DNA of 60,964 nucleotides from Calorimonas adulescens (GTDB lineage: Bacteria > Bacillota > Thermoanaerobacteria > Thermoanaerobacterales > UBA4877): contig NZ_VTPS01000017.1 in the NCBI RefSeq assembly GCF_008274215.1, positions 1-60,964 on the forward strand, given 5' to 3'. This document shows, piece by piece, positions 1-60,964 of this stretch. The notes under the pieces were generated by a model. It saw nothing but the letters and a program-made list of their open reading frames with translations. It did not search any database and had not been told where the DNA came from. Every line of letters begins with the position of its first letter. The stretch's first letter is position 1. Both the position numbers and the translations under genes were made by a program.

Positions 1-155
1 TATAACTTTTCGTAATTTAATCCCTCCAATATTAGGCTAAGCAGTCTTACTGAATCATCCTCTGGTATCAACATTTCTAAATTTAATGGTAAAACTAATT
101 GAAAGCTCCCATTAAATTCGGTATAATCTTTGGTGTATAGTTTAGTGTTTTTCAT
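1..155 (-). mobile_element. IS1182-like transposase, N-terminal part, cut by window edge
   Basis: Reading leftward from an ATG at 155-153, the frame stays open to the window edge and encodes about 51 residues, including LNLEMLIPEDDSVRLLSLIL. The LxLxxLIPEDDxxR pattern is typical of the start of IS1182-family transposases, which are DDE enzymes that move their own element. The C-terminal catalytic part lies outside the window, so I cannot say whether the copy is intact. The stem-loops at 174-262 probably mark the element end nearest the gene start. Confidence 0.7.
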
Positions 156-173
156 GACTTAATTATACAGCTT

Positions 174-262
174 ATACGGGTACTTCGGTACCCGTATTTG
201 CTTTTACGCAATAAAAAAAAGCGCTGTTGCACAATGAACTATTTAGTCCATTGTGCAACAGC
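174..262 (-). terminator. Two stem-loops between IS element and arsC
   Basis: The first hairpin is a 10-bp stem (174-183 with 188-197) closed by a TTCG tetraloop. The second is a perfect 14-bp stem: GCTGTTGCACAATG at 223-236 pairs with 249-262. On the minus strand the second is followed by a run of T (complement of the A-run 213-220), so it can act as a rho-independent terminator for arsC. IS1182 ends often carry GTTGCACAA-type repeats, so it may also be the IS terminal region. No gene is seen from 156 to 386. Confidence 0.5.
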
Positions 263-386
263 CCCTCTTTTTAGACATGTTCTGGACCTGCTCTTGGGGA
301 TTATTATCACATCCAGTCTTCCCTTACCGGACTTCCTGTTGGATAACACTAAAAAGGTAACTGTTATCCTCATCTATTATTTCCTC

Positions 387-800
387 TTATAGTTTTTCCT
401 TTACCAGTTCTATTATCTTATTCCTGACCTCTCGGAATTTGTCCATAATCTCTTCCTCTGTCCCTGTAGCCCTGGCAGGGTCTGGAAGCGGCCAGTGTTC
501 CCTCTTTATATGGGGAGGGGTAACCGGGCAGGCCTCCTCTGCCTCGCCGCATAAGGTGACTACTATGTCCATGGAGTTTAATAGGTGGTTTTCTATGAGC
601 TTGGAATACTGGGATGATATATCTATACCGATTTCTTTCAGGACCTCTATGGCCCTGGGGTTTACATGGGTGGGCTCCATACCGGCACTGAAGACCTCAT
701 ATTCGTCTCCCTTTAGTGTCTTAGCTATACCTTCAGCCATCTGACTGCGGCAGGAGTTGTTTATACATAAAAACATTATTCTTTTCTTTGGCACTAGCAT
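387..800 (-). CDS. arsC: Arsenate reductase, thioredoxin-coupled (ArsC, LMW-phosphatase fold)
   Basis: This cytosolic enzyme reduces arsenate to arsenite through a relay of three cysteines that is reset by thioredoxin. The P-loop is CINNSCRSQ (Cys12, Arg18). The two resolving cysteines sit at Cys84 and Cys91, seven residues apart as in Staphylococcus ArsC, and the general acid is in LPDPAR (Asp107). The length of 137 residues is normal. A GGAGG-like site precedes the ATG on the minus strand. No arsR or arsB is adjacent, so the gene stands alone, divergent from the NlpC/P60 gene, and the arsenite exit route is not visible here. Because the family shares its fold with tyrosine phosphatases, it is the Cys84/Cys91 pair that decides the call. 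Confidence 0.9.
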   Translation of the reverse strand: MLVPKKRIMFLCINNSCRSQMAEGIAKTLKGDEYEVFSAGMEPTHVNPRAIEVLKEIGIDISSQYSKLIENHLLNSMDIVVTLCGEAEEACPVTPPHIKREHWPLPDPARATGTEEEIMDKFREVRNKIIELVKEKL

Positions 801-890
801 CTCTCCTTCCTACCTCCAATTATAACTTAAAAAGGGGTTTAAATTATAGTCCATTTGTGTTAAATTTGTGTTAAGAGACGAGGGGTGATT

Positions 891-2297
891 ATGAAGATAA
901 GGTTGGCCATAATCTTCATTATAGTTTTTGTGATAGTTTTTGTGGTTCTTTTGATTATTAATATAGGTTTTACTACAACGACTACAGGGGGAGAGGGAAT
1001 GAGCAATCTGCCGGATGTAACAGAGGGAATGTTAGATGCTAATTTCTGGATATCAAGGCTTGATGATGCCGATAAGATTATTATGACACCGGATGAGATA
1101 GAGGAGTATAACGGCAGGATAGATGAATCGGTGAATGAGGTGGTAGACCTTAAAGGCTTTCCTGGTGCAATTACAGGAGAGGCGCTAAAAGAGATGATAG
1201 ATGAGTATAAGGTGCCTGCACTGCCAAGATATGATATAAACGGCAATATGCTGGGCAGTGACTACTATGATAACCTTTTGAGCAGAAGAGGTCTAAGTGA
1301 TGTCAAGGGGAGCAATCCTGTGAGGTTTGGTCTGGTGGTAAGGCGTACCAATATGAGGAGCTTTCCGACTGACGATATTGTGACGAATAAACCAGGAGAC
1401 ATAGAATTTGACAGGTTTCAGGAGACCGCGCTCTATGTGGGAGAACCGCTGGCTATACTTCATGAGAGCAGCGATAGGAAGTGGTACTTCGGCCAGGCCA
1501 GGTTTTACCGCGGATGGGTAAGGGCTGAGGATGTGGCCATCGGCAGTAAAGAAGAGGTACTGGGTTTTACTGAGAAGGTACCATTTATTGTGGTGACGGG
1601 AAACCATATAAAGACAGGGTACGACCCCTACAATCAGGACGTGTCTGGGCTGACCTTAGATATGGGTGTCAAGCTGCCTCTGGTAAAAGATGATGATGCT
1701 ACTGTAGACGGCCAGGCCACCCAGGGCAACTATGTTGTGGAAGTACCTACAAAGGATGCGGATGGAAACCTTGCCGTCAAAAAGGCCATGATACCTATGA
1801 GTGAGGATGTCTCTGTAGGCTATCTGCCATACACCAGGGGCAATATAATAAGGCAGGCGTTCAAGATGCTGGGTGAAAGATACGACTGGGGCGGTAGGAC
1901 AGGAAGAAGAGACTGTTCATCCTTTATCATGGATATATACTCCACATTTGGATTTAAATTGCCACGTAACACCGATGAACAGGAAGCCATGTATGGCATA
2001 AGGTATGATTTTAAGGGTAGGTCGGATGCTGAAAGAGAAGCAATCTTTGCAAAGTTAAAGCCCGGTGCAGCTCTGTATATGCCGGGTCATGCCATGCTCT
2101 ATCTGGGCAAGGTTGACGGGAGAGAATACATGATACATGATTTTTCGGGGTATGGTGATATGAAAGAAAAGATGCCGGATGGGGACTATAGGTTTATACC
2201 TGTGATGGAGGTTGCGGTATCCAGCATCGACCTCCCGAGGACCAATGGGAGGACATTCATGGATGCACTTACAACAGCAATACAAATAGAAAATTAG
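891..2297 (+). CDS. Secreted/membrane-anchored NlpC/P60 cell-wall peptidase with SH3-like domains
   Basis: Residues 3-23 form a hydrophobic N-terminal segment (signal peptide or anchor) with no lipobox. A linker is followed by SH3b-like repeats (the region around VRRTNMRSFPTD is typical), then a C-terminal NlpC/P60 domain. The catalytic Cys lies in GRRDCSSFIMDIY and the His in PGHAMLYLG. This arrangement fits the family that cleaves the gamma-D-Glu to diamino-acid bond of peptidoglycan stem peptides outside the cell. I chose ATG 891 because AGGGG sits just upstream; an in-frame GTG at 885 overlaps that site. A strong terminator follows the stop. Whether it serves growth, recycling or sporulation cannot be told from sequence. 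Confidence 0.85.
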   Translation: MKIRLAIIFIIVFVIVFVVLLIINIGFTTTTTGGEGMSNLPDVTEGMLDANFWISRLDDADKIIMTPDEIEEYNGRIDESVNEVVDLKGFPGAITGEALKEMIDEYKVPALPRYDINGNMLGSDYYDNLLSRRGLSDVKGSNPVRFGLVVRRTNMRSFPTDDIVTNKPGDIEFDRFQETALYVGEPLAILHESSDRKWYFGQARFYRGWVRAEDVAIGSKEEVLGFTEKVPFIVVTGNHIKTGYDPYNQDVSGLTLDMGVKLPLVKDDDATVDGQATQGNYVVEVPTKDADGNLAVKKAMIPMSEDVSVGYLPYTRGNIIRQAFKMLGERYDWGGRTGRRDCSSFIMDIYSTFGFKLPRNTDEQEAMYGIRYDFKGRSDAEREAIFAKLKPGAALYMPGHAMLYLGKVDGREYMIHDFSGYGDMKEKMPDGDYRFIPVMEVAVSSIDLPRTNGRTFMDALTTAIQIEN

Positions 2298-2317
2298 GGG
2301 CCATGGGGTCCCTTTTT
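2297..2317 (+). terminator. Rho-independent terminator after the NlpC/P60 gene
   Basis: GGGGCC (2297-2302) pairs with GGTCCC (2307-2312) around a 4-base loop and is followed by five T. It begins at the last base of the stop codon. A TATAAT hexamer at 2355-2360 then offers a -10 box for the two-component operon. Confidence 0.75.
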
Positions 2318-2381
2318 CCATGTTACGACTAAATACTTTTTAACAGCATTAAGGTATAATAAAAATCAAAGGGGGATTGCA

Positions 2382-3074
2382 ATGGGCAGTATACTGGTGG
2401 TAGAGGATGAGGACTCCATAAGGGAGTTTATAGTAATAAACCTGAAGAGGGAAGGGTTTAACGTCATTGAGGCGGCAACCGGGGAGGAAGCCCTTAATAT
2501 GATCAGGGTTCATATAGTGGACCTTATCATACTGGACATAATGCTTCCCGGGATAGACGGGTATGAGGTGTGCAAGAAGGTACAGGAGGAACGACCTGGT
2601 ACAGCTATAATAATGCTTACGGCCAGGGGGCAGGATACTGATAAAGTAGTAGGCCTTGAACTGGGAGCAGATGACTATGTGGTAAAACCCTTTAATCCCG
2701 TTGAACTTACCGCCCGTGTAAAGGCTGTCCTGCGAAGGGTAAATAGAAAGTACAAGGAGTCTAAGATTAGGGTTAAGGATATTATTGTAGATACGGAAAA
2801 GAGAAGGATTACAAAAGATGGGAAAAACATTGACCTCACCAATAAGGAATATGAGCTGCTACTGCTGCTGATGGAGGCTGGTGGCAGTGTGGTCACAAGA
2901 GATGAGATACTGAACAAGTTGTGGGGTACCAACTTCTATGGGGACATAAAGACCATTGATGTGCATATAAGAAGGTTGAGGGAAAAACTATGCGATAACA
3001 CTGCCAAACCACGGTACATAGCCACTGTATGGGGGGTTGGCTATCGCTTTGTGATGGGGGAAGAAGATGTTTAA
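2382..3074 (+). CDS. OmpR/PhoP-family response regulator
   Basis: The protein is 230 residues, the normal size. It has an N-terminal receiver domain (acidic pair Glu8/Asp9, phospho-acceptor Asp52 in LDIMLPG, Thr80, Lys102 in VVKPFN) and a C-terminal winged-helix DNA-binding domain ending in TVWGVGYRF. It should be phosphorylated by the kinase encoded next, whose start overlaps its last 8 bp, so the two are translationally coupled. The target genes are unknown; the neighbouring cell-wall peptidase and lipoprotein genes are possible members of the regulon, which is inference from position only. Confidence 0.93.
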   Translation: MGSILVVEDEDSIREFIVINLKREGFNVIEAATGEEALNMIRVHIVDLIILDIMLPGIDGYEVCKKVQEERPGTAIIMLTARGQDTDKVVGLELGADDYVVKPFNPVELTARVKAVLRRVNRKYKESKIRVKDIIVDTEKRRITKDGKNIDLTNKEYELLLLLMEAGGSVVTRDEILNKLWGTNFYGDIKTIDVHIRRLREKLCDNTAKPRYIATVWGVGYRFVMGEEDV

Positions 3075-4437
3075 GGGGATAAGAGGCAGGCTTATATGGA
3101 CCTATATCTTCATAGTCCTTTCCGCTATACTGCTATTGGAAGGGTTCCTTGTAGAGTGGGTATGGAGGTATTATACAGGGAATATAAGAGAGATAATGGT
3201 CCAGCAGGCTCAGCTTGCCAACAACTTTTTTAAAAACTATATAGAGGACGCAAACCTTATATATGTGGCTCAGGATCTTTCTGAAGATTTTGCTCAGGTT
3301 TCCAACACTGAGGTGCAGGTAATGAACACGTCAGGAATAGTCCTGGGTGACTCTATAGGCAACTTCGAGTATGCGGAGAGTGAAGATATACAGGATGCCA
3401 TAAATGGAAATATTGGCGTGTATCAGGGCAAATACATGGATACCAATGAAGACGTCATGGCTGTCTCATCTCCTCTTATGAAGGGTAACAGGGTGGTGGG
3501 AGTGATTCGCTTTGTTACCTCTCTTGAGGGTGTGGAGGAGGTCATGAGAAGGATAATAATAAACCTGATAGAGATTGGCGCTGCTATCGTAGCGATAGTT
3601 GTAATAGTGGGTATATGGGTATCATGGACACTCACCAAACCGCTAGACGAGATAACCAGGGCTGCAAAGGAGATAAGCGCTGGAGATTTCAAGGTGAGGG
3701 TGAGCAAGAGATTTAATGATGAGATAGGCACCCTGGCCGAGACTTTGAATCAGGCGGCTGTAGAACTGGAAAAACTGGATACTATGAAGAATGACTTTAT
3801 AAGCTCTGTATCTCACGAGATAAGAACGCCTCTCACATCCATTAAAGGATGGGTGGTCACACTAAAAGAAGGCTCAGACGAGGAAATTATGAAAAAGGGC
3901 TTAGACATAATAGAAAAAGAAACGGACAGGCTTACGGTAATGGTAAACAAACTCCTTGATTTCAGCAAGCTGGAGTCAGGACGTATCTCTCTCAATATGG
4001 GGCCGGTAGATCTCAAGGAACTGATAATCTCCACAGTTGACCAGATACGCCCAAGAGCGGAAAGGCTTGGGATCAGGTTGGATGTGGACTTAGATGACCT
4101 ACCTATGATCGAAGGAGATGCCAGCAGGCTTAGACAGGTACTTATAAATATTCTGGACAATTCCCTGAAGTTTACTGACAGCGGCGGGGAGATAGGTATA
4201 TATGCAGAAAAGTCACAGGATATAGCAAGGATTGTTGTCCAAGATACAGGCTGCGGTATACCTGAAGGGGATTTAAATCATATAACAGAAAAGTTCTACA
4301 CGGCAAAGGCGAAGGCTTCCGGGAGTGGACTCGGCCTGGCCATATCCAAGGAGATAATTGAGCTTCATGGAGGCAAGATAAACATAAAGAGCAGGGTTGG
4401 CGAAGGAACATCGGTGATGATAGAGCTTCCTGCATAA
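3067..4437 (+). CDS. Membrane sensor histidine kinase (HAMP, HisKA, HATPase)
   Basis: The 456-residue kinase has transmembrane helices near residues 9-29 and 163-185 flanking an extracytoplasmic sensor of about 130 residues. A HAMP linker follows, then the dimerisation domain with the H-box SVSHEIRTPLTS (His250), and the ATPase domain with an N-box (LINILDNSLKF) and G-boxes (DTGCGIP, GSGLGLAIS). The extracellular segment resembles the PAS-like sensors of PhoR/ResE/WalK relatives, but its ligand cannot be read. It is co-transcribed with the response regulator upstream. Confidence 0.92.
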   Translation: MFKGIRGRLIWTYIFIVLSAILLLEGFLVEWVWRYYTGNIREIMVQQAQLANNFFKNYIEDANLIYVAQDLSEDFAQVSNTEVQVMNTSGIVLGDSIGNFEYAESEDIQDAINGNIGVYQGKYMDTNEDVMAVSSPLMKGNRVVGVIRFVTSLEGVEEVMRRIIINLIEIGAAIVAIVVIVGIWVSWTLTKPLDEITRAAKEISAGDFKVRVSKRFNDEIGTLAETLNQAAVELEKLDTMKNDFISSVSHEIRTPLTSIKGWVVTLKEGSDEEIMKKGLDIIEKETDRLTVMVNKLLDFSKLESGRISLNMGPVDLKELIISTVDQIRPRAERLGIRLDVDLDDLPMIEGDASRLRQVLINILDNSLKFTDSGGEIGIYAEKSQDIARIVVQDTGCGIPEGDLNHITEKFYTAKAKASGSGLGLAISKEIIELHGGKINIKSRVGEGTSVMIELPA

Positions 4438-4601
4438 AATTTACCATTTCGTTTTTGGGTGCGCCTGCACATTACAGGCCTGCTTTAGTGGAGTCTCCGG
4501 GTGTTATATGTCGTGTCCGTATATTTGCTTAAGTAAAATTTAACCCTTTGTTAACCCATTGTTTTTGCATAAGTAGTATATTATAAGCAGGAGGCGATAG
4601 C

Positions 4602-6608
4602 GTGCATAAGCGTATTATAAGCCTGGCACTGGTATCAGCATTAATATTTATAGGTGGTTGTTCCAGCCTTCCTACTCCAGGTGCTACCATGAAGCCACCA
4701 TCAGTGGGGGAAGAATCCGGTAAGGGTGTGCAGGGTTATATGAAAGAAGTAATGGACTATCTCCCCGCGGGTGCGAAGCTGGAGGATGTAGACGGGGTGT
4801 CTGTGTTTCCGGTAAATGTAGATAGCGACCAGACCCCTGAATATCTTGCCACATACAGATTTGATGAAAGCAAGGTAGGGGCGTTTTTGCTCAAGAGGAG
4901 CGGGGGTTCTTACAAAATTGTATGGACTGATGTGGGAAAGGGATATGGTTTTGATACAGTTAAAATTGCAGATGTGACAGGGGATGGGCTGGCCGATATC
5001 CTCATTGGTTGGACTATAGGAGCCTCAGCAGGTAACGCTTTAGATGTATTTACATGGAGAAGCAACTCACTGCAGAATATATACAGGACCTCATATCACA
5101 GGATGGATGTGGAGGATATTGATGGTGACTATGGCAAGGATGGTATTGCGGAGGTGGCACTGTGGACTAAGGATACAGGGGATGCATACAGCGTTGAGGT
5201 TATGCGATGGAATGAGAGAGATAAAAACTTTGAGAGTGCACCCGATGTCTACAGGGCCTATTATCCTAGGGTTGTGGAATACTATAAGGATAAGGTAAAG
5301 ACAATGCCGGAAATGCGGGCGTACTGGTACTACTTAGGACTGGCACAGTATCGGGCCGGCCAGTTAAACTCTGCTTTATCTTCAATATCTTCAGGTCTCA
5401 AGATGAAAAGCGACTATCCAGATGATACCAGTTTTTTTCTGCTCAAGGCTGATGTCTTGAGGGACATGGGCAGGTATGAAGAGGCATCATACATATATGA
5501 AGGACTTATTCCAGTGGATGAGAAGCAGCCGATTCCTGTATCTTCACCAAGGATGGCAGCAAAGGCATACTTTGGGATGGGTGAAATATGCAGGGCCCAG
5601 AAGAACTACGATAAGGCCCTTGAATATTACAAAAAAGCTCAAAAACAGTCCATGGAAATAGAAACCAGGAGGGCTATCAACAGGTTGCCTGTGTACAAAA
5701 CTGTGGATATTGTGGAAAACTATTTTAAAAAGCTGTACGCAGGCAGGTTTAATGGGGATAAATTTGTGGAATGGACAGGGGAAAATAATATTGATGTTGC
5801 CTACAAGGATGTATCCGCCAATGCGAACGGCATAAACCGGGTTGTGTTTGTAGACTACAAGAGCGAAAGTCTCATGAAGGCTCATGAGATCTTCTGGTGG
5901 GAAGAGGGTAAGATGAAGCACCAGCTCTTTTTTTCAAACGAGTTTCCAACAGAAGCAGCCTTTACATCTGCTGTGTATGATAGCAGGGTGGTCAAGGGGC
6001 CAGATGGCAGCACGGAGATGGGGTTGGTGATAGAAACATCATATATTGGCAATCTTACCCCTCGTCCGTATTATATTCTGCTGAGGCTTGTAAATGACAG
6101 GTGGAGGCTTGTTTGGAGGCCGCCACTGTACCAATGGAGGAGCAGCCACGGCGAATTGGCTTTTGACGGACAGGGTATTGATCGGTTTACACTGCAGAGT
6201 GATTCATGGCATACAGACGATGCAAAAGGCAGGATATTTAATGAGAGTAATGATGGCCCACACCGCCACTTTATCGACACATGGGAGAGAGATGGCGACA
6301 GTTATAAGCTTATTGACAGCCGCACAGCCCCATCTGCATATGACACCCTTGTGGAATTCGTATATATGCTCTCCACGGGTAACGAAAAATCTGCGAGGGT
6401 CTTGGTTACAGATGAAGGCCTGGTTGAGAAGGCCAAAGAGCTCAATCTCGTACAGCCTGCTTTAAATGGTTGCTGGTCGCTGCAGCTTGATAGCCCAGAG
6501 GTGGAGAAAAAAGGCCCATTGAGGATAGTTGATGGCCCGGCTGCCGGGGTCACAGTGGCATTTGAACAACGTGGAGATAACTGGCTCATTAAGAGCATTA
6601 CAAAATAG
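4602..6608 (+). CDS. Large lipoprotein with VCBS/FG-GAP-like and TPR regions, function unknown
   Basis: The start is GTG 4602 behind AGGAGG. A signal peptide ends in the lipobox IGGC, so Cys20 is lipidated and the protein is anchored outside the membrane. Residues about 50-200 contain FG-GAP/VCBS-like blocks with calcium-loop motifs (VDSDQTPEY, ADVTGDGLADI, DIDGDYGKDGIAEV). Residues about 240-370 have TPR-like helices (WYYLGLAQYRAGQLNSALS, YFGMGEICRAQKNYDKALEY). The C-terminal ~250 residues match no domain I recognise. A 165-bp gap separates it from the kinase gene, so it probably has its own promoter. A scaffold or sensing role at the envelope is possible, but no enzyme motif is seen. Confidence 0.7.
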   Translation: MHKRIISLALVSALIFIGGCSSLPTPGATMKPPSVGEESGKGVQGYMKEVMDYLPAGAKLEDVDGVSVFPVNVDSDQTPEYLATYRFDESKVGAFLLKRSGGSYKIVWTDVGKGYGFDTVKIADVTGDGLADILIGWTIGASAGNALDVFTWRSNSLQNIYRTSYHRMDVEDIDGDYGKDGIAEVALWTKDTGDAYSVEVMRWNERDKNFESAPDVYRAYYPRVVEYYKDKVKTMPEMRAYWYYLGLAQYRAGQLNSALSSISSGLKMKSDYPDDTSFFLLKADVLRDMGRYEEASYIYEGLIPVDEKQPIPVSSPRMAAKAYFGMGEICRAQKNYDKALEYYKKAQKQSMEIETRRAINRLPVYKTVDIVENYFKKLYAGRFNGDKFVEWTGENNIDVAYKDVSANANGINRVVFVDYKSESLMKAHEIFWWEEGKMKHQLFFSNEFPTEAAFTSAVYDSRVVKGPDGSTEMGLVIETSYIGNLTPRPYYILLRLVNDRWRLVWRPPLYQWRSSHGELAFDGQGIDRFTLQSDSWHTDDAKGRIFNESNDGPHRHFIDTWERDGDSYKLIDSRTAPSAYDTLVEFVYMLSTGNEKSARVLVTDEGLVEKAKELNLVQPALNGCWSLQLDSPEVEKKGPLRIVDGPAAGVTVAFEQRGDNWLIKSITK

Positions 6609-6730
6609 GTTATCTTAGTTGAAAAGCATATAAAGGATGGCGGTAGCCTCATAAGCCAATAAAAATTTATACCGGAGGCAGGAATTTGCAAAATAGTATA
6701 GAATAATATAGAGTGAAAACTTAATTAGAT

Positions 6731-6821
6731 GGATGCTAGGGGAGCTTCTTTACTGAGGCTGAGAGGGGACACGTTCCCGACCCTTGAACCTGTCAGGATA
6801 ATACCTGCGTAGGAAAGCATG
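6731..6821 (+). promoter_or_regulatory. TPP riboswitch (THI element)
   Basis: The conserved TPP aptamer blocks are present in order: AGGGGAGC, GGCTGAGAGG, GACCCTTGAACCTG, GGATAATACCTGCGTAGG. The closing P1 stem is ATGCT (6733-6737) with AGCAT (6816-6820). Thiamine pyrophosphate binding stabilises P1 and favours the terminator that starts right after it, shutting off the thiamine-salvage operon. A weak promoter (TTGCAA 6686-6691, TATAGA 6707-6712) lies just upstream. Confidence 0.95.
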
Positions 6822-6852
6822 AAAGTGCCTTACACAGGGCACTTTTTATTTT
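6822..6852 (+). terminator. Riboswitch expression-platform terminator
   Basis: AAAGTGCCT (6822-6830) pairs with GGGCACTTT (6837-6845), followed by a T-rich tail. It abuts the 3' strand of the riboswitch P1 stem, as expected for a transcription-terminating TPP switch. Confidence 0.85.
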
Positions 6853-6856
6853 TAAA

Positions 6857-6890
6857 AAACCCACCTGCAGCAGGTGGGTTTAATTATTTT
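6857..6890 (+). terminator. Second hairpin between the riboswitch and thiD
   Basis: AAACCCACCTGC (6857-6868) is an exact inverted repeat of 6870-6881, followed by TAATTATTTT. It ends one base before the thiD ribosome binding site (GGGGGTG, 6891-6897). It is either a back-up terminator or the end of a short leader RNA. Confidence 0.6.
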
Positions 6891-6903
6891 GGGGGTGTTT
6901 AAC

Positions 6904-7695
6904 ATGAAACTAGCATTGACAATAGCGGGCTCAGACTCGGGAGGCGGAGCGGGCATACAGGCTGACATTAAAACATTTTCAGCCCACGGGGTCTTTGGCA
7001 TGAGCGTAATCACATCGGTGACGGCTCAAAATACAAGGGGCGTTATAGGTATAGAGGATATAAGCCCGGAAATGGTATCGCTCCAGATGCAGGCAGTATT
7101 TGAGGACCTCTATCCTGACGCAGTAAAGATAGGTATGGTTTCCAGTGGAGGGATAATAGGTGCCATAGCTGACGGCTTGAAGAAGTACGGTCCGAGGAAA
7201 GTGGTCTTGGACCCGGTTATGATCTCCAAGGGCGGGAGCTACCTTTTAAAGCCTGAAGCAATGAATGCCTTAAAGGACAAACTGATTCCATTGAGCCTTG
7301 TGGTAACCCCAAACCTTATGGAGGCAGAGGCACTGACTGGCATGGTGATAAAGACGCCAGAAGACATGAGAGAGGCAGCAAGGAAGATAATAGGGCTTGG
7401 GGCAAAGAGTGTTGTAGTAAAGGGTGGACACCTTACAGGTGATGCCTTAGATGTATTCTATGATGGGCACAAATTTTATGAGATAACATCGGAGAGAGTA
7501 AACACCAGAAACACCCACGGGACAGGATGTACATTTTCTTCTGCCATAGCAGCAAACCTGGCCTTGGGTTATGACCTTATTGAATCTGTTAAACGGGCAA
7601 AGGATTATATCACAGGGGCGATAAAAAATTCTCTGGATATTGGTCATGGGGTGGGGCCCACAAACCACTTCTGGAGGTGGGACAATGAAAACTAA
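6904..7695 (+). CDS. thiD: Hydroxymethylpyrimidine (phosphate) kinase ThiD
   Basis: ThiD phosphorylates 4-amino-5-hydroxymethyl-2-methylpyrimidine twice to give HMP diphosphate, the pyrimidine half of thiamine. The protein has the ribokinase-like start [20 protein letters not shown], a central [11 protein letters not shown] block and the C-terminal [15 protein letters not shown] motif holding the anion hole and catalytic Cys. It is 263 residues, as usual. The ATG at 6904 has GGGGGTG ideally spaced. It is the first gene of the riboswitch operon, and its last 11 bp overlap the start of cytX, so the kinase and the HMP transporter are coupled. Confidence 0.96.
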
Positions 7696-8872
7696 ACTCA
7701 GCAGCTTCAGTATGTTTCTGCTATGGTTTGGCGCAGCCATATCCATGGCGGAGATAATGACAGGCGCCCTGTACACTCCGCTCGGTTTTAAAAATGGTGT
7801 GGCTGCAATTGTCTTGGGGCATATCCTGGGGAATACCTTTCTCGTGCTAGCAGGGATCATTGGCTTTAGGGAAAAGGCAGGTTCTATGGAGTCTACGCGG
7901 TATGCCTTTGGGGTATGCGGCTCATATCTTTTTTCGGCATTGAATGTTCTGCAGCTTATTGGATGGACAGCCATAATGATTATAGTGGCCGGCCGTTCTT
8001 TAAATTCTATTTCCATAAGTTTATGGGGGTTTGATAATTTCCATCTCTGGGCGCTTATGGTTGGTCTTCTGGTGATACTGTGGCTCTATTCGGGTAGCTA
8101 TGGGTTCAATGTGATAAACGGTATTGCAGTTTCTATGCTGCTGGTTCTTACCATAGTTATGAGCTATACTGTGTTTAAAGGAGGGATGCCGGCAGTGGCA
8201 TCTGGGGGCATGAGTTTTGGACATGGTGTAGAGCTGGCTGTGGTAATGCCGCTATCCTGGTTGCCCCTGGTTTCGGATTATACCAGGATGGCTGAGTCTG
8301 AAAGGGGCTCTTCAATAGCTATATGGACAGGCTACTTCCTGGGGAGCACATGGATGTATGTCATCGGCCTGGCCACAGGCCTGGCCTTCGGCACTGATGA
8401 CCCTACAGGCATAATGCTAAAGGCAAACCTTGGTGTGTTTGCCATGATAATTGTCATCATGTCCACAGTAACCACCACTTTCCTGGATGTGTACTCCTCG
8501 GCTGTATCGCTTCTCAACATAAGAAAGGGTGATGAGAGACTGGTATCGGTTGTTATGGGGGTGATAGGAATGATGGTTGCCCTGTTCTTCCCCATGGAAC
8601 AGTACGAAAACTTCCTGTATGCCATAGGTTCGGTGTTTGCCCCACTCTTTGCCGTTCTTTTGGTAGACTACTTTGTATTTAAGACAGATATGAGAAATTC
8701 GAAATTCAGCATTGAGGCATTGATTTCATGGGTCATTGGGTCAGTGCTTTACTATATTATTATGGGATTAGATATACCCATAGGGGTCACACTGCCCGAT
8801 GCAATCCTCACAGGGATAATTTATGCAGGCATAAGGGAAGCTGAAATGGCCGCTAAACCAAAGGCATTGTGA
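7685..8872 (+). CDS. cytX: Putative hydroxymethylpyrimidine transporter CytX
   Basis: This 395-residue, strongly hydrophobic protein with about 12 membrane segments belongs to the NCS1 cytosine/purine permease family (WFGAAISMAEIMTG near the start; MPLSWLPLVSDYTRMA in the middle). The CytX subgroup is defined by its place in TPP-regulated operons and is thought to import HMP. The start is ATG 7685 behind GGAGGTGGG, inside the 3' end of thiD. The substrate rests on context (riboswitch, thiD, thiE, thiM) rather than on a motif that separates HMP from cytosine. Confidence 0.88.
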   Translation: MKTKLSSFSMFLLWFGAAISMAEIMTGALYTPLGFKNGVAAIVLGHILGNTFLVLAGIIGFREKAGSMESTRYAFGVCGSYLFSALNVLQLIGWTAIMIIVAGRSLNSISISLWGFDNFHLWALMVGLLVILWLYSGSYGFNVINGIAVSMLLVLTIVMSYTVFKGGMPAVASGGMSFGHGVELAVVMPLSWLPLVSDYTRMAESERGSSIAIWTGYFLGSTWMYVIGLATGLAFGTDDPTGIMLKANLGVFAMIIVIMSTVTTTFLDVYSSAVSLLNIRKGDERLVSVVMGVIGMMVALFFPMEQYENFLYAIGSVFAPLFAVLLVDYFVFKTDMRNSKFSIEALISWVIGSVLYYIIMGLDIPIGVTLPDAILTGIIYAGIREAEMAAKPKAL

Positions 8873-8904
8873 GGTTAACCGTAACCAGAGGGGAGGTGAA
8901 AGAC

Positions 8905-9204
8905 ATGAGCAGTGTAAACCTTAGCCTTCAGGTAATACCATTGGTGGAAGAGGAGAAGGTATATTCTGTGGTGGACAGGGTGATTGAATACATTAAAGCT
9001 ACGGGTGTTAAGCATCTGGTGGGACCAATGGAGACAACCATGGAAGGTGACCTTGACACCCTTTTGGGTATAGTCAGCAAGGTGCATGAAATATGTGAAA
9101 AAGAAGGGGTACACAGGGTTATATCGGTGGTAAAGATTGACTACAGCCCCGACGGGGTAACCATGGATGAGAAAATAGGAAAATATAAAGAGGAATGGAG
9201 GTAG
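8905..9204 (+). CDS. Thiamine-binding protein, MTH1187/YkoF-like
   Basis: A 99-residue protein of the MTH1187/YkoF-like fold: NLSLQVIPLVEEEKVYSVVD at the start, followed by GVKHLVGPMETTMEGD, the usual signature. Family members are small ferredoxin-like proteins that bind thiamine or its pyrimidine part in the cytoplasm. I chose ATG 8905 because GGGAGGTG stands 8 bases before it. It lies between the HMP transporter and thiE and so probably buffers or delivers a thiamine precursor. It is not an enzyme as far as can be seen. Confidence 0.85.
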   Translation: MSSVNLSLQVIPLVEEEKVYSVVDRVIEYIKATGVKHLVGPMETTMEGDLDTLLGIVSKVHEICEKEGVHRVISVVKIDYSPDGVTMDEKIGKYKEEWR

Positions 9205-9209
9205 GCAAC

Positions 9210-9851
9210 ATGGACTTAAGGCTTTATGCTGTAACAGACCGTTCATATCTTAATGGCATTACCCTGGTCGAGGCGGTGGAGATGGCCATTAAGGGTGGTG
9301 CAACCATCATACAGCTCAGGGAAAAGAACATAGGGGGCCGGGAGTTTTATGGGCTGGCATTAAAGGTAAAAGAGGTGACAGGTTTATACAATATTCCCCT
9401 GATAATAAATGACAGGGTTGATGTGGCCCTTGCGGTAGATGCCGACGGGGTGCATGTGGGTCAGGAGGACCTGCCTGCAGATGTGGTGAGGAGGATGATA
9501 GGGCCGGGGAAGATACTGGGTGTATCTGCAAAGACAGTGGAGGAGGGCATTAAGGCCCAGAGGGACGGTGCAGACTACCTGGGAGTGGGGGCTGTCTACT
9601 CCACTCTAACAAAGCCGGAATCAGACGCCATAGGTCTGGAGAGGGTAAAGATGATTAAAGAGGCGGTAGATATACCTGTGGTGGCCATAGGGGGCATAAC
9701 ACTGGAAAACGCTTACGAGGTAATGGTTAAGACCGGGGTTGACGGGTTATCCACGGTATCTGCTGTATTCTCAGGGGACATAGAGAAAAATGCAAGACTG
9801 CTAATAAAGGAGATAGAGAGGGCGTTTAAGGACAGAAATCAATCTATGTGA
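9210..9851 (+). CDS. thiE: Thiamine-phosphate synthase ThiE
   Basis: ThiE joins HMP diphosphate to hydroxyethylthiazole phosphate to form thiamine phosphate. The 213-residue TIM-barrel shows LYAVTDR, IIQLREKN, LIINDRVDVALAVDADGVHV, GVSAKTVEE, DYLGVGAVYSTLTK and VVAIGGI, all standard ThiE blocks. The start at 9210 follows GGAGGT; the ATG at 9195 overlaps that site. It works between ThiD and ThiM in this operon, so the cluster can make thiamine phosphate from imported HMP and thiazole alcohol without thiC or thiG, neither of which is in the window. Confidence 0.96.
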   Translation: MDLRLYAVTDRSYLNGITLVEAVEMAIKGGATIIQLREKNIGGREFYGLALKVKEVTGLYNIPLIINDRVDVALAVDADGVHVGQEDLPADVVRRMIGPGKILGVSAKTVEEGIKAQRDGADYLGVGAVYSTLTKPESDAIGLERVKMIKEAVDIPVVAIGGITLENAYEVMVKTGVDGLSTVSAVFSGDIEKNARLLIKEIERAFKDRNQSM

Positions 9852-9871
9852 ACATTTAGGAGGGGATAGAT

Positions 9872-10663
9872 ATGATAGAGGGACTTTTAAACAGGATCAG
9901 GGGAAGGAAACCACTGGTACACCACATTACAAACATAGTCACTGTAAATGACTGCGCTAATATAACCCTTGCCATAGGTGGGCTGCCGGTAATGGCACAT
10001 GCTATAGAGGAGGTTGAAGAGATGGTAGCTGCATCTCAGGCTCTTGTACTCAATATAGGCACACTCACGAGGGAACAGGTGGATGCCATGATAATGGCTG
10101 GCAGGACGGCAAATTCTTTAGGCATACCGGTGATTTTGGACCCGGTAGGTGCAGGGGCTACTGCCATGAGGACGGAGAGTGCTAAAAGGATTATGCGTGA
10201 GCTCAGGCTCTCTGTAATAAAGGGTAACATTGCAGAGATAGGGATATTGGCAGGGGCAGGAGGAAAAATCAGGGGGGTAGAAGCTGAGGGAGGCCACGGT
10301 GACGTAGGGTCTTACAAAAGACTGGCAATGGATAACGGCTGTATTATTGCCGCCTCCGGTGTGACAGATATTATAACCGATGGGAAGAGGGTTGCATACG
10401 TGGACAATGGACACCCCATGATGGGTACCATCACAGGCACGGGCTGTATGCTCACGTCTGTGGTGGGCTGTTTCTGCGGGGCAGAATCGGACTACTTTGA
10501 TGCAACTGTGGCGGCTTTTGCGTCATTTGGCCTGGCTGGTGAACTGGCCGCTGCCCATCAGGAGGTAAATGGCCCGGGCAGCTTTAGGGCAGCATTCTTT
10601 GACGAGATATACAATCTCACGGAAGAAAAGTTAAAGGCGGGGAAAAAGGTAAAGATAGAATGA
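9872..10663 (+). CDS. thiM: Hydroxyethylthiazole kinase ThiM
   Basis: ThiM phosphorylates 4-methyl-5-(2-hydroxyethyl)thiazole using ATP, which allows salvage of the thiazole half of thiamine. The 263-residue protein has the substrate-binding start [16 protein letters not shown], the LDPVGAGAT motif and the ATP-site motif [14 protein letters not shown] with the catalytic Cys. AGGAGGGG precedes the ATG. It follows thiE after 20 bp and completes the salvage set. Confidence 0.96.
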
Positions 10664-10672
10664 GGTGACAGC

Positions 10673-10953
10673 ATGTATAAACTTAATCCAGCGGTATAGG
10701 CGCTCTCATCGGCTATTTTGTCATAATGGTCCTGACGCCGTACCTGATATCTCAGGACGCCTTTTACCTTGAATCCTATGCCAGGGTATTTGCTGCGGCT
10801 ATAGCTAAAAGTCCCGATAGGGAGGCAATGTATGACTTCAAGTATCTGCTTGATAGCAGCATTAACGAACTGAAATTGCACAGGGGATATGCGGAGAGAT
10901 GGGGGTTTGGTCTTGAAATAAGGCCTGGCCATGCGGTGAAAATACACTTATAA
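10673..10953 (+). pseudogene. Small membrane-protein gene broken by a one-base frameshift
   Basis: A well-formed start (GAGGTGACAGC then ATG 10673) encodes MYKLNPAV and runs into TAG at 10697. One frame over, a coherent reading continues through GIGALIGYFVIMVLTPYL and on to a stop at 10951-10953. Restoring a single base near 10693-10696 would give a 94-residue protein with one N-terminal membrane helix and a charged C-terminal part. It is the last gene of the thiamine operon. It could be a true pseudogene, a sequencing error or a recoded gene; the sequence alone does not decide. I do not recognise the family. Confidence 0.55.
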
Positions 10954-11050
10954 CCCTCGCAATAGAACCTGTTAAAGTTGACTATTTTAAAAATGATAAC
11001 GTGCAGCACTGTATAGTCCAGTGTAAAAGATACGGTAAAATGTATATATC

Positions 11051-11119
11051 AGAATATTAATATGCCTGCAAAATGCAGGTATTTTTTGTTGATGACACAA
11101 TAAGAGCATATAAATATGA
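11051..11119 (+). repeat. Imperfect ~70-bp direct repeat, copy A (with terminator)
   Basis: This AT-rich stretch (AATATTAATATGCCTGCAAA ... CATATAAATATG) recurs 128 bp downstream with a few differences. Copy A holds a 9-bp stem (11062-11070 with 11074-11082) followed by TTTTTGTT, a good rho-independent terminator for the thiamine operon. No gene is seen in 10954-11476. Confidence 0.5.
11062..11088 (+). terminator. Likely terminator of the thiamine operon
   Basis: The stem ATGCCTGCA / TGCAGGTAT (one G-T pair) with an AAA loop is followed by a T-run. It lies about 110 bp after the frameshifted last gene of the operon. Confidence 0.65.
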
Positions 11120-11178
11120 TATAGTTTTTTATAGCTTTTTGGACATTTCCAAACATTTTCTTAAAATAATTTAACGGC

Positions 11179-11247
11179 AAAATATTAGTATATCTGTAAA
11201 CGCAGGTATTATTTTTATTATAGGACGCAATTAAGCCTATAAATATG
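11179..11247 (+). repeat. Imperfect ~70-bp direct repeat, copy B
   Basis: This is the second copy of the unit at 11051-11119 (AATATTAGTATATCTGTAAA ... CCTATAAATATG). Its hairpin is weaker than in copy A. Further on, 11413-11441 forms another stem-loop (AGCTCT / AGAGCT with a GTTC / GAAC outer stem) before the osmC-like gene; it looks like a leader structure or terminator. Confidence 0.5.
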
Positions 11248-11476
11248 TTCAATAAAAACATGATGGCATAGTGTATCCAAAAGGTTACTTGAAGTGCTCT
11301 GCTATATGAAACAAAATAGTTTTATAAATAAAGAAGTAATATGAAGTAATATTATAATAGTTTAAGGGAAAACTAAAAAAGAATAAAAGGGTCGGTTTTC
11401 CCGCTACGCTGGGTTCTTAGCTCTTTGTAGAGCTTTTGAACTATATAATTATATTTATCAAAGGGAGGGATTTAAA

Positions 11477-11920
11477 ATGGCCGTAGTGACATTTAAAGCC
11501 ACCTCAAGAAAGTTGCCGGAAGGGTTGATGGTGGAGAGTGATGTAAGGGGATTTAAAATGATTTTGGATGAACCGGAGGATTTGGGCGGTACCAACAAGG
11601 GGATGAATCCAGTGGAGGCGCTGCTGTGCGCATTGGGTTCATGTCAGTCCATCGTTGCAGCGGTTTTTGCCAAACAGCAGGGCATAAACCTGAAGGAGTT
11701 CTGGGTTGAGTTGGAAGGAGACCTTGATACAGATGGCTTTATGGGTAAGTCCAATGTCAGACCCGGTTTCCAGGAAATCAGATTTAAAATGCACATAAAG
11801 AGTGATTCGCCAGAAGATAAGGTAAAGGAATTTGCTAAATTTATTGAAAAGAGATGCCCTGTAGGTGATACACTGACACAGGGAGTTAAATTGGTTTCGT
11901 CTGGCGTGGTTGTTGAGTAG
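11477..11920 (+). CDS. OsmC/Ohr-family peroxiredoxin-like protein
   Basis: This 147-residue OsmC-family protein has the conserved cysteines Cys56 (ALGSCQSIVA) and Cys127 (EKRCPVGDTL), the pair that reduces organic hydroperoxides in characterised members. It is cytosolic, a dimer in the family, and its re-reductant is unknown here. GGGAGGG stands before the ATG. It appears to be a single-gene unit, flanked upstream by a 500-bp non-coding stretch. The closest annotation is the general OsmC/YhfA subgroup rather than Ohr proper. Confidence 0.88.
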   Translation: MAVVTFKATSRKLPEGLMVESDVRGFKMILDEPEDLGGTNKGMNPVEALLCALGSCQSIVAAVFAKQQGINLKEFWVELEGDLDTDGFMGKSNVRPGFQEIRFKMHIKSDSPEDKVKEFAKFIEKRCPVGDTLTQGVKLVSSGVVVE

Positions 11921-12142
11921 AGAGTGTGGAATAAATAAGGGACAGGTATGTTAAAAGCCAGAGGGTTGGTCCTCCGGGTTTTAGAATGGGTTTGGGACAG
12001 TAAACCTATGATATGTCTTGTTGTAAAGCAGCGGGGGACAAGGCTCAATAAAGTGCTGGATAATGTGGCTTTTATATCCAGATTCACTATGTTATAATAT
12101 TTATGTTATAATATTGTTAATAAATCTACAGGGGGCATGTTT

Positions 12143-13354
12143 ATGAAAAGGCTTGTATCTTTGGGATTGGTTTTCCTGCTCACGCTTGCTGTTCCCATGG
12201 CTGCTATGGCGCAAGAGCCGGCAGCGATTACAAAAGGTGAATTTGTTAAATTGATGCTGGAAAAAGCTGGTGTTGACCTTGGAGACAAATCATACAGCGA
12301 CTTTGCAGTAGAGTATGGCATATTGAAAGGAAAGACGGACAGTTCTCTTGGCCTTGAGGACCCTTTGACATACCGTACAGCAGGGATACTCATGGCAAGA
12401 TTCTTAGGTTTGTCTTCTTTAAACCTGCATGAGCTTGCATCGTCTGATGAGTTTGCATATGCTTTGGAATACAGGCTTTTACCGGTTGATGTGGCCATGG
12501 ATTCTGCCGTGACAGCTTCGGCGGCAAACGACATGCTGGATAGTCTGTTTGCCAGCTCAGCTAAAGCCAGGGAATTTATTGCTGAGAAAAACAATCAAGT
12601 GGCAAAAAAATATAAGTCTTCATCTACAATGACAATAAAAATTCAGAACAAAGGGGATATGTCTGGGATGCCGGGAGATATGGTAACCACTACAACCACC
12701 CGGTCGGAATTTGACATGGATAAGGGGCTTTACCAGGAGACGGTAACCAGTGGTGCGGGAATCCCTGAAACCAGGATGGAGATGTATGTGGTTGGGGATA
12801 CCGTGTATATGAAGTCAAAGGATACTCAGGGCAAGGAGATGTGGTATGCTGTAAAGGGAATCGCGCCTGATTTCAGCAAGCTGGCAGACATCACTCCAGA
12901 GCAGAGTAAGGATCTGGACAAGTATGGGGTATACAGGGACATGGGGTATACGATTAAGGATGGCAAACAGGTAAGGGTGATAGATGCTTTTCTAAATATT
13001 AGGGACATGAAAGTGATAAGTGAGGCACTAAATTTGGCTGGGATGGGCGGCATTATGCAGAACATAACAGCGCAAGGCCAGGCCATTGAAGACATGTATA
13101 GAGGGATTTATGGAAGGATAGTCTATTATATAGATCCCGAGACCAAGCTCATACAGTCTGCAGAGATCTACGAAAGGGTAGACCTAAATCCTGACTTTAC
13201 AATTCAGGGGCAGTCCCTAAATATCTCTTCTGAGGTCATATCAGGGACCATAGACTACAGCGACTATGGCGGCGATGATATAGTCATCGAGCTTCCTGAA
13301 GAGGCTAAAAACGCTCCGGTGATAGACATAACCCGGGAGTTCCAGAAACAATAG
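12143..13354 (+). CDS. Secreted protein with SLH-like N-terminal region, function unknown
   Basis: A signal peptide ends near AMAQE (predicted cleavage after AMA). Residues about 27-150 resemble one or two degenerate S-layer-homology repeats (ITKGEFVKLMLEKAG ... YRTAGILMARFLGL). The rest (from about 160) looks like a lipoprotein-type beta fold related to DUF6612/LppX-like proteins: MYVVGDTVYMKSKDTQGKEM is typical of that group. Start ATG 12143 is seven bases after GGGGG; the ATG at 12137 is too close. Tandem TATAAT boxes lie at 12093-12098 and 12107-12112. The protein probably sits at the cell surface; no enzymatic motif is visible. Confidence 0.65.
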   Translation: MKRLVSLGLVFLLTLAVPMAAMAQEPAAITKGEFVKLMLEKAGVDLGDKSYSDFAVEYGILKGKTDSSLGLEDPLTYRTAGILMARFLGLSSLNLHELASSDEFAYALEYRLLPVDVAMDSAVTASAANDMLDSLFASSAKAREFIAEKNNQVAKKYKSSSTMTIKIQNKGDMSGMPGDMVTTTTTRSEFDMDKGLYQETVTSGAGIPETRMEMYVVGDTVYMKSKDTQGKEMWYAVKGIAPDFSKLADITPEQSKDLDKYGVYRDMGYTIKDGKQVRVIDAFLNIRDMKVISEALNLAGMGGIMQNITAQGQAIEDMYRGIYGRIVYYIDPETKLIQSAEIYERVDLNPDFTIQGQSLNISSEVISGTIDYSDYGGDDIVIELPEEAKNAPVIDITREFQKQ

Positions 13355-13396
13355 TAAAAAAGCAGGACCATCTATAGTCCTGCTTTTTACTATTTT
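13354..13396 (+). terminator. Strong rho-independent terminator
   Basis: The core GCAGGAC (13362-13368) pairs with GTCCTGC (13377-13383), extended by A/T pairs, with a T-rich 3' side. The repeat is symmetrical and could stop transcription from either side. Confidence 0.85.
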
Positions 13397-13489
13397 GACA
13401 GATGAAATCTAAGCTATTATCAAAACAATTGTAACCTTTTTATTTCTTATTTTATCTCATTTATTACTTCTTTATTATATATCTCTTTC

Positions 13490-13771
13490 TTATTGTTTAG
13501 AGTTTCTGTGCAATATTTTTGCTGCCAATGAAGCTGTTCCACTGCCAACGAAAGGGTCCAACACTGTATCGCCTACGAAACTAAACATCTTTATTAACCT
13601 ATAAGGCAATTCGAGAGGAAACATAGCAAGATGTTTATCCTGTTTTTCTCCATGCCTATTTGAATTTAATAATGTCAATGCTAAAATTATGTGAGAGGCG
13701 CCAGGAATGATTTCTGCATAGAAATCCCTCCCCCAAATTAAGGCTGAACCAACGTGAGAATTATTTCTCAC
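13490..13771 (-). pseudogene. Remnant of a DNA methyltransferase (C-terminal catalytic segment)
   Basis: The segment encodes EKQDKHLAMFPLELPYRLIK, then VGDTVLDPFVGSGTASLAAK. This matches residues about 189-240 of the intact methyltransferase at 22959-24299 almost residue for residue, but the DNA differs at many positions, so it is a paralogue and not a recent copy. The SAM-binding FVGSGT motif is present, while the TSPPYW catalytic motif and most of the enzyme are missing. An inverted repeat (GTGAGAA / TTCTCAC, 13754-13771) sits at the upstream end. It is the left border of the AT-rich accessory region. Confidence 0.75.
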
Positions 13772-13896
13772 ATTATTTTAGCATTAATTTTATCACAGGA
13801 TTATTTAATCTGAAAAATTTTATTGGTTTTCGACTCATTCAATTTGAGGAATAACAAGCATCTGAACAAGCAAAAAGATTAGGGGGGTACAATTTA

Positions 13897-15243
13897 ATGG
13901 AAAATATATCTACAGGCAAACATATTAATTTACCTGTAGTTTCACAGGATGCCGATTTAAGAGAAGTTGCAAGAGTAATGCTTGAAAGTAAGGAAGGTGT
14001 GGTTATCGTAGAAAAAGAAGACGGCGCAAAGGGGTACATTGACTTTAACGTAGTACTAAAATGGTTTCTTATGGGAGATGAAGCTTTAAAGTTTAAAGCA
14101 AAAGATTTTGCTATCTTGATAGAGGACAAAGATAAAGTAGAACCAACCATGAGTATGGAGGCTCTCGTTGAAAGTGTAATTACACACAGAGACTCTCGGT
14201 TATTTACCAACATAAATGGAGGAGTAATAGGTAGACTTTCTCTTGAAAACTTAATGGAGGAACTTGCAAAGTCGTACAGTGGAGAAAAGGAAAAAGAGGC
14301 GAGGCTGGAACGCTTAATAGGGATGATGATAGACCTCTTTCCCTTTGGAGTAGCGCTGGTTTCGGTGGCTGGTGAAATAATAAGGGTCAATGAACTTGCG
14401 ATGGAAATAATATCAGAAAATCCAATAGATGTTGAAGAAATAAGAAAAATGATTAACGATAATCGAGAAAAAATATTAACATCCAAGGCAGGAACCTATT
14501 ATAGGATGAGTGCGAATATTTTAGGTGAGACAAATAACTTTTTAATTACATTTACCGATATAACAGCGGAATACAATATGATGCAAAACTTGAAAAGCAG
14601 TCAAAATGAAGTGGAAACGGCATTTTCGATCATGCTTCCGGACCAGCGCATAGAGGCACGGTTGAAATCTATTTCAGAATATATGGATGAGTACGATGAA
14701 AGTACAGGCATGGTGAAGATAACCGGTGTAATCAGAAATGGTGGCTTCAGGCACGTCGTAAACATGCTTAAATTAATTGCAGACGCTTTTAGACAGGGTC
14801 TGATGGAACTGCCTGGGATGGATAAGAATGCACTTGTACAGGCAGCTATTCTGCATGATATCGGGAAAGTACAGCCGGACTTGAAGATAGGAGATATAGT
14901 AAATCCGAAAGAAGCGTTTGAAAAGGGCTATTTTCATGCATTTCGAAGCGCTGATTTAAGCAAGGCGTTATATAATATAGACGATAAGATGTATTATTTG
15001 ATAAAGTATCATCATCTTGAGAATGAACTGCCGTCCGATTTTCCTGAGGTTCTATTGCCAATGTACAGATTTTTCAGATTAATCGATGGCCTTTCAGCGG
15101 GAATTACTCGCAGAGGTTCTAAAGTATTGATGGAGATAAACGGTACGAGAATTTATGTGAAGGAAGAAAGTAGTTTTCCCTCTTACAATCAGGAAATTGA
15201 AATGGACATTTACACCGGATCTTTCAACAGCAGGAAGTTGTAA
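13897..15243 (+). CDS. CBS-PAS-HD domain signalling protein
   Basis: The 448-residue protein reads as three parts. A CBS-pair-like module (about 5-125; PVVSQDADLREVARVMLESK, HRDSRLFTNINGGVIGRL) is followed by a PAS-like domain (about 137-230; LFPFGVALVSVAGEIIRVNE, ending in FLITFTDIT), then an HD phosphohydrolase domain. The metal-binding residues are His320-Asp321 (AILHDIGK), His347, His372/His373 and Asp397 (RLIDG). It is likely a cytosolic sensor that hydrolyses a nucleotide in response to ligands, but whether the substrate is a cyclic dinucleotide or ppGpp-like is unknown; the HD-GYP signature is absent. The last 12 codons lie in a 46-bp repeat found again at 18449. Confidence 0.7.
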   Translation: MENISTGKHINLPVVSQDADLREVARVMLESKEGVVIVEKEDGAKGYIDFNVVLKWFLMGDEALKFKAKDFAILIEDKDKVEPTMSMEALVESVITHRDSRLFTNINGGVIGRLSLENLMEELAKSYSGEKEKEARLERLIGMMIDLFPFGVALVSVAGEIIRVNELAMEIISENPIDVEEIRKMINDNREKILTSKAGTYYRMSANILGETNNFLITFTDITAEYNMMQNLKSSQNEVETAFSIMLPDQRIEARLKSISEYMDEYDESTGMVKITGVIRNGGFRHVVNMLKLIADAFRQGLMELPGMDKNALVQAAILHDIGKVQPDLKIGDIVNPKEAFEKGYFHAFRSADLSKALYNIDDKMYYLIKYHHLENELPSDFPEVLLPMYRFFRLIDGLSAGITRRGSKVLMEINGTRIYVKEESSFPSYNQEIEMDIYTGSFNSRKL

Positions 15244-15248
15244 AGAGC
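15203..15248 (+). repeat. Perfect 46-bp direct repeat, left copy
   Basis: The sequence from TGGACATTTACACCGGATCT through GTAAAGAGC is identical to 18449-18494. This copy includes the last codons and stop of the CBS-PAS-HD gene. The pair encloses about 3.2 kb. Confidence 0.95.
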
Positions 15249-15660
15249 AGAAGAATTTTGCCACTTAGAGGAGCTCTGCCCTTTTCCCGTGTTATACTGT
15301 TGTAAACCATCTTAAGAGAAGGGTCGCGGGGGCAAGTAGGGATACCATCAGAGTCCATACCATGCGGAGGGGGCTTTAGATTCAGCAGTAAAATTAGCAT
15401 TTTCAATATCAAAAGAATCATTATCATAAAAGCTGGTAGGCTTTAAACACCCAAGCCATTAGTAACAATATAAAGAGATAATTGTTTAGCTTTGTTTTTC
15501 ATAGGATTTCCTCCGTTTCGTTTTTGTGTTTGTCATATATAGGAATTCAACAAAAGCGGGGGAATTCCTTTGAAAATATATAGCAGAACTCCTGAATTTA
15601 TGAGGGTTTTGGGGTTCTGCAAAAGCCGAAATGTTAAAATAAAAAAGGGGGAAAAAGAAC
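15249..15660. other. Non-coding stretch with decayed sequence, left end of inserted segment
   Basis: No intact gene is seen. On the minus strand a ribosome-binding-like GGAGG (complement near 15517) leads into a 19-codon frame (start near 15503) that dies quickly. The GC-rich part around 15320-15375 reads like a fragment of a larger coding sequence of unknown origin. An inverted repeat GGAATTC ... GAATTCC lies around 15541-15571. The rest is spacer before the transglutaminase gene. Confidence 0.4.
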
Positions 15661-16989
15661 GTGGAATTTATGAATGTTAAGCTTCCAGAGGAAATTGTTC
15701 GAGAAGAATACTTGGGGAATTTTGCTCAAGTAAATTATATTATTGAAAGATGGCTTGAAAAAAGACTTCCAAATGACCTTAGAATGAGATTAATTTTTGA
15801 AAAGGAGCGAGTAAAAAGGCTTTTAAAGAATTATCCTTATAATGAGGAGACAGCTATTAACAAAGCAAGAGAGCTTATAGATAATTTTACAAATGAAGAA
15901 TTTTATACTTTGCTTGATAGAGGATTTTTGGATTACATTATGGTTGATGGAAAAAGAATGTATGAGGAAAGATTTGTTCAGAATATTACTTATGCGATTC
16001 CGGATTACCAGAAAAGGATGAAAAAAGACAAAAGTAGAGAAGAGTCACGAAATCTTAATGACAATAGGTTACGAGAACTTCTGAATGGTGATAAGCCGGA
16101 AGAGTATAAGATTCATACTAGAATTTCTCTAAAAATGGTAGAAGACATCGAGGAAGAGAAAGTAAAAGTTTGGTTGCCATTTCCAAAAGAAGAATTTCAG
16201 CAGAAAGATGTAGAACTTGTTTCAACAAGTCATGAAAAATACTTTTTAGCATCTTCCGATATCCCTCAAAGAACGATCTATTTTGAAGGTAAAAAGGATG
16301 ATGAATATTTTGTAGAATTCGAATATGTTATAAAAGAATGGGTAAATACAGTTGCTCCAGCAAATACTGAAGAAATAAATAATTATGATTTTCTATCAGA
16401 GGATCCGCCTCATATAATTTTTACACCATATTTAAAGAAACTTGCTAAAGAAATAGTAGGAGATGAGAAAAATCCATATTTAAAAGCAAAGAAGATATAT
16501 GATTGGATAACCTTAAATGTTAACTACTCTTATGTACATCCTTATGCATTATATGAAAATATTCCTGAATTTGTTGCATGTAATTTAAAAGGAGACTGTG
16601 GATTTCAAGCGTTGTTATTTATAACTCTTTGCAGGATTGTAGGTATTCCTGCTAGATGGCAATCAGGCTGGTATATAACCCCATTCCTAGCGTCACCGCA
16701 TGATTGGACATTATTCTTTATACCACCTTATGGATGGCTTCCTGCCGATCTATCTTTTGGTGGACGCTATAAAAACAATCAAGAATTAAGAGAATTCTAT
16801 TTTGGTAATCTTGATGCATTTAGAATGGTGGCAAATTCTGATTTTATGAAAGACTTTGCACCTAAGAAAGTATTCTGGCGTAATGATCCTTATGATAACC
16901 AGGTTGGTGAAGCAGAAACAGAGTATAAAAATATTTATGATTTTAAATATGAGATTCAAGTTTTAGATTTTAAAGAAATACGGAGGTAG
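15661..16989 (+). CDS. Transglutaminase-like cysteine peptidase domain protein
   Basis: The 442-residue protein has a C-terminal transglutaminase-like core with a full catalytic triad: Cys313 (GDCGFQALL), His347 (PHDWTLFF) and Asp363 (LPADLSFGG). Bacterial members usually hydrolyse peptide or amide bonds. The first ~300 residues are a family-type N-terminal region with no signal peptide, so it is probably cytosolic. GTG 15661 is chosen for the GGGGG 9 bases upstream; ATG 15670 is possible. Codons are strongly AT-rich compared with the flanking housekeeping genes, which suggests transfer. It is followed after 5 bp by a dipeptide epimerase, so the pair may process acyl-dipeptides together; that is inference. 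Confidence 0.8.
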   Translation: MEFMNVKLPEEIVREEYLGNFAQVNYIIERWLEKRLPNDLRMRLIFEKERVKRLLKNYPYNEETAINKARELIDNFTNEEFYTLLDRGFLDYIMVDGKRMYEERFVQNITYAIPDYQKRMKKDKSREESRNLNDNRLRELLNGDKPEEYKIHTRISLKMVEDIEEEKVKVWLPFPKEEFQQKDVELVSTSHEKYFLASSDIPQRTIYFEGKKDDEYFVEFEYVIKEWVNTVAPANTEEINNYDFLSEDPPHIIFTPYLKKLAKEIVGDEKNPYLKAKKIYDWITLNVNYSYVHPYALYENIPEFVACNLKGDCGFQALLFITLCRIVGIPARWQSGWYITPFLASPHDWTLFFIPPYGWLPADLSFGGRYKNNQELREFYFGNLDAFRMVANSDFMKDFAPKKVFWRNDPYDNQVGEAETEYKNIYDFKYEIQVLDFKEIRR

Positions 16990-16994
16990 AGAAA

Positions 16995-18038
16995 ATGGGA
17001 AAGATAGTTGATATAAAATTTACACTTAGAAGTTATAATTTCCATAAACCATTTCATATCGTTGGGAGCATTTCATCAGAGGCAACAAACATTGAGGTAG
17101 AAGTAACCCTTGATAGTGGTGCAAAAGGGTATGGAGAAGCATCACCTTCATTTAGAGTTAATGGAGAGAGAATAGAAGCTTTATTACAATTTGAAAATTT
17201 TGTGAAAGAAACAATCACAGGAATAGACGTTAAAAACTATAGAAAAATTTTTGATATTACGGATAAGATGTTTGCAACTCCAAGTTTAAAGGCAGCTGTT
17301 CAATATGCAGTGCTTGATGCTTTTTCAGAAGAAATAGGAATTCCTGTTTATCAGATATTGGGTGGTGCAAAGGATAAAATTGAAACGGATAAAACAGTAG
17401 GAATAGATAGTTTTAAGAATCGTATAGAGGAAGCAAAATCTATATATAATGAGGGCTTTAGGGTTATAAAAATCAAGGTTGGTGAAAACTTAGCAGAAGA
17501 TATTGAAGTTATGGAAGCGATTTTTGAGGTAACAAAAGGAGCAAAATATATTGTTGATGCAAATATGGGGTATACTCCTAAACAAGCAATTGAATTTGTC
17601 AAAAAGGTATACAATATGGGAATTGACATATCAGTATTTGAACAACCTGTTCTAGCAAATGATATAGATGGCTTAAAATTTGTTAGGTTTAATTCTCCAT
17701 TTCCTGTAGCAGCAGATGAAAGTGCACGTACTAAATATGATGTACTTAGGCTTATAAAAGAAGAAGCAGTAGACTACATAAATATAAAGCTTATGAAGTC
17801 GGGTATTTCAGATGCTTTAGCAATTGTTGAGATGGCTAAAGCTGCAAATTTACAGCTCATGATAGGTTGCATGTCGGAGTCAAGTGTTGGAATAAATCAG
17901 AGTGTGCATTTTGCACTTGGAACAGGTGCATTTAGTTTTCATGATTTAGATTCACACTTAATGATGAAAGAAGAAATATTCAGAGGAAAATTTGAACAAA
18001 AAATACCAGAAATAATTCCTAAAAAATATCTTAAATAA
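16995..18038 (+). CDS. Enolase-superfamily dipeptide epimerase
   Basis: This 347-residue enolase-superfamily enzyme belongs to the muconate-lactonising subgroup. Catalytic residues are visible: Lys159-x-Lys161 (IKIKVG), metal ligands Asp188 (VDANMG), Glu216 (FEQPV) and Asp241 (ADES), and Lys265 (NIKLMKSG). The C-terminal Asp317-x-Asp319 (DLDSH) is the motif that binds the amino end of dipeptides in L-Ala-D/L-Glu epimerases. It therefore probably inverts the second residue of a dipeptide, perhaps from murein. It is AT-rich like the transglutaminase gene 5 bp upstream, with which it surely forms an operon. A second, distinct epimerase is at 33531-34601. Confidence 0.82.
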   Translation: MGKIVDIKFTLRSYNFHKPFHIVGSISSEATNIEVEVTLDSGAKGYGEASPSFRVNGERIEALLQFENFVKETITGIDVKNYRKIFDITDKMFATPSLKAAVQYAVLDAFSEEIGIPVYQILGGAKDKIETDKTVGIDSFKNRIEEAKSIYNEGFRVIKIKVGENLAEDIEVMEAIFEVTKGAKYIVDANMGYTPKQAIEFVKKVYNMGIDISVFEQPVLANDIDGLKFVRFNSPFPVAADESARTKYDVLRLIKEEAVDYINIKLMKSGISDALAIVEMAKAANLQLMIGCMSESSVGINQSVHFALGTGAFSFHDLDSHLMMKEEIFRGKFEQKIPEIIPKKYLK

Positions 18039-18086
18039 AGGTTCAAAGTTAAAATGTTCATGTTGTCTAAATGATCTTAGTAGATA

Positions 18087-18113
18087 GAAGCTGCCATAAG
18101 TTTTGGCGGCTTC
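18087..18113 (+). other. Stem-loop after the epimerase gene
   Basis: GAAGCTGCCA (18087-18096) pairs with TGGCGGCTTC (18104-18113). No T-run follows. It is directly joined to AGACTGTAGACGAAGTCT (18113-18130), which looks like an IS1182-type end, so it may mark the IS border. Confidence 0.5.
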
Positions 18114-18207
18114 AGACTGTAGACGAAGTCTAAGGAGTCCCTTATAATAAAGGAGATTCCTTAATTTTTATAGCATAGCAAATTAAACAAAAGAAAAGGT
18201 GGTAAAA

Positions 18208-18321
18208 GTGTTAACTAAGAAGAAAGACAATAGCAGAACACAAATTGAAATAGTATCAGTAGACCAATTGGTCCCCGAAGATCACTTAGTGAGAAAAATA
18301 GAAAGAGCCACCCGACTTTGA
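18208..18321 (+). mobile_element. IS1182-type transposase remnant (N-terminus only)
   Basis: GTG 18208 behind AAGGTGG encodes 37 residues including VSVDQLVPEDHLVRKIERA, the characteristic start of IS1182-family transposases, then stops at 18319-18321. The remaining transposase is missing. It is a different subtype from the element at the left window edge. The 130 bp that follow, up to the 46-bp repeat, are not recognisable. With the repeat, it forms the right border of the inserted transglutaminase/epimerase segment. Confidence 0.75.
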
Positions 18322-18448
18322 CAGTTGCAGCCCAAAAATTCCATTTCACCCACTTCAAACCCGCATAAAATCAACTTGGGTACTTTCAATCATCAAGACA
18401 GGTATGCAAAACTGCTAAAACTTAAACTGCAGCACCTATATCACTCCC

Positions 18449-18494
18449 TGGACATTTACACCGGATCTTTCAACAGCAGGAAGTTGTAAAGAGC
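18449..18494 (+). repeat. Perfect 46-bp direct repeat, right copy
   Basis: Identical to 15203-15248. Here it carries the C-terminal codons and stop of the CBS-PAS-HD gene detached from any start. The 298 bp to the next gene (18495-18792) hold no other recognisable coding sequence, only AT-rich spacer with promoter-like TATAAT boxes. Confidence 0.95.
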
Positions 18495-18792
18495 GATTAG
18501 AGGAAGGAACCCTTTTAACTGAATGGTTTAATTTACTACTTATTACAATTATGCAGTTATGGAACTAACCGACTATAATACAGTACAGAGAACTGCAAAC
18601 TTTTTGATGGAAAAATATCGTATAAATTATATTATGACAGGAAAATTTTTATTGTGTTTTTAAGTAAAAATAGTATAATAATATTTCGGAAAATAAAAGT
18701 CTTGAGTAATTTTCTGAAAATACAGCAGAATGTTTTTATAAGGTACATATAATTATACCTGCTAAAATTGAGTTAATTGGAGGCATTAACTG

Positions 18793-20799
18793 ATGAATAC
18801 TGCTTTTCAAAAGAAAATCCTGATTGTAGAAGATAGCAAACTTAACGCACAAATAACAGCAGATATTTTAAGTAAATACGGATACAAAACTGAAATAGTC
18901 TTAACAGGAGAAAAAGCTGTAGAAAAGGTACGTAGTGATCAAAGTACCGATTTAATTCTTATGGACATAGAGCTTGGAGGGACAATCGACGGGATAGATG
19001 CGGCGCAAATAATTCAGCAGCATAAAGATATTCCGGTTTTATTTTTAACTGCTAATGCCAGTAAAGAAATAATGGGAAAAATAAGGTCAGTTTCAGCTTA
19101 TGGCTATGTTCTTAAGGGTGTAGACGAATATGTACTTATATCTCAAATAGAAATGGCTTTTAAGTTCCACGAAGCAAAGATGCTGTTAAAACAGAATGAG
19201 GCTTTGTTCCACAGTATGTTTGAGAATCATGACGTAATAATGCTGCTTATTGACCCGCAATCGGGACGCATTATTGATGCTAACAAAGCTGCCTGTCATT
19301 TCTACGGTTATTCCAAAGAAACTATGCTGCAGATGGACATAGAAGCTGTTGTTGGTGTTTCTACCATAAGTGGTGACCAAAAGTGTTCAGAAGCTTTAAG
19401 GAAAGGCTGCAGTCCATGCATTTGCTTCCAACGATTGGCTAACGGAGAAGAACGGATGGCAGAGGTATATCCATCTTCTTTGACTTATCAAGGGAAGACC
19501 TTGATGTATTTAATTATCTTTGACATTACCGAGCAATGGAAAGCTAAAGAAGAGCTTGAATTTTACAGACACTTTTTTGAAAACTCACTGAATGAAATTT
19601 ACATATTTCACCCACAAACATTAAAATTCATTGCCGTAAACCGTGGAGCAAAGGGAAATTTAGGATATACTGAAGAAGAGTTCAAAGAAATGACCCCTGT
19701 TGACTTAGAACCAGGGTTTACCTTACACAGCTTTAAAGAACTTCTCGAGCCGCTTTCCAATGGAGAACAGAAGAAAATCATTTTTGATACAACGCATCGA
19801 AGAAAAGACGGTTCTTTGTATCCTGTAGAAGTTCATATTGAACTTGTAGAATTTATGGAAGAAAAAGTATATGTAGCGCTTGTTATTGATATAACAGAGC
19901 GTAGAAGAATGGAAAGAGACTTAAAAGAAAAGAATGAAATTTTAAGTACTATAACTGAGTATGCAGGAGATGCCATTATCATGATTGACGATAACGGTAA
20001 TGTAACTTTTTGGAATCCTGCGGCGGAACGTATACTTGGATATTCAAAAGAAGAGATAATAGGAAAAGACTTACACACATTTATGATACAGGACGAGCGA
20101 CTGTATGAAGCGTATAGAGAGGCATTTAAAAAATTCCGGTTAAGCGGTAAAGGAAATGCTGTAGGTAGAATGATTGAAATGAAAGCGAGGCATAAAGACG
20201 GTTATGAAATTGATGTAGAACTTTCACTTTCTGCCGTGAGAGATAAAGATGCATGGTATGCAATAGGTATAATTCGTGACATAAGCGAACGCAAAAAATT
20301 TGAAGAATTGCTTTATCGCCAGTCCATTACTGATCCCCTTACAACTATTTATAACCGGCGTTTTTTCATGCAGATGCTGGAACAAGAAATAGAGCGAACA
20401 AAAAGAAATAGAAAGCCGTTTTCGCTTATTATGTTTGACCTAGATCACTTCAAGAGCGTGAATGACCGTTTCGGTCATGCTGCGGGGGATATGGTTCTTA
20501 AAAAAGTTGCCGATACAATAAAAGGAAGAATACGCAAGACAGATTGTTTTGCACGTTGGGGAGGAGAAGAATTTATAATCCTATTGCCGGAAACCTCTCT
20601 AAGCGATGCAGTTGGACTGGCTGAAGAGCTTAGGAAACACATTAGTATGATGAGCCTACCTGAAGTGGGACATGTGACTGCAAGCTTTGGTGTGACGGAA
20701 TATAGGGATACTGATACTATTGATACAGTTCTTCTTCGTGTAGACAACATGCTGTATGAAGCAAAAGGTGCGGGAAGAAATTGTGTAAAAAGCGAGTAA
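18793..20799 (+). CDS. Receiver-PAS-PAS-PAS-GGDEF diguanylate cyclase
   Basis: The 668-residue protein has an N-terminal receiver domain (Asp58 in LILMDIELGG), three PAS domains (about 128-245, 258-370 and 385-505) and a C-terminal GGDEF domain. The active-site motif is GGEEF (590-594), and an inhibitory I-site RxxD (Arg581-Asp584) lies five residues upstream, so it should make cyclic di-GMP with product feedback. It is cytosolic with no membrane helices. GGAGG stands before ATG 18793. A partner kinase is not nearby. The gene abuts a beheaded LacI gene on the other strand, so it may have arrived by insertion. Confidence 0.92.
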   Translation: MNTAFQKKILIVEDSKLNAQITADILSKYGYKTEIVLTGEKAVEKVRSDQSTDLILMDIELGGTIDGIDAAQIIQQHKDIPVLFLTANASKEIMGKIRSVSAYGYVLKGVDEYVLISQIEMAFKFHEAKMLLKQNEALFHSMFENHDVIMLLIDPQSGRIIDANKAACHFYGYSKETMLQMDIEAVVGVSTISGDQKCSEALRKGCSPCICFQRLANGEERMAEVYPSSLTYQGKTLMYLIIFDITEQWKAKEELEFYRHFFENSLNEIYIFHPQTLKFIAVNRGAKGNLGYTEEEFKEMTPVDLEPGFTLHSFKELLEPLSNGEQKKIIFDTTHRRKDGSLYPVEVHIELVEFMEEKVYVALVIDITERRRMERDLKEKNEILSTITEYAGDAIIMIDDNGNVTFWNPAAERILGYSKEEIIGKDLHTFMIQDERLYEAYREAFKKFRLSGKGNAVGRMIEMKARHKDGYEIDVELSLSAVRDKDAWYAIGIIRDISERKKFEELLYRQSITDPLTTIYNRRFFMQMLEQEIERTKRNRKPFSLIMFDLDHFKSVNDRFGHAAGDMVLKKVADTIKGRIRKTDCFARWGGEEFIILLPETSLSDAVGLAEELRKHISMMSLPEVGHVTASFGVTEYRDTDTIDTVLLRVDNMLYEAKGAGRNCVKSE

Positions 20800-21267
20800 A
20801 CCGTCCTTTTCTTTCACCTTCCTGAGGATTTCTTTATCCACCTCAATTCCAAGAGTGAAAGGGTCTATATCTATATTTGTAATTGTGGGTTCAAGATATT
20901 CGGCTAAAGGATAATCGTCAAAGGTTATTATGCCTATATCTTCAGGTATGTTTTTGACAAGCTGTTTGCAGTTTTGAAGTACCTTGAAGGCATACATGTT
21001 ATCCAGGCATATAATAGCATCTGCGGTATTGTAAAATTTGTCGGGGGTTAATGGCTGTGAGCCAATCTCATGGATGAATTTAAGATATCCTCTGTATCTG
21101 TCAATGGCAAATATATTATTCTCGTCAATGCCTTCGAAGGCAATTTTCCTATATCCTCTGGAATACAGGTAGGAAGCCACCATATAACCGGCTTCGGTGT
21201 TATCTATATTAACCCAGCTTATGCTATCCGTCTTTTCTTGCAGATAATGAATGTCAATATAGAATAA
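20800..21267 (-). pseudogene. LacI-family regulator fragment (ligand-binding domain only)
   Basis: On the minus strand an open frame from 21267 encodes SISWVNIDNTEAGYMVASYL, then GYRKIAF, DAIICLDNMYAFKVL, DIGIITFDD and EPTITNIDIDPFTLG, which are consecutive landmarks of a LacI/GalR ligand-binding domain. The helix-turn-helix and first third are missing, with an in-frame stop just upstream. At the other end the sequence loses LacI character where the diguanylate cyclase gene ends. It is a relic with both ends lost. Confidence 0.8.
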
Positions 21268-21463
21268 TCATAAATTTCGACAATTAATAAGAGAGTAATT
21301 TAATTGCTATATAATATGGTCAAACTTTGATAATTGTATCAGAGCGAATCTAAGGTGCGAGAATCCTGCTGATATGTGGATATGGACCTTGCATATTAGA
21401 AATGTAAGTAAAATGTATTTTCTATGATATAATTTTGATAAGACGTTTTTGGGGGTGGTCCTT

Positions 21464-22354
21464 ATGGATATGATAAAGATAAACGGCCATAGCTATTATA
21501 TACCCGGGAATACCAACGTGGGTGTATACACATATAAAAATGGCTACTGCCTGCTTGTGGACTCCGGTATAAACAACACAGCGGGGAGAAAGATATCTGA
21601 GGCGCTAACAGGGAATGGTTTTAAGCCCAGGTACATAGTAAATACGCATGCCCATACCGACCATTATGGTGCAGACCACATCCTGAGAGAGCTTTATCCA
21701 GGGCTTGCAATCTATGCTTCGCCTATAGAGTCTGCCTTTATGCGGCATAATGAACTGGAGAGTTATACCCTGTACGGTGCTGTCCCATACAAGGGGGTAA
21801 AGGATGAGATGTTCTACGCAAGGGAAACCCCTGTTGACGGTGAAATAGCTCCTGGAGAGGTAGAGTTTGATGACAGGGTCTTTACGGTTGTACCCTTGAG
21901 GGGGCATACAGCCGGTCAGATAGGGCTCATCACTGAAGACAGGGTTGCATATATAGGGGATGCCCTTTTTGACGAGAGGAGACTCAATATATATGTACCC
22001 TTTCTATATGATATTGAGGCTGAGTACAGGACACTGGATCTTCTGGAGAATATAGAGGCGGACTATTATGTCCTCGGGCATGCAGACAAGGTCTATGATG
22101 ATATTAAACCCCTTGTGAAGCTCAACAGAGATACTATATATGAATATATCGAAATTATATCGGAACTCTTGGATCAGCCCAAAACCCTTGAAGGCCTGGC
22201 CAGTGAGGTATTCATACTCAAGGACATAAGGATAGACCACAGGTATTATTATACCTGCATGGCCGGGATAAAAGCTTTTGTATCCTACCTCTTGGACAGG
22301 GAAGAGATAGCCTGCGATATTCAGGATGGGAAATTAATCCTGTATAACAGTTAA
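21464..22354 (+). CDS. Metallo-beta-lactamase-fold hydrolase
   Basis: This 296-residue MBL-fold protein has the zinc motif THAHTDHYGADH near residue 60, a later GHTAGQIG motif and a C-terminal GHADKV histidine. A C-terminal helical extension of ~80 residues follows, as in the YflN/glyoxalase-II-like group. The substrate cannot be told. ATG 21464 follows GGGGGTGG, and TATAAT at 21428-21433 may be its -10 box. It appears monocistronic and has the codon use of the core genome, so it marks the end of the first accessory stretch. Confidence 0.85.
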   Translation: MDMIKINGHSYYIPGNTNVGVYTYKNGYCLLVDSGINNTAGRKISEALTGNGFKPRYIVNTHAHTDHYGADHILRELYPGLAIYASPIESAFMRHNELESYTLYGAVPYKGVKDEMFYARETPVDGEIAPGEVEFDDRVFTVVPLRGHTAGQIGLITEDRVAYIGDALFDERRLNIYVPFLYDIEAEYRTLDLLENIEADYYVLGHADKVYDDIKPLVKLNRDTIYEYIEIISELLDQPKTLEGLASEVFILKDIRIDHRYYYTCMAGIKAFVSYLLDREEIACDIQDGKLILYNS

Positions 22355-22359
22355 CAGGC

Positions 22360-22380
22360 AAAGATTGTCAAAAAATTATT
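22360..22380 (+). repeat. 21-bp direct repeat flanking the RM cassette, left copy
   Basis: AAAGATTGTCAAAAAATTATT (one mismatch, 17 bp perfect at the start) matches 24530-24550. The two copies bracket the restriction-modification genes. Confidence 0.75.
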
Positions 22381-23011
22381 ACTCTTCTTCTAATCTTTTT
22401 ATTTCCTGCTTAATGTCATCTATTATCTCTTTGTTGTAAATAATTTTTTTATCTCCTTCTTTTATTGAAAATATGGTAAATACCTTACCACCATACATTT
22501 TTTGAAATGAAGTATGAGTATTTTCCTGCATTTCTTTCCATTTATAATCTTCAAATGTATGCTCGAATGAAATTGGTTTAATCTGAAGTCCTACATATGA
22601 ATCCCTTATTTTTATATAAAAGTCAACATTAAATAATCTATCCCATTCATCTGGTGCTGGTTCTATATGATAATTTATGTGACTTTGCAGTTGGCCATAT
22701 ATTGTGTGTATTTCCGTTTGATAACCTTCAAAAGTTCTGTCTATTACCACTTCTTTGATATAATTAATGCAATCCTCCTCGGTGACCTCAGCAATTTCAT
22801 GTTGGATAACCTCTGTGATTTTAATATATAATTTTTGACCAAGTTCTCGCAAATATGATTCTGGATGTACATTTTTATAATAATAATTTCGCCATTCATC
22901 AACCGTTTTTGGAGAACAATTTCTTATTAAATTTGAAACAGCACCTACGTATCTCTTTTTATTTAGCCCCCACCTGTTCATTGCCTGATTCAATATCCAC
23001 TCTTTTGACAT
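22379..23011 (-). CDS. MjaI-like type II restriction endonuclease
   Basis: The 210-residue protein begins with a segment (WGLNKKRYVGAVSNLIRNC, then SPKTVDEWRNYYY) that I associate with the MjaI family of restriction enzymes, which cleave CTAG. A likely PD-(D/E)xK-type core follows (DEWDRLFNVDFYIKI ... GLQIKPI), with Asp in NVDF and the GLQIK lysine as the probable active site. Its ATG lies inside the last 53 bp of the methyltransferase gene, so the pair is translationally coupled in the order methyltransferase then nuclease. The specificity is inferred from family resemblance. AT-rich codon use suggests transfer. Confidence 0.72.
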   Translation of the reverse strand: MSKEWILNQAMNRWGLNKKRYVGAVSNLIRNCSPKTVDEWRNYYYKNVHPESYLRELGQKLYIKITEVIQHEIAEVTEEDCINYIKEVVIDRTFEGYQTEIHTIYGQLQSHINYHIEPAPDEWDRLFNVDFYIKIRDSYVGLQIKPISFEHTFEDYKWKEMQENTHTSFQKMYGGKVFTIFSIKEGDKKIIYNKEIIDDIKQEIKRLEEE

Positions 23012-24299
23012 CGTGTGCCCCCCTATATTTGATAAATTTATTTTTGTATTTATACTCTATGGTGGTATCCACATCTACCAGATTACTCTTTACTAAGTGT
23101 CCATTTATAAAGGTTTTGTTTTTTAAGTATAGATAACACAGCAGATTACCGTTTTCATCAAACTTTTTCGTGTCAAATTTTAAAAATACTTTTTTTCCTA
23201 TAAGCATGTTATTCAAAAATTCAATAGCTTTCTGTTTGTTCTGTATGTTTTCTTTTATACCCAATAATTTAATCGTTAAGTTGTTGTCTAATATCAGCAT
23301 TTCAGGGCTGATTATTTTTTTGACACCTAAGAAATTAATGTTACTTTCAGAGGTACCATCAATCTTAGAACCAAAATTTAATTTTTTGGGGTCCACCTTT
23401 TTATCAATTTTTACTGGGTCTTTAAAAATATAAGGAAGTTTTTTGATTCTTTCATTATAATCTATCTTATCATTTTTATCCGTGATGAATTCTAAATGAG
23501 CATTATAAGTTTTATCATCACAATGAGAATTAAATTTTTCTTTTATAATAGGTAGATAATCATGATTGATTTCGTAACCAATGGAATTTCTTTGCAATAA
23601 TTTTGCCGCTAATGAGGTAGTACCACTACCGACAAATGGGTCTAAAACCGTATCACCAACGAAGCTAAACATTTTTATTAATCTGTATGGCAGTTCAACA
23701 GGGAACATGGCAAGGTGTTTATCCTGTTTTTCTCCGGGGAAATTCCAATGTCCAGAAAAGTATTGGTTCCATTCTTCTTTGGTCAATTTCGATTTTTCTT
23801 TGATATCTTTAGGGACTTTTGGAGCATTTCCAGGTTTTTTAAATATTAAAATGAATTCATAGTCAAGTTTTAAAATGCCATTTCTTGGATACGGATATGA
23901 ACCCATGACTGTGGCGCCCCCGGATGTATTGCATGTAGTAACCTTTTGCCAGATAATTGCACCCATATAATCAAATCCAATTGTCTCACAGAACTTAATT
24001 ATTTCTGTTCTAATTGGGATAATTTTATACCTGCCATAATAAACAGAACGTGCAAATTGGTCTCCGATATTGATACACAATCTGCAGCCCTTGTGAAGGA
24101 CACGATATGCTTCTTCCCATACTAAATTTAGATTATTTATATATTCTTCGTATGTATCATTATAACCTATTTGTTCATTGCTGCCATAATCTTTTAACTG
24201 CCAGTATGGTGGTGAGGTAATTATTAAATGTATGGATTCATTTTTTATTCTGCTCATATTGCGTGCGTCACCGAAAATTATTTTGTGAAATGTGTTCAT
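22959..24299 (-). CDS. DNA methyltransferase (N4-cytosine type) with C-terminal nuclease-fold-like domain
   Basis: Residues 1-255 form a beta-class amino-methyltransferase: catalytic TSPPYW (28-33) precedes the SAM motif FVGSGT (222-227). TSPPYW is typical of N4-cytosine enzymes such as those recognising CTAG. Residues about 320-425 resemble a staphylococcal-nuclease-like barrel (NLTIKLLGIKE ... DENGNLLCYLYLKNKTFING, LVKSNLVDVD), but the DGDT motif and catalytic arginines are not kept, so it is probably a binding module. GGGGG precedes the ATG. The enzyme should protect the host from the coupled endonuclease. A paralogous relic lies at 13490-13771. Confidence 0.85.
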   Translation of the reverse strand: MNTFHKIIFGDARNMSRIKNESIHLIITSPPYWQLKDYGSNEQIGYNDTYEEYINNLNLVWEEAYRVLHKGCRLCINIGDQFARSVYYGRYKIIPIRTEIIKFCETIGFDYMGAIIWQKVTTCNTSGGATVMGSYPYPRNGILKLDYEFILIFKKPGNAPKVPKDIKEKSKLTKEEWNQYFSGHWNFPGEKQDKHLAMFPVELPYRLIKMFSFVGDTVLDPFVGSGTTSLAAKLLQRNSIGYEINHDYLPIIKEKFNSHCDDKTYNAHLEFITDKNDKIDYNERIKKLPYIFKDPVKIDKKVDPKKLNFGSKIDGTSESNINFLGVKKIISPEMLILDNNLTIKLLGIKENIQNKQKAIEFLNNMLIGKKVFLKFDTKKFDENGNLLCYLYLKNKTFINGHLVKSNLVDVDTTIEYKYKNKFIKYRGAHDVKRVDIESGNEQVGAK

Positions 24300-24529
24300 A
24301 GAATTTCCCCCTGTTTGACATAGGATAATTGTTATCTAATCAGTTCAATTATAGCATATATGCAAATAATTATTTATATCTGTTTAAGAGAGTGGGGGTT
24401 TGAAATTATAAATTTTATGATAACCAATCGGCATTTTGTAAAGCTTATTGACATATGATTCGTAAAAGTAATAAAAAAGGATGGAATAATATTATGATGA
24501 AAAAGGACTTTAATAGAAAAAAAGGGCAA

Positions 24530-24550
24530 AAAGATTGTCAAAAAATAATT
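24530..24550 (+). repeat. 21-bp direct repeat flanking the RM cassette, right copy
   Basis: Matches 22360-22380 with one mismatch. The rest of 24300-24631 is AT-rich and has no recognisable gene; it serves as the promoter region of the divergent methyltransferase and gcvT genes. Confidence 0.75.
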
Positions 24551-24631
24551 TATGTACATTAAGACTTTTATGCAGGATATTGAACTTCTTATGTCGAACT
24601 AAAAACTGTCATATATAATGGAGGTGATAGG

Positions 24632-25738
24632 TTGAACGGATTGGAAGGACTAAAAAAGACACCGCTCTTTGAGCTGCATAATAAGCTGGGGGCAAAAATA
24701 GTTGAGTTTGGCGGTTGGGCAATGCCAGTACAGTATTCGAGCATACTGGAAGAACACAGGGCCGTAAGAGAGAGGGTTGGCATCTTTGATGTGTCTCACA
24801 TGGGAGAGATAAGTGTCAGGGGAAGGGATGCTTTTGACTTTTTGCAGTATATACTGACCAACAATATGGGTAAACTTGAACCTGGCAAGATAGTCTATTC
24901 GCTTATGCTCTATGAAAATGGAGGTACAGTGGACGACTTTCTGGTCTACCAAATTGGGGAAAACGATTACTTGCTTGTGGTTAATGCTTCCAATACGGAG
25001 AAGGATTTTAACTGGATTAGAGAACATGCTCATGGTTTTGAAGTGGAAGTGAATAATATTTCTTCGATGTATGGTGAAGTGGCAGTTCAGGGGCCAATGG
25101 CAGAGGTCACATTACAGAAACTTACGGACTTTGAGCTTGGCAGCATACCGTATTATGAGTTTAGACACAATGTGATGCTATTAGGAATAGAAGTACTGAT
25201 ATCACGTACGGGATATACCGGAGAGGATGGTTTTGAGGTCTATATGGCTCCTGACAAGGCAGGGAAGCTTTGGGAGGAGATAATGGAGGCAGGGAAGGAG
25301 TATGGTATACTGCCGTGCGGCCTTGGTACCAGGGATACCCTGCGGTTTGAGGCAAGGATGCCCCTCTACGGGCATGAGCTGGATGAAAACACCACACCGC
25401 TGGAGGCCGGCCTCTCATTTGCAGTATCATTTGACAAGGACTTTATAGGGAAGGATGCCCTATTGAGGGAGAAAGAGGATGGGCTTAAAAAGAAGCTGGT
25501 TGGCTTTGAGATGGTGGATAAGGGTATACCGCGTAAGGATTATGAGGTATATAAGGATGGGGCAAAGATAGGCTATGTGACGACAGGGACACACTCGCCT
25601 ACCTTGGATAAAAACATAGGCCTGGCCTATGTAAAGCCTGACTATGCTAAGATTGGCGAGGAATTTGATATAATGATAAGGGGAAAAGCAAACAGGGCTG
25701 TGGTGGTAAAGACGCCATTCTATAAAAGGCAGGCATAG
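24632..25738 (+). CDS. gcvT: Glycine cleavage T protein (aminomethyltransferase)
   Basis: GcvT takes the aminomethyl group from the lipoyl arm of the H protein and passes it to tetrahydrofolate, releasing ammonia and forming methylene-THF. The 368-residue protein starts with KKTPLFELHNKLGAKIVEFGGWAMPVQY and contains GIFDVSHMGEI, ISRTGYTGEDGFEVYM and LGTRDTLRFEARMPLYGHEL, all diagnostic. The start is TTG 24632, seven bases after GGAGG. No glycine riboswitch is seen upstream. It is first in the gcv order and is separated from gcvH by an unusual 310-bp spacer. Confidence 0.96.
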   Translation: MNGLEGLKKTPLFELHNKLGAKIVEFGGWAMPVQYSSILEEHRAVRERVGIFDVSHMGEISVRGRDAFDFLQYILTNNMGKLEPGKIVYSLMLYENGGTVDDFLVYQIGENDYLLVVNASNTEKDFNWIREHAHGFEVEVNNISSMYGEVAVQGPMAEVTLQKLTDFELGSIPYYEFRHNVMLLGIEVLISRTGYTGEDGFEVYMAPDKAGKLWEEIMEAGKEYGILPCGLGTRDTLRFEARMPLYGHELDENTTPLEAGLSFAVSFDKDFIGKDALLREKEDGLKKKLVGFEMVDKGIPRKDYEVYKDGAKIGYVTTGTHSPTLDKNIGLAYVKPDYAKIGEEFDIMIRGKANRAVVVKTPFYKRQA

Positions 25739-25748
25739 CGACAGGGCC

Positions 25749-25994
25749 GGATGTTATTCCATGTATACAATTTGGCTGTAATTATTTACAAAGCGTGGCA
25801 TATAACATCCAAAGGCAGCATTAAAGCGAGTCTATGATACTCTTAATGAGAGGCAAATGCAGCCGGGGCATCTGGCATGGATGCCTGCTGAGCCGACGCT
25901 TAAGGCTTGCGGTGCCGAATGTAGGCGCGCCCGGCAAAGTGTAGACATAAATTGTAGAGCATCAGGAGGAGCGATCAAGTGCCGGGATGTTATT
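25749..25994 (+). other. Structured GC-rich spacer between gcvT and gcvH (candidate RNA or small mobile element)
   Basis: No gene is present. GGATGTTAT occurs at 25749-25757 and again at 25985-25993, and its exact complement ATAACATCC lies at 25802-25810, so one strand has two possible partners. Between them are TGTAA / TTACA (25777-25790), GAGT / ACTC (25828-25842), GGCATC / GATGCC (25867-25885) and a closing stem GCCGG / CCGGC (25862-25866 with 25931-25935) that would stack on it. The stretch 25860-25985 is much more GC-rich than the surrounding spacer. It does not match glycine, THF, TPP or cobalamin riboswitch consensus blocks as I know them. It could be a regulatory RNA or a miniature element. 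Confidence 0.5.
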
Positions 25995-26048
25995 GACATG
26001 CATATATCTGATTTTAATTAAACTATAAATAATAAGGAGGAGTAGGAT

Positions 26049-26435
26049 ATGCATTTTCCAGATGACCTTTATTATTCTGATGACCATGAATGGTTGAAGG
26101 TGGAAGGCAGCAGGGGGATCATAGGGATTACCGAATATGCCCAGGCAGAGCTGGGCGACGTGGTCTATGTGGAACTGCCATCGGTTGGGGACGAGTTTGA
26201 GGCGGGAGACAACTTTGGGGTGGTGGAGTCTGTGAAGTCTGTCTCAGACCTGTATATACCGGTGAGCGGCAGGGTGGTGGAGGTAAACGAGGAGCTGGAC
26301 GATTCCCCTGAACTGGTGAATCAGGACCCATATGGTAAAGGATGGATGATTGTGGTCGAACTGGATGACCCTGAGGAGACAGCAGACCTCATGAGTTCTG
26401 CTGAGTATGAGTCCTTTATCAAGGAGAGTGAATGA
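26049..26435 (+). CDS. gcvH: Glycine cleavage H protein
   Basis: GcvH carries the lipoyl group that shuttles the aminomethyl moiety among the P, T and L proteins. The 128-residue protein has the standard core DHEWLKVEG, YAQAELGDVVYVELPSVG and VVESVKSVSDLY; the lipoylated residue is Lys63. AAGGAGG precedes the ATG. It is followed after one base by gcvPA. The two radical SAM genes and the ligase downstream are the likely source of its lipoyl group. Confidence 0.97.
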   Translation: MHFPDDLYYSDDHEWLKVEGSRGIIGITEYAQAELGDVVYVELPSVGDEFEAGDNFGVVESVKSVSDLYIPVSGRVVEVNEELDDSPELVNQDPYGKGWMIVVELDDPEETADLMSSAEYESFIKESE

Positions 26436-26436
26436 T

Positions 26437-27771
26437 ATGGACTATATCCCCAATACAGATGTGGAGAGGGAGGAGATGCTAAGGGCCATTGGTGCATCCT
26501 CTATAGAGGACCTTTTTTCAGACATCCCTGAGGATGTGAAATTCAATGGCAGGCTGAACCTGCCTGAGGCCATGTCTGAACTGGAGGTAAAGAGGCATAT
26601 GACAGCCCTGGCGGAGAGCAATGCAGAGGCAGAGCACTACACCTATTTTATAGGCGGTGGTATATATGACCACTATATACCCTCTGCAGTCTCTCATATT
26701 ACAGGGAGATCAGAGTTCTATACTGCCTATACGCCATACCAGCCGGAGGTAAGCCAGGGCACCCTGCAGTCCATATTTGAATACCAGTCCATGATATGTG
26801 AGCTTACCGGCATGGATGTATCCAATGCCTCCATGTATGATGGGGCTTCAGCCATGGCCGAGGCAGGGCTTATGGCAGTAAAGATAAGGGGTAAGGGCAG
26901 GATACTTGTATCTAAGACTGTTCACCCGGAATACAGAAGGGTCTTGGAGACGTATGCTGCGGGGATGGACATCGATATAGTAGAGGTGGACTATAAGGAT
27001 GGTGCAACAGACGTAGAGGACCTGAAGGCAAAGCTATCCGAGGTTGACTGCCTTATTGTGCAAAACCCCAACTTCTTTGGATGTATAGAGGATGTCAGGA
27101 TGCTCTCAGGACTTATCCATGAGGCCGGAGGTCTTTTTATAGCAGTGGTAGACCCGCTGTCTCTCGGTATATTAAAAGCTCCCGGAGATTACGGCGCAGA
27201 CATTGTATGCGGAGATGGCCAGGCCCTGGGCAACCCCATGAACTTTGGCGGGCCGCACCTGGGATTTCTGGCTACAAGGGAACAGTTTGTAAGGAGTATG
27301 CCCGGAAGGATTGTGGGCCAGACCATAGATAACAGGGGCAATACAGGCTACGTGCTTACCATGCAGACCAGGGAGCAGCACATAAGGAGGGAGAAGGCCA
27401 CATCCAACATATGTTCCAACCAGGCCCTGTGTGCACTGGCTGCCACGGTATATCTCTCGCTTATGGGTAAGAAGGGGCTTAAGGAGGTGGGGGAACAGTG
27501 CCTGGCAAAATCCCATTACCTTGCCGGCAAATTGAGAGAGGCAGGTTTCTCACTGGCCTTTGATAAACACTTTTTCAAGGAGTTTGTAATAAAACTGGAC
27601 GGTGATGTCTCCTCAGTGATTGATAGGCTGCTGGAGAAAAAGATAATTGCCGGTATAGACCTCTCCCGCTTTTATCCCGAGCTTAAGGGGTGCATGATGA
27701 TTGCTGTTACGGAAAAGCGTACAAAACAGGAGATGGATGAGCTGGTAGCTGGATTGGAGGGACTGAGATGA
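26437..27771 (+). CDS. gcvPA: Glycine dehydrogenase (decarboxylating) subunit 1
   Basis: This is the N-terminal-half subunit of the split P protein (444 residues), the form common in Firmicutes and archaea. It shows [50 protein letters not shown] and [21 protein letters not shown], all typical of GcvPA. It forms the active enzyme with GcvPB, which holds the cofactor lysine. ATG 26437 follows AAGGAGAG; the gene overlaps gcvPB by ATGA. Confidence 0.96.
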
Positions 27772-29216
27772 GACTGGTGCCATTGATTTTTGATCTCAGC
27801 AGAGAGGGTAGACGGGGCTATTCTCTGCCGGCATTGGATGTGCCCATGGTGGATGATGTCATACCTGAAGAGATGGTACGTACTGAAGAGCCCAATCTGC
27901 CAGAGGTGTCAGAAGCTGATGTTATCAGGCATTTTACCAATCTGTCGGAATTAAACCACGGAGTGGATGTTGGCTTTTACCCGCTGGGTTCGTGTACCAT
28001 GAAGTATAGCCCCAAGCTAAATGAGGATGTGGCAAGGCTTGCAGGCTTTGCGGAGAGCCATCCCTATCAGCCTGAATCTGTGTCTCAGGGAAGCCTCCAC
28101 CTTATGTATGATATGGAGAAATTTCTGGCAGAGATTTCCGGTATGGACAGGGTTACACTGCAGCCAGCTGCAGGTGCGCATGGTGAATTCACCGGCATGA
28201 GCATTATAAGGGCATACCATGAGTATAAAGGAAATAAAAAGACCAAGGTCATCATACCCGACTCGGCCCACGGCACCAATCCTGCCACAGCCACCATGTG
28301 TGGCTACAAGGTTGTGGAGGTGAAGTCCGATGGGAGGGGTGGCATAGACTTAGAAAAGCTGAAGGATGCTTTGGATGACGAGGTAGCCGCACTTATGCTG
28401 ACTAACCCTAACACCCTTGGCCTCTTTGATGAGAACATTGGTAAGATTACCGAAATGGTGCATAGTGTTGGCGCTCTGTGCTACTATGATGGCGCAAACT
28501 TAAACGGCACCCTGGGAAAGGCCAGGCCGGGAGATATGGGCTTCGACGTTGTCCACATAAACCTTCATAAGACCTTCTCGACACCCCATGGCGGCGGTGG
28601 ACCGGGCTCAGGTCCTGTGGGCGTGAAGAAAGAACTGATTGACTTCCTGCCTGTACCTGTGGTTGACTATGACGGTGAAAGGTATTACTTTAACTACGAT
28701 CTACCCCATACCATAGGCAAGGTCAGGAGCTTTTACGGTAACTTTAATATTGTGGTAAGGGCCTATGCTTACATCCTCTTTAACGGCCCGGATGGACTCA
28801 GGAGGGTCTGCGAGAATGCTGTGCTCAATGCCAACTACATTATGGAAAACCTGAAAGACCTCTATTACCTTCCCTATGACAGATACTGCAAACACGAGTT
28901 TGTCATAAGCTCAAAGTGGCAGAAACGGGAGAATGGTGTCAGGACCATAGATGTGGCCAAGAGGCTTTTAGACTTTGGCATACACCCGCCTACAGTATAC
29001 TTCCCTCTTATTGTCGAGGAAGCCCTTATGATAGAGCCTACAGAGACAGAGAGCAAAGAGACTCTTGATAATTTTATAAGCGTCATGAGGCAGATAGCAA
29101 AAGAGGCAAAGGAAAATCCTGATCTTGTAAAAAGCGCGCCACATGATACACCTGTAGGAAGACTTGACGAAGCTGCAGCTGCAAGACATCCGGTGCTAAG
29201 ATATATAAAGAAATAG
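27768..29216 (+). CDS. gcvPB: Glycine dehydrogenase (decarboxylating) subunit 2, PLP subunit
   Basis: GcvPB binds pyridoxal phosphate and decarboxylates glycine, loading the aminomethyl group onto GcvH. It is 482 residues with the cofactor lysine at Lys268 in [19 protein letters not shown], preceded by [11 protein letters not shown] and [12 protein letters not shown]. The start codon overlaps the gcvPA stop (ATGA). The lpd (L protein) gene is not in the window. The downstream radical SAM gene follows after 127 bp with its own ribosome binding site. Confidence 0.97.
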
Positions 29217-29343
29217 GATAGATGTTACACACGGCATTCATATGTTGCTCTTTATACTGCCACATATAGGTCATCGATTGGTGTTGCGTACAGGTTCAAG
29301 TATAACCAGTTGGTGTTCAAATGTATTCAGATCAGGAGGGATA

Positions 29344-30144
29344 ATGTTGAAAAAAATTGACATGTACTATCCTGGTAAGACTAAATCCGTAAGCATAACC
29401 GGCCAGGCATGTTCTTTGAACTGTTCCCACTGCATGGGCCACTATCTAAGGGACATGATAAGCCTTAAAGAAGCGGACAATACCGATTCCTCCAGCTTTC
29501 TTATAAGTGGAGGCTGTGACAGAGAAGGGAAGGTACCTGTAAATAGATTTTTGGATGAGATTAAGATGCTGAAAAGAAAGGCCAGGCTGAATATCCACTG
29601 CGGTCTTGTGAATGAGGATGAGGCTAAAACCATAGGGGAGGTTGCTGATAAGGTATCCTTCGACTTTACGGTGGATGATGAGGCCATCCATGAAGTCTTT
29701 GGCTTGAATAAAGGCAGTGAGGATTATATAAGGTCCTATGAGTTTCTCAGGAGGTATACAGATGTGGTACCGCATATACTGATAGGCTTAAAGGGTGGGA
29801 TCATAGACAGGGAATATGAGGCAATAAGGGTATTAAAGGACATGGGCACGGAGAAAATAGCGTTTATCATATTCAGGCCAACCATTGGCACACCTTTTGC
29901 GGACAGAAAGCCACCGGGGGTAATGGAAGCGGCTGACGTATTGAGGTTTGCCAGAAAGGCCTTGCCTCACGGGTATATCACCTTGGGGTGTATGAGGCCG
30001 GGTGGCTCATACCGGGATAGTATCGACAGGATGGCTGTAGATATAGGCGTGGACGGCATAGTAAACCCAACCCCGGGTGCAGTCATGTATGCCAAAGAAA
30101 TGGCGTATGACATAAATATCAAAGAGGAGTGCTGTGTGCTATGA
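29344..30144 (+). CDS. Radical SAM protein, LipS-type lipoyl synthase component (first)
   Basis: This 266-residue radical SAM protein has the 4Fe-4S motif Cys23-x3-Cys27-x2-Cys30 (ACSLNCSHC) and ends in ECCVL, extra cysteines that could ligate a second cluster. It is distantly biotin-synthase-like. Its close pairing with a second radical SAM gene and an LplA/LipB-type ligase, right after the glycine cleavage genes, fits the two-component lipoyl synthase LipS1/LipS2 known from Thermococcus, which inserts two sulfurs into an octanoyl group. I do not assign which of the two it is. ATG 29344 follows AGGAGGG; a long in-frame extension upstream lacks a start signal. Confidence 0.75.
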   Translation: MLKKIDMYYPGKTKSVSITGQACSLNCSHCMGHYLRDMISLKEADNTDSSSFLISGGCDREGKVPVNRFLDEIKMLKRKARLNIHCGLVNEDEAKTIGEVADKVSFDFTVDDEAIHEVFGLNKGSEDYIRSYEFLRRYTDVVPHILIGLKGGIIDREYEAIRVLKDMGTEKIAFIIFRPTIGTPFADRKPPGVMEAADVLRFARKALPHGYITLGCMRPGGSYRDSIDRMAVDIGVDGIVNPTPGAVMYAKEMAYDINIKEECCVL

Positions 30145-31100
30145 GGGTATCAGAGGGTACGGCCAGGGTAATAGGTCTAAGTAAAATAAGGTTAGATGCT
30201 TTTCCAACCACTGCATACATAATGGTGGGAGAAAAATGCAGGCGTGGATGCAGTTTTTGTACGCAGAGTATACGGTCTGATAGCCGCAGGGACTATCTCT
30301 CGAGGGTGACATGGCCAGAGTTTGATGATGACTCTGTGGCGGCCGGCATTGCCCGGGCCTATGGAGAGGGCAGCCTTAAGAGAGCATGCCTTCAAGTGGT
30401 GGACAGCAAAGAGGGTATGGCAGCTGTTCAGGAGGTATTAAAGAAGCTTAAGGCTGCCAATGATATACCAGTAAACGCCTCTGTCTATATCACATCGATA
30501 GAAGAGGCAGATGAGCTCTTTGAGCTGGGGGTAGATACAATATCCCTTCCCATCGATGTGGCTTCTAAAGAGCTTTACAGCGATATAAAAGGTGGTTCCT
30601 TAGACAGGCTTTTAGATATAATATATGGGCTGGCTGAGAAATATCCGGGTCGTATAAATACACACCTTATAGCGGGACTTGGGGAGACGGAGCAAGAGAT
30701 GATAAAACTGATATATGACCTCCATAGACATGGGGTCTCTGTGGCCCTCTTTGCCTTTACTCCGGTGAGGGGTACTCCCATGGAAGGCAGGGGACAGCCC
30801 CATATAGGAAGTTACAGGAGGGTGCAGATTTCAAGGTATCTGCTTGTAAACGGCCTGGCCTCTTTCGATGATTTTGTTTTCAAGGATGGGGTGCTTGTAG
30901 ACATTAAAGGTAAAAAAGAGATAATGGAGCTTTTAAAAGACGGAAAGGCATTTATGACTTCAGGATGCCCGGACTGCAACAGGCCCTACTATAACGAGAG
31001 GCCGGGGGGCACCATGTACAACTATCCAAGGCCGCTTACTAAAGATGAGGCGTTAGAGGCTATCTGTGAGAGCGGACTTTTTGAGGTGGATATGCGATGA
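30141..31100 (+). CDS. Radical SAM protein, LipS-type lipoyl synthase component (second)
   Basis: The 319-residue protein has the radical SAM motif Cys33-x3-Cys37-x2-Cys40 (EKCRRGCSFC) and a C-terminal SGCPDCNRPYYNERPGG segment whose cysteines may bind an auxiliary cluster. It overlaps the preceding radical SAM gene by ATGA and the following ligase gene by 4 bp, so all three are translationally coupled. Together with its partner it probably converts octanoyl-GcvH to lipoyl-GcvH, replacing LipA, which is not seen in the window. A biotin-synthase role is less likely because no biotin gene is nearby. Confidence 0.75.
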   Translation: MRVSEGTARVIGLSKIRLDAFPTTAYIMVGEKCRRGCSFCTQSIRSDSRRDYLSRVTWPEFDDDSVAAGIARAYGEGSLKRACLQVVDSKEGMAAVQEVLKKLKAANDIPVNASVYITSIEEADELFELGVDTISLPIDVASKELYSDIKGGSLDRLLDIIYGLAEKYPGRINTHLIAGLGETEQEMIKLIYDLHRHGVSVALFAFTPVRGTPMEGRGQPHIGSYRRVQISRYLLVNGLASFDDFVFKDGVLVDIKGKKEIMELLKDGKAFMTSGCPDCNRPYYNERPGGTMYNYPRPLTKDEALEAICESGLFEVDMR

Positions 31101-31909
31101 TGGAGAGGGTATGGAGGCTTATAGACACAGGATATAGTGATGGGGCTTACAACATGGCGGTTGACGAGGCCCTGATGGAGTCTGTAGCTGCCGGGGAAAG
31201 TCCCCCGGTGCTCAGGTTTTTCGGATGGAGCCCACCCACCCTTTCCATAGGTTATTTCCAGAGGGCAGAAAGAGAGGTAAATTTAGAGAGACTTAAGGGA
31301 CAGGGCATAGGATTTGTCAGGAGGCCCACGGGCGGCAGGGCGGTCCTCCATGACAGAGAGATAACATACAGTGTCTCCATAAGGGAGAGCGACCTGCCTG
31401 GTTCTGTCATTGAGACATATAAGGTACTGAGCCTTGGACTTGTGGAAGGCCTGAAGCAATTGGGAATAGAGGCAGAGGTGGCATCACTCAAGGAGAGCGG
31501 GACAGAGAGGGCCCTTACCTCCGCCTGCTTTGATTCTCCATCATGGTACGAGGTGGTCTTTCATGGTAAAAAGCTCATTGGAAGTGCACAGGTGAGGAAA
31601 TACGGGACCATCCTCCAGCATGGCTCCATCATGCTGGACTTTGACCCGCAAAAACTGGCGCTCACGATGAATGTGGACGACAAGGCAAGGGAAAGGATAG
31701 CTTCAATGCTCTCTAAGAAAGCGGGTAGCCTATCAGAAATGGCCGGCAGAGAGATAGGTTATTCTGAGGCTGGCCAGGCCATATCGGCAGGTTTTAAAAA
31801 GGTCTTTGGCATAGGCTATATCATCTCCAGTCTTACAGAGGAAGAAGAGAAAAGGGCATTGGAACTGGTAGAAAAGTATAAAAGCGATGAATGGAACCTC
31901 ATGAGATAA
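31097..31909 (+). CDS. Lipoate/octanoate-protein ligase or transferase (LplA/LipB/LipM superfamily)
   Basis: This 270-residue member of the biotin/lipoate ligase fold carries GAYNMAVDEALME, RRPTGGRAVLHDREITYSV and the lysine-bearing KKLIGSAQVRKYGTILQHG. The RRxxGGxxVxH motif binds the acyl-adenylate. It could ligate free lipoate or octanoate, or transfer octanoyl from acyl carrier protein as LipM does; the lack of an extra C-terminal accessory domain fits LipM-like enzymes. In this operon it would prime GcvH with octanoate for the two radical SAM proteins. ATG 31100 is an alternative start. Confidence 0.88.
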   Translation: MMERVWRLIDTGYSDGAYNMAVDEALMESVAAGESPPVLRFFGWSPPTLSIGYFQRAEREVNLERLKGQGIGFVRRPTGGRAVLHDREITYSVSIRESDLPGSVIETYKVLSLGLVEGLKQLGIEAEVASLKESGTERALTSACFDSPSWYEVVFHGKKLIGSAQVRKYGTILQHGSIMLDFDPQKLALTMNVDDKARERIASMLSKKAGSLSEMAGREIGYSEAGQAISAGFKKVFGIGYIISSLTEEEEKRALELVEKYKSDEWNLMR

Positions 31910-31943
31910 AAGACCCCCTGACAACTGATCATCAGGGGTCTTT
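31908..31943 (+). terminator. Terminator of the gcv-lip operon
   Basis: AAAGACCCCCTGA pairs with TCAGGGGTCTTT with one bulged base. It begins at the stop codon of the ligase gene. Owing to its symmetry it may also serve the convergent nitroreductase gene. Confidence 0.85.
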
Positions 31944-32020
31944 AAACACTTCCAGTAGCATTCGTGATATTCTCACACTGCTGATGTGTTTAAGCAATAT
32001 CATGACTCTTTTAAAGGGCT

Positions 32021-32620
32021 TTAAACTACCCTCACTATCTCTTCATATCCCCTGTGTTTGAGCCTTGGATACAATGTTTTGCTCTCATCGAAGTATCCCA
32101 AGCATATCAGAAGGACTACCACCTTGTTATCGGGTATATTAAACTCCTTTTTTATCTTATCCTCCTCAAACCCTATCATGGCATGGGACTCAACACCATA
32201 ATATTTTGCAGCATACATTAAAGACATATAGAGGAATGATGTATTTCTCACAGCAAAGTTGTTTCTCTTCAGCTCAGTATTATAAAGGACATTCCTGGCA
32301 AACTCGATACTTCCACGTATCTTGTCGTCGGGTGTGCCCACATCCCTCATGTACCACCATGCATCATTGGCCTCTGTGTAGGCATCCTTGTCACCAACCA
32401 TGATCAAGGTAACAGGTGCTGCAAGTATCTTGGGCTGTTTTAAGGCTGCATCGTATAGCCTCTGCTTCGCCTCAGGTGACCTTACTGCTATTATCTCCCA
32501 TGGTTGCAGGTTAAAGGCTGATGGGGCCAGTACTGCTAAATCTATTATCTTTTTTAATATTTCCTCATCTAAATCCCTGCTGCTGTCGAAGAAGTTGACT
32601 GAAAAAAAAACAATCCCCAT
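32021..32620 (-). CDS. Nitroreductase-family flavoprotein with unusual start
   Basis: This 199-residue FMN nitroreductase-family protein shows LAVLAPSAFNLQPWEIIAV, the FMN-binding block, and MYAAKYYGVESHAMIGFEE. It would reduce nitro or quinone compounds with NAD(P)H. The N-terminus is short: the usual RRSxR motif before the first helix is reduced to SSRDLD. The only start is ATG 32620, which lies in the loop of a strong terminator hairpin for the upstream gene (32602-32632), and its first codons are the T-run. It may be expressed only by read-through, or it may have lost its original 5' end. Confidence 0.8.
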   Translation of the reverse strand: MGIVFFSVNFFDSSRDLDEEILKKIIDLAVLAPSAFNLQPWEIIAVRSPEAKQRLYDAALKQPKILAAPVTLIMVGDKDAYTEANDAWWYMRDVGTPDDKIRGSIEFARNVLYNTELKRNNFAVRNTSFLYMSLMYAAKYYGVESHAMIGFEEDKIKKEFNIPDNKVVVLLICLGYFDESKTLYPRLKHRGYEEIVRVV

Positions 32621-32632
32621 CTCTGGGGATTA
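32602..32632 (-). terminator. Terminator of the ECF gene, overlapping the nitroreductase start
   Basis: On the minus strand AATCCCC, a 6-base loop and GGGGATT are followed by G and nine T. The stem begins in the stop codon of the ECF S-component gene, and the loop contains the ATG of the nitroreductase frame. Confidence 0.85.
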
Positions 32633-33157
32633 ATCCTCGTTATAATTTCTAAAGGCTACACTTATGAGTCTATCAACCACTAAAGCAATAACACCACCAA
32701 GCAGAGCAGTATAGAGCTGGGGTATCTGCATTGCCTGTGCTATAGGGGGCGGGACGCTTACGATGAGCCTCACAGCGGTCGAAAGGATTAAAAACTTGGC
32801 TACAGCACCTATGACCATGCCGGCTATAGAGCCAATGTAGACATTTTTAATAAGCACGCGGAATAAGACCCACAGTATGACAATCACAGCATTTCCTAGC
32901 ATGATGAAGGGTATCATAGGGGCAAGGGGAGGCGCCAGTGTACCTCTCATGAAGGCAATCCATGGGGTGAGAAGACCTATTATGATACCGCCAAGAGGGC
33001 CGACATATATGCCGGAAATCATCAGCATGGCATTTACAGCAGGACCGGTTACCATCTGAGGAAAGCCGAACATCTGAAATACCAGAGTGACAGCTAATAG
33101 AAGGGCCGTGCGTGTGAGCCACCGTACGCTGAATGGCTTTAAAGCGTTCTTTTCCAT
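32630..33157 (-). CDS. ECF transporter S component, substrate unknown
   Basis: This 175-residue protein has about five or six membrane helices and typical ECF S-component features, including the GIYVGPLGGIIIGLLTPWIA segment and an N-terminal AVTLVFQMF helix. S components bind a vitamin or metal-like solute and dock on a shared EcfAAT energising module, which is not in this window. GGGGATG stands before the ATG. No riboswitch is seen upstream. Proximity to lipoate and thiamine genes makes those substrates conceivable, but nothing in the sequence decides. Confidence 0.75.
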   Translation of the reverse strand: MEKNALKPFSVRWLTRTALLLAVTLVFQMFGFPQMVTGPAVNAMLMISGIYVGPLGGIIIGLLTPWIAFMRGTLAPPLAPMIPFIMLGNAVIVILWVLFRVLIKNVYIGSIAGMVIGAVAKFLILSTAVRLIVSVPPPIAQAMQIPQLYTALLGGVIALVVDRLISVAFRNYNED

Positions 33158-33288
33158 AGTATCATCCCCTTGTTATTTAATTAACTACTATAACTTATTA
33201 TACTCTTGCAGAGGATGGTATACAATATATACTTACTTCTAACCGGGTAAATGGTAGAAAACAACCTGGATAAAGAGGATTTATATAT

Positions 33289-33503
33289 TTGAGAAACTGG
33301 AAACTTGATATACCTGATGTTGACGATATAATTAATGCCGTTCAAATAAGTCAGCGATATGTGCTTTTTGGGATTCTCTGATAATTACAAGTGCAATAAA
33401 TCTTAACTGTGATGTGATAGGAAGTGAAGATTTGAATTCAGGGCAATATTTTGATAAAGTAAAAGCTGTAATCCATTTCTTAATATATAAAAGCAAAAAA
33501 TAG
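33289..33503 (+). pseudogene. Short frameshifted open reading frame
   Basis: A TTG start with AGAGG upstream encodes RNWKLDIPDVDDIINAVQIS and then RYVLFGIL before a TGA at 33379. Shifted by one frame, the reading continues as IITSAINLNCDVIGSEDLNS and on to KSKK and a stop at 33501-33503. The two halves look like one former protein of ~70 residues. The family is not recognised. The rest of 33158-33530 contains only spacer. Confidence 0.35.
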
Positions 33504-33530
33504 AATAATTAAGATAAGGGGATGTGTGTA

Positions 33531-34601
33531 ATGATGAAGATAAAAGATATAAGGGTGTCAAGAATAAAGGCACCACTGAAAAAGCCCTTTAGGACAGCAC
33601 TTAGAGAGGTAAACTCTGTGGAGGACGTGCTGGTGGAGATAGAGACCGATGACGGACTGGTAGGCTTGGGAGAAGCCGCTCCAACCGCTGTTATAACCGG
33701 CGATATACTGGGTTCTATTGAGGATGCCATATTGAACTATATAAGGCCTGCCATACTTGGGATGGATGTGCTTGACACAGATAGGGTTTTTCTGGCCATG
33801 GATAAATGCATACTGCATAACAGCAGTGCAAAGGCCGCAGTGGACATGGCCGTATATGACCTTCTAGGCAAATATTACAGGGTGCCGCTATACAAGCTTC
33901 TGGGAGGATATACCGACAGGATAAAAACAGATATTACTATAAGCATAAATGAGATAGATGAAATGGTGGAAGACTCTGTAAGGGCAGTGAGAGATGGATT
34001 TGATACCCTAAAGACAAAGGTTGGGGGAGACTATAAGAAAGACATTGAGAGGGTAAAGGCTATCAGAGAGGCGGTTGGGCCCGGGGTTAAGATAAGGCTT
34101 GATGCCAATCAGGGATGGAGGCCGAAGGATGCCGTAAGGGTAATTAATGCCCTGGAGAGGTATGACATAGAGCTGATAGAGCAGCCTGTACCGGCATGGG
34201 ATATAGATGGCCTGGCCGATGTGACGAGAGCCGTATCTGTGCCTGTCATGGCCGATGAGGCCCTTTTTTCTCCCAATGATGCCTTAAGGTTAATCTCTAT
34301 GAGGGCATGTGACATATTGAACATAAAGCTGATGAAGGCCGGGGGAATCCACAATGCGCTTAAGATCAATTATATGGCTGAGGCAGCTGGAATAGAGTGT
34401 ATGGTAGGGAGCATGATGGAGTGCAAGGTATCAGTGACAGCGGCGGCCCACTTTGCAGCCTCAACGCACAATGTCACAAGGCTTGACCTCGATGCGGCGT
34501 ATCTTCTGGCGGATGACCCTGTAGCAGGCGGTATAAGTTATGACGGTCCGGATATAAGCTTTGCTGAAGGGCCTGGCCTTGGGATAACAGGGATTAGATG
34601 A
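33531..34601 (+). CDS. Enolase-superfamily dipeptide epimerase (second)
   Basis: The 356-residue enolase-superfamily enzyme has Lys161-x-Lys163 (LKTKVG), metal ligands Asp191 (LDANQGW), Glu217 (IEQPV) and Asp242 (ADEAL), Lys266 (NIKLMKAGG) and the dipeptide-binding Asp319-x-Asp321 (LDLDAA). It should epimerise L-Ala-D/L-Glu or a related dipeptide in murein recycling or peptide use. ATG 33531 is placed 9 bases after AAGGGG. Unlike the copy at 16995 it has the codon use of the core genome, so this is probably the native enzyme. aroE follows after 21 bp. Confidence 0.87.
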   Translation: MMKIKDIRVSRIKAPLKKPFRTALREVNSVEDVLVEIETDDGLVGLGEAAPTAVITGDILGSIEDAILNYIRPAILGMDVLDTDRVFLAMDKCILHNSSAKAAVDMAVYDLLGKYYRVPLYKLLGGYTDRIKTDITISINEIDEMVEDSVRAVRDGFDTLKTKVGGDYKKDIERVKAIREAVGPGVKIRLDANQGWRPKDAVRVINALERYDIELIEQPVPAWDIDGLADVTRAVSVPVMADEALFSPNDALRLISMRACDILNIKLMKAGGIHNALKINYMAEAAGIECMVGSMMECKVSVTAAAHFAASTHNVTRLDLDAAYLLADDPVAGGISYDGPDISFAEGPGLGITGIR

Positions 34602-34622
34602 TACAATGGACGTGATGACTGG

Positions 34623-35501
34623 GTGGATATAGACAAAGATACAAGGATCATCGCACTGTTTGGCAACCCGGTGGGGCACTCCATATCTCCGGCCATACAC
34701 AATGCAGCCTTTACGAGGGCTGGCCTCAACTACATATACATACCTTTTGAGCTTAAGGAGAACCAGCTTGAGAGGGCACTGAACTCATTCGATTGTTTCA
34801 GGATTGAAGGCGCCAACGTTACCGTCCCCTATAAGACCGATGTTATCAAGTACCTGGATGAACTGGATGAAAAGGCAAGGATTATAGGCGCTGTAAATGT
34901 CATATCCTATTGTGACGGAAAACTAAAGGGATATAATACTGACGGCGACGGTTTTTTAATGTCTTTGAAAGAGAATGCCGGGATAACACCGGAGGGGCAT
35001 ACCATACTCATACTGGGCGGCGGAGGTGCTGCCAGGGCCATAGCGTTTTCTTTGGCAATCCATAGAGCAAAGAGGGTCTATATTGCCAACAGGACATATG
35101 AAAGGGCGGCAAAACTCTCAGAAGAAATAAACAGGGCAGCAAAGGGAGCCGCCGTTCCAATACATTTTGACTATGATAGTCTTAAAGCTGTATCGTACAA
35201 AGCAGACATTATAGTCAATGCCACTACTGTGGGTATGTCTCCTCATACAGATGAATCCCCTGTACCAATAAAGATAATACACAGCTCCCAGCTTGTGTGT
35301 GATGTGGTCTATAATCCCATCATGACAAGGCTTTTACGCGAGGCATCGGATAAGGGTTGCGACGTGCTTACCGGGCTTGGCATGTTTATATATCAGGCTA
35401 TAGAATCCTTCAAGATATGGACCGGCATAGAACCGGACTATGACGAGCTATACGAGATTGCTTACAGGAAGCTTGCAGACTCAGATGGGAAAGGTCTATA
35501 A
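34623..35501 (+). CDS. aroE: Shikimate dehydrogenase
   Basis: AroE reduces 3-dehydroshikimate to shikimate with NADPH in aromatic amino acid synthesis. The 292-residue protein has the substrate motif GNPVGHSISPAIHN, NVTVPYK with the catalytic Lys, the paired Asp in NTDGDGF, and the nucleotide motif GGGGAARAIAFSLA followed by NRTYERA. GTG 34623 is the likely start, though its ribosome binding site is weak, so it may depend on translation of the epimerase upstream. No other aro gene is in the window. Confidence 0.94.
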   Translation: MDIDKDTRIIALFGNPVGHSISPAIHNAAFTRAGLNYIYIPFELKENQLERALNSFDCFRIEGANVTVPYKTDVIKYLDELDEKARIIGAVNVISYCDGKLKGYNTDGDGFLMSLKENAGITPEGHTILILGGGGAARAIAFSLAIHRAKRVYIANRTYERAAKLSEEINRAAKGAAVPIHFDYDSLKAVSYKADIIVNATTVGMSPHTDESPVPIKIIHSSQLVCDVVYNPIMTRLLREASDKGCDVLTGLGMFIYQAIESFKIWTGIEPDYDELYEIAYRKLADSDGKGL

Positions 35502-35665
35502 ATATTATCGGTATTATTGGCATACAGCTATTTGGCTGTTCATAAGATTCAAAGTTGCATTTAAACGGTACAGCAGTATAATTATATATAGAAGTGGAAA
35601 ATGTTTTTTAATTATTAAGCGTATTTAGATAAAATTATTATTATTAAATTGGGAAGGGGAATCAC

Positions 35666-37456
35666 ATGATGAAACGGTTGCCATCCAGGGATGAAATTGA
35701 CGGTAAATACAAATGGAGGTTGGAGGACATTTATGGGAATGATGCACTCTGGGAGGAGGATTACGGGAAGGCATACTCATTGATTGAAAAGGCGGAGAGC
35801 TTCAGAGGAGGTATAGACATATCCAATGTTCCTGATGTGCTTAAGGCAAGGGATGAGGCCTTTATGCTGGTGGAAAGGCTTTATTCCTATGCTCGCATGA
35901 GGAAGGATGAGGATAACACAAAGGCAGTATATCAGGGCCTGGCTGACCGTGCCATGAGCCTTTATGTAGAAGCATCAGGCAGGCTCTCCTTTATTGAACC
36001 GGAAATACTTAAACTGCCTGGCGATGAACTTTTAAACAGGGCCAATGAAGATGCAGGAATGAAGGTATACAGGCATTACATAGAAAATCTTGTCAGGCAG
36101 AAGGACCACATACTTGATGCTGAAAAGGAGAGGATACTGGCCGAGGCACAGGAAGCACTGTCTTCACCTGGAGATATATATAGGATGCTCACCGACGCAG
36201 ATTTGCGGTTTCCTGTAATAAAAGATGAAAATGGAGAAGAGGTTGAACTTTCTAAGGGAAGATACTCAAAAATGATATCGAGCTTTGACAGGCAGGTAAG
36301 GGAAAATGCCTTTAAAGCGCTTCATACCACATACGGTAGTTATATCAATACGATAGCGGCCTCAATGAGAGCAAACATCAAGGCGGACATCTTTAATAAA
36401 AATCAAAGGAGATTTAATTCTTCTTTAGAGGCTTCTCTTTTCCAGGACAATATCCCTGTGAGGGTCTACGATGACCTGATAGACACAGTTAACGAGCGCC
36501 TACCCCTGATGTACAGGTATGTGTCTTTAAGAAAAAGGGCGCTGGGGCTCAACGAGATTCATCTGTATGATATGTATGTGCCTCTGGTAAGAGAGTATGA
36601 CAGGGAGTTTACCTATGAGGAAGCAAGGGATATAGTACTTGAAGGTTTAAGGCCACTTGGCGATGAATATCTTGACATTGTAAAAGAGGGCTTTGAGTCA
36701 GGCTGGATAGATGTGTATGAGACAAGGGGGAAGACCAGCGGAGGATATTCCTCATGGGCTTACGGTGTCCATCCATATATCCTCTTAAACTATCAAGGCA
36801 AGCTGGACGATGTGTTTACACTGGCTCATGAGATGGGACATTCGGTGCATACATATTACTCTGATAAAGCACAGCCTTTTATTTACAAGAGTTATCCAAT
36901 ATTCCTTGCAGAGATTGCCTCAACATGTAATGAGGCGCTGCTGATAAATCATCTTCTGGATAAATCTGGTTCAAAGGAAGAGAAGATGTATCTATTAAAC
37001 CACTTTATGGACCAGTACAGGAGCACACTCTTCAGGCAGACTATGTTTGCCGAGTTTGAAAAAATTACTCACGGGATGGCAGAAGCTGGAGAACCGCTTA
37101 CACCTGATACACTATGCAATGTATACCACGACCTTAATGCAAAATATTTTGGGCCTGATGCTGTAATAGATAAGGAGATATCCTATGAATGGGCCAGGAT
37201 ACCTCACTTTTACAACAGTTTTTATGTGTATAAATACGCTACAGGTTTTTCGGCAGCTATAGCATTGTCACAGATAATACTGAGGGATGGCAAAAGAGCG
37301 GTGGATAACTATACGGAATTTTTAAAGAGCGGCGGTTCCGATTATCCACTCAATATATTAAAGCGCACCGGTGTTGACCTGACTGTGCCGGAACCAATAT
37401 ATGATGCTCTTGATTTCTTTGAGAGGCTCTTGGATGAGTTTGAAAAGCTTATTTAG
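35666..37456 (+). CDS. pepF: Oligoendopeptidase F (M3 family zinc peptidase)
   Basis: PepF cleaves peptides of about 7-17 residues inside the cell. The 596-residue protein has the zinc motif HEMGH (His388-Glu389, His392) and the third ligand in FLAEIASTCNE. The N-terminal helical half (YSYARMRKDEDNTKAVYQGL) is typical. GGGAAGGGG precedes ATG 35666. It is monocistronic, bounded downstream by a clear terminator. Its products could feed the M42 aminopeptidases encoded further right. Confidence 0.95.
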   Translation: MMKRLPSRDEIDGKYKWRLEDIYGNDALWEEDYGKAYSLIEKAESFRGGIDISNVPDVLKARDEAFMLVERLYSYARMRKDEDNTKAVYQGLADRAMSLYVEASGRLSFIEPEILKLPGDELLNRANEDAGMKVYRHYIENLVRQKDHILDAEKERILAEAQEALSSPGDIYRMLTDADLRFPVIKDENGEEVELSKGRYSKMISSFDRQVRENAFKALHTTYGSYINTIAASMRANIKADIFNKNQRRFNSSLEASLFQDNIPVRVYDDLIDTVNERLPLMYRYVSLRKRALGLNEIHLYDMYVPLVREYDREFTYEEARDIVLEGLRPLGDEYLDIVKEGFESGWIDVYETRGKTSGGYSSWAYGVHPYILLNYQGKLDDVFTLAHEMGHSVHTYYSDKAQPFIYKSYPIFLAEIASTCNEALLINHLLDKSGSKEEKMYLLNHFMDQYRSTLFRQTMFAEFEKITHGMAEAGEPLTPDTLCNVYHDLNAKYFGPDAVIDKEISYEWARIPHFYNSFYVYKYATGFSAAIALSQIILRDGKRAVDNYTEFLKSGGSDYPLNILKRTGVDLTVPEPIYDALDFFERLLDEFEKLI

Positions 37457-37482
37457 TCCTACCTGAGATGGTAGGATTTTTT
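37457..37482 (+). terminator. Terminator after pepF
   Basis: TCCTACC (37457-37463) pairs with GGTAGGA (37470-37476), followed by six T. It directly follows the stop codon. A TATAAT at 37504-37509 then provides a -10 box for the next gene. Confidence 0.9.
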
Positions 37483-37540
37483 ATGTTTTCCATCCAGAAG
37501 TAGTATAATTAAAGAAAATACATAAATGGGGGATTGAACT

Positions 37541-39145
37541 ATGAAAGTGACGTTTTGCGGTGCCGCAGGGATGGTGACTGGTTCATGCTATTATCTGTAC
37601 GACGGAAAGACAAGAATATTGGTAGACTGTGGTATGTTTCAGGGCGGCAGGGAGATTGAATCTCTAAATAAGGCCGATTTTCCCTTTGATCCTGCCTCTA
37701 TTGACTTTCTCCTTGTTACTCATGCCCATATAGACCACACTGGGAGGATACCGGTACTCTGCAGGAGGGGTTTTAAGGGTAGGATAATAGCCACAGAGGC
37801 TACTGCGGCACTCTGCAGTATAATGCTGCCCGACAGTGGTCACATACAGGAGATGGATGCAGAATGGGCAAACAGAAAGGCCATGAGGGCAGGCCGGGAG
37901 ATGGTTGAGCCGCTGTACACAGCGGATTATGCACGGGAGTGTATGAAGTATTTTGAAGGGATAGAGTATGACAGGGTGATAGATTTGTCCGACAACATAT
38001 CTGTCTGCTTCAGGGATGCTGGGCACATACTGGGTTCTGCCATCATCGAGATGTGGGTCAAGGATGAGGGGATAAAGATAGTATTCTCAGGTGACCTGGG
38101 TAATAAAAGACAGCCAATAATTAAGGACCCCACATATATTAAAGACGCTGACTACCTTTTTATAGAATCCACATATGGAGACAGGCTGCATAAAAGCATG
38201 GGTGACAGCCTGAACGAACTCTTGAGCATTATTAATGAGACATTTGAGAGGGGCGGAAATGTTGTAATACCTTCCTTTGCTGTCGGGAGAACGCAGGAGA
38301 TAATATATGAACTCAATGCAATGGTAGAGAAGGATATGTTGAAGGGTATCTTTAAAATGCCGGTGTATATAGACAGTCCACTTGCCAGTGCCGCCACAGA
38401 GGTATTTAAAAAGTATGAAAAGGGTTACTTTGATGAGGAGGCTATGGCCCTTATAATGAGTGGGGATGACCCTCTAGAGTTTAAGGGACTGCACTTCACC
38501 GCCAGTGTAGAGGAGTCAAAGGCCCTGAATGCCACACCGGGTAGCAAGATCATTATTTCCGCCAGCGGGATGTGCGATGCAGGGAGAATAAGGCATCACC
38601 TGAAACATAACATTTGGAGGCCGGAGTGCAGTGTGGTATTTGTGGGATATCAGGCTGAGGGTACCCTGGGCAGAATGCTTTTAGATGGCCGTAAACATGT
38701 AAAGATACTGGGTGAAATGATCTCCGTAAAGGCACGGATATTCAACATAGACAGCCTGTCAGGGCACGCAGACAGAAACGGACTTATTGACTGGATAGAC
38801 CATTTTGAAAAAAAACCTAAGCTTGCTTTTGTGGTTCATGGCGAGGACGGTGCTATAGACTCCTTTTCGGCACTTTTGAGGGATAGATATGGTATGGAGA
38901 CAGTCACCCCGTCAATTGGAGAGACATATGACTTTGCAGATATCAAGATACCTCAGCCAAAGGTAAAAGGCAGGACGATGGGTGATGTGGCTGCAGGTCT
39001 GGAAGAGCTCAGCAATGAATGGATGGAGCTTACTGCCTCATTATCTGCGACCAGGATAGAGGATGACGAAAAAATTGCAGATATTAATCGGGAAATGGAT
39101 AGGATAAGGGAGTCGTATAGAAGGATCAGGGAGCTTATAAAGTGA
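37541..39145 (+). CDS. MBL-fold/beta-CASP ribonuclease-like protein (CPSF/YSH1 type)
   Basis: The 534-residue protein joins a metallo-beta-lactamase core (THAHIDHTGRIP, DAGHILGSA, SGDLGN) to a beta-CASP domain (VVIPSFAVGRTQEI, ISASGMCDAGRIRHHL) and the C-terminal motifs LSGHADRNGL and VVHGEDGA. These are the landmarks of bacterial CPSF-like exonucleases/endonucleases acting on RNA; the KH domains of archaeal members are absent. It has a C-terminal helical tail of ~70 residues. Its targets are unknown. It ends in an 18-bp bidirectional terminator stem shared with the convergent DUF1657 gene. Confidence 0.9.
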   Translation: MKVTFCGAAGMVTGSCYYLYDGKTRILVDCGMFQGGREIESLNKADFPFDPASIDFLLVTHAHIDHTGRIPVLCRRGFKGRIIATEATAALCSIMLPDSGHIQEMDAEWANRKAMRAGREMVEPLYTADYARECMKYFEGIEYDRVIDLSDNISVCFRDAGHILGSAIIEMWVKDEGIKIVFSGDLGNKRQPIIKDPTYIKDADYLFIESTYGDRLHKSMGDSLNELLSIINETFERGGNVVIPSFAVGRTQEIIYELNAMVEKDMLKGIFKMPVYIDSPLASAATEVFKKYEKGYFDEEAMALIMSGDDPLEFKGLHFTASVEESKALNATPGSKIIISASGMCDAGRIRHHLKHNIWRPECSVVFVGYQAEGTLGRMLLDGRKHVKILGEMISVKARIFNIDSLSGHADRNGLIDWIDHFEKKPKLAFVVHGEDGAIDSFSALLRDRYGMETVTPSIGETYDFADIKIPQPKVKGRTMGDVAAGLEELSNEWMELTASLSATRIEDDEKIADINREMDRIRESYRRIRELIK

Positions 39146-39189
39146 AATAAATGCAGCAGGAGACCGTTGGCCTCCTGCTGCATTTATTT
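39145..39189. terminator. Shared bidirectional terminator with 18-bp perfect stem
   Basis: 39145-39162 is exactly complementary to 39172-39189 (AAATAAATGCAGCAGGAG and its inverse). The stop codons of the two convergent genes lie in or at the edge of the stem arms, and A/T tails on both sides give T-runs in both directions. Confidence 0.92.
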
Positions 39190-39378
39190 GTCTATACTGT
39201 ACTGTCCCTCGTCTGACTTTGCCTCTAAGCCCTTTAACATGGTGCCAATCTGGTTGGCATAGGTGTGGTATGTTTTCTGAAGACTTTCTTCATCTGTCTC
39301 CTTGGAGAATTTCTCCAGGTCGTAGCGGGCTTTTTTTAGGTTGTTTACCACTGTGTTTAATGCATTGACATCCGGCAT
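39184..39378 (-). CDS. DUF1657-family small protein
   Basis: This 64-residue helical protein (MPDVNALNTVVNNLKKARYD ... TYANQIGTMLKGLEA) matches the DUF1657 family of short Firmicutes proteins, often found near spore-associated genes. Its biochemical role is unknown. The ATG at 39378 is well spaced from GGAGGT; a GTG nine bases further out overlaps that site. It stands alone between convergent and divergent neighbours, and the shared stem-loop ends it. Its presence mildly supports a spore-forming host. Confidence 0.75.
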   Translation of the reverse strand: MPDVNALNTVVNNLKKARYDLEKFSKETDEESLQKTYHTYANQIGTMLKGLEAKSDEGQYSIDK

Positions 39379-39524
39379 AATATACACCTCCGATATTATT
39401 TTTTTCTATAAAGAAATTTTTATTCTTAATTTGTAGTCTCCTCTTCCATCGGGGCATTTTTATCACCTTTTAATGGGCGGTACATAGAATGTAATTGATA
39501 AATATTTGAGGAGGTGTGGCGAAA

Positions 39525-41369
39525 ATGTGCGGCATTGCAGGATGGATAGATTTTGAGAGAAACCTTGTAGACGAGGATAAAATAGCTGCAGATATGGCAA
39601 ATACCATGTCGCATAGAGGCCCGGATGCTTACGGGGTGTGGCTAAAAAACCATGTGGCCTTCTCCCACAGAAGGTTGATTGTAGTAGACCCCGCTGGTGG
39701 CGGGCAGCCTATGACAAAGGTATGGGGTGAGAATGAATATACCATTGTGTATAATGGTGAACTGTATAACACAGAGGATATAAGGGCAGAGCTGAAGCTT
39801 CTTGGCTATACGTTCATGTCCTATTCGGATACAGAGGTGCTCCTGACCTCATACATAGAGTGGGGGCCAGATTGCCTTGACCGCCTTAACGGTATTTTTG
39901 CTTTCGGCATATGGGACGAGAGAAATCAGAGGCTTTTTATGGCCAGAGACAGGATGGGGGTAAAGCCATTGTTCTATACGGTAAAGAACGGGTCTTTAAT
40001 CTTTGCATCAGAGATAAAGGGAATTCTTGCCCACCCATATATAGAACCGGTAATCGATGAGACCGGCCTGGCCGAGGTGCTGGCGATAGGGCCTGGCCGC
40101 ACTCCAGGGCAGGGGGTGTTCAAGGGGATTAAAGAGCTAAGGCCTGGCCAGGCCCTTATATACAGCCGGGACGGCTTGAAGGTATGGCGGTACTGGAGTT
40201 TTAAAAGTATCCCTCACAGGGATGACTTTGAAACTACTGCAGCAAAAGTCAGGGAACTGGTCGTGGATTCAGTAAAAAGGCAACTGGTATCCGACGTACC
40301 TGTCTGCACATTTCTCTCAGGCGGCCTCGATTCCAGTGCCATAACGGCCATAGCCTCAAAGGCATACCGGGATAAGGGCAGTATACTGGACTCGTACTCT
40401 GTGGATTATGTGGATAATGAAAAATATTTCAAGTCAGGTGATTTTCAGCCAGACGCCGACTTTATGTGGGTAGACAGGGTTTCGCACTGTCTGGGAACTA
40501 ACCATCACAAGGTTTATATAAGCAATAGTGACCTTGCCGACGCCCTGACAGACGCTGTAAGGATAAGGGACCTTCCCGGTATGGCCGATGTGGACTCGTC
40601 GCTCCTGCTGTTTTGCCGCGAAATAAAGAAAGGTGCCACCGTAGCGCTTTCGGGCGAATGTGCCGACGAGATATTTGGAGGTTACCCATGGTTCAGGATG
40701 AAGGAGGCGTTAGAGGCGGATACATTTCCATGGTCCTTATCCCTGGACGAACGGTTGAAGGTTATATCTTCCGGATTGCGGGAGAGGATAGATTTTGAGG
40801 GTTATGTGAGGGACAGGTACAAAGAAACGCTCAATGAGGTACCACAGTTAGAAGGAGAGGGTCCGGAGGAGGCCGGGAGGCGACGACTGTTTTATCTCAA
40901 CATAAACTGGTTTATGCAGACGCTCCTGGACAGGAAAGACCGCATGAGCATGGCAAGCGGGCTGGAGGTAAGGGTGCCCTACTGCGACCACAGGATAGTA
41001 GAGTATGTGTGGAATGTCCCATGGGATATGAAGTTTCACGGCGGAAGGGAAAAGGGGCTGCTGCGTGAGGCGTTGAAGGGGATACTGCCAGATGACGTCC
41101 GACTGAGGAAGAAAAGCCCATACCCCAAGACGCATAACCCACAGTACACCAGTATAGTAAAAATGAAATTGAAATCAATCATGGATGACAGCGCTTCGCC
41201 GCTTCTGCAGATAGTGGATACTGGTGCCGTAAACAATCTCATTGACACAGGTGGAGAATATATAACAAGGCCATGGTACGGCCAGCTCATGACAGGACCA
41301 CAGATGATGGCATATCTTATACAGGTGGACGCATGGCTTAAAGAGAATAAGGTCATAATTGAGGTTTGA
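39525..41369 (+). CDS. asnB: Asparagine synthase, glutamine-hydrolysing
   Basis: AsnB makes asparagine from aspartate, ATP and glutamine. Choosing ATG 39525 exposes Cys2 (MCGIAGW), the glutaminase nucleophile, after removal of Met; GAGGAGGTG is correctly spaced for it. The N-terminal glutaminase domain shows SHRGPDAYG and NGELYN; the C-terminal synthetase domain has the ATP pyrophosphatase loop FLSGGLDSSAI and SGECADEIFGGYPW. The 614-residue length fits the Bacillus AsnB/AsnH type. It is a single-gene unit followed by two hairpins. Confidence 0.94.
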   Translation: MCGIAGWIDFERNLVDEDKIAADMANTMSHRGPDAYGVWLKNHVAFSHRRLIVVDPAGGGQPMTKVWGENEYTIVYNGELYNTEDIRAELKLLGYTFMSYSDTEVLLTSYIEWGPDCLDRLNGIFAFGIWDERNQRLFMARDRMGVKPLFYTVKNGSLIFASEIKGILAHPYIEPVIDETGLAEVLAIGPGRTPGQGVFKGIKELRPGQALIYSRDGLKVWRYWSFKSIPHRDDFETTAAKVRELVVDSVKRQLVSDVPVCTFLSGGLDSSAITAIASKAYRDKGSILDSYSVDYVDNEKYFKSGDFQPDADFMWVDRVSHCLGTNHHKVYISNSDLADALTDAVRIRDLPGMADVDSSLLLFCREIKKGATVALSGECADEIFGGYPWFRMKEALEADTFPWSLSLDERLKVISSGLRERIDFEGYVRDRYKETLNEVPQLEGEGPEEAGRRRLFYLNINWFMQTLLDRKDRMSMASGLEVRVPYCDHRIVEYVWNVPWDMKFHGGREKGLLREALKGILPDDVRLRKKSPYPKTHNPQYTSIVKMKLKSIMDDSASPLLQIVDTGAVNNLIDTGGEYITRPWYGQLMTGPQMMAYLIQVDAWLKENKVIIEV

Positions 41370-41392
41370 GAGGGCAAGCCCTCTTAATTTTC
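41369..41392 (+). terminator. Terminator after asnB
   Basis: AGAGGGC (41369-41375) pairs with GCCCTCT (41378-41384) and is followed by TAATTTT. It overlaps the last base of the asnB stop codon. Confidence 0.8.
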
Positions 41393-41442
41393 TAAGATAA
41401 TGAGAGGCTTTATAGGGAACTATGGAGTCCCAACCCGTGGAT

Positions 41443-41482
41443 AAAATTACCCCCATGGAAATAACACATGGGGGGTAATTTT
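41443..41482. terminator. Second large hairpin downstream of asnB
   Basis: AAAATTACCCCCATG pairs with CATGGGGGGTAATTTT with one extra G. The T/A-rich arms make it a good terminator in either direction, isolating the M42 operon from asnB. Confidence 0.75.
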
Positions 41483-41580
41483 ATCTTGGTGCATTCCTTC
41501 ATTTGCTCATCGCACCTGGCCACTGGTAAATTGCCAAGGCTGTGATATAATGATTATATGCGATGAAAGGAGCTGAACAT

Positions 41581-42624
41581 ATGGAGGTAGTTGAATTTTT
41601 ATCACAGGTAAACAACCTATCCGGTATACCCGGTTATGAGAAAGAGGTATCCGGTGCTGTCGCAGGTATCTTCAGGGAATACTGCGATGAGGTTGATGTG
41701 GACAGGTTCTATAATGTCATAGGGAAAAAGTCCATGGGGGAAGGGGAAAGGCCCAGGGTGATGCTGGCTGCCCACATGGATGAGGTGGGGATGATGGTCA
41801 CTGAGATTGATGACAGGGGGTTTATTAAGTTTACGGGTATAGGAATAGACCAGAGGATTCTCCCCGGCCAGGAGGTAAGGGTGCACGGCAAGAGAGAACT
41901 TCTGGGCATAATAGGTGCCAAGCCGCCTCACCTGCAAAAACCGGGAGAGGCAGATAAGGCTGTAGATATAAAGGACATGGCCATAGATGTAGGCATGGGT
42001 GCTGAAAGTGTAAGAGATATAGTAAGGGTGGGCGACCCTATAACATTTAAGAGCCCCGTCATTCAAATGAATGGCAGTTTTATAAATGGCAAGTCCTTAG
42101 ACGACAGGGCAGGGGTGGCAGTCCTCCTTGAGGCAATGAAAGAGCTTGATAGGCTAAAATATAACGCCGATGTGTACTTTGTGGCTACAACCCAGGAGGA
42201 GCTGGGGAGTCGTGGTGCTAAGATAAGTACCTATGCCTTATCGCCTGATGTGGGTATAGCCATTGATGTAACCCACGGGGACACGCCCGATGCGCCGAAG
42301 GAGAGGACATATGCCGTAGGCAGGGGCCCTGCCATCGGTATGGGACCAAATATGCACCCTGTCCTTACGCAGAAGCTGATCGACACAGCAAAGGAGTACG
42401 GTATAGACTATCAGTTGGAGGTTATGGCTGGCCATAGCGGTACTGACGCATGGGTTATGCAGGTGTCAAGGGAAGGGGTGCCCACCGTACTGGTATCCAT
42501 ACCCTTGAGGTATATGCACACCACAGTGGAGACATTAAATGTAGATGATGTCAAAAAGGCAGGGAGGCTCATTGCACTTTTCATAGCCTCACTGAAGGAG
42601 GGAAATGAATGGCTGAACTATTAA
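41581..42624 (+). CDS. M42-family (TET-type) aminopeptidase, copy 1
   Basis: The 347-residue M42 metallo-aminopeptidase shows metal/catalytic motifs AAHMDEVGMM, LDDRAGVAVL, TTQEELGSRGA and the Asp in AIDVTHGD, plus the final GHSGTDAW. Family members form dodecameric tetrahedral shells that trim peptides. ATG 41581 is used because AAAGGAG precedes it; the ATG at 41563 lies before that site. It is the first of three tandem M42 genes, overlapping the second by 16 bp, with a -10 box TATAAT at 41546-41551. Confidence 0.92.
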   Translation: MEVVEFLSQVNNLSGIPGYEKEVSGAVAGIFREYCDEVDVDRFYNVIGKKSMGEGERPRVMLAAHMDEVGMMVTEIDDRGFIKFTGIGIDQRILPGQEVRVHGKRELLGIIGAKPPHLQKPGEADKAVDIKDMAIDVGMGAESVRDIVRVGDPITFKSPVIQMNGSFINGKSLDDRAGVAVLLEAMKELDRLKYNADVYFVATTQEELGSRGAKISTYALSPDVGIAIDVTHGDTPDAPKERTYAVGRGPAIGMGPNMHPVLTQKLIDTAKEYGIDYQLEVMAGHSGTDAWVMQVSREGVPTVLVSIPLRYMHTTVETLNVDDVKKAGRLIALFIASLKEGNEWLNY

Positions 42625-43622
42625 AGCGTCTTACAGAGGCAAACGGCGTCTCGGGCAATGAGACAGAGGTCAGGAACGTCATAAAAAAAGAGATAAGGCA
42701 GTATGTGGATGACATGTACACAGATAAGATGGGAAACCTCATAGCATATAAGAAGGGAACATCCAGTAATCCCAAAAGGGTGATGCTGGATGCCCATATG
42801 GATGAGGTTGGGCTCATCATAACGCGGATATGCGATGATGGGATGCTCAAATTTGGCGATATTGGCATAGACCAGAGGGTACTCCTCTCCAAGAGGGTGC
42901 TTATAGCGGGGAAGGTACCGGGTGTCATAGGCATAAAGGCCATACACCTTCAGGAAAAGAATGAAAGGGAAAATGTCATAAAAGTTGAGAAAATGTACAT
43001 AGATATCGGGGCGACTTCAAGGGAAGAGGCGGAAAGACTTGTAAGCCCGGGGGACTATGTGACATTTATTACCGAATTTGAGCCCATAGGGGACGGCAAG
43101 GTAAAGGCAAAGGCCCTGGATGATAGGGCAGGCTGTGCTGTCCTTATAGAGGCGCTCAAAGAGAGGTATCCCTGTGACGTGTATGCCTGCTTCGCAGTGC
43201 AGGAGGAGGTTGGATTGAGGGGAGCTGGCGTTGCAGCCTATCAGATAAACCCCGATGTAGGCATAGCGGTAGAGGGCACAACATGCTCTGATGTCCCGGG
43301 GGTAGATGAAAACATGTATTCTACCGTGATGGGTGACGGCCCGGCCATATCCCTCATAGACAGGAGCTCATACTCCACAAAGGAGATAGTGAATAAGCTT
43401 ATAGAGGCTGCAGAGGGTGCAGGGATACCATATCAGATTAAGAGGACGATGACAGGCGGCAATGACGCAGGCATGATTCAGCGTACTGGGAAGGGTGTCA
43501 GGACAGGCGTGGTCTCGGTACCTGTAAGATATATACACTCCCCTGCTGCCATAATGGACTTAGATGACTATAGAAATACTGTGAAGTTGATAAAAGAATT
43601 CTTAAAAAGGAGCGTGCTTTAG
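42609..43622 (+). CDS. M42-family aminopeptidase, copy 2
   Basis: The 337-residue protein keeps all M42 residues: LDAHMDEVGLI, LDDRAGCAVL, AVQEEVGLRGA, the Asp-like ligand region AVEGTTCSDVPG and GGNDAGMIQ. The ligand after VGIAV is Glu-Gly rather than Asp-Val, a change that is worth noting because this position normally carries a metal-binding acid. Identity to copies 1 and 3 is clearly partial, so the three are old paralogues. The gene overlaps copy 1 and touches copy 3 with no gap. Confidence 0.91.
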   Translation: MAELLKRLTEANGVSGNETEVRNVIKKEIRQYVDDMYTDKMGNLIAYKKGTSSNPKRVMLDAHMDEVGLIITRICDDGMLKFGDIGIDQRVLLSKRVLIAGKVPGVIGIKAIHLQEKNERENVIKVEKMYIDIGATSREEAERLVSPGDYVTFITEFEPIGDGKVKAKALDDRAGCAVLIEALKERYPCDVYACFAVQEEVGLRGAGVAAYQINPDVGIAVEGTTCSDVPGVDENMYSTVMGDGPAISLIDRSSYSTKEIVNKLIEAAEGAGIPYQIKRTMTGGNDAGMIQRTGKGVRTGVVSVPVRYIHSPAAIMDLDDYRNTVKLIKEFLKRSVL

Positions 43623-44615
43623 ATGAAAGAACTGTTAAAGAGGCTTACATCTGCCTATGGCCCCTCGGGCAATGAGGAGGAGATAAGGGAGGTCATAAGA
43701 GAAGAGATAAAAGGCTACGTAGATGAGATAAGGGTTGATACACTGGGGAACCTTATAGCAGTAAAAAGGGGCAACGGGAGCAAAGTGATGCTGGCCGCCC
43801 ACATGGACCAGATAGGCCTCATTGTTACATATATAGACGACAGGGGATTTCTAAGGTTTGCACCTGTGGGTGGACTTGGAGTTACAGACCTTGTGGACAG
43901 GAAGGTCAGGTTTAAAAATGGGACTGTAGGTGTGGTGAGCTACGAGAATGAGATCAAGGAAATAAAGGATGTCACTATCAACAATATGTATATAGATATC
44001 GGCGCTTCAAGCCGTGAGGATGCCCTTTCCATGGTGAAGATTGGTGATGTGGCAGTTTATTACACACCCTTTGGCGAGAACAGAGGTAAATGCACATCCT
44101 GTGCCATGGACGACAGGGCTGCCTGCGCCCTGCTTATAGAGACTATCAGGAATCTTAAGGATTCGCCCCACGAGATATACTTTGTCTTTACCGTACAGGA
44201 GGAACTTGGCCTTCGCGGTGCCACCACAGCAGCCTATGCCATAGAGCCCTATGCGGCCGTAGCTGTGGATGTTACAGATACCGGCGACACTCCAAAATCA
44301 GTGCCGATGGCAGTAAAACTTGGGGCCGGTCCTGCAATAAAGGTGTTTGACAACTCTGTAATGGTACACCCTGCCATGAAAAATATAATGGTAGATGAAG
44401 CGGAAAAGCTTGGAATACCATACCAGTTGGAGGTACTCAAACATGGTGGTACGGACTCAGGGGCTATAGCCTTGAGCCGCAACGGGGTGCCAACAGGGGC
44501 GCTTTCCATACCATGCAGGTATATACATTCTGACAGTGAAATGGTAGATATATCCGATATAGAAAAGGGGGTAAGGCTTCTTACGGGTATGCTTCATGAT
44601 GGTATAAGATTATAG
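43623..44615 (+). CDS. M42-family aminopeptidase, copy 3
   Basis: The 330-residue protein has LAAHMDQIGLI, MDDRAACALL, TVQEELGLRGA, AVDVTDTGDTP and KHGGTDSGAI. The ATG follows the stop codon of copy 2 immediately, with AGGAG 11 bases upstream. The three products could form hetero-oligomeric shells with different side-chain preferences, as shown for archaeal TET pairs; this is inference for the present trio. A two-way terminator follows. Confidence 0.92.
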   Translation: MKELLKRLTSAYGPSGNEEEIREVIREEIKGYVDEIRVDTLGNLIAVKRGNGSKVMLAAHMDQIGLIVTYIDDRGFLRFAPVGGLGVTDLVDRKVRFKNGTVGVVSYENEIKEIKDVTINNMYIDIGASSREDALSMVKIGDVAVYYTPFGENRGKCTSCAMDDRAACALLIETIRNLKDSPHEIYFVFTVQEELGLRGATTAAYAIEPYAAVAVDVTDTGDTPKSVPMAVKLGAGPAIKVFDNSVMVHPAMKNIMVDEAEKLGIPYQLEVLKHGGTDSGAIALSRNGVPTGALSIPCRYIHSDSEMVDISDIEKGVRLLTGMLHDGIRL

Positions 44616-44634
44616 GGGTTCTTTTTGCAAGAGT

Positions 44635-44668
44635 AATGGCCCGGTGGTATACGAATCACTGGGCCATT
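44635..44668. terminator. Bidirectional terminator between M42 operon and dinB
   Basis: AATGGCCCGGTG (44635-44646) pairs with CACTGGGCCATT (44657-44668), with one G-T pair, between two convergent genes that end at 44615 and 44671. Confidence 0.8.
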
Positions 44669-44670
44669 GT

Positions 44671-45810
44671 CTATATGCTTCTTTGTATTTTACTGCCTGT
44701 CGTTATGACCTCCCGCTTAAATTTGCTGTTTATCTCTTTTAGTACTCTGTTTATGCGGCTATCATACCCCTTATCAAAGATGGAAATTTGCCTTGCAGCT
44801 CCTTCGGTCAGGTTTGAGACGGAAACCCCTATGAGCCTTAGTGGTTCTTTAATGTCTATGGAGTCTATGATTTTACAGGCCAGGCCGGAAATTTCTTTTT
44901 CACTGGATATAATGTCATTACAGGTCTTGCTTCTTGTGTATGTCTTGAAGTCCGCCGTCTTATACTTTACCGTTACGGTCTTTGCGTAGAGACCGTGCTT
45001 TTTTAAAGAACTGGAGACCTCTTTAGAAAACTCCAGGATATATTTTTTAAGTACATCCTTGTCCGTGGTGTCACTCATCAGGGTTGTTTCCCTGCCTATG
45101 GACTTTGTTTCCCTGTAAGTTTCCACAGGCCGGTCGTCTATGCCGCGTATCATGTCGAATATTTCTGAACCAAATTTGCCGAACAGTTTTATAAGCTGAT
45201 CTCTGGTGAGGTTTAATAGGTCAGCGACGGTGTATACCCCTATGCTGTTCAATTTATCAGCCGACTTTTTACCTATACCGTGCACCTTTACGACCGGGAG
45301 AGGCTTTAATATCTCCGGCACCATGTCCATTGTGATTATCATCAGTCCGTCGGGCTTATTCCAGTCCGAGGCCAGCTTCGCCAGAAACTTGTTGTATGAA
45401 ATACCAACTGATACGGTTAGGGAGGTCTTTTTAAAGACTTCTTCCTTTATGGATTTTGCCGTCTCCATGGCGTCCCCACCTGTTACATCCAAGTAGGCCT
45501 CATCGATAGACACTGGCTCTATAACGTCTGTGTATCCGTAGAGTATCTCAAATATCTTGTCTGATACCTCTTTGTATCTTTCATGTCTGACAGGTAAGAA
45601 AATGCCCTCGGGACACAGGGCCTTAGCCTTGTACATGGGCATGGCTGAGTGTACCCCATATTTCCTGGCCTCGTAAGAGGCAGTAGACACCACGCCCCGT
45701 CCTGAAAGGCCTCCTACTATGACGGGTTTGCCCTTCAGGGATGGGTTGTCCATCTGCTCCACTGATGCAAAGAATGCATCCATATCCACGTGTATGATGT
45801 TTCTTTTCAT
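44671..45810 (-). CDS. dinB: DNA polymerase IV (Y-family translesion polymerase)
   Basis: The protein copies damaged DNA with low fidelity. It has 379 residues from ATG 45810, which follows GGTGAGG. Landmarks are the catalytic acids in IIHVDMDAFFASVEQ and SIDEAYLDVTGG, the YEARKYGVHSAMPMYKA fingers motif, and HhH motifs (VKVHGIGKKSADKLNSIGV). The C-terminal little-finger domain is present; no clear beta-clamp QLxLF motif is seen, though RQISIFDKG is close to one. A much longer in-frame extension upstream has no family match and is not used. Confidence 0.94.
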   Translation of the reverse strand: MKRNIIHVDMDAFFASVEQMDNPSLKGKPVIVGGLSGRGVVSTASYEARKYGVHSAMPMYKAKALCPEGIFLPVRHERYKEVSDKIFEILYGYTDVIEPVSIDEAYLDVTGGDAMETAKSIKEEVFKKTSLTVSVGISYNKFLAKLASDWNKPDGLMIITMDMVPEILKPLPVVKVHGIGKKSADKLNSIGVYTVADLLNLTRDQLIKLFGKFGSEIFDMIRGIDDRPVETYRETKSIGRETTLMSDTTDKDVLKKYILEFSKEVSSSLKKHGLYAKTVTVKYKTADFKTYTRSKTCNDIISSEKEISGLACKIIDSIDIKEPLRLIGVSVSNLTEGAARQISIFDKGYDSRINRVLKEINSKFKREVITTGSKIQRSI

Positions 45811-45863
45811 AAACCTCACCTTAATATTATTATAGTATATTGTACCGGTAAATATAATACTGT

Positions 45864-45892
45864 TTGTTGTATCCTTCTCATTGGGGTATAAT
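45864..45892 (+). promoter_or_regulatory. Vegetative (sigma-A) promoter of amaP
   Basis: TTGTTG (45864-45869), a 17-bp spacer and TATAAT (45887-45892) stand about 40 bp before the amaP start. The spacing and -10 box are exact. Confidence 0.65.
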
Positions 45893-45931
45893 GGAATAAA
45901 GAGGTAAGCAATGTAAAAGGGGGATATGCAA

Positions 45932-46540
45932 ATGGGAACCTTTAATAAGTTTTTAATGTTTATACTTGCTGTCGTAGCCATTGTGGCAGCGATAGCCCTT
46001 ATAGTACTGGGCAGTGGAAGGGCAGATGCCATGAGCTTTTTAAGCAATGCCCAGTGGTCTATGGCTGTAATTATCGCAGGTGTAGTTATTATAGTGATTG
46101 GTGGCATTGGTCTTATAATGGCCTTTTCCAAGGGTGCGGCATCATCAAAGCCTGCTGCGGCGGGAAGTTCATCCTATATGGCCAGGCCGTCATCCGTGGC
46201 AAAAAGGCAAAACAGCAGCGAATTCTTGACCATACCATCAAATTACGGAGACATAAAAGTATCTTTCAACACCATACGCAGCCTGGTTGAAAGGGCAGCA
46301 ATCATGGTAGAGGAGCTTAAGACTACAGAGATAACGGTTGGCAAAAAGGAAGACAATATCTACCTTGAACTGGAGGTTATGGCTGCAGCAGACCTTAATA
46401 TACCTGAATCTGTGGGAAAACTCCAGAGGACTGTCAGAGAATATTTAGAAAATGCAATATCTCTGACCATAGGGAATGTAGATGTTTGCGTTAGCAATAT
46501 AACGAATACATACAGAAAAAAAGCGGACACCACTATTTAA
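45932..46540 (+). CDS. amaP: Alkaline-shock response membrane anchor protein AmaP
   Basis: The 202-residue protein has two N-terminal membrane helices (about 6-27 and 43-66) followed by a linker and a cytoplasmic Asp23/Gls24-like domain of ~110 residues (FNTIRSLVERAAIMVEELKT ... NAISLTIGNVDV). In Staphylococcus AmaP tethers Asp23 to the membrane. A stand-alone Asp23 protein is encoded at 50639-51049, so the partner is nearby but not in the same operon. I prefer ATG 45932, 7 bases after AAGGGGGA; ATG 45926 is too close. Its 3' end overlaps the convergent hflX by 8 bp. Confidence 0.82.
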   Translation: MGTFNKFLMFILAVVAIVAAIALIVLGSGRADAMSFLSNAQWSMAVIIAGVVIIVIGGIGLIMAFSKGAASSKPAAAGSSSYMARPSSVAKRQNSSEFLTIPSNYGDIKVSFNTIRSLVERAAIMVEELKTTEITVGKKEDNIYLELEVMAAADLNIPESVGKLQRTVREYLENAISLTIGNVDVCVSNITNTYRKKADTTI

Positions 46541-47762
46541 CATATTTTGACAGTCTACCCAATGTATCAATATCAATTTCACCCTGCAGGGCTATCCCAT
46601 CAGGTGTATATTCTTCTGCCGTTATTTTGCCGTTCCTATGTACCTCATCCAGAGCACCAGCATCGTCGTAAGGAATGAGTAGATGAGCCCTTTGTCTGAA
46701 AGATGGTAAGAGTTCCGCTATCCTGTTTATCAGACCATCTAAGTTTATCCTTTTTAAAGCAGATATCCTTACTGAACCTGGTAAATTAAGCGTATAGGCA
46801 GAGCCGGGGACTTTGTCAATCTTATTTATAGCCAGTAATACGGGCCTTGTATAGGCCCCTACCTCTTTTAACACGCTGTTTACTGTGGCGATTTCCTCAT
46901 CCATCTTTGAACTTGAACCATCTACCACATGGATCAATAAGTCTGCCTCACTCACCTCATCCAGGGTAGCCTTAAAGGAGTCGATAAGCTGGTGAGGCAA
47001 TTTCTTTATAAACCCCACTGTATCTGAGACAAGGACAGTCCTCCCATCCGGCAGGATAAGGGCACGGGTGGTGGTGTCAAGGGTGTCAAAGAGCCTGTCA
47101 TTAGCCGGTATGTCAGAGCCGGTAAGTGCATTTAAAAGGGTGGACTTTCCTGAATTGGTATATCCTACCAGGCTTATAACCGGATACTTTCTGGATATCC
47201 TTATGACACCCCTATTTTTTTTGACTGCCTCCAATTCCTTTTTAAGACGGGAAATCCTCCGCCTGATATGCCTGCGGTCGGTCTCAAGCTTTGTCTCGCC
47301 GGGCCCTCTAGTACCGATTCCACCACCCTCTCTGGAAAGTTCAATACCTTTACCTGTGAGCCTGGGAAGGAGGTATTGAAGCTGGGCCAGTTCCACCTGT
47401 ATCTTGCCCTCCAGTGACTTCGCTCTTTGAGAAAATATATCGAGGATGAGCATAGTTCTGTCTGCTATCTGGATGTCGATTTCGTTTTCCAGATTCCTCT
47501 TTTGTATTGGTGATAGTTCATCATCAAAGATAACGACATTGGCATTTAGCTCACCAGCCATGAGTTTTAGTTCCTGAACCTTTCCCCTCCCTATATAGTA
47601 TGCAGGGTCTATCCTCTCTTTACGCTGTGTAACCCTGCCTGCTACGGTAATGCCGGCCGTTTCTGCCAGAAGTGCCAGCTCATCTATTGACTCCTCATCT
47701 TCTGTGCTGTTGACTATACCGGCTAAGATTGCCCTTGGTCTGTCTTCTGCTTCATTTATCAT
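46533..47762 (-). CDS. hflX: Ribosome-splitting GTPase HflX
   Basis: The 409-residue protein has the HflX N-terminal domain (AETAGITVAGRVTQRKERID ... YYIGRGKVQELK), the GxGExxLExDRR signature (GPGETKLETDRRHI) and the G domain with P-loop GYTNSGKSTL, DTVGFIKKLP and NKID. HflX dissociates stalled or heat-damaged 70S ribosomes. It is a single-gene unit facing amaP, with which its end overlaps by 8 bp and no terminator is visible between, so antisense read-through is possible. Confidence 0.95.
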   Translation of the reverse strand: MINEAEDRPRAILAGIVNSTEDEESIDELALLAETAGITVAGRVTQRKERIDPAYYIGRGKVQELKLMAGELNANVVIFDDELSPIQKRNLENEIDIQIADRTMLILDIFSQRAKSLEGKIQVELAQLQYLLPRLTGKGIELSREGGGIGTRGPGETKLETDRRHIRRRISRLKKELEAVKKNRGVIRISRKYPVISLVGYTNSGKSTLLNALTGSDIPANDRLFDTLDTTTRALILPDGRTVLVSDTVGFIKKLPHQLIDSFKATLDEVSEADLLIHVVDGSSSKMDEEIATVNSVLKEVGAYTRPVLLAINKIDKVPGSAYTLNLPGSVRISALKRINLDGLINRIAELLPSFRQRAHLLIPYDDAGALDEVHRNGKITAEEYTPDGIALQGEIDIDTLGRLSKYVK

Positions 47763-47909
47763 TATATAACCCCCATGTTTAGCATAAAAATATTATACAC
47801 CATTGTCACGGCATTAATAAAAATTAGCTTTATACTGCGTTTTTAACTAACATAAAATGTGATAGACTTTTAATAGTAAATAGTAATCTAAAATATGGGA
47901 GGCCTTTAC

Positions 47910-48842
47910 ATGGACTGCTTTTCAGAGAGGTTTCAAGCGGCAAAGAAAAGGAAAGAAATAGCTGACGGTATAAGAGCAAAGATAAATCAGGTAGATAGAC
48001 AGATAGATGAACTGGGCGTGAAAATTTCAGAATTTAAGAAGTCCATGGACAAAGAGAAAGGGGATGTTGACAGATTAAACAGGTTCAGCCTTTCAAGGCT
48101 GTGGGCATCAATCAGGGGCAACGGAGTGGAAAAGCTGAAAAAAGAAGAACAGGAGTATATAGAGGCCAAGATAAGGTGGGAGATTGCAACAAGGCAGTTG
48201 GAGCAATTGAACAAAGAAAGAGAAAAACTGAGCCTTGACCTCACCGCACTGGGTAATGTGGACACCGAATATGAGCAGGTCTTGAAGGAGAAAGAAGAGA
48301 TATTGAAGAGGGAAGACTCACCCCAAAAAAAGAGGTTTTTGGAACTCATTGAAAAGGGAGAGACATTAAAGAATAAGGAAAAGGAGATTAAAGAGGCTAT
48401 AAATGCAGGTAACAGGGCAGCGGACGCCTTGAGAGGTCTTATAGATGATCTAAATACGGCCGAAAACTGGGGCATATATGATATGCTGGGCGGTGGACTT
48501 ATTGCAACTGCTGTAAAACATTCCAGTATTGATAAGGCGGAGGAACAGGCATATTATGCGCAGAACGCCTTGAGCAGCCTTAAAAAAGAGCTGGCTGACG
48601 TGAATAGGTATATGGACCTTGGGGTCCATCTCGGAGGCCTGGCCACCTTTGCCGACTACTTCTTTGACGGTTTTTTTGTGGATTGGGCAATCCAGACCAG
48701 AATAGAGGATGCACACAGTAGAGCCGCCGACCAACTGGGGCAGGTAGAAAATCTGATAGCAAAACTGGAGTTTGAGCTCAATGAAACAGTTAAGGGTCTT
48801 GAAAGAATAGAAAAAGAGAAAAAAGAGATATTAGAGGGTTAG
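47910..48842 (+). CDS. Coiled-coil protein of unknown function
   Basis: The 310-residue protein is mostly charged helix: long coiled coils at about 5-165 and 265-310 (DRQIDELGVKISEFKKSMDK ... LEQLNKEREKLSLDLTAL). Between them is a less charged segment (NWGIYDMLGGGLIATAVKHS ... LATFADYFFDGFFVDWAIQT) that could form a hairpin or sit on a membrane surface. No signal peptide or catalytic motif is visible. ATG 47910 follows GGGAGG; an upstream ATG overlaps that site. It is flanked by hflX (divergent) and a cyclic-di-GMP gene with its own promoter. I do not recognise the family. Confidence 0.65.
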   Translation: MDCFSERFQAAKKRKEIADGIRAKINQVDRQIDELGVKISEFKKSMDKEKGDVDRLNRFSLSRLWASIRGNGVEKLKKEEQEYIEAKIRWEIATRQLEQLNKEREKLSLDLTALGNVDTEYEQVLKEKEEILKREDSPQKKRFLELIEKGETLKNKEKEIKEAINAGNRAADALRGLIDDLNTAENWGIYDMLGGGLIATAVKHSSIDKAEEQAYYAQNALSSLKKELADVNRYMDLGVHLGGLATFADYFFDGFFVDWAIQTRIEDAHSRAADQLGQVENLIAKLEFELNETVKGLERIEKEKKEILEG

Positions 48843-48882
48843 CAGATAAAGAGAAATTTGAGACACAAACATCTGCTGCAAT

Positions 48883-48911
48883 TTGTTACATAAAAATAAA
48901 GATGATATAAT
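48883..48911 (+). promoter_or_regulatory. Vegetative promoter of the REC-GGDEF-REC gene
   Basis: TTGTTA (48883-48888), 17 bp, TATAAT (48906-48911), about 40 bp before the start codon at 48955. Confidence 0.65.
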
Positions 48912-48954
48912 TATGTAAAAGCATAGTTTTACTGGCATATAAGGGGAGGGTACA

Positions 48955-50481
48955 ATGAATTTGTATGAATGGGTTGGGGAACCATTAGTCAAGGCATCAT
49001 GGGCCTATTATGCTGATCTCAGGAATTTCGTGTACGTGACATATAAAACGATAGAGAATTCGAGTTATGAAAAGAAAAGGATAATAAATGAGCTGATTAG
49101 ATATAAAATAATGGGTACAACCCTTGGAGAAAATGAGGTAGTCAATAATCTCTCAATGCTTGAGGACATTTTAAAAGATGATGGACATAATGACAATGAG
49201 GTTAAAGTGGCATTAAGTAGAATTATAGACATTCTATTTATCAGTAGAAAGATATTTTTTGGAAATGGGGAAGATAAGATACTCATTGCCAGCAGGGATG
49301 ATATAATTGCCACATTATTAGTGGAGCTTCTCATCAGAGGGGGGTTTTCAGCAGGGCATGTGCGGGATTTAGATGAGCTACTATACATAGTTGATAATGC
49401 CAGACCCGATCTGATACTAATAGACTTAAGTATTTTTGACTTTGGTAGCAATAAGTTCCATGAAATGTCCGATTATAATTTGAATGAGATACCATTGATT
49501 GCCATTGCCGATGAAGGGCAACTGGAGATGGTAGAGAAAGAGATTAAACTGTGTATATTTGATTACATAATAAAGCCGTTCAACCCCTTGGAAATTGCAT
49601 GCAGAATAAGGCTTGACCTTGAAAGGTACAGTTCTTTTAGGGATACATGTTTAAGGGATGCGCTTACGAATGCATACAATAGATCATACTTCATTGAGCG
49701 TCTATATCAGGAGTTTGGTCAGTTTAAAAGAAACAGGCGACCGTTCTCCGTTATGTTTTTGGATATAGATAAATTTAAAGATATCAATGATATATATGGC
49801 CATGTGGTTGGCGATAAGGTGCTTAAGGAGTTTTCATTTGCTGTCATGTCATCATTGAGAAATTGTGATATCTTTTGCAGATATGGCGGAGATGAATTTG
49901 TCATTCTGATGCCTGATACGGACGGAAAGAGTGCTGTAAGGGCGGCAGAGAGAATAAGAGAGAACATATCCTCACTTAAAATTGATTGTGGAGAAACTGA
50001 TATTATGCTGTCATTCAGTGCAGGCGTTAAAGAGATGGATGACAGCATAACATCCTGTGACGAAATTATAAAAGCCGCAGATGCTGCGATGTATGCGGCT
50101 AAGCAGGCTGGGGGCAACAGGACAGAGAGGGTGAATGGCAAAAGAAAGGGCAATATCATAGTGGTTGACAGCGGGAAGGGATTACTGGAGATCTTGAGGC
50201 ATACATTTGATGAAGACAAAATTGTTTTAATCTCACCTGACGAGGTTCACCTTTTAGAAAATGATGATCCGGCTGTTCTTTTAATAAATGATATTTCAAC
50301 TAAGGTGGATGGAAAGACTGTACTCAATGAGATAAAAAACAGGCGCATGGATTTTAAGGTCATATATTTAACTGAGGACAAAAATGTAAATTCAATACAA
50401 GGGGCGGATATAATATTTTACAGACCTTTTTCTATGACAGAGTTGGAAAATGAGATATATAAGCTGAGTAAGATGTTATAA
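48955..50481 (+). CDS. REC-GGDEF-REC diguanylate cyclase
   Basis: The 508-residue protein begins with ~105 helical residues of unknown type, then a receiver domain (Asp157 in LILIDLSIFD, Lys207 in YIIKPFN), a GGDEF domain (GGDEF 311-315, I-site Arg302-x-x-Asp305 five residues before it) and a second, C-terminal receiver-like domain from about 395. In that last domain the acidic pocket is reduced and the conserved lysine is Arg (FYRPFS), so it is probably not phosphorylated normally. It should synthesise cyclic di-GMP under phosphorylation control. GGGGAGGG precedes the ATG. No kinase is adjacent. Confidence 0.88.
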   Translation: MNLYEWVGEPLVKASWAYYADLRNFVYVTYKTIENSSYEKKRIINELIRYKIMGTTLGENEVVNNLSMLEDILKDDGHNDNEVKVALSRIIDILFISRKIFFGNGEDKILIASRDDIIATLLVELLIRGGFSAGHVRDLDELLYIVDNARPDLILIDLSIFDFGSNKFHEMSDYNLNEIPLIAIADEGQLEMVEKEIKLCIFDYIIKPFNPLEIACRIRLDLERYSSFRDTCLRDALTNAYNRSYFIERLYQEFGQFKRNRRPFSVMFLDIDKFKDINDIYGHVVGDKVLKEFSFAVMSSLRNCDIFCRYGGDEFVILMPDTDGKSAVRAAERIRENISSLKIDCGETDIMLSFSAGVKEMDDSITSCDEIIKAADAAMYAAKQAGGNRTERVNGKRKGNIIVVDSGKGLLEILRHTFDEDKIVLISPDEVHLLENDDPAVLLINDISTKVDGKTVLNEIKNRRMDFKVIYLTEDKNVNSIQGADIIFYRPFSMTELENEIYKLSKML

Positions 50482-50583
50482 GCATATTGAGACATATGGG
50501 GCTTGAAAAAATTTCATAATTTACTATTCAAAGCATAGTTTTTAATATACGTAGTTAATGCAAAAATCAGATTAATATCAAAC

Positions 50584-50612
50584 TTGTTTAAATTCGTCGC
50601 AGGTGGTATAAT
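50584..50612 (+). promoter_or_regulatory. Vegetative promoter of the Asp23-family gene
   Basis: TTGTTT (50584-50589), 17 bp, TATAAT (50607-50612), closely similar to the amaP promoter at 45864-45892. Confidence 0.65.
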
Positions 50613-50638
50613 TAAAATAAATAGAGAGGAGGATGGCC

Positions 50639-51049
50639 ATGGCTGTATATACAAAGGAATTGGGAACAGTAGAAATATCTGATGATGTAGTAGCTGCAAT
50701 AGCTGGTCTGGTTACGTTGGAGATAAAGGGTGTTGCAAATATGAGCGGCGGAGTAGTTGACGGCATAACAGAGGTGATCGGCAGAAAAAATTTAGCCAAA
50801 GGCATAAAGGTGAAATCTAACGAGAGAGATGTGACAATTGATGCGAACATAGTAATAAATTATGGAGACAGCATACCCGAGGTATCTGACAATATACAGA
50901 GAAAGATAAAGAATGATGTTGAAAAATATACCGGATTGAATGTGGTGGGTGTAAACGTACATGTTGTCGGTATAAGTCAGCCTGAGGAAGCAAAAAATCA
51001 GCAGGCGAGTCGCGAGGATACCCTGCAGGATGTAGTACAAACAACATAA
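50639..51049 (+). CDS. Asp23/Gls24-family envelope stress protein
   Basis: This 136-residue member of the Asp23 (DUF322) family shows YTKELGTVEISDDVVAAIAG, the usual start, GVVDGITEVIGRKNLAKGIK and a central hydrophobic strand TIDANIVINYGDSIPEV. It is cytosolic and likely self-assembles under the membrane through AmaP, whose gene lies 4.7 kb upstream. ATG 50639 is correctly spaced from GAGGAGG; the ATG at 50633 abuts the site. The C-terminal ~15 residues are polar and variable. Confidence 0.9.
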   Translation: MAVYTKELGTVEISDDVVAAIAGLVTLEIKGVANMSGGVVDGITEVIGRKNLAKGIKVKSNERDVTIDANIVINYGDSIPEVSDNIQRKIKNDVEKYTGLNVVGVNVHVVGISQPEEAKNQQASREDTLQDVVQTT

Positions 51050-51064
51050 TATAAATATTCAGAC

Positions 51065-51098
51065 ATATGGTGGCGCTCCTGCCACCATATACTTTTAT
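51065..51098 (+). terminator. Terminator after the Asp23-family gene
   Basis: ATATGGTGGC (51065-51074) pairs perfectly with GCCACCATAT (51081-51090), followed by ACTTTTAT. Confidence 0.85.
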
Positions 51099-51282
51099 GA
51101 TATCTTTTAAGAGGAAGAGATTGAATAAGAAAAGGTTTGAAAATAGTAAGGGACATCATTATGAGGCGCTCAAATATACAATAATTGGTCAGAAAAGGTC
51201 AAAAACGGATTTGTTTTTATGATGAAGCGGAGTAAAATTATAGGTGAAAAGATAAATAAAGCCAATGAAAGGAGGCGATGAT

Positions 51283-51576
51283 ATGTATACGGTAATGCTT
51301 CTTGTAGTTGGCATAATCTCAAGTCTGGTGTTCCATCCGCTGTTTAACAGTAAAGCCGGAAGCACCTATGCAGAAAGACTGAATAAGATTTATGGCACAT
51401 ACTGGGCAGCACTCATAGCTCATATCATAGGCGCATGGGCCGGAGACGCAGTCCTGGGTGACTGGGCCTGGATGGCATACGGCTACAACGTAATTGCTGG
51501 ATTTATTGGCGCAATAGTAATCGGTTATATCTGGTATTTGATTGCCAGGAGCCAGACCAAAGCCGAGGTTAAGTGA
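51283..51576 (+). CDS. Small integral membrane protein, function unknown
   Basis: A 97-residue protein with about three hydrophobic segments (VMLLVVGIISSLVFHPLF; YWAALIAHIIGAWAGDAVLG; NVIAGFIGAIVIGYIWYLI) and a polar C-terminal tail. AAAGGAGGCGATGAT with ideal spacing precedes ATG 51283, and an exceptionally strong terminator follows, so it is expressed as a single-gene unit. Small, glycine-rich membrane proteins of this kind are often stress-linked, and the neighbouring Asp23 gene is suggestive, but I do not recognise the family. Confidence 0.75.
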   Translation: MYTVMLLVVGIISSLVFHPLFNSKAGSTYAERLNKIYGTYWAALIAHIIGAWAGDAVLGDWAWMAYGYNVIAGFIGAIVIGYIWYLIARSQTKAEVK

Positions 51577-51590
51577 TATATGACCAATAT

Positions 51591-51626
51591 AAAAGATGGG
51601 GGTAGGTTTTCCTACCCCCATCTTTT
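51591..51626. terminator. Terminator with 16-bp perfect stem
   Basis: AAAAGATGGGGGTAGG (51591-51606) and its exact inverse (51611-51626) enclose a TTTT loop. The A/T-rich base gives T-runs in both directions. Confidence 0.9.
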
Positions 51627-51766
51627 ATGTATATGTTATAATTTGTTTAAGGATTGGTATGACAAAAACCTTTATCAAAAGTTATCCACGATATGTTATA
51701 ATAAACTTATCCGTATGTAAATTCGTAGAATTATGCGGCTGATTATGAAAATTAAGGAGGCATAGT

Positions 51767-52213
51767 ATGACAAATGATGAGAAAATACTCTTCATCTTGG
51801 AGGGCATGCAGGGCGATATTAAAGGGCTCAAGGATGACGTCAGCGGCCTAAAGCAGGACGTAGCTGTCCTCAAGGATGACGTCAGCGGCCTAAAGCAGGA
51901 CGTAGCAGAGCTTAAGAACGGTCAGAAGAGGCTGGAGAAGCGTCTTGTCAAGGTGGAGATAAGCCAGGAGAAGACGAGGAAGGATATTGAGATATTGACA
52001 GAGGTACATAGGTCGTATCAAGAAGCCCACATAAGGGAGCATAAAGAACTAATGGAAACAATAGATAATAGGACAGGTGTGATAGAACTGGCCCTGAGGC
52101 ACAACTCCAAAAAGCTCAATAAGATTGCAAATGATATGACTTTTATCAGGTATAGACTGTTTGAGGACGAGAAAGATATCTTTTCCATAAAGAACAGGAT
52201 AGGTATGGAGTAA
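51767..52213 (+). CDS. Coiled-coil protein with heptad repeats
   Basis: The 148-residue protein is almost entirely helical. Residues about 17-50 consist of a 14-residue unit (LKDDVSGLKQDVAV) in tandem, giving leucines and valines at coiled-coil a/d positions; a longer amphipathic helix follows. No membrane segment or catalytic motif is present. AAGGAGG precedes the ATG. It is likely an oligomeric scaffold or tether; short proteins of this design occur widely in Clostridia, and the exact partner is unknown. It is bounded by hairpins on both sides. Confidence 0.75.
   Translation: MTNDEKILFILEGMQGDIKGLKDDVSGLKQDVAVLKDDVSGLKQDVAELKNGQKRLEKRLVKVEISQEKTRKDIEILTEVHRSYQEAHIREHKELMETIDNRTGVIELALRHNSKKLNKIANDMTFIRYRLFEDEKDIFSIKNRIGME
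51827..51906 (+). repeat. Tandem 42-bp coding repeat
   Basis: A 38-bp block starting CTCAAGGATGACGTCAGCGG at 51827 recurs without change at 51869 (period 42 bp, two heptads). An earlier, diverged unit (GGGCGATATTAAAGGGCTCA region) suggests expansion by whole heptad pairs. Confidence 0.9.
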
Positions 52214-52243
52214 CAGGTCTGCCATAAATCCGGCAGACCTGTT
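52212..52243 (+). terminator. Hairpin after the coiled-coil gene
   Basis: AACAGGTCTGCC (52212-52223) pairs with GGCAGACCTGTT (52232-52243). The T-run is short, so termination may be partial. Confidence 0.7.
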
Positions 52244-52294
52244 TAGCTTATATATCTCGCTTTTTTGATGTAACAAACTATTAAGTGGGGTATT

Positions 52295-52426
52295 GTGAAT
52301 AAAAGAACAATTGTATTTGTGATAGTAATCACAGCGGGGCTCATAACAGCAATTGCTGTTTCAGGAACTGATGAATGGTTATTTGCAGGGCAGAGGGTTA
52401 AAGATATCTCGCAAACGGAGACCTGA
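52295..52426 (+). CDS. Possible 43-residue single-span membrane protein
   Basis: GTG 52295 with GTGGGG four bases upstream opens a frame encoding MNKRTIVFVIVITAGLITAI followed by a short polar tail ending QTET. The N-terminal basic residues and ~20-residue hydrophobic helix resemble real small membrane proteins or a signal-anchor remnant. It could also be the 5' stub of a lost larger gene. No homologue is recognised. The region 52427-52480 after it shows nothing else. Confidence 0.35.
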   Translation: MNKRTIVFVIVITAGLITAIAVSGTDEWLFAGQRVKDISQTET

Positions 52427-52480
52427 AAACCAGGGGTTGAAAAATGCAATAAGAGAAACTGCGCCTGCTTTTCAAAGAGG

Positions 52481-52951
52481 TTATATAAACAGGTTTACAT
52501 TTCCCTCGTCAGCATGCGCCAGGTATGTGGCCACACCGGCATAATCAATGCCATCTATCAGCTCTTCTTTCTTTATGCCCATTATGTCCATAGACATGGT
52601 ACAGGCTATAAGCTTTACACCCATGGCCTGGGCGGACTCCATGAGCTCATTCAAGGAGTAGACATTCTTCTGCTTCATTATCGACCTCATCATATAGCTT
52701 CCTATTCCGCCCATGTTCATCTTAGAAAGCTTTAACTTCTCTGGACCCCTGGGCATCATCCAGCCGAACATCTTTTCTATCATAGACTTTTGTACCCTTA
52801 CCTTCTGCGCTTTCCTCAGTATATTAAGGCCCCAGAATGTAAAGAACATGGTTACATCGTCGCCCATGGAGGCGGCACCGTTGGCTATGATGAAGGCAGC
52901 CATTGCCTTGTCCAAGTCACCTGAGAACACAATCATTGTCTTTTTGCTCAT
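52481..52951 (-). CDS. DsrE/DsrF-like sulfur-handling protein
   Basis: The 156-residue protein has the DsrE-like fold pattern: KKTMIVFSGDLDKAMAAFII at the start, then VTMFFTFWGLNILRK, and VKLIACTMSMDIMGIKKEEL with a cysteine (in LIACTMSMD) at the position used for persulfide transfer in the family. It is the third gene of the leftward operon with TusA and the CoA-disulfide reductase, starting 8 bp after the TusA stop. It probably accepts sulfane sulfur from TusA; the exact route is inference. Confidence 0.85.
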   Translation of the reverse strand: MSKKTMIVFSGDLDKAMAAFIIANGAASMGDDVTMFFTFWGLNILRKAQKVRVQKSMIEKMFGWMMPRGPEKLKLSKMNMGGIGSYMMRSIMKQKNVYSLNELMESAQAMGVKLIACTMSMDIMGIKKEELIDGIDYAGVATYLAHADEGNVNLFI

Positions 52952-52959
52952 AATGCCAC

Positions 52960-53181
52960 CTATGCCTTTTCTACCAGTGCGGTTATTACGTTATCCTTTT
53001 GCTCCAGGGACAACAGCTTGTTGCCTGTCTTTTTGCACCACGCCTCTACATCCTTTAAAAATCCAAAGTCGGATGCCTCAATCTTAACGACATCGCCGGG
53101 GGCCATGGTCTTTATCTCCTGAAAAAGTTTCATTATAGGTCCGGGGCACTGAAGCCCCTTGGCATTTATATACCTTTCCAA
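52960..53181 (-). CDS. TusA/SirA-family sulfur carrier
   Basis: This 73-residue TusA-like protein has the active cysteine in GLQCPGPIMKL and the usual two-layer fold sequence pattern. It carries a persulfide on that cysteine. I place the start at TTG 53181, six bases after GGAGGAG, which gives the normal family length; a longer in-frame reading with ATG at 53232 would overlap the upstream gene and add residues not seen in relatives. It lies 13 bp after the CoA-disulfide reductase gene. Confidence 0.88.
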   Translation of the reverse strand: MERYINAKGLQCPGPIMKLFQEIKTMAPGDVVKIEASDFGFLKDVEAWCKKTGNKLLSLEQKDNVITALVEKA

Positions 53182-53194
53182 TGCTATCTCCTCC

Positions 53195-54832
53195 CTATGC
53201 AGTTTCAAATGGATAAGAGGAAATACCCCCATCCAGTATCATGATATTTTCAAACCCCATCTGGCTCAATATCCTGTAAGCCATATATGCCCTCTTGCCA
53301 ATTTTACAGACAAGGACTATCTCTTTATCTCTTGGAAGGTTTACGGCTTGCCTCTTTAACTGGCCAAAGGGGATATTAACCGAGCCGGGAATGGAACTGA
53401 TTATATACTCTGGTTCACTTCTTACATCCACCACATAGTACCTGCCGAGGTTTTCATGTAGCTCTGTGGGGGAGATACCCCTCAGCTTTCCATCCAGTTT
53501 ATTGACTGCTACCTCTCCAGCTACTATGGTTGATGCCATGGCCGTTGAGACAGGTGGTGCGTAAGCTAAATCCAGGTTTACCAAGTCATCAGCCCTTGCA
53601 CCAAATGTAATAGCGGTGGCCAGGATGTCTATGGGCTTGTCCACTACTCCTTCTCCTATTATCTGTCCCCCGAGTACCCTGCGGCTGTTTTTGTCAACAA
53701 TAAGCTTGGTGGTAATCATCCTGTAACCGGGTATATAGTGTGCCCTGTCTTCCGAGGGGACAAGAACTGTCAAGACGTCATAGCCATTTTTCTTTGCGCC
53801 TGTCTCATTAAGTCCGGTCTTGGCGGCGGTCATATCGAATAATTTTACTATGGTTGTACCGAGAACACCCTTAAAGGACCACTTGCCATCTGCCAGATTT
53901 ATGCCAGCTATCCTGCCTGTCTTATTGGCAGTGGAACCCATGGGATACCATACCTTCTGGCCGGTTATGAGGTTTACATTCTCTGCACAGTCACCTACAG
54001 CATAGATATCCTTTATATTTGTCTCCATGTTTTCATCAACTGCTATTGCCTTTGTAGGGCCAAGCTCTATTCCGGCTTCGACTGCAAGCCTGGTATTTGG
54101 CCTTACCCCGATTGAAAGTACCGCCATATCGCAGGGGAGAGTCCTTTTGGACGTGACGACCTCTTTTACGGTCCCATCACCCTTGAAGGCCTGTACCGCC
54201 TCGCCGGTGAGTATATTCATGCCTTTTTCCTTGAGATAATTCTGCATGGCCATTGCTATTTCCTTGTCAAAACCTGGCAGGATTGTCTCCATCATCTCAA
54301 TTATGGTAACATTTACTCCTCTCTTTGCCAGGTTTTCACCTACCTCTAAGCCTATAAAACCTCCGCCTACAATCACGGCATTTTTAACGCCTGAGTTTAC
54401 AAGTTGTTTTATCCTATCTGCGTCGACTACCCGCCTTAAGGTAAAGACATTACCAATATTGACACCATCTATAGGTGGGATAAAAGGTGAGGCTCCAGTG
54501 GCAAGTATGAGCTTGTCATAGGGAAACTCTTTCTCCGTGCCGGTGTTTAAATCCCTTGCCAGCACGCTCTTTTTATCAGGGCTTATTTTTAATGCTTCCC
54601 ACCCGGTGAGGACATCTATGTCCTGTTCCATCTTAAAATCCTCGGGGTTCCTTACGACCAGCTCACCCCTCTCCTTTATTACATCGCCGATATAATAAGG
54701 GAGGCCACAGCCTGCATATGATATATCACTGTCGGAAGTAAGGACAGTAATCTCGGCCGCTCCGTCCTCTCTTCGAATTTTGGAAGCAGCCTTTGTACCT
54801 GCAGCCACAGCTCCTATTATCAGATAACGCAT
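53195..54832 (-). CDS. CoA-disulfide reductase fused to a rhodanese domain (persulfide reductase type)
   Basis: The 545-residue flavoprotein has an FAD-binding start (YLIIGAVAAGTKAASKIRR), the active-site cysteine Cys42 (SYAGCGLPYY), an NAD(P) motif (VIVGGGFIGLEVGENLAKRG) and YAVGDCAE, then a C-terminal rhodanese domain (VVDVRSEPEYIISSIPGSVN ... LVCKIGKRA). CoADR-rhodanese fusions reduce CoA persulfides, polysulfides or CoA disulfide with NAD(P)H, releasing sulfide. It heads a leftward operon with tusA-like and dsrE-like genes, preceded by a CstR/CsoR-type operator, so the set is probably induced by reactive sulfur species. Confidence 0.93.
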   Translation of the reverse strand: MRYLIIGAVAAGTKAASKIRREDGAAEITVLTSDSDISYAGCGLPYYIGDVIKERGELVVRNPEDFKMEQDIDVLTGWEALKISPDKKSVLARDLNTGTEKEFPYDKLILATGASPFIPPIDGVNIGNVFTLRRVVDADRIKQLVNSGVKNAVIVGGGFIGLEVGENLAKRGVNVTIIEMMETILPGFDKEIAMAMQNYLKEKGMNILTGEAVQAFKGDGTVKEVVTSKRTLPCDMAVLSIGVRPNTRLAVEAGIELGPTKAIAVDENMETNIKDIYAVGDCAENVNLITGQKVWYPMGSTANKTGRIAGINLADGKWSFKGVLGTTIVKLFDMTAAKTGLNETGAKKNGYDVLTVLVPSEDRAHYIPGYRMITTKLIVDKNSRRVLGGQIIGEGVVDKPIDILATAITFGARADDLVNLDLAYAPPVSTAMASTIVAGEVAVNKLDGKLRGISPTELHENLGRYYVVDVRSEPEYIISSIPGSVNIPFGQLKRQAVNLPRDKEIVLVCKIGKRAYMAYRILSQMGFENIMILDGGISSYPFETA

Positions 54833-54856
54833 TTAATTACCCCCTCTTTATTTTAC

Positions 54857-54876
54857 CCTATCCCCTTGGGGGTAGG
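54857..54876 (-). promoter_or_regulatory. CsoR/CstR-type operator upstream of the persulfide operon
   Basis: CCTATCCCCTTGGGGGTAGG is a near-perfect palindrome with the CCCC-NN-GGGG core and flanking TA typical of operators bound by CsoR-family repressors, including the persulfide sensor CstR. It lies just downstream of the promoter at 54887-54915 and 25 bp before the start codon, a position suited to blocking transcription. No csoR/cstR gene is in the window. Confidence 0.65.
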
Positions 54877-54886
54877 ATCTGTCTAT

Positions 54887-54915
54887 AATTTATCATATCG
54901 TCATGTTTGTGTCAA
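54887..54915 (-). promoter_or_regulatory. Promoter of the persulfide operon
   Basis: On the minus strand a perfect -35 TTGACA (54915-54910) is followed after 17 bp by TAAATT (54892-54887). Transcription would start near 54880, next to the palindromic operator. Confidence 0.55.
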
Positions 54916-55130
54916 TAAGGTATACACCTGATTTTGTATCCAACCTTCAGATATATCTGTAGCAATTTCTGCCAGTATCTGTTGAGGATGCATATGCAGC
55001 AGCCACAAAGGTGCTAAGGCCGCAAAAGAACTGGTGAGTAATATTTATATGGTTTTGTTGTAAGGGCTATAAAAAAGTGATAAAATAAACATTACTGGTT
55101 TATGCGAAACAGCAAGAGGGAGGGATATGA

Positions 55131-56861
55131 GTGGTCAGGGTTCTGAGTTATTTAAAGCCATACTGGCATTTGGTTACAGCGGCGCTTGCACTTGTTTTTT
55201 TTCAGTCGATGGCGGATCTTTATCTTCCAACACTGATGGCGGACATCGTTGATACGGGAATAGTGAATGGCGATATCAATTATATCATGTCAGTGGGTAT
55301 AAAAATGCTTTTGGTAGCATTGGGCGGGGCTTTAAGTGCGGTATTGGCCAGTTTTTTTTCGTCCCATGCAGCCATGGGATTAGGTAAGGCACTTAGAGAG
55401 GAGATATTCAAGCGTGTAGAGAGATTCTCGTTAAGTGAGTTTGACACCTTTGGGGCAGCTTCCCTTATAACAAGGACCACCAATGATGTGACACAGATAC
55501 AGATGGTTACGATGATGTCATTGAGAATGGTGGCAATGGCCCCTATAATGGGGATAGGCGGCATAATTATGGCCATCTCAAGAGCGCCAAGCATCTCATG
55601 GATATTTCTTGTGGTCATACCGGTTATCGCCTTAGTAATAGTGACTATATCAAGGATTTCTGTACCGCTCTTCAGGTCAATTCAGAAAAAGATTGATACC
55701 ATTAACAGGGTTTTGAGGGAGAACCTTACTGGGGTGAGGGTAATAAGGGCTTTCAACCGGATAAACTACGAGAAAAAGAGATTTGATGACGCAAATGAAG
55801 ACCTTACCGATACGGCCATAAGGGTTAACAGGCTAATGGCAGGCCTTATGCCTATTACAATGTTGATTTTTAACATGACGACCGTTGTTATCATATGGTT
55901 TGGCAGCAGGCGGATAGATGCGGGAATCATTCAAGTGGGCGACCTGATGGCGTTTATTCAGTATGCAATGCAGATAATGTTTTCTGTGACAATGGTATCA
56001 ATGATATTCGTAATGTATCCGCGGGCCTCGGCGTCTGCGGAGAGGATAAATGAGGTATTGGATACGATGCCAGGGATAATGGATCCAGTTAAACCTCAGA
56101 TACCAGAGGAAGTCAGGGGGGGTGTGGAATTCAAGGATGTGACATTCCGCTACCCGGGGGCAGAAGAGGCAGTCCTTTCAAATATCACCTTTAAAGCTGA
56201 ACCGGGTAAAACTACTGCAATAGTAGGGGGCACTGGTGCGGGAAAGACCACATTGCTCAACCTGATTATGAGGTTTTATGATGTGGAAAAGGGCAGTATA
56301 CTCATCGATGGGGTAGACATAAGGGAGATACCTCAGGATGTTTTGAGGTCCAACATAGGCTATGTACCACAGCGTTCTACGCTGTTTACCGGGACTATAG
56401 CAGAGAATATAAGGTATGGCAAGGATGATGCCACAGACGATGAGGTAAGGCATGCGGCCTCAATAGCTCAGGCCCTTGACTTTATTGAAGAAATGGATGA
56501 TAAGTTCGATACAATCATTTCAGAGGGAGGTACCAATGTATCAGGTGGGCAAAAGCAGAGACTCTGCATTGCCAGGGCTATTGTAAGAAGGCCGAAGATA
56601 TATATTTTTGATGATAGCTTCTCTGCCCTTGATTTTAAAACCGACGCAAGGCTAAGACAGGCACTTCGCAAAGAGACAAATGATGCTACAGTCATTATGG
56701 TAGCGCAAAAGGTTGGCACTATAATGGACGCAGACCAGATTGTGGTACTTGATGAGGGTAAAGTTGTTGGGATTGGCACTCACAAAGAACTGTATAGAAG
56801 CTGCGATGTATATAGAGATATTGTGCTGTCGCAGTTGTCAGAAGAAGAGGTGGTATTATGA
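55131..56861 (+). CDS. ABC exporter half-transporter, subunit 1 (degenerate-site Walker B)
   Basis: The 576-residue protein has six membrane helices and a C-terminal ATPase domain: Walker A GGTGAGKTTL, signature VSGGQKQRL and Walker B IYIFDDSFSALD. The usual catalytic Glu after the Walker B Asp is replaced (FDDSFS instead of LDEATS), the mark of the subunit contributing the non-hydrolysing site in heterodimers such as TM287/288 or BmrC/D. GTG 55131 follows AGAGGGAGGG. Its stop overlaps the start of subunit 2 (ATGATG), so both are made together. The likely role is lipid or drug export. Confidence 0.93.
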   Translation: MVRVLSYLKPYWHLVTAALALVFFQSMADLYLPTLMADIVDTGIVNGDINYIMSVGIKMLLVALGGALSAVLASFFSSHAAMGLGKALREEIFKRVERFSLSEFDTFGAASLITRTTNDVTQIQMVTMMSLRMVAMAPIMGIGGIIMAISRAPSISWIFLVVIPVIALVIVTISRISVPLFRSIQKKIDTINRVLRENLTGVRVIRAFNRINYEKKRFDDANEDLTDTAIRVNRLMAGLMPITMLIFNMTTVVIIWFGSRRIDAGIIQVGDLMAFIQYAMQIMFSVTMVSMIFVMYPRASASAERINEVLDTMPGIMDPVKPQIPEEVRGGVEFKDVTFRYPGAEEAVLSNITFKAEPGKTTAIVGGTGAGKTTLLNLIMRFYDVEKGSILIDGVDIREIPQDVLRSNIGYVPQRSTLFTGTIAENIRYGKDDATDDEVRHAASIAQALDFIEEMDDKFDTIISEGGTNVSGGQKQRLCIARAIVRRPKIYIFDDSFSALDFKTDARLRQALRKETNDATVIMVAQKVGTIMDADQIVVLDEGKVVGIGTHKELYRSCDVYRDIVLSQLSEEEVVL

Positions 56862-58711
56862 TGGAGAGGCGTCATGGAGGCCATGGAGGTGGGCCGCCTA
56901 TGGCGATGGCTGTAGAAAAGCCGAAAGATTTCTGGGGCAGTTTAAAGAGGCTTTTGGTGTATCTAAAACCCTTTACGGTACAGGTTGCCCTGGTATTCAT
57001 TATGGCAGCCTTGAGTACAATATTTAATATATTGAGCCCACGGTTTATAGGCATGATAACCACCAAACTTTTTGAAGGATTTATGGCAAAGTTGAATCAT
57101 ATACCAGGTGCTGCTGTGGATTTTCATTATATATCGAATGTACTTTTAGTTTTGGTTGCACTGTACATCTTGAGTTCGCTTTTTGCCTATGTACAGCAGT
57201 ATATCATGGCGGGGGTTTCTCAAAAGGTAGTCTTAAACATGAGGAAGGACATAATGCAAAAGCTCTCAAGGCTGCCCCTGAGGTTTTATGACAGTAATTC
57301 ACACGGAGATATCTTGAGCCGCGTGACCAATGATGTGGACAACATAAGCAATGCACTGCAGCAGAGCGTGACACAGCTCATCACCGCAGTTGTCACACTC
57401 ATTGGTGTGGTGATTATGATGCTTGCCATAAGCCCTGTCCTTACACTTGTTACAGCAATAACTCTGCCGCTCAGCATAATAGCAACCACTTCCATAGCGT
57501 CACGTTCGCAGCGATATTTTGCGCGGCAACAGAAGACCCTTGGGGAACTCAATGGCCATGTTGAAGAGATGTATGGCGGGCACAACGTTGTCAAGGCGTT
57601 CGGGCATGAAGGGGATGCAGTTAAGGAGTTTATAGAAATTAATGACAGGCTGTATGACGCCTCATGGAGAGCCCAGTTTGTATCAGGAATTATAATGCCC
57701 ATAATGAATTTTATAAGCAATATAGGCTATGTCTTAGTATGTGTGGTGGGCGGGGTAATGGTGACAAGAAAGAGTATAGCCATAGGTGATATCCAGGCGT
57801 TTATACAGTATTCAAGGCAGTTTACGCAGCCTATAACACAGACAGCCAACATAGTGAATATAATACAGTCTACCCTTGCTTCCGCTGAACGTGTGTTCCA
57901 GGTGCTGGATGAACCTGAAGAGATCCCGGATAAAGAGAACGCAGCCACGATTGAAGATGCAAAGGGAGAAGTGGACTTTGAGCATGTCTATTTCAGCTAC
58001 AACGAGGACGCTCCGTTGATTGAAGACCTAAACATAAGCGTCAAATCCGGACAGATGATTGCCATAGTTGGACCGACCGGTGCCGGCAAGACCACCCTTG
58101 TAAATCTCTTGATGAGGTTTTATGATGTGCAGAAGGGTAAAATTATGGTGGATGGGATAGACATAATGAACCTGAAGAGGGAAAACCTGCGCAGAATTTT
58201 TGGCATGGTCCTTCAAGATACATGGCTTTTCAGGGGGACTGTAAGGGAAAATATAGCCTACGGCAAGGAGGGGGCTACAGAAGAAGAAATAATTAGAGCT
58301 GCCAAAATAGCCAATGCGCACCACTTTATAAAAGCTCTTCCGGATGGATATGACACGATACTCAATGAGGAGGCCTCAAATATTTCTCAGGGAGAAAAGC
58401 AGCTTATCACCATTGCCAGGGCTGTACTTGCAGACCCTGATATATTGATACTGGATGAAGCTACAAGCAATGTGGATACACTCACAGAGATATATATACA
58501 GAAAGCTATGAAAAACCTCATGAGTGGAAAGACCAGCTTTGTCATTGCACACAGGCTTTCTACCATAAGGAATGCAGACCTTATTCTTGTCATGAATGAT
58601 GGTAGGATTATTGAGCAGGGGACACACGATGGGCTCATGAAAGAGAATGGATTCTATGCTGACCTCTATAAGAGCCAGTTTTTGGGAGCCTTTGCAGGGG
58701 ATGCTGTGTGA
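56858..58711 (+). CDS. ABC exporter half-transporter, subunit 2 (catalytic)
   Basis: The 617-residue partner has a ~30-residue His/Gly-rich start (RRHGGHGGGPPMAMAV), six membrane helices, Walker A GPTGAGKTTL, a canonical Walker B ILDEATSNVD with catalytic Glu, and a changed signature NISQGEKQL in place of LSGGQ. Thus subunit 2 gives the working Walker B and subunit 1 gives the good signature, so only one of the two ATP sites is fully competent. The His-rich tail could bind metal but may simply be a linker. Confidence 0.93.
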   Translation: MMERRHGGHGGGPPMAMAVEKPKDFWGSLKRLLVYLKPFTVQVALVFIMAALSTIFNILSPRFIGMITTKLFEGFMAKLNHIPGAAVDFHYISNVLLVLVALYILSSLFAYVQQYIMAGVSQKVVLNMRKDIMQKLSRLPLRFYDSNSHGDILSRVTNDVDNISNALQQSVTQLITAVVTLIGVVIMMLAISPVLTLVTAITLPLSIIATTSIASRSQRYFARQQKTLGELNGHVEEMYGGHNVVKAFGHEGDAVKEFIEINDRLYDASWRAQFVSGIIMPIMNFISNIGYVLVCVVGGVMVTRKSIAIGDIQAFIQYSRQFTQPITQTANIVNIIQSTLASAERVFQVLDEPEEIPDKENAATIEDAKGEVDFEHVYFSYNEDAPLIEDLNISVKSGQMIAIVGPTGAGKTTLVNLLMRFYDVQKGKIMVDGIDIMNLKRENLRRIFGMVLQDTWLFRGTVRENIAYGKEGATEEEIIRAAKIANAHHFIKALPDGYDTILNEEASNISQGEKQLITIARAVLADPDILILDEATSNVDTLTEIYIQKAMKNLMSGKTSFVIAHRLSTIRNADLILVMNDGRIIEQGTHDGLMKENGFYADLYKSQFLGAFAGDAV

Positions 58712-58755
58712 CTAAGCCTGTAGATTTTGATTATATCAATAAAGAGGATATTGCG

Positions 58756-58796
58756 ATACCGCCTCGGCTTTATCTGCCATGGCGGTATAATTTTTT
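58756..58796 (+). terminator. Terminator of the ABC exporter operon
   Basis: ATACCGCC (58756-58763) pairs with GGCGGTAT (58781-58788), followed by AATTTTTT. Confidence 0.8.
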
Positions 58797-58831
58797 GAGC
58801 AGGCTTAGTATTAGTCAAAGCACCCGGTAAT

Positions 58832-58924
58832 AATTTTGCCGTTGTTCCGGTAAGGTGGGCATGTCTTTTCCATGGGTTAGTGGCTTTTGCTATCCGTACA
58901 TGACTCTTATTCCCTGGCAAAATT
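58832..58924 (+). other. Spacer bounded by a 9-bp inverted repeat
   Basis: AATTTTGCC (58832-58840) is the exact inverse of GGCAAAATT (58916-58924), enclosing 75 bases that are more GC-rich than the surrounding spacer and include CGGTAAGG and CATGTC / GACTC-like partial pairings. It may be a leader RNA of the peptide-binding gene or a decayed element. No gene is seen in 58831-59125. Confidence 0.35.
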
Positions 58925-59125
58925 AAATTATAATATTAATAAGGAAATAATGCTAAAATTATGATAGTATAATTACTTAAAGCAAAAACATGAGATAAAA
59001 AATGAAAATAGCAGTAATTTAGGGATAAAATACTCAAAAGTGCATTATCGGCATAATTATACAGTTTGCAACAATGGAGGAAAAAAGATAATCTAAATAA
59101 AACTAATAATTTGGGAGGGGGAAAA

Positions 59126-60904
59126 ATGAAAAAGAAGGCACCTGCATTTTTAGTTCTTTTGATGGTGGTTGTGCTCATACTGACATCCTGCAGTTCGTCA
59201 ACTTCTGGTACTGGGCAAAACCAGCCGCAGCAACAGGCCCAGCAGCCGCCTGCTCAGGGTTCAGGCCCGGTGGATGTCTCTAAATCGGAGTCTTCAGTGG
59301 TAAAGGTCATAGAGGCCTCAAATCCTGCCAATATACCGGCTGCAGCTAAGAACAGGCCGGATACCCTGATAGTGGGTACGACAGCGCCGTCTGGGAAGTT
59401 TAACCCTATCTACGCAGATTCGGTATATGACTCATATGTTACAGAGCTTGTCTTTGACGGCCTTTTGATGAACGACGAGAAGGGTAACCCGATACCCAAT
59501 GTGGCAGAGAGCTGGGATATATCAGAGGACGGCAAGACATATACATTCCATTTGAAAAAGGGGATAAAGTTTACCAATGGCCAGGAACTTACCGCAAAGG
59601 ACGTGGAGTTTACATACACAGCCATAGCAGACCCTAACTATGATGGCCCCAGGATGGATTCCGTGATGGACCTGGTGGGGTATGATGAGTATCATAACGA
59701 CAAGGAGGGCAAGGTGCCGAAGCTTGAAGGCATCAAGGTGATAGATGACTATACCATCTCATTTACTCTCAAGGATGTAAAGGCTTCAGCATTAACCAGT
59801 GATTTTGGCTACGGGATTATGTGCAAGGACTACTATAACTTCGAGAAGGGCAACATACAGAAGCTCAAAGACCTTTTCTTGAAGCCCATGGGCTCCGGGG
59901 CGTATGTATTTAAGGACTATAAGGCTGGACAGGAGATAGACTTTGAGGCTAACCCCAATTATTGGAAGGGCGCCCCAAAGATAAAGAACCTCATCATGAA
60001 GGTTACCAATGCTGATACGGTCATACAGGAGCTTACCACGGGTGGAGTGGATGTGGATATAGTAGCGGCCAGGCCGGAGAACATTAAGATGCTGCAGGAC
60101 GCAGGATTTATAAACATCATATACTATCCGTCCAACAGCTATGGATACATTGGGTGGAACCTGCGGCTTGACAAGTTTAAGGACAAGAGGGTGAGGCAGG
60201 CCCTCATGTATGGCCTCAACCGGCAGGGCTTCATTGATGCATACTATAAGGGGTACGGACAGGTCTGCAATGCACCTGTATCCTTGGTATCGTGGGCATA
60301 CACTGATGACATCAACAAATACCCCTATGACCCGGACAAGGCAAATCAGCTCCTGGATGAGGCCGGCTGGGTTAAAGGCAGTGATGGCTTCCGGTATAAA
60401 GACGGTGAAAAATTTGTCATACACTGGATGACATATACAGGAAGTAAGTATGTGGATACCCTCATACCCATAGTAAAAGACAACTGGGGAAAACTGGGCA
60501 TAGAGGTGGTGCCAGAGCTGATGGAGTTTTCAACCCTTTCTACAAAGGTATACGACGAGCAAAACTTTGAAATGTATAATATGGCGTGGTCGCTCTCTAT
60601 AGACCCAGACCCATCGGGGATATTCTCCATATCACAGGATGTTAAAGGTGGATTTAATTCAGTAGGGTGGAGAAATGATGAGAGTGAGAAACTGATTGAA
60701 CAGGGCCTTAGGGAGACAGACCAGCAGAAGAGGAAAGAGATATATCAACAGTGGATAAAACTGGCAAACGAGGAGCTTCCATACCTGTTCTTGAGCTACT
60801 CTGACGATGCATATGGCATAAGCTCAAGGGTAAAGGGACTTAAGATAAGTCCGTATGAGGACTGGACGTATTACATCTATCAGGCTGAGCTGGTAAATCC
60901 ATAA
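59126..60904 (+). CDS. Oligopeptide/dipeptide-binding lipoprotein (family 5 solute-binding protein)
   Basis: The 592-residue protein has a lipoprotein signal peptide with lipobox LTSC (Cys22), a low-complexity Ser/Gln/Pro linker to about residue 75, and an SBP family 5 domain: PIPNVAESWDISEDGKTYTF, FTNGQELTAKDVEFTY, PMGSGAYVFKDYKAGQEIDF and VRQALMYGLNRQGFID. It would deliver peptides (or, in some relatives, sugars or nickel) to an Opp/Dpp-type ABC importer whose other genes probably follow past the window edge. ATG 59126 is preceded by GGGAGGGGG. The protein ends 60 bp before the window end. Confidence 0.93.
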   Translation: MKKKAPAFLVLLMVVVLILTSCSSSTSGTGQNQPQQQAQQPPAQGSGPVDVSKSESSVVKVIEASNPANIPAAAKNRPDTLIVGTTAPSGKFNPIYADSVYDSYVTELVFDGLLMNDEKGNPIPNVAESWDISEDGKTYTFHLKKGIKFTNGQELTAKDVEFTYTAIADPNYDGPRMDSVMDLVGYDEYHNDKEGKVPKLEGIKVIDDYTISFTLKDVKASALTSDFGYGIMCKDYYNFEKGNIQKLKDLFLKPMGSGAYVFKDYKAGQEIDFEANPNYWKGAPKIKNLIMKVTNADTVIQELTTGGVDVDIVAARPENIKMLQDAGFINIIYYPSNSYGYIGWNLRLDKFKDKRVRQALMYGLNRQGFIDAYYKGYGQVCNAPVSLVSWAYTDDINKYPYDPDKANQLLDEAGWVKGSDGFRYKDGEKFVIHWMTYTGSKYVDTLIPIVKDNWGKLGIEVVPELMEFSTLSTKVYDEQNFEMYNMAWSLSIDPDPSGIFSISQDVKGGFNSVGWRNDESEKLIEQGLRETDQQKRKEIYQQWIKLANEELPYLFLSYSDDAYGISSRVKGLKISPYEDWTYYIYQAELVNP

Positions 60905-60914
60905 GAGCAGTTGT

Positions 60915-60932
60915 GCCCGGCTAATGCCGGGC
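60915..60932 (+). other. GC-rich hairpin after the peptide-binding gene
   Basis: GCCCGGC (60915-60921) pairs with GCCGGGC (60926-60932) around TAAT. There is no T-run, so it more likely stabilises the 3' end of the binding-protein mRNA relative to downstream permease genes than terminates transcription. Confidence 0.6.
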
Positions 60933-60964
60933 CACACACTAAAAAACAGACACATGAAAATTCA

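Follow-up and report, generated by a model that had tools for sequence, protein, structure and literature searches.

Bacterial MITEs and intergenic imperfect palindromes of the ERIC/NEMIS kind are short, non-coding, dispersed sequences that lie between genes, have inverted ends and target duplications, and lack a transposase. The CsrA antagonist known from Bacillota is a protein, FliW, rather than a sponge RNA. The TwoAYGGAY RNA (RF01731) was described in 2010 by Weinberg et al. as a probable RNA that is unlikely to be a cis-regulator or a riboswitch (PMC2864571). A proposal of 2014, argued from loop similarity, holds that TwoAYGGAY binds CsrA, and tandem G-A pairs in hairpin 2 are a feature of the family (PMC4333381). 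The CsrA site consensus is RUACARGGAUGU, with the GGA in a hairpin loop (PMC8668096). Rfam and the two TwoAYGGAY papers (PMC2864571, PMC4333381) describe an RNA motif only, whereas here the motif forms the inner part of a longer element that has inverted repeats and target duplications. What is new here is that miniature mobile elements carry the TwoAYGGAY RNA; a literature search, with supplements and most subscription papers outside its range, found no description of TwoAYGGAY within a mobile element. Since 2010 the family has remained an orphan among RNAs, and a location inside miniature mobile elements would explain its multicopy state without a fixed gene neighbourhood.

The window analysed is a stretch of 60,964 nucleotides from Calorimonas adulescens (genome G000), and the closest comparison is with G001, one genome of the same family. 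In the window, a spacer of 310 nt separates the end of gcvT (25738) from the start of gcvH (26049), and the other genes of the operon overlap or touch, so that the spacer breaks an otherwise compact operon, as the initial annotation had noted. That annotation had proposed a regulatory RNA for glycine cleavage with the geometry of a conformational switch or, alternatively, a miniature mobile element. Its observation of the spacer holds and its switch interpretation fails, while the mobile element that it offered as an alternative is correct as far as it goes. The features of the locus, in window coordinates, are as follows.

24632–25738, + strand: gcvT, the gene 5′ of the spacer
25739–26048, + strand: gcvT–gcvH spacer, 310 nt (12–15 nt in 15 related genomes)
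25746–25772, + strand: putative relic right end of a second copy, GCCGGATGTTATTCCATGTATACAATT, which supplies the extra GGATGTTAT
25767–26029, + strand: near-full copy of the MITE-like element (aligned part 25770–26006; outermost ends estimated from the family consensus)
25793–25810, + strand: left inverted-end arm, GCGTGGCATATAACATCC
25830–25844, + strand: long internal helix (helix 2), 5′ strand, GTCTATGATACTCTT; 95.1% of cells paired, 3 double-change pairs
25862–25867, + strand: closing GCCGGG/CCCGGC stem (helix 4), 5′ strand; 94.1% of cells paired, 3 double-change pairs
25874–25885, + strand: hairpin 1, GGC-AUGGAU-GCC, with an intact A-Y-GGA-Y hexaloop of CsrA type; GGA invariant in 43/43 copies
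25904–25916, + strand: hairpin 2, GGC-UUGCGGU-GCC; the second loop is degenerate and lacks GGA both here and in the orthologue
25930–25935, + strand: closing stem (helix 4), 3′ strand
25955–25968, + strand: long internal helix (helix 2), 3′ strand
25985–26002, + strand: right inverted-end arm, GGATGTTATTGACATGCA
26049–26435, + strand: gcvH, the gene 3′ of the spacer

Judged by its sequence features, the insert in the gcvT–gcvH spacer is a MITE-like mobile element, because (i) its copies are dispersed. A search for copies elsewhere in the genome found them scattered, with 21 matches in G000 to the 310-nt spacer query and 27 to the family consensus, and at least 40 matches to the element in G001; deduplicated copies number ~25 in G000 and, as a lower bound, 54 in G001. 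Near-full copies number 45 in total, 6 of them in G000, where truncation is common and several copies have internal deletions. (ii) The copies have inverted ends. Full copies are ~260 bp long and non-coding, and their long inverted ends are imperfect and extend inward from termini that resemble TTGATTTTACTGTAA; the end type is TTGATTTTACTGTAA...TTACAGTAAAATCAA plus inner arms, and the outermost ends are poorly kept in the focal copy. (iii) Direct target duplications of 8–14 bp, whose exact length is not fixed, flank a part of the copies. Among 42 near-full copies, 12 have a flank match score of at least 9, including a pair of orthologues of one insertion present in both genomes, versus 2.3% of mismatched flank pairs; a clear duplication is absent in about half of the copies, and none was resolved at the focal copy. 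(iv) One copy splits a gene. The G001 copy L115 lies inside a DUF438-hemerythrin gene, the pieces of which correspond to amino acids 1–41 and 36–242, and joining its flanks at the 14 bp duplication restores the DUF438-hemerythrin reading. This gene is whole in 5 genomes of other genera (G002, G003, G004, G006, and G008); its 5′ part is missing in G000, and in G001 we also read an apparent frameshift upstream. (v) The gcvT–gcvH gap is short in relatives. It measures 12–15 nt, with no insert, in 15 relatives with the same gene order, and two further relatives have the same gcvT–gcvH adjacency. The miniature mobile element named in the initial annotation is thus borne out by dispersal, inverted ends, target-site duplications, an interrupted gene and relatives without the insert. 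An IS256-type transposase, the one transposase family searched for, is absent from both G000 and G001, and such an enzyme was rejected as the mover; carriage of the element by a plasmid or phage was likewise rejected, as no match was found. Near the two ends of the 13.6 kb contig G000:C29, at positions 1001 and 13343, lie partial copies that share a left flank, which suggests a duplication or an assembly repeat.

No Rfam family matched in the gcvT–gcvH spacer, including the glycine, folate and TPP riboswitches whose absence had been noted initially, and the focal copy had no match to RF01731. By contrast, the best element copies pass the RF01731 cut-off of 43 bits: in G000, L032 scored 58.1 bits and L031 53.7 bits, and a score of 49.7 bits was also reached by a copy in this genome. 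The focal copy is homologous to copies that pass the threshold (E = 2.8e-37 against the C20 copy). Most copies carry both hairpins with A-Y-GGA-Y loops, and the tandem G-A pairs of hairpin 2 can be written for them; the focal copy differs from the described family in having one intact loop, as loop 1 (AUGGAU, 25877–25882) is kept and the GGA of loop 2 is lost. The fold energy of the spacer is ordinary (−87 kcal/mol vs −83.7 ± 4.5 for shuffles, z = −0.73), so the real support for structure is the covariation between copies. On 43 aligned copies, a TwoAYGGAY-like structure leaves 93.6% of cells paired and has 14 double-change pairs, versus 6.6 ± 1.6 in shuffled and at most 6 in slid comparisons; for the second hairpin, an alternative pairing performs equally well on this alignment. 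None of the 43 copies departs from GGA in loop 1, and a hexaloop A-N-GGA-Y with different closing stems is present in most RF01731 loci of other Bacillota genomes. The sequences of the copies show selection on the element interior for base pairing and for a GGA hexaloop. We have high confidence in the combined identity, a MITE-like element whose interior encodes a TwoAYGGAY-type RNA.

The A-N-GGA-Y loop, by its letters, has the form of a CsrA site. Paired GGA hexaloops on short GC stems, like the CsrA site consensus, are shared with the CsrA/RsmA-titrating RNAs CsrB and RsmY, but the element has two loops per copy instead of many and dozens of genomic copies, and its CsrA binding is predicted. 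HEARO and IS605-orfB RNAs are likewise structured RNAs tied to mobile elements; the element differs from them in having no Rfam match to either and clear inverted ends, and no nuclease or transposase family recurs beside RF01731 loci among the 25 listed of 85 neighbour families, the contexts being mixed. All the features of MITEs and ERIC/NEMIS-like palindromes given above are common to the element, which differs in that its interior is a conserved, covarying RNA family found across many Bacillota families and in that some of its copies change at a slower rate than third codon positions do.

The pairings on which the initial annotation had built its switch can be read from the sequence: the strand ATAACATCC (25802–25810) has two partners GGATGTTAT, at 25749–25757 and 25985–25993, and the closing-stem strands GCCGGG (25862–25867) and CCCGGC (25930–25935) can pair. 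The copy at 25985–25993 belongs to the element's own inverted-end arm. The extra GGATGTTAT at 25749–25757 is most plausibly what is left of another copy adjacent to the near-full one: the segment 25746–25772 reads GCC-GGATGTTATT-CCATGTATACAATT against GCCGGGATGTTATTGACATGCATATAATT in the family right end, with a local score of 29 that was equalled by 0 of 2000 shuffles and by 0 of 4658 other 52-mers of the window. The two-partner geometry thus follows from an inverted-end arm and a relic end, and a two-state switch as its purpose was rejected in view of the probable relic-end origin of the extra strand.

Three orthologous copies with diverged surroundings, the gcvT–gcvH copy among them, are 92.2%, 92.0%, and 93.3% identical, against 67.6%, 58.5%, and 64.3% at nearby third codon positions; the locus pair L031/L069 was excluded from this comparison, as its whole region is ~96% identical. 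Between G000 and G001, which are split at genus level, the gcv spacer has zero indels over 310 nt, and the 17 differences in the core of the gcv copy break no pair of the family structure. Homogenisation between copies was rejected as the cause of this identity, since the focal orthologues are 91% alike and the focal copy is at most 82% identical to any near-full paralogue. The contrast with third codon positions indicates that some copies are retained under constraint, with the bias that freely decayed copies would escape recognition, and the constraint is not general, because many G000 copies are truncated. Functional retention of some copies, including that between gcvT and gcvH, is fairly likely. 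Between co-directional genes, near-full copies lie in sense 24 times and in antisense 9 times (p = 0.014), an excess that suggests read-through; for truncated copies the counts are 11 sense versus 13, and the difference between near-full and truncated copies is only suggestive (p = 0.055).

Relatives of the element exist in two further genera. In genus g3, a single-copy relative (L149–L154) occupies one conserved site in six species, between what we take to be a carboxyl-terminal-protease gene (ctp) and a glycerate-kinase-like gene (garK). It is ~95–97% identical in most species pairs (89–91% for an internally gapped copy), whereas third codon positions are mostly near 70% identical in garK and 81–84% in ctp. 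Some species have it in one orientation and others in the reverse, so that it is apparently an invertible conserved hairpin; the reversal argues for a function independent of read-through and fits poorly with simple read-through regulation. Genus g5 has a diverged relative whose inverted ends are different and of which the majority of genomes contain multiple copies (5–22 matches in most), and two g5 genomes have RF01731 matches below threshold. In two g5 genomes, a relative of the element lies just 3′ of a second gcvH-like gene (L258 in G009:C53, and G018:C1:94102-94690), possibly by coincidence.

The structured interior had been interpreted initially as a regulatory RNA for glycine cleavage. 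The RNA part of that proposal stands, given the covariation and the better copies that are TwoAYGGAY, but specificity for glycine cleavage is unsupported, because copies lie in many gene neighbourhoods with no consistent arrangement. A cis-regulatory RNA or riboswitch dedicated to glycine cleavage and toggling between the two pairings of ATAACATCC is very improbable and largely refuted: the pairing is possible and the spacer is conserved between G000 and G001, but homologous copies are present at many other loci, no riboswitch family matches, the extra partner strand is the relic end of another copy, and the insert is absent in 15 relatives with the same gene order. A CsrA-sponge small RNA, transcribed independently from many dispersed gene copies and not by read-through, is also improbable, if less remote. 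The CsrA-type hexaloops, the published CsrA proposal for TwoAYGGAY (PMC4333381) and the conservation of the g3 copy in both orientations, expected if its transcription is its own, speak for such an RNA; against it, no promoter or terminator signal in the focal spacer exceeds chance, the sense excess of intact copies between co-directional genes (24 vs 9) suggests read-through, and csrA is equally common in relatives without the element.

A mere MITE that no longer serves the cell is possible but somewhat doubtful; its structure and loops would then be leftovers of the needs of mobility, and its gcv copy a tolerated passenger. Dispersal, inverted ends, target duplications, the many truncated copies, the inconsistent arrangement of neighbouring genes, and a fold energy usual for the composition are all in keeping with it. 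It is at odds with the three orthologous copies that are 92–93% identical where third codon positions are 58–68% identical, with the 310-nt gcv spacer that lacks an indel across a genus-level split, and with the g3 single-copy relative (~95–97% identity in most pairs, one copy being gapped, against garK third positions mostly near 70%). The best explanation overall, which we consider likely, is an old MITE-like insertion with a TwoAYGGAY-type RNA that has probably been retained.

According to this explanation of an old, retained insertion, the element entered a gcvT–gcvH gap of 12–15 nt, beside the remnant of a second copy, and the short gap in 15 relatives places this entry most simply before the split of G000 and G001. 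As the element carries no gene of its own, a transposase supplied in trans presumably acted on the inverted ends to move it. The copy may then be read through within the gcvT-gcvH-gcvPA-gcvPB transcript, where its RNA could form a single long, branched hairpin; this would set the gcvT portion of the message apart from the gcvH-P portion and might protect or cut the mRNA at that point. More speculatively, the folded copy would present a CsrA-type loop, and CsrA might bind loop 1. Copies unusually unchanged since the split may have been retained for such a separator or loop role, and we infer that the gcvT–gcvH copy may regulate glycine cleavage. CsrA as the ligand of the element RNA is a tentative candidate, suggested by the loop. 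The csrA gene is present in both G000 and G001; its presence was set aside as a discriminator, because nearly all relatives have it (35 of 37 genomes of the class). The mobile-element setting makes the 2014 CsrA proposal directly testable at one defined locus. Should the retained copies act via CsrA, mobile elements would provide a route by which whole operons join a global post-transcriptional regulon in Bacillota; otherwise, the slow evolution of the hairpins calls for a different explanation.

Of 398 Bacillota genomes sampled, 51 contain RF01731, frequently with as many copies as were scored; where the flanks are long enough, most loci show long inverted repeats that reach past the Rfam model. 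In two unrelated genomes, G153 (L269–L273) and G286 (L286–L288), TwoAYGGAY copies with inverted ends CAGACTG(T/A)AGACAAA were seen by eye to lie between two copies of the same terminator-like hairpin, which suggests insertion at terminators with long duplications and thus a different target rule there. A wider conjecture, which we regard as rather unlikely, is that TwoAYGGAY is the cargo of several Bacillota mini-element families that differ in ends and target rules and scatter CsrA-type hairpins, that the kept copies are regulators, and that the element can thereby write genes into a CsrA-type regulon, gcvT–gcvH being one case.

Two riboswitches were recorded in passing: a TPP riboswitch (RF00059, 72.4 bits, + strand, 6728–6832) in the window, far from the gcv spacer, and a strong lysine riboswitch (131 bits, L059 1273–1450, − strand) beside an element copy in G001. 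Upstream of gcvT, a minus-strand gene pair (22379–24299), presumably a DNA methyltransferase and a restriction endonuclease to judge from their resemblance, lies between a metallo-beta-lactamase-fold gene and gcvT, where it takes up the place at which the window would show an empty site for the G001 copy upstream of gcvT. The equivalent of this gap in G001 holds only a second element copy.
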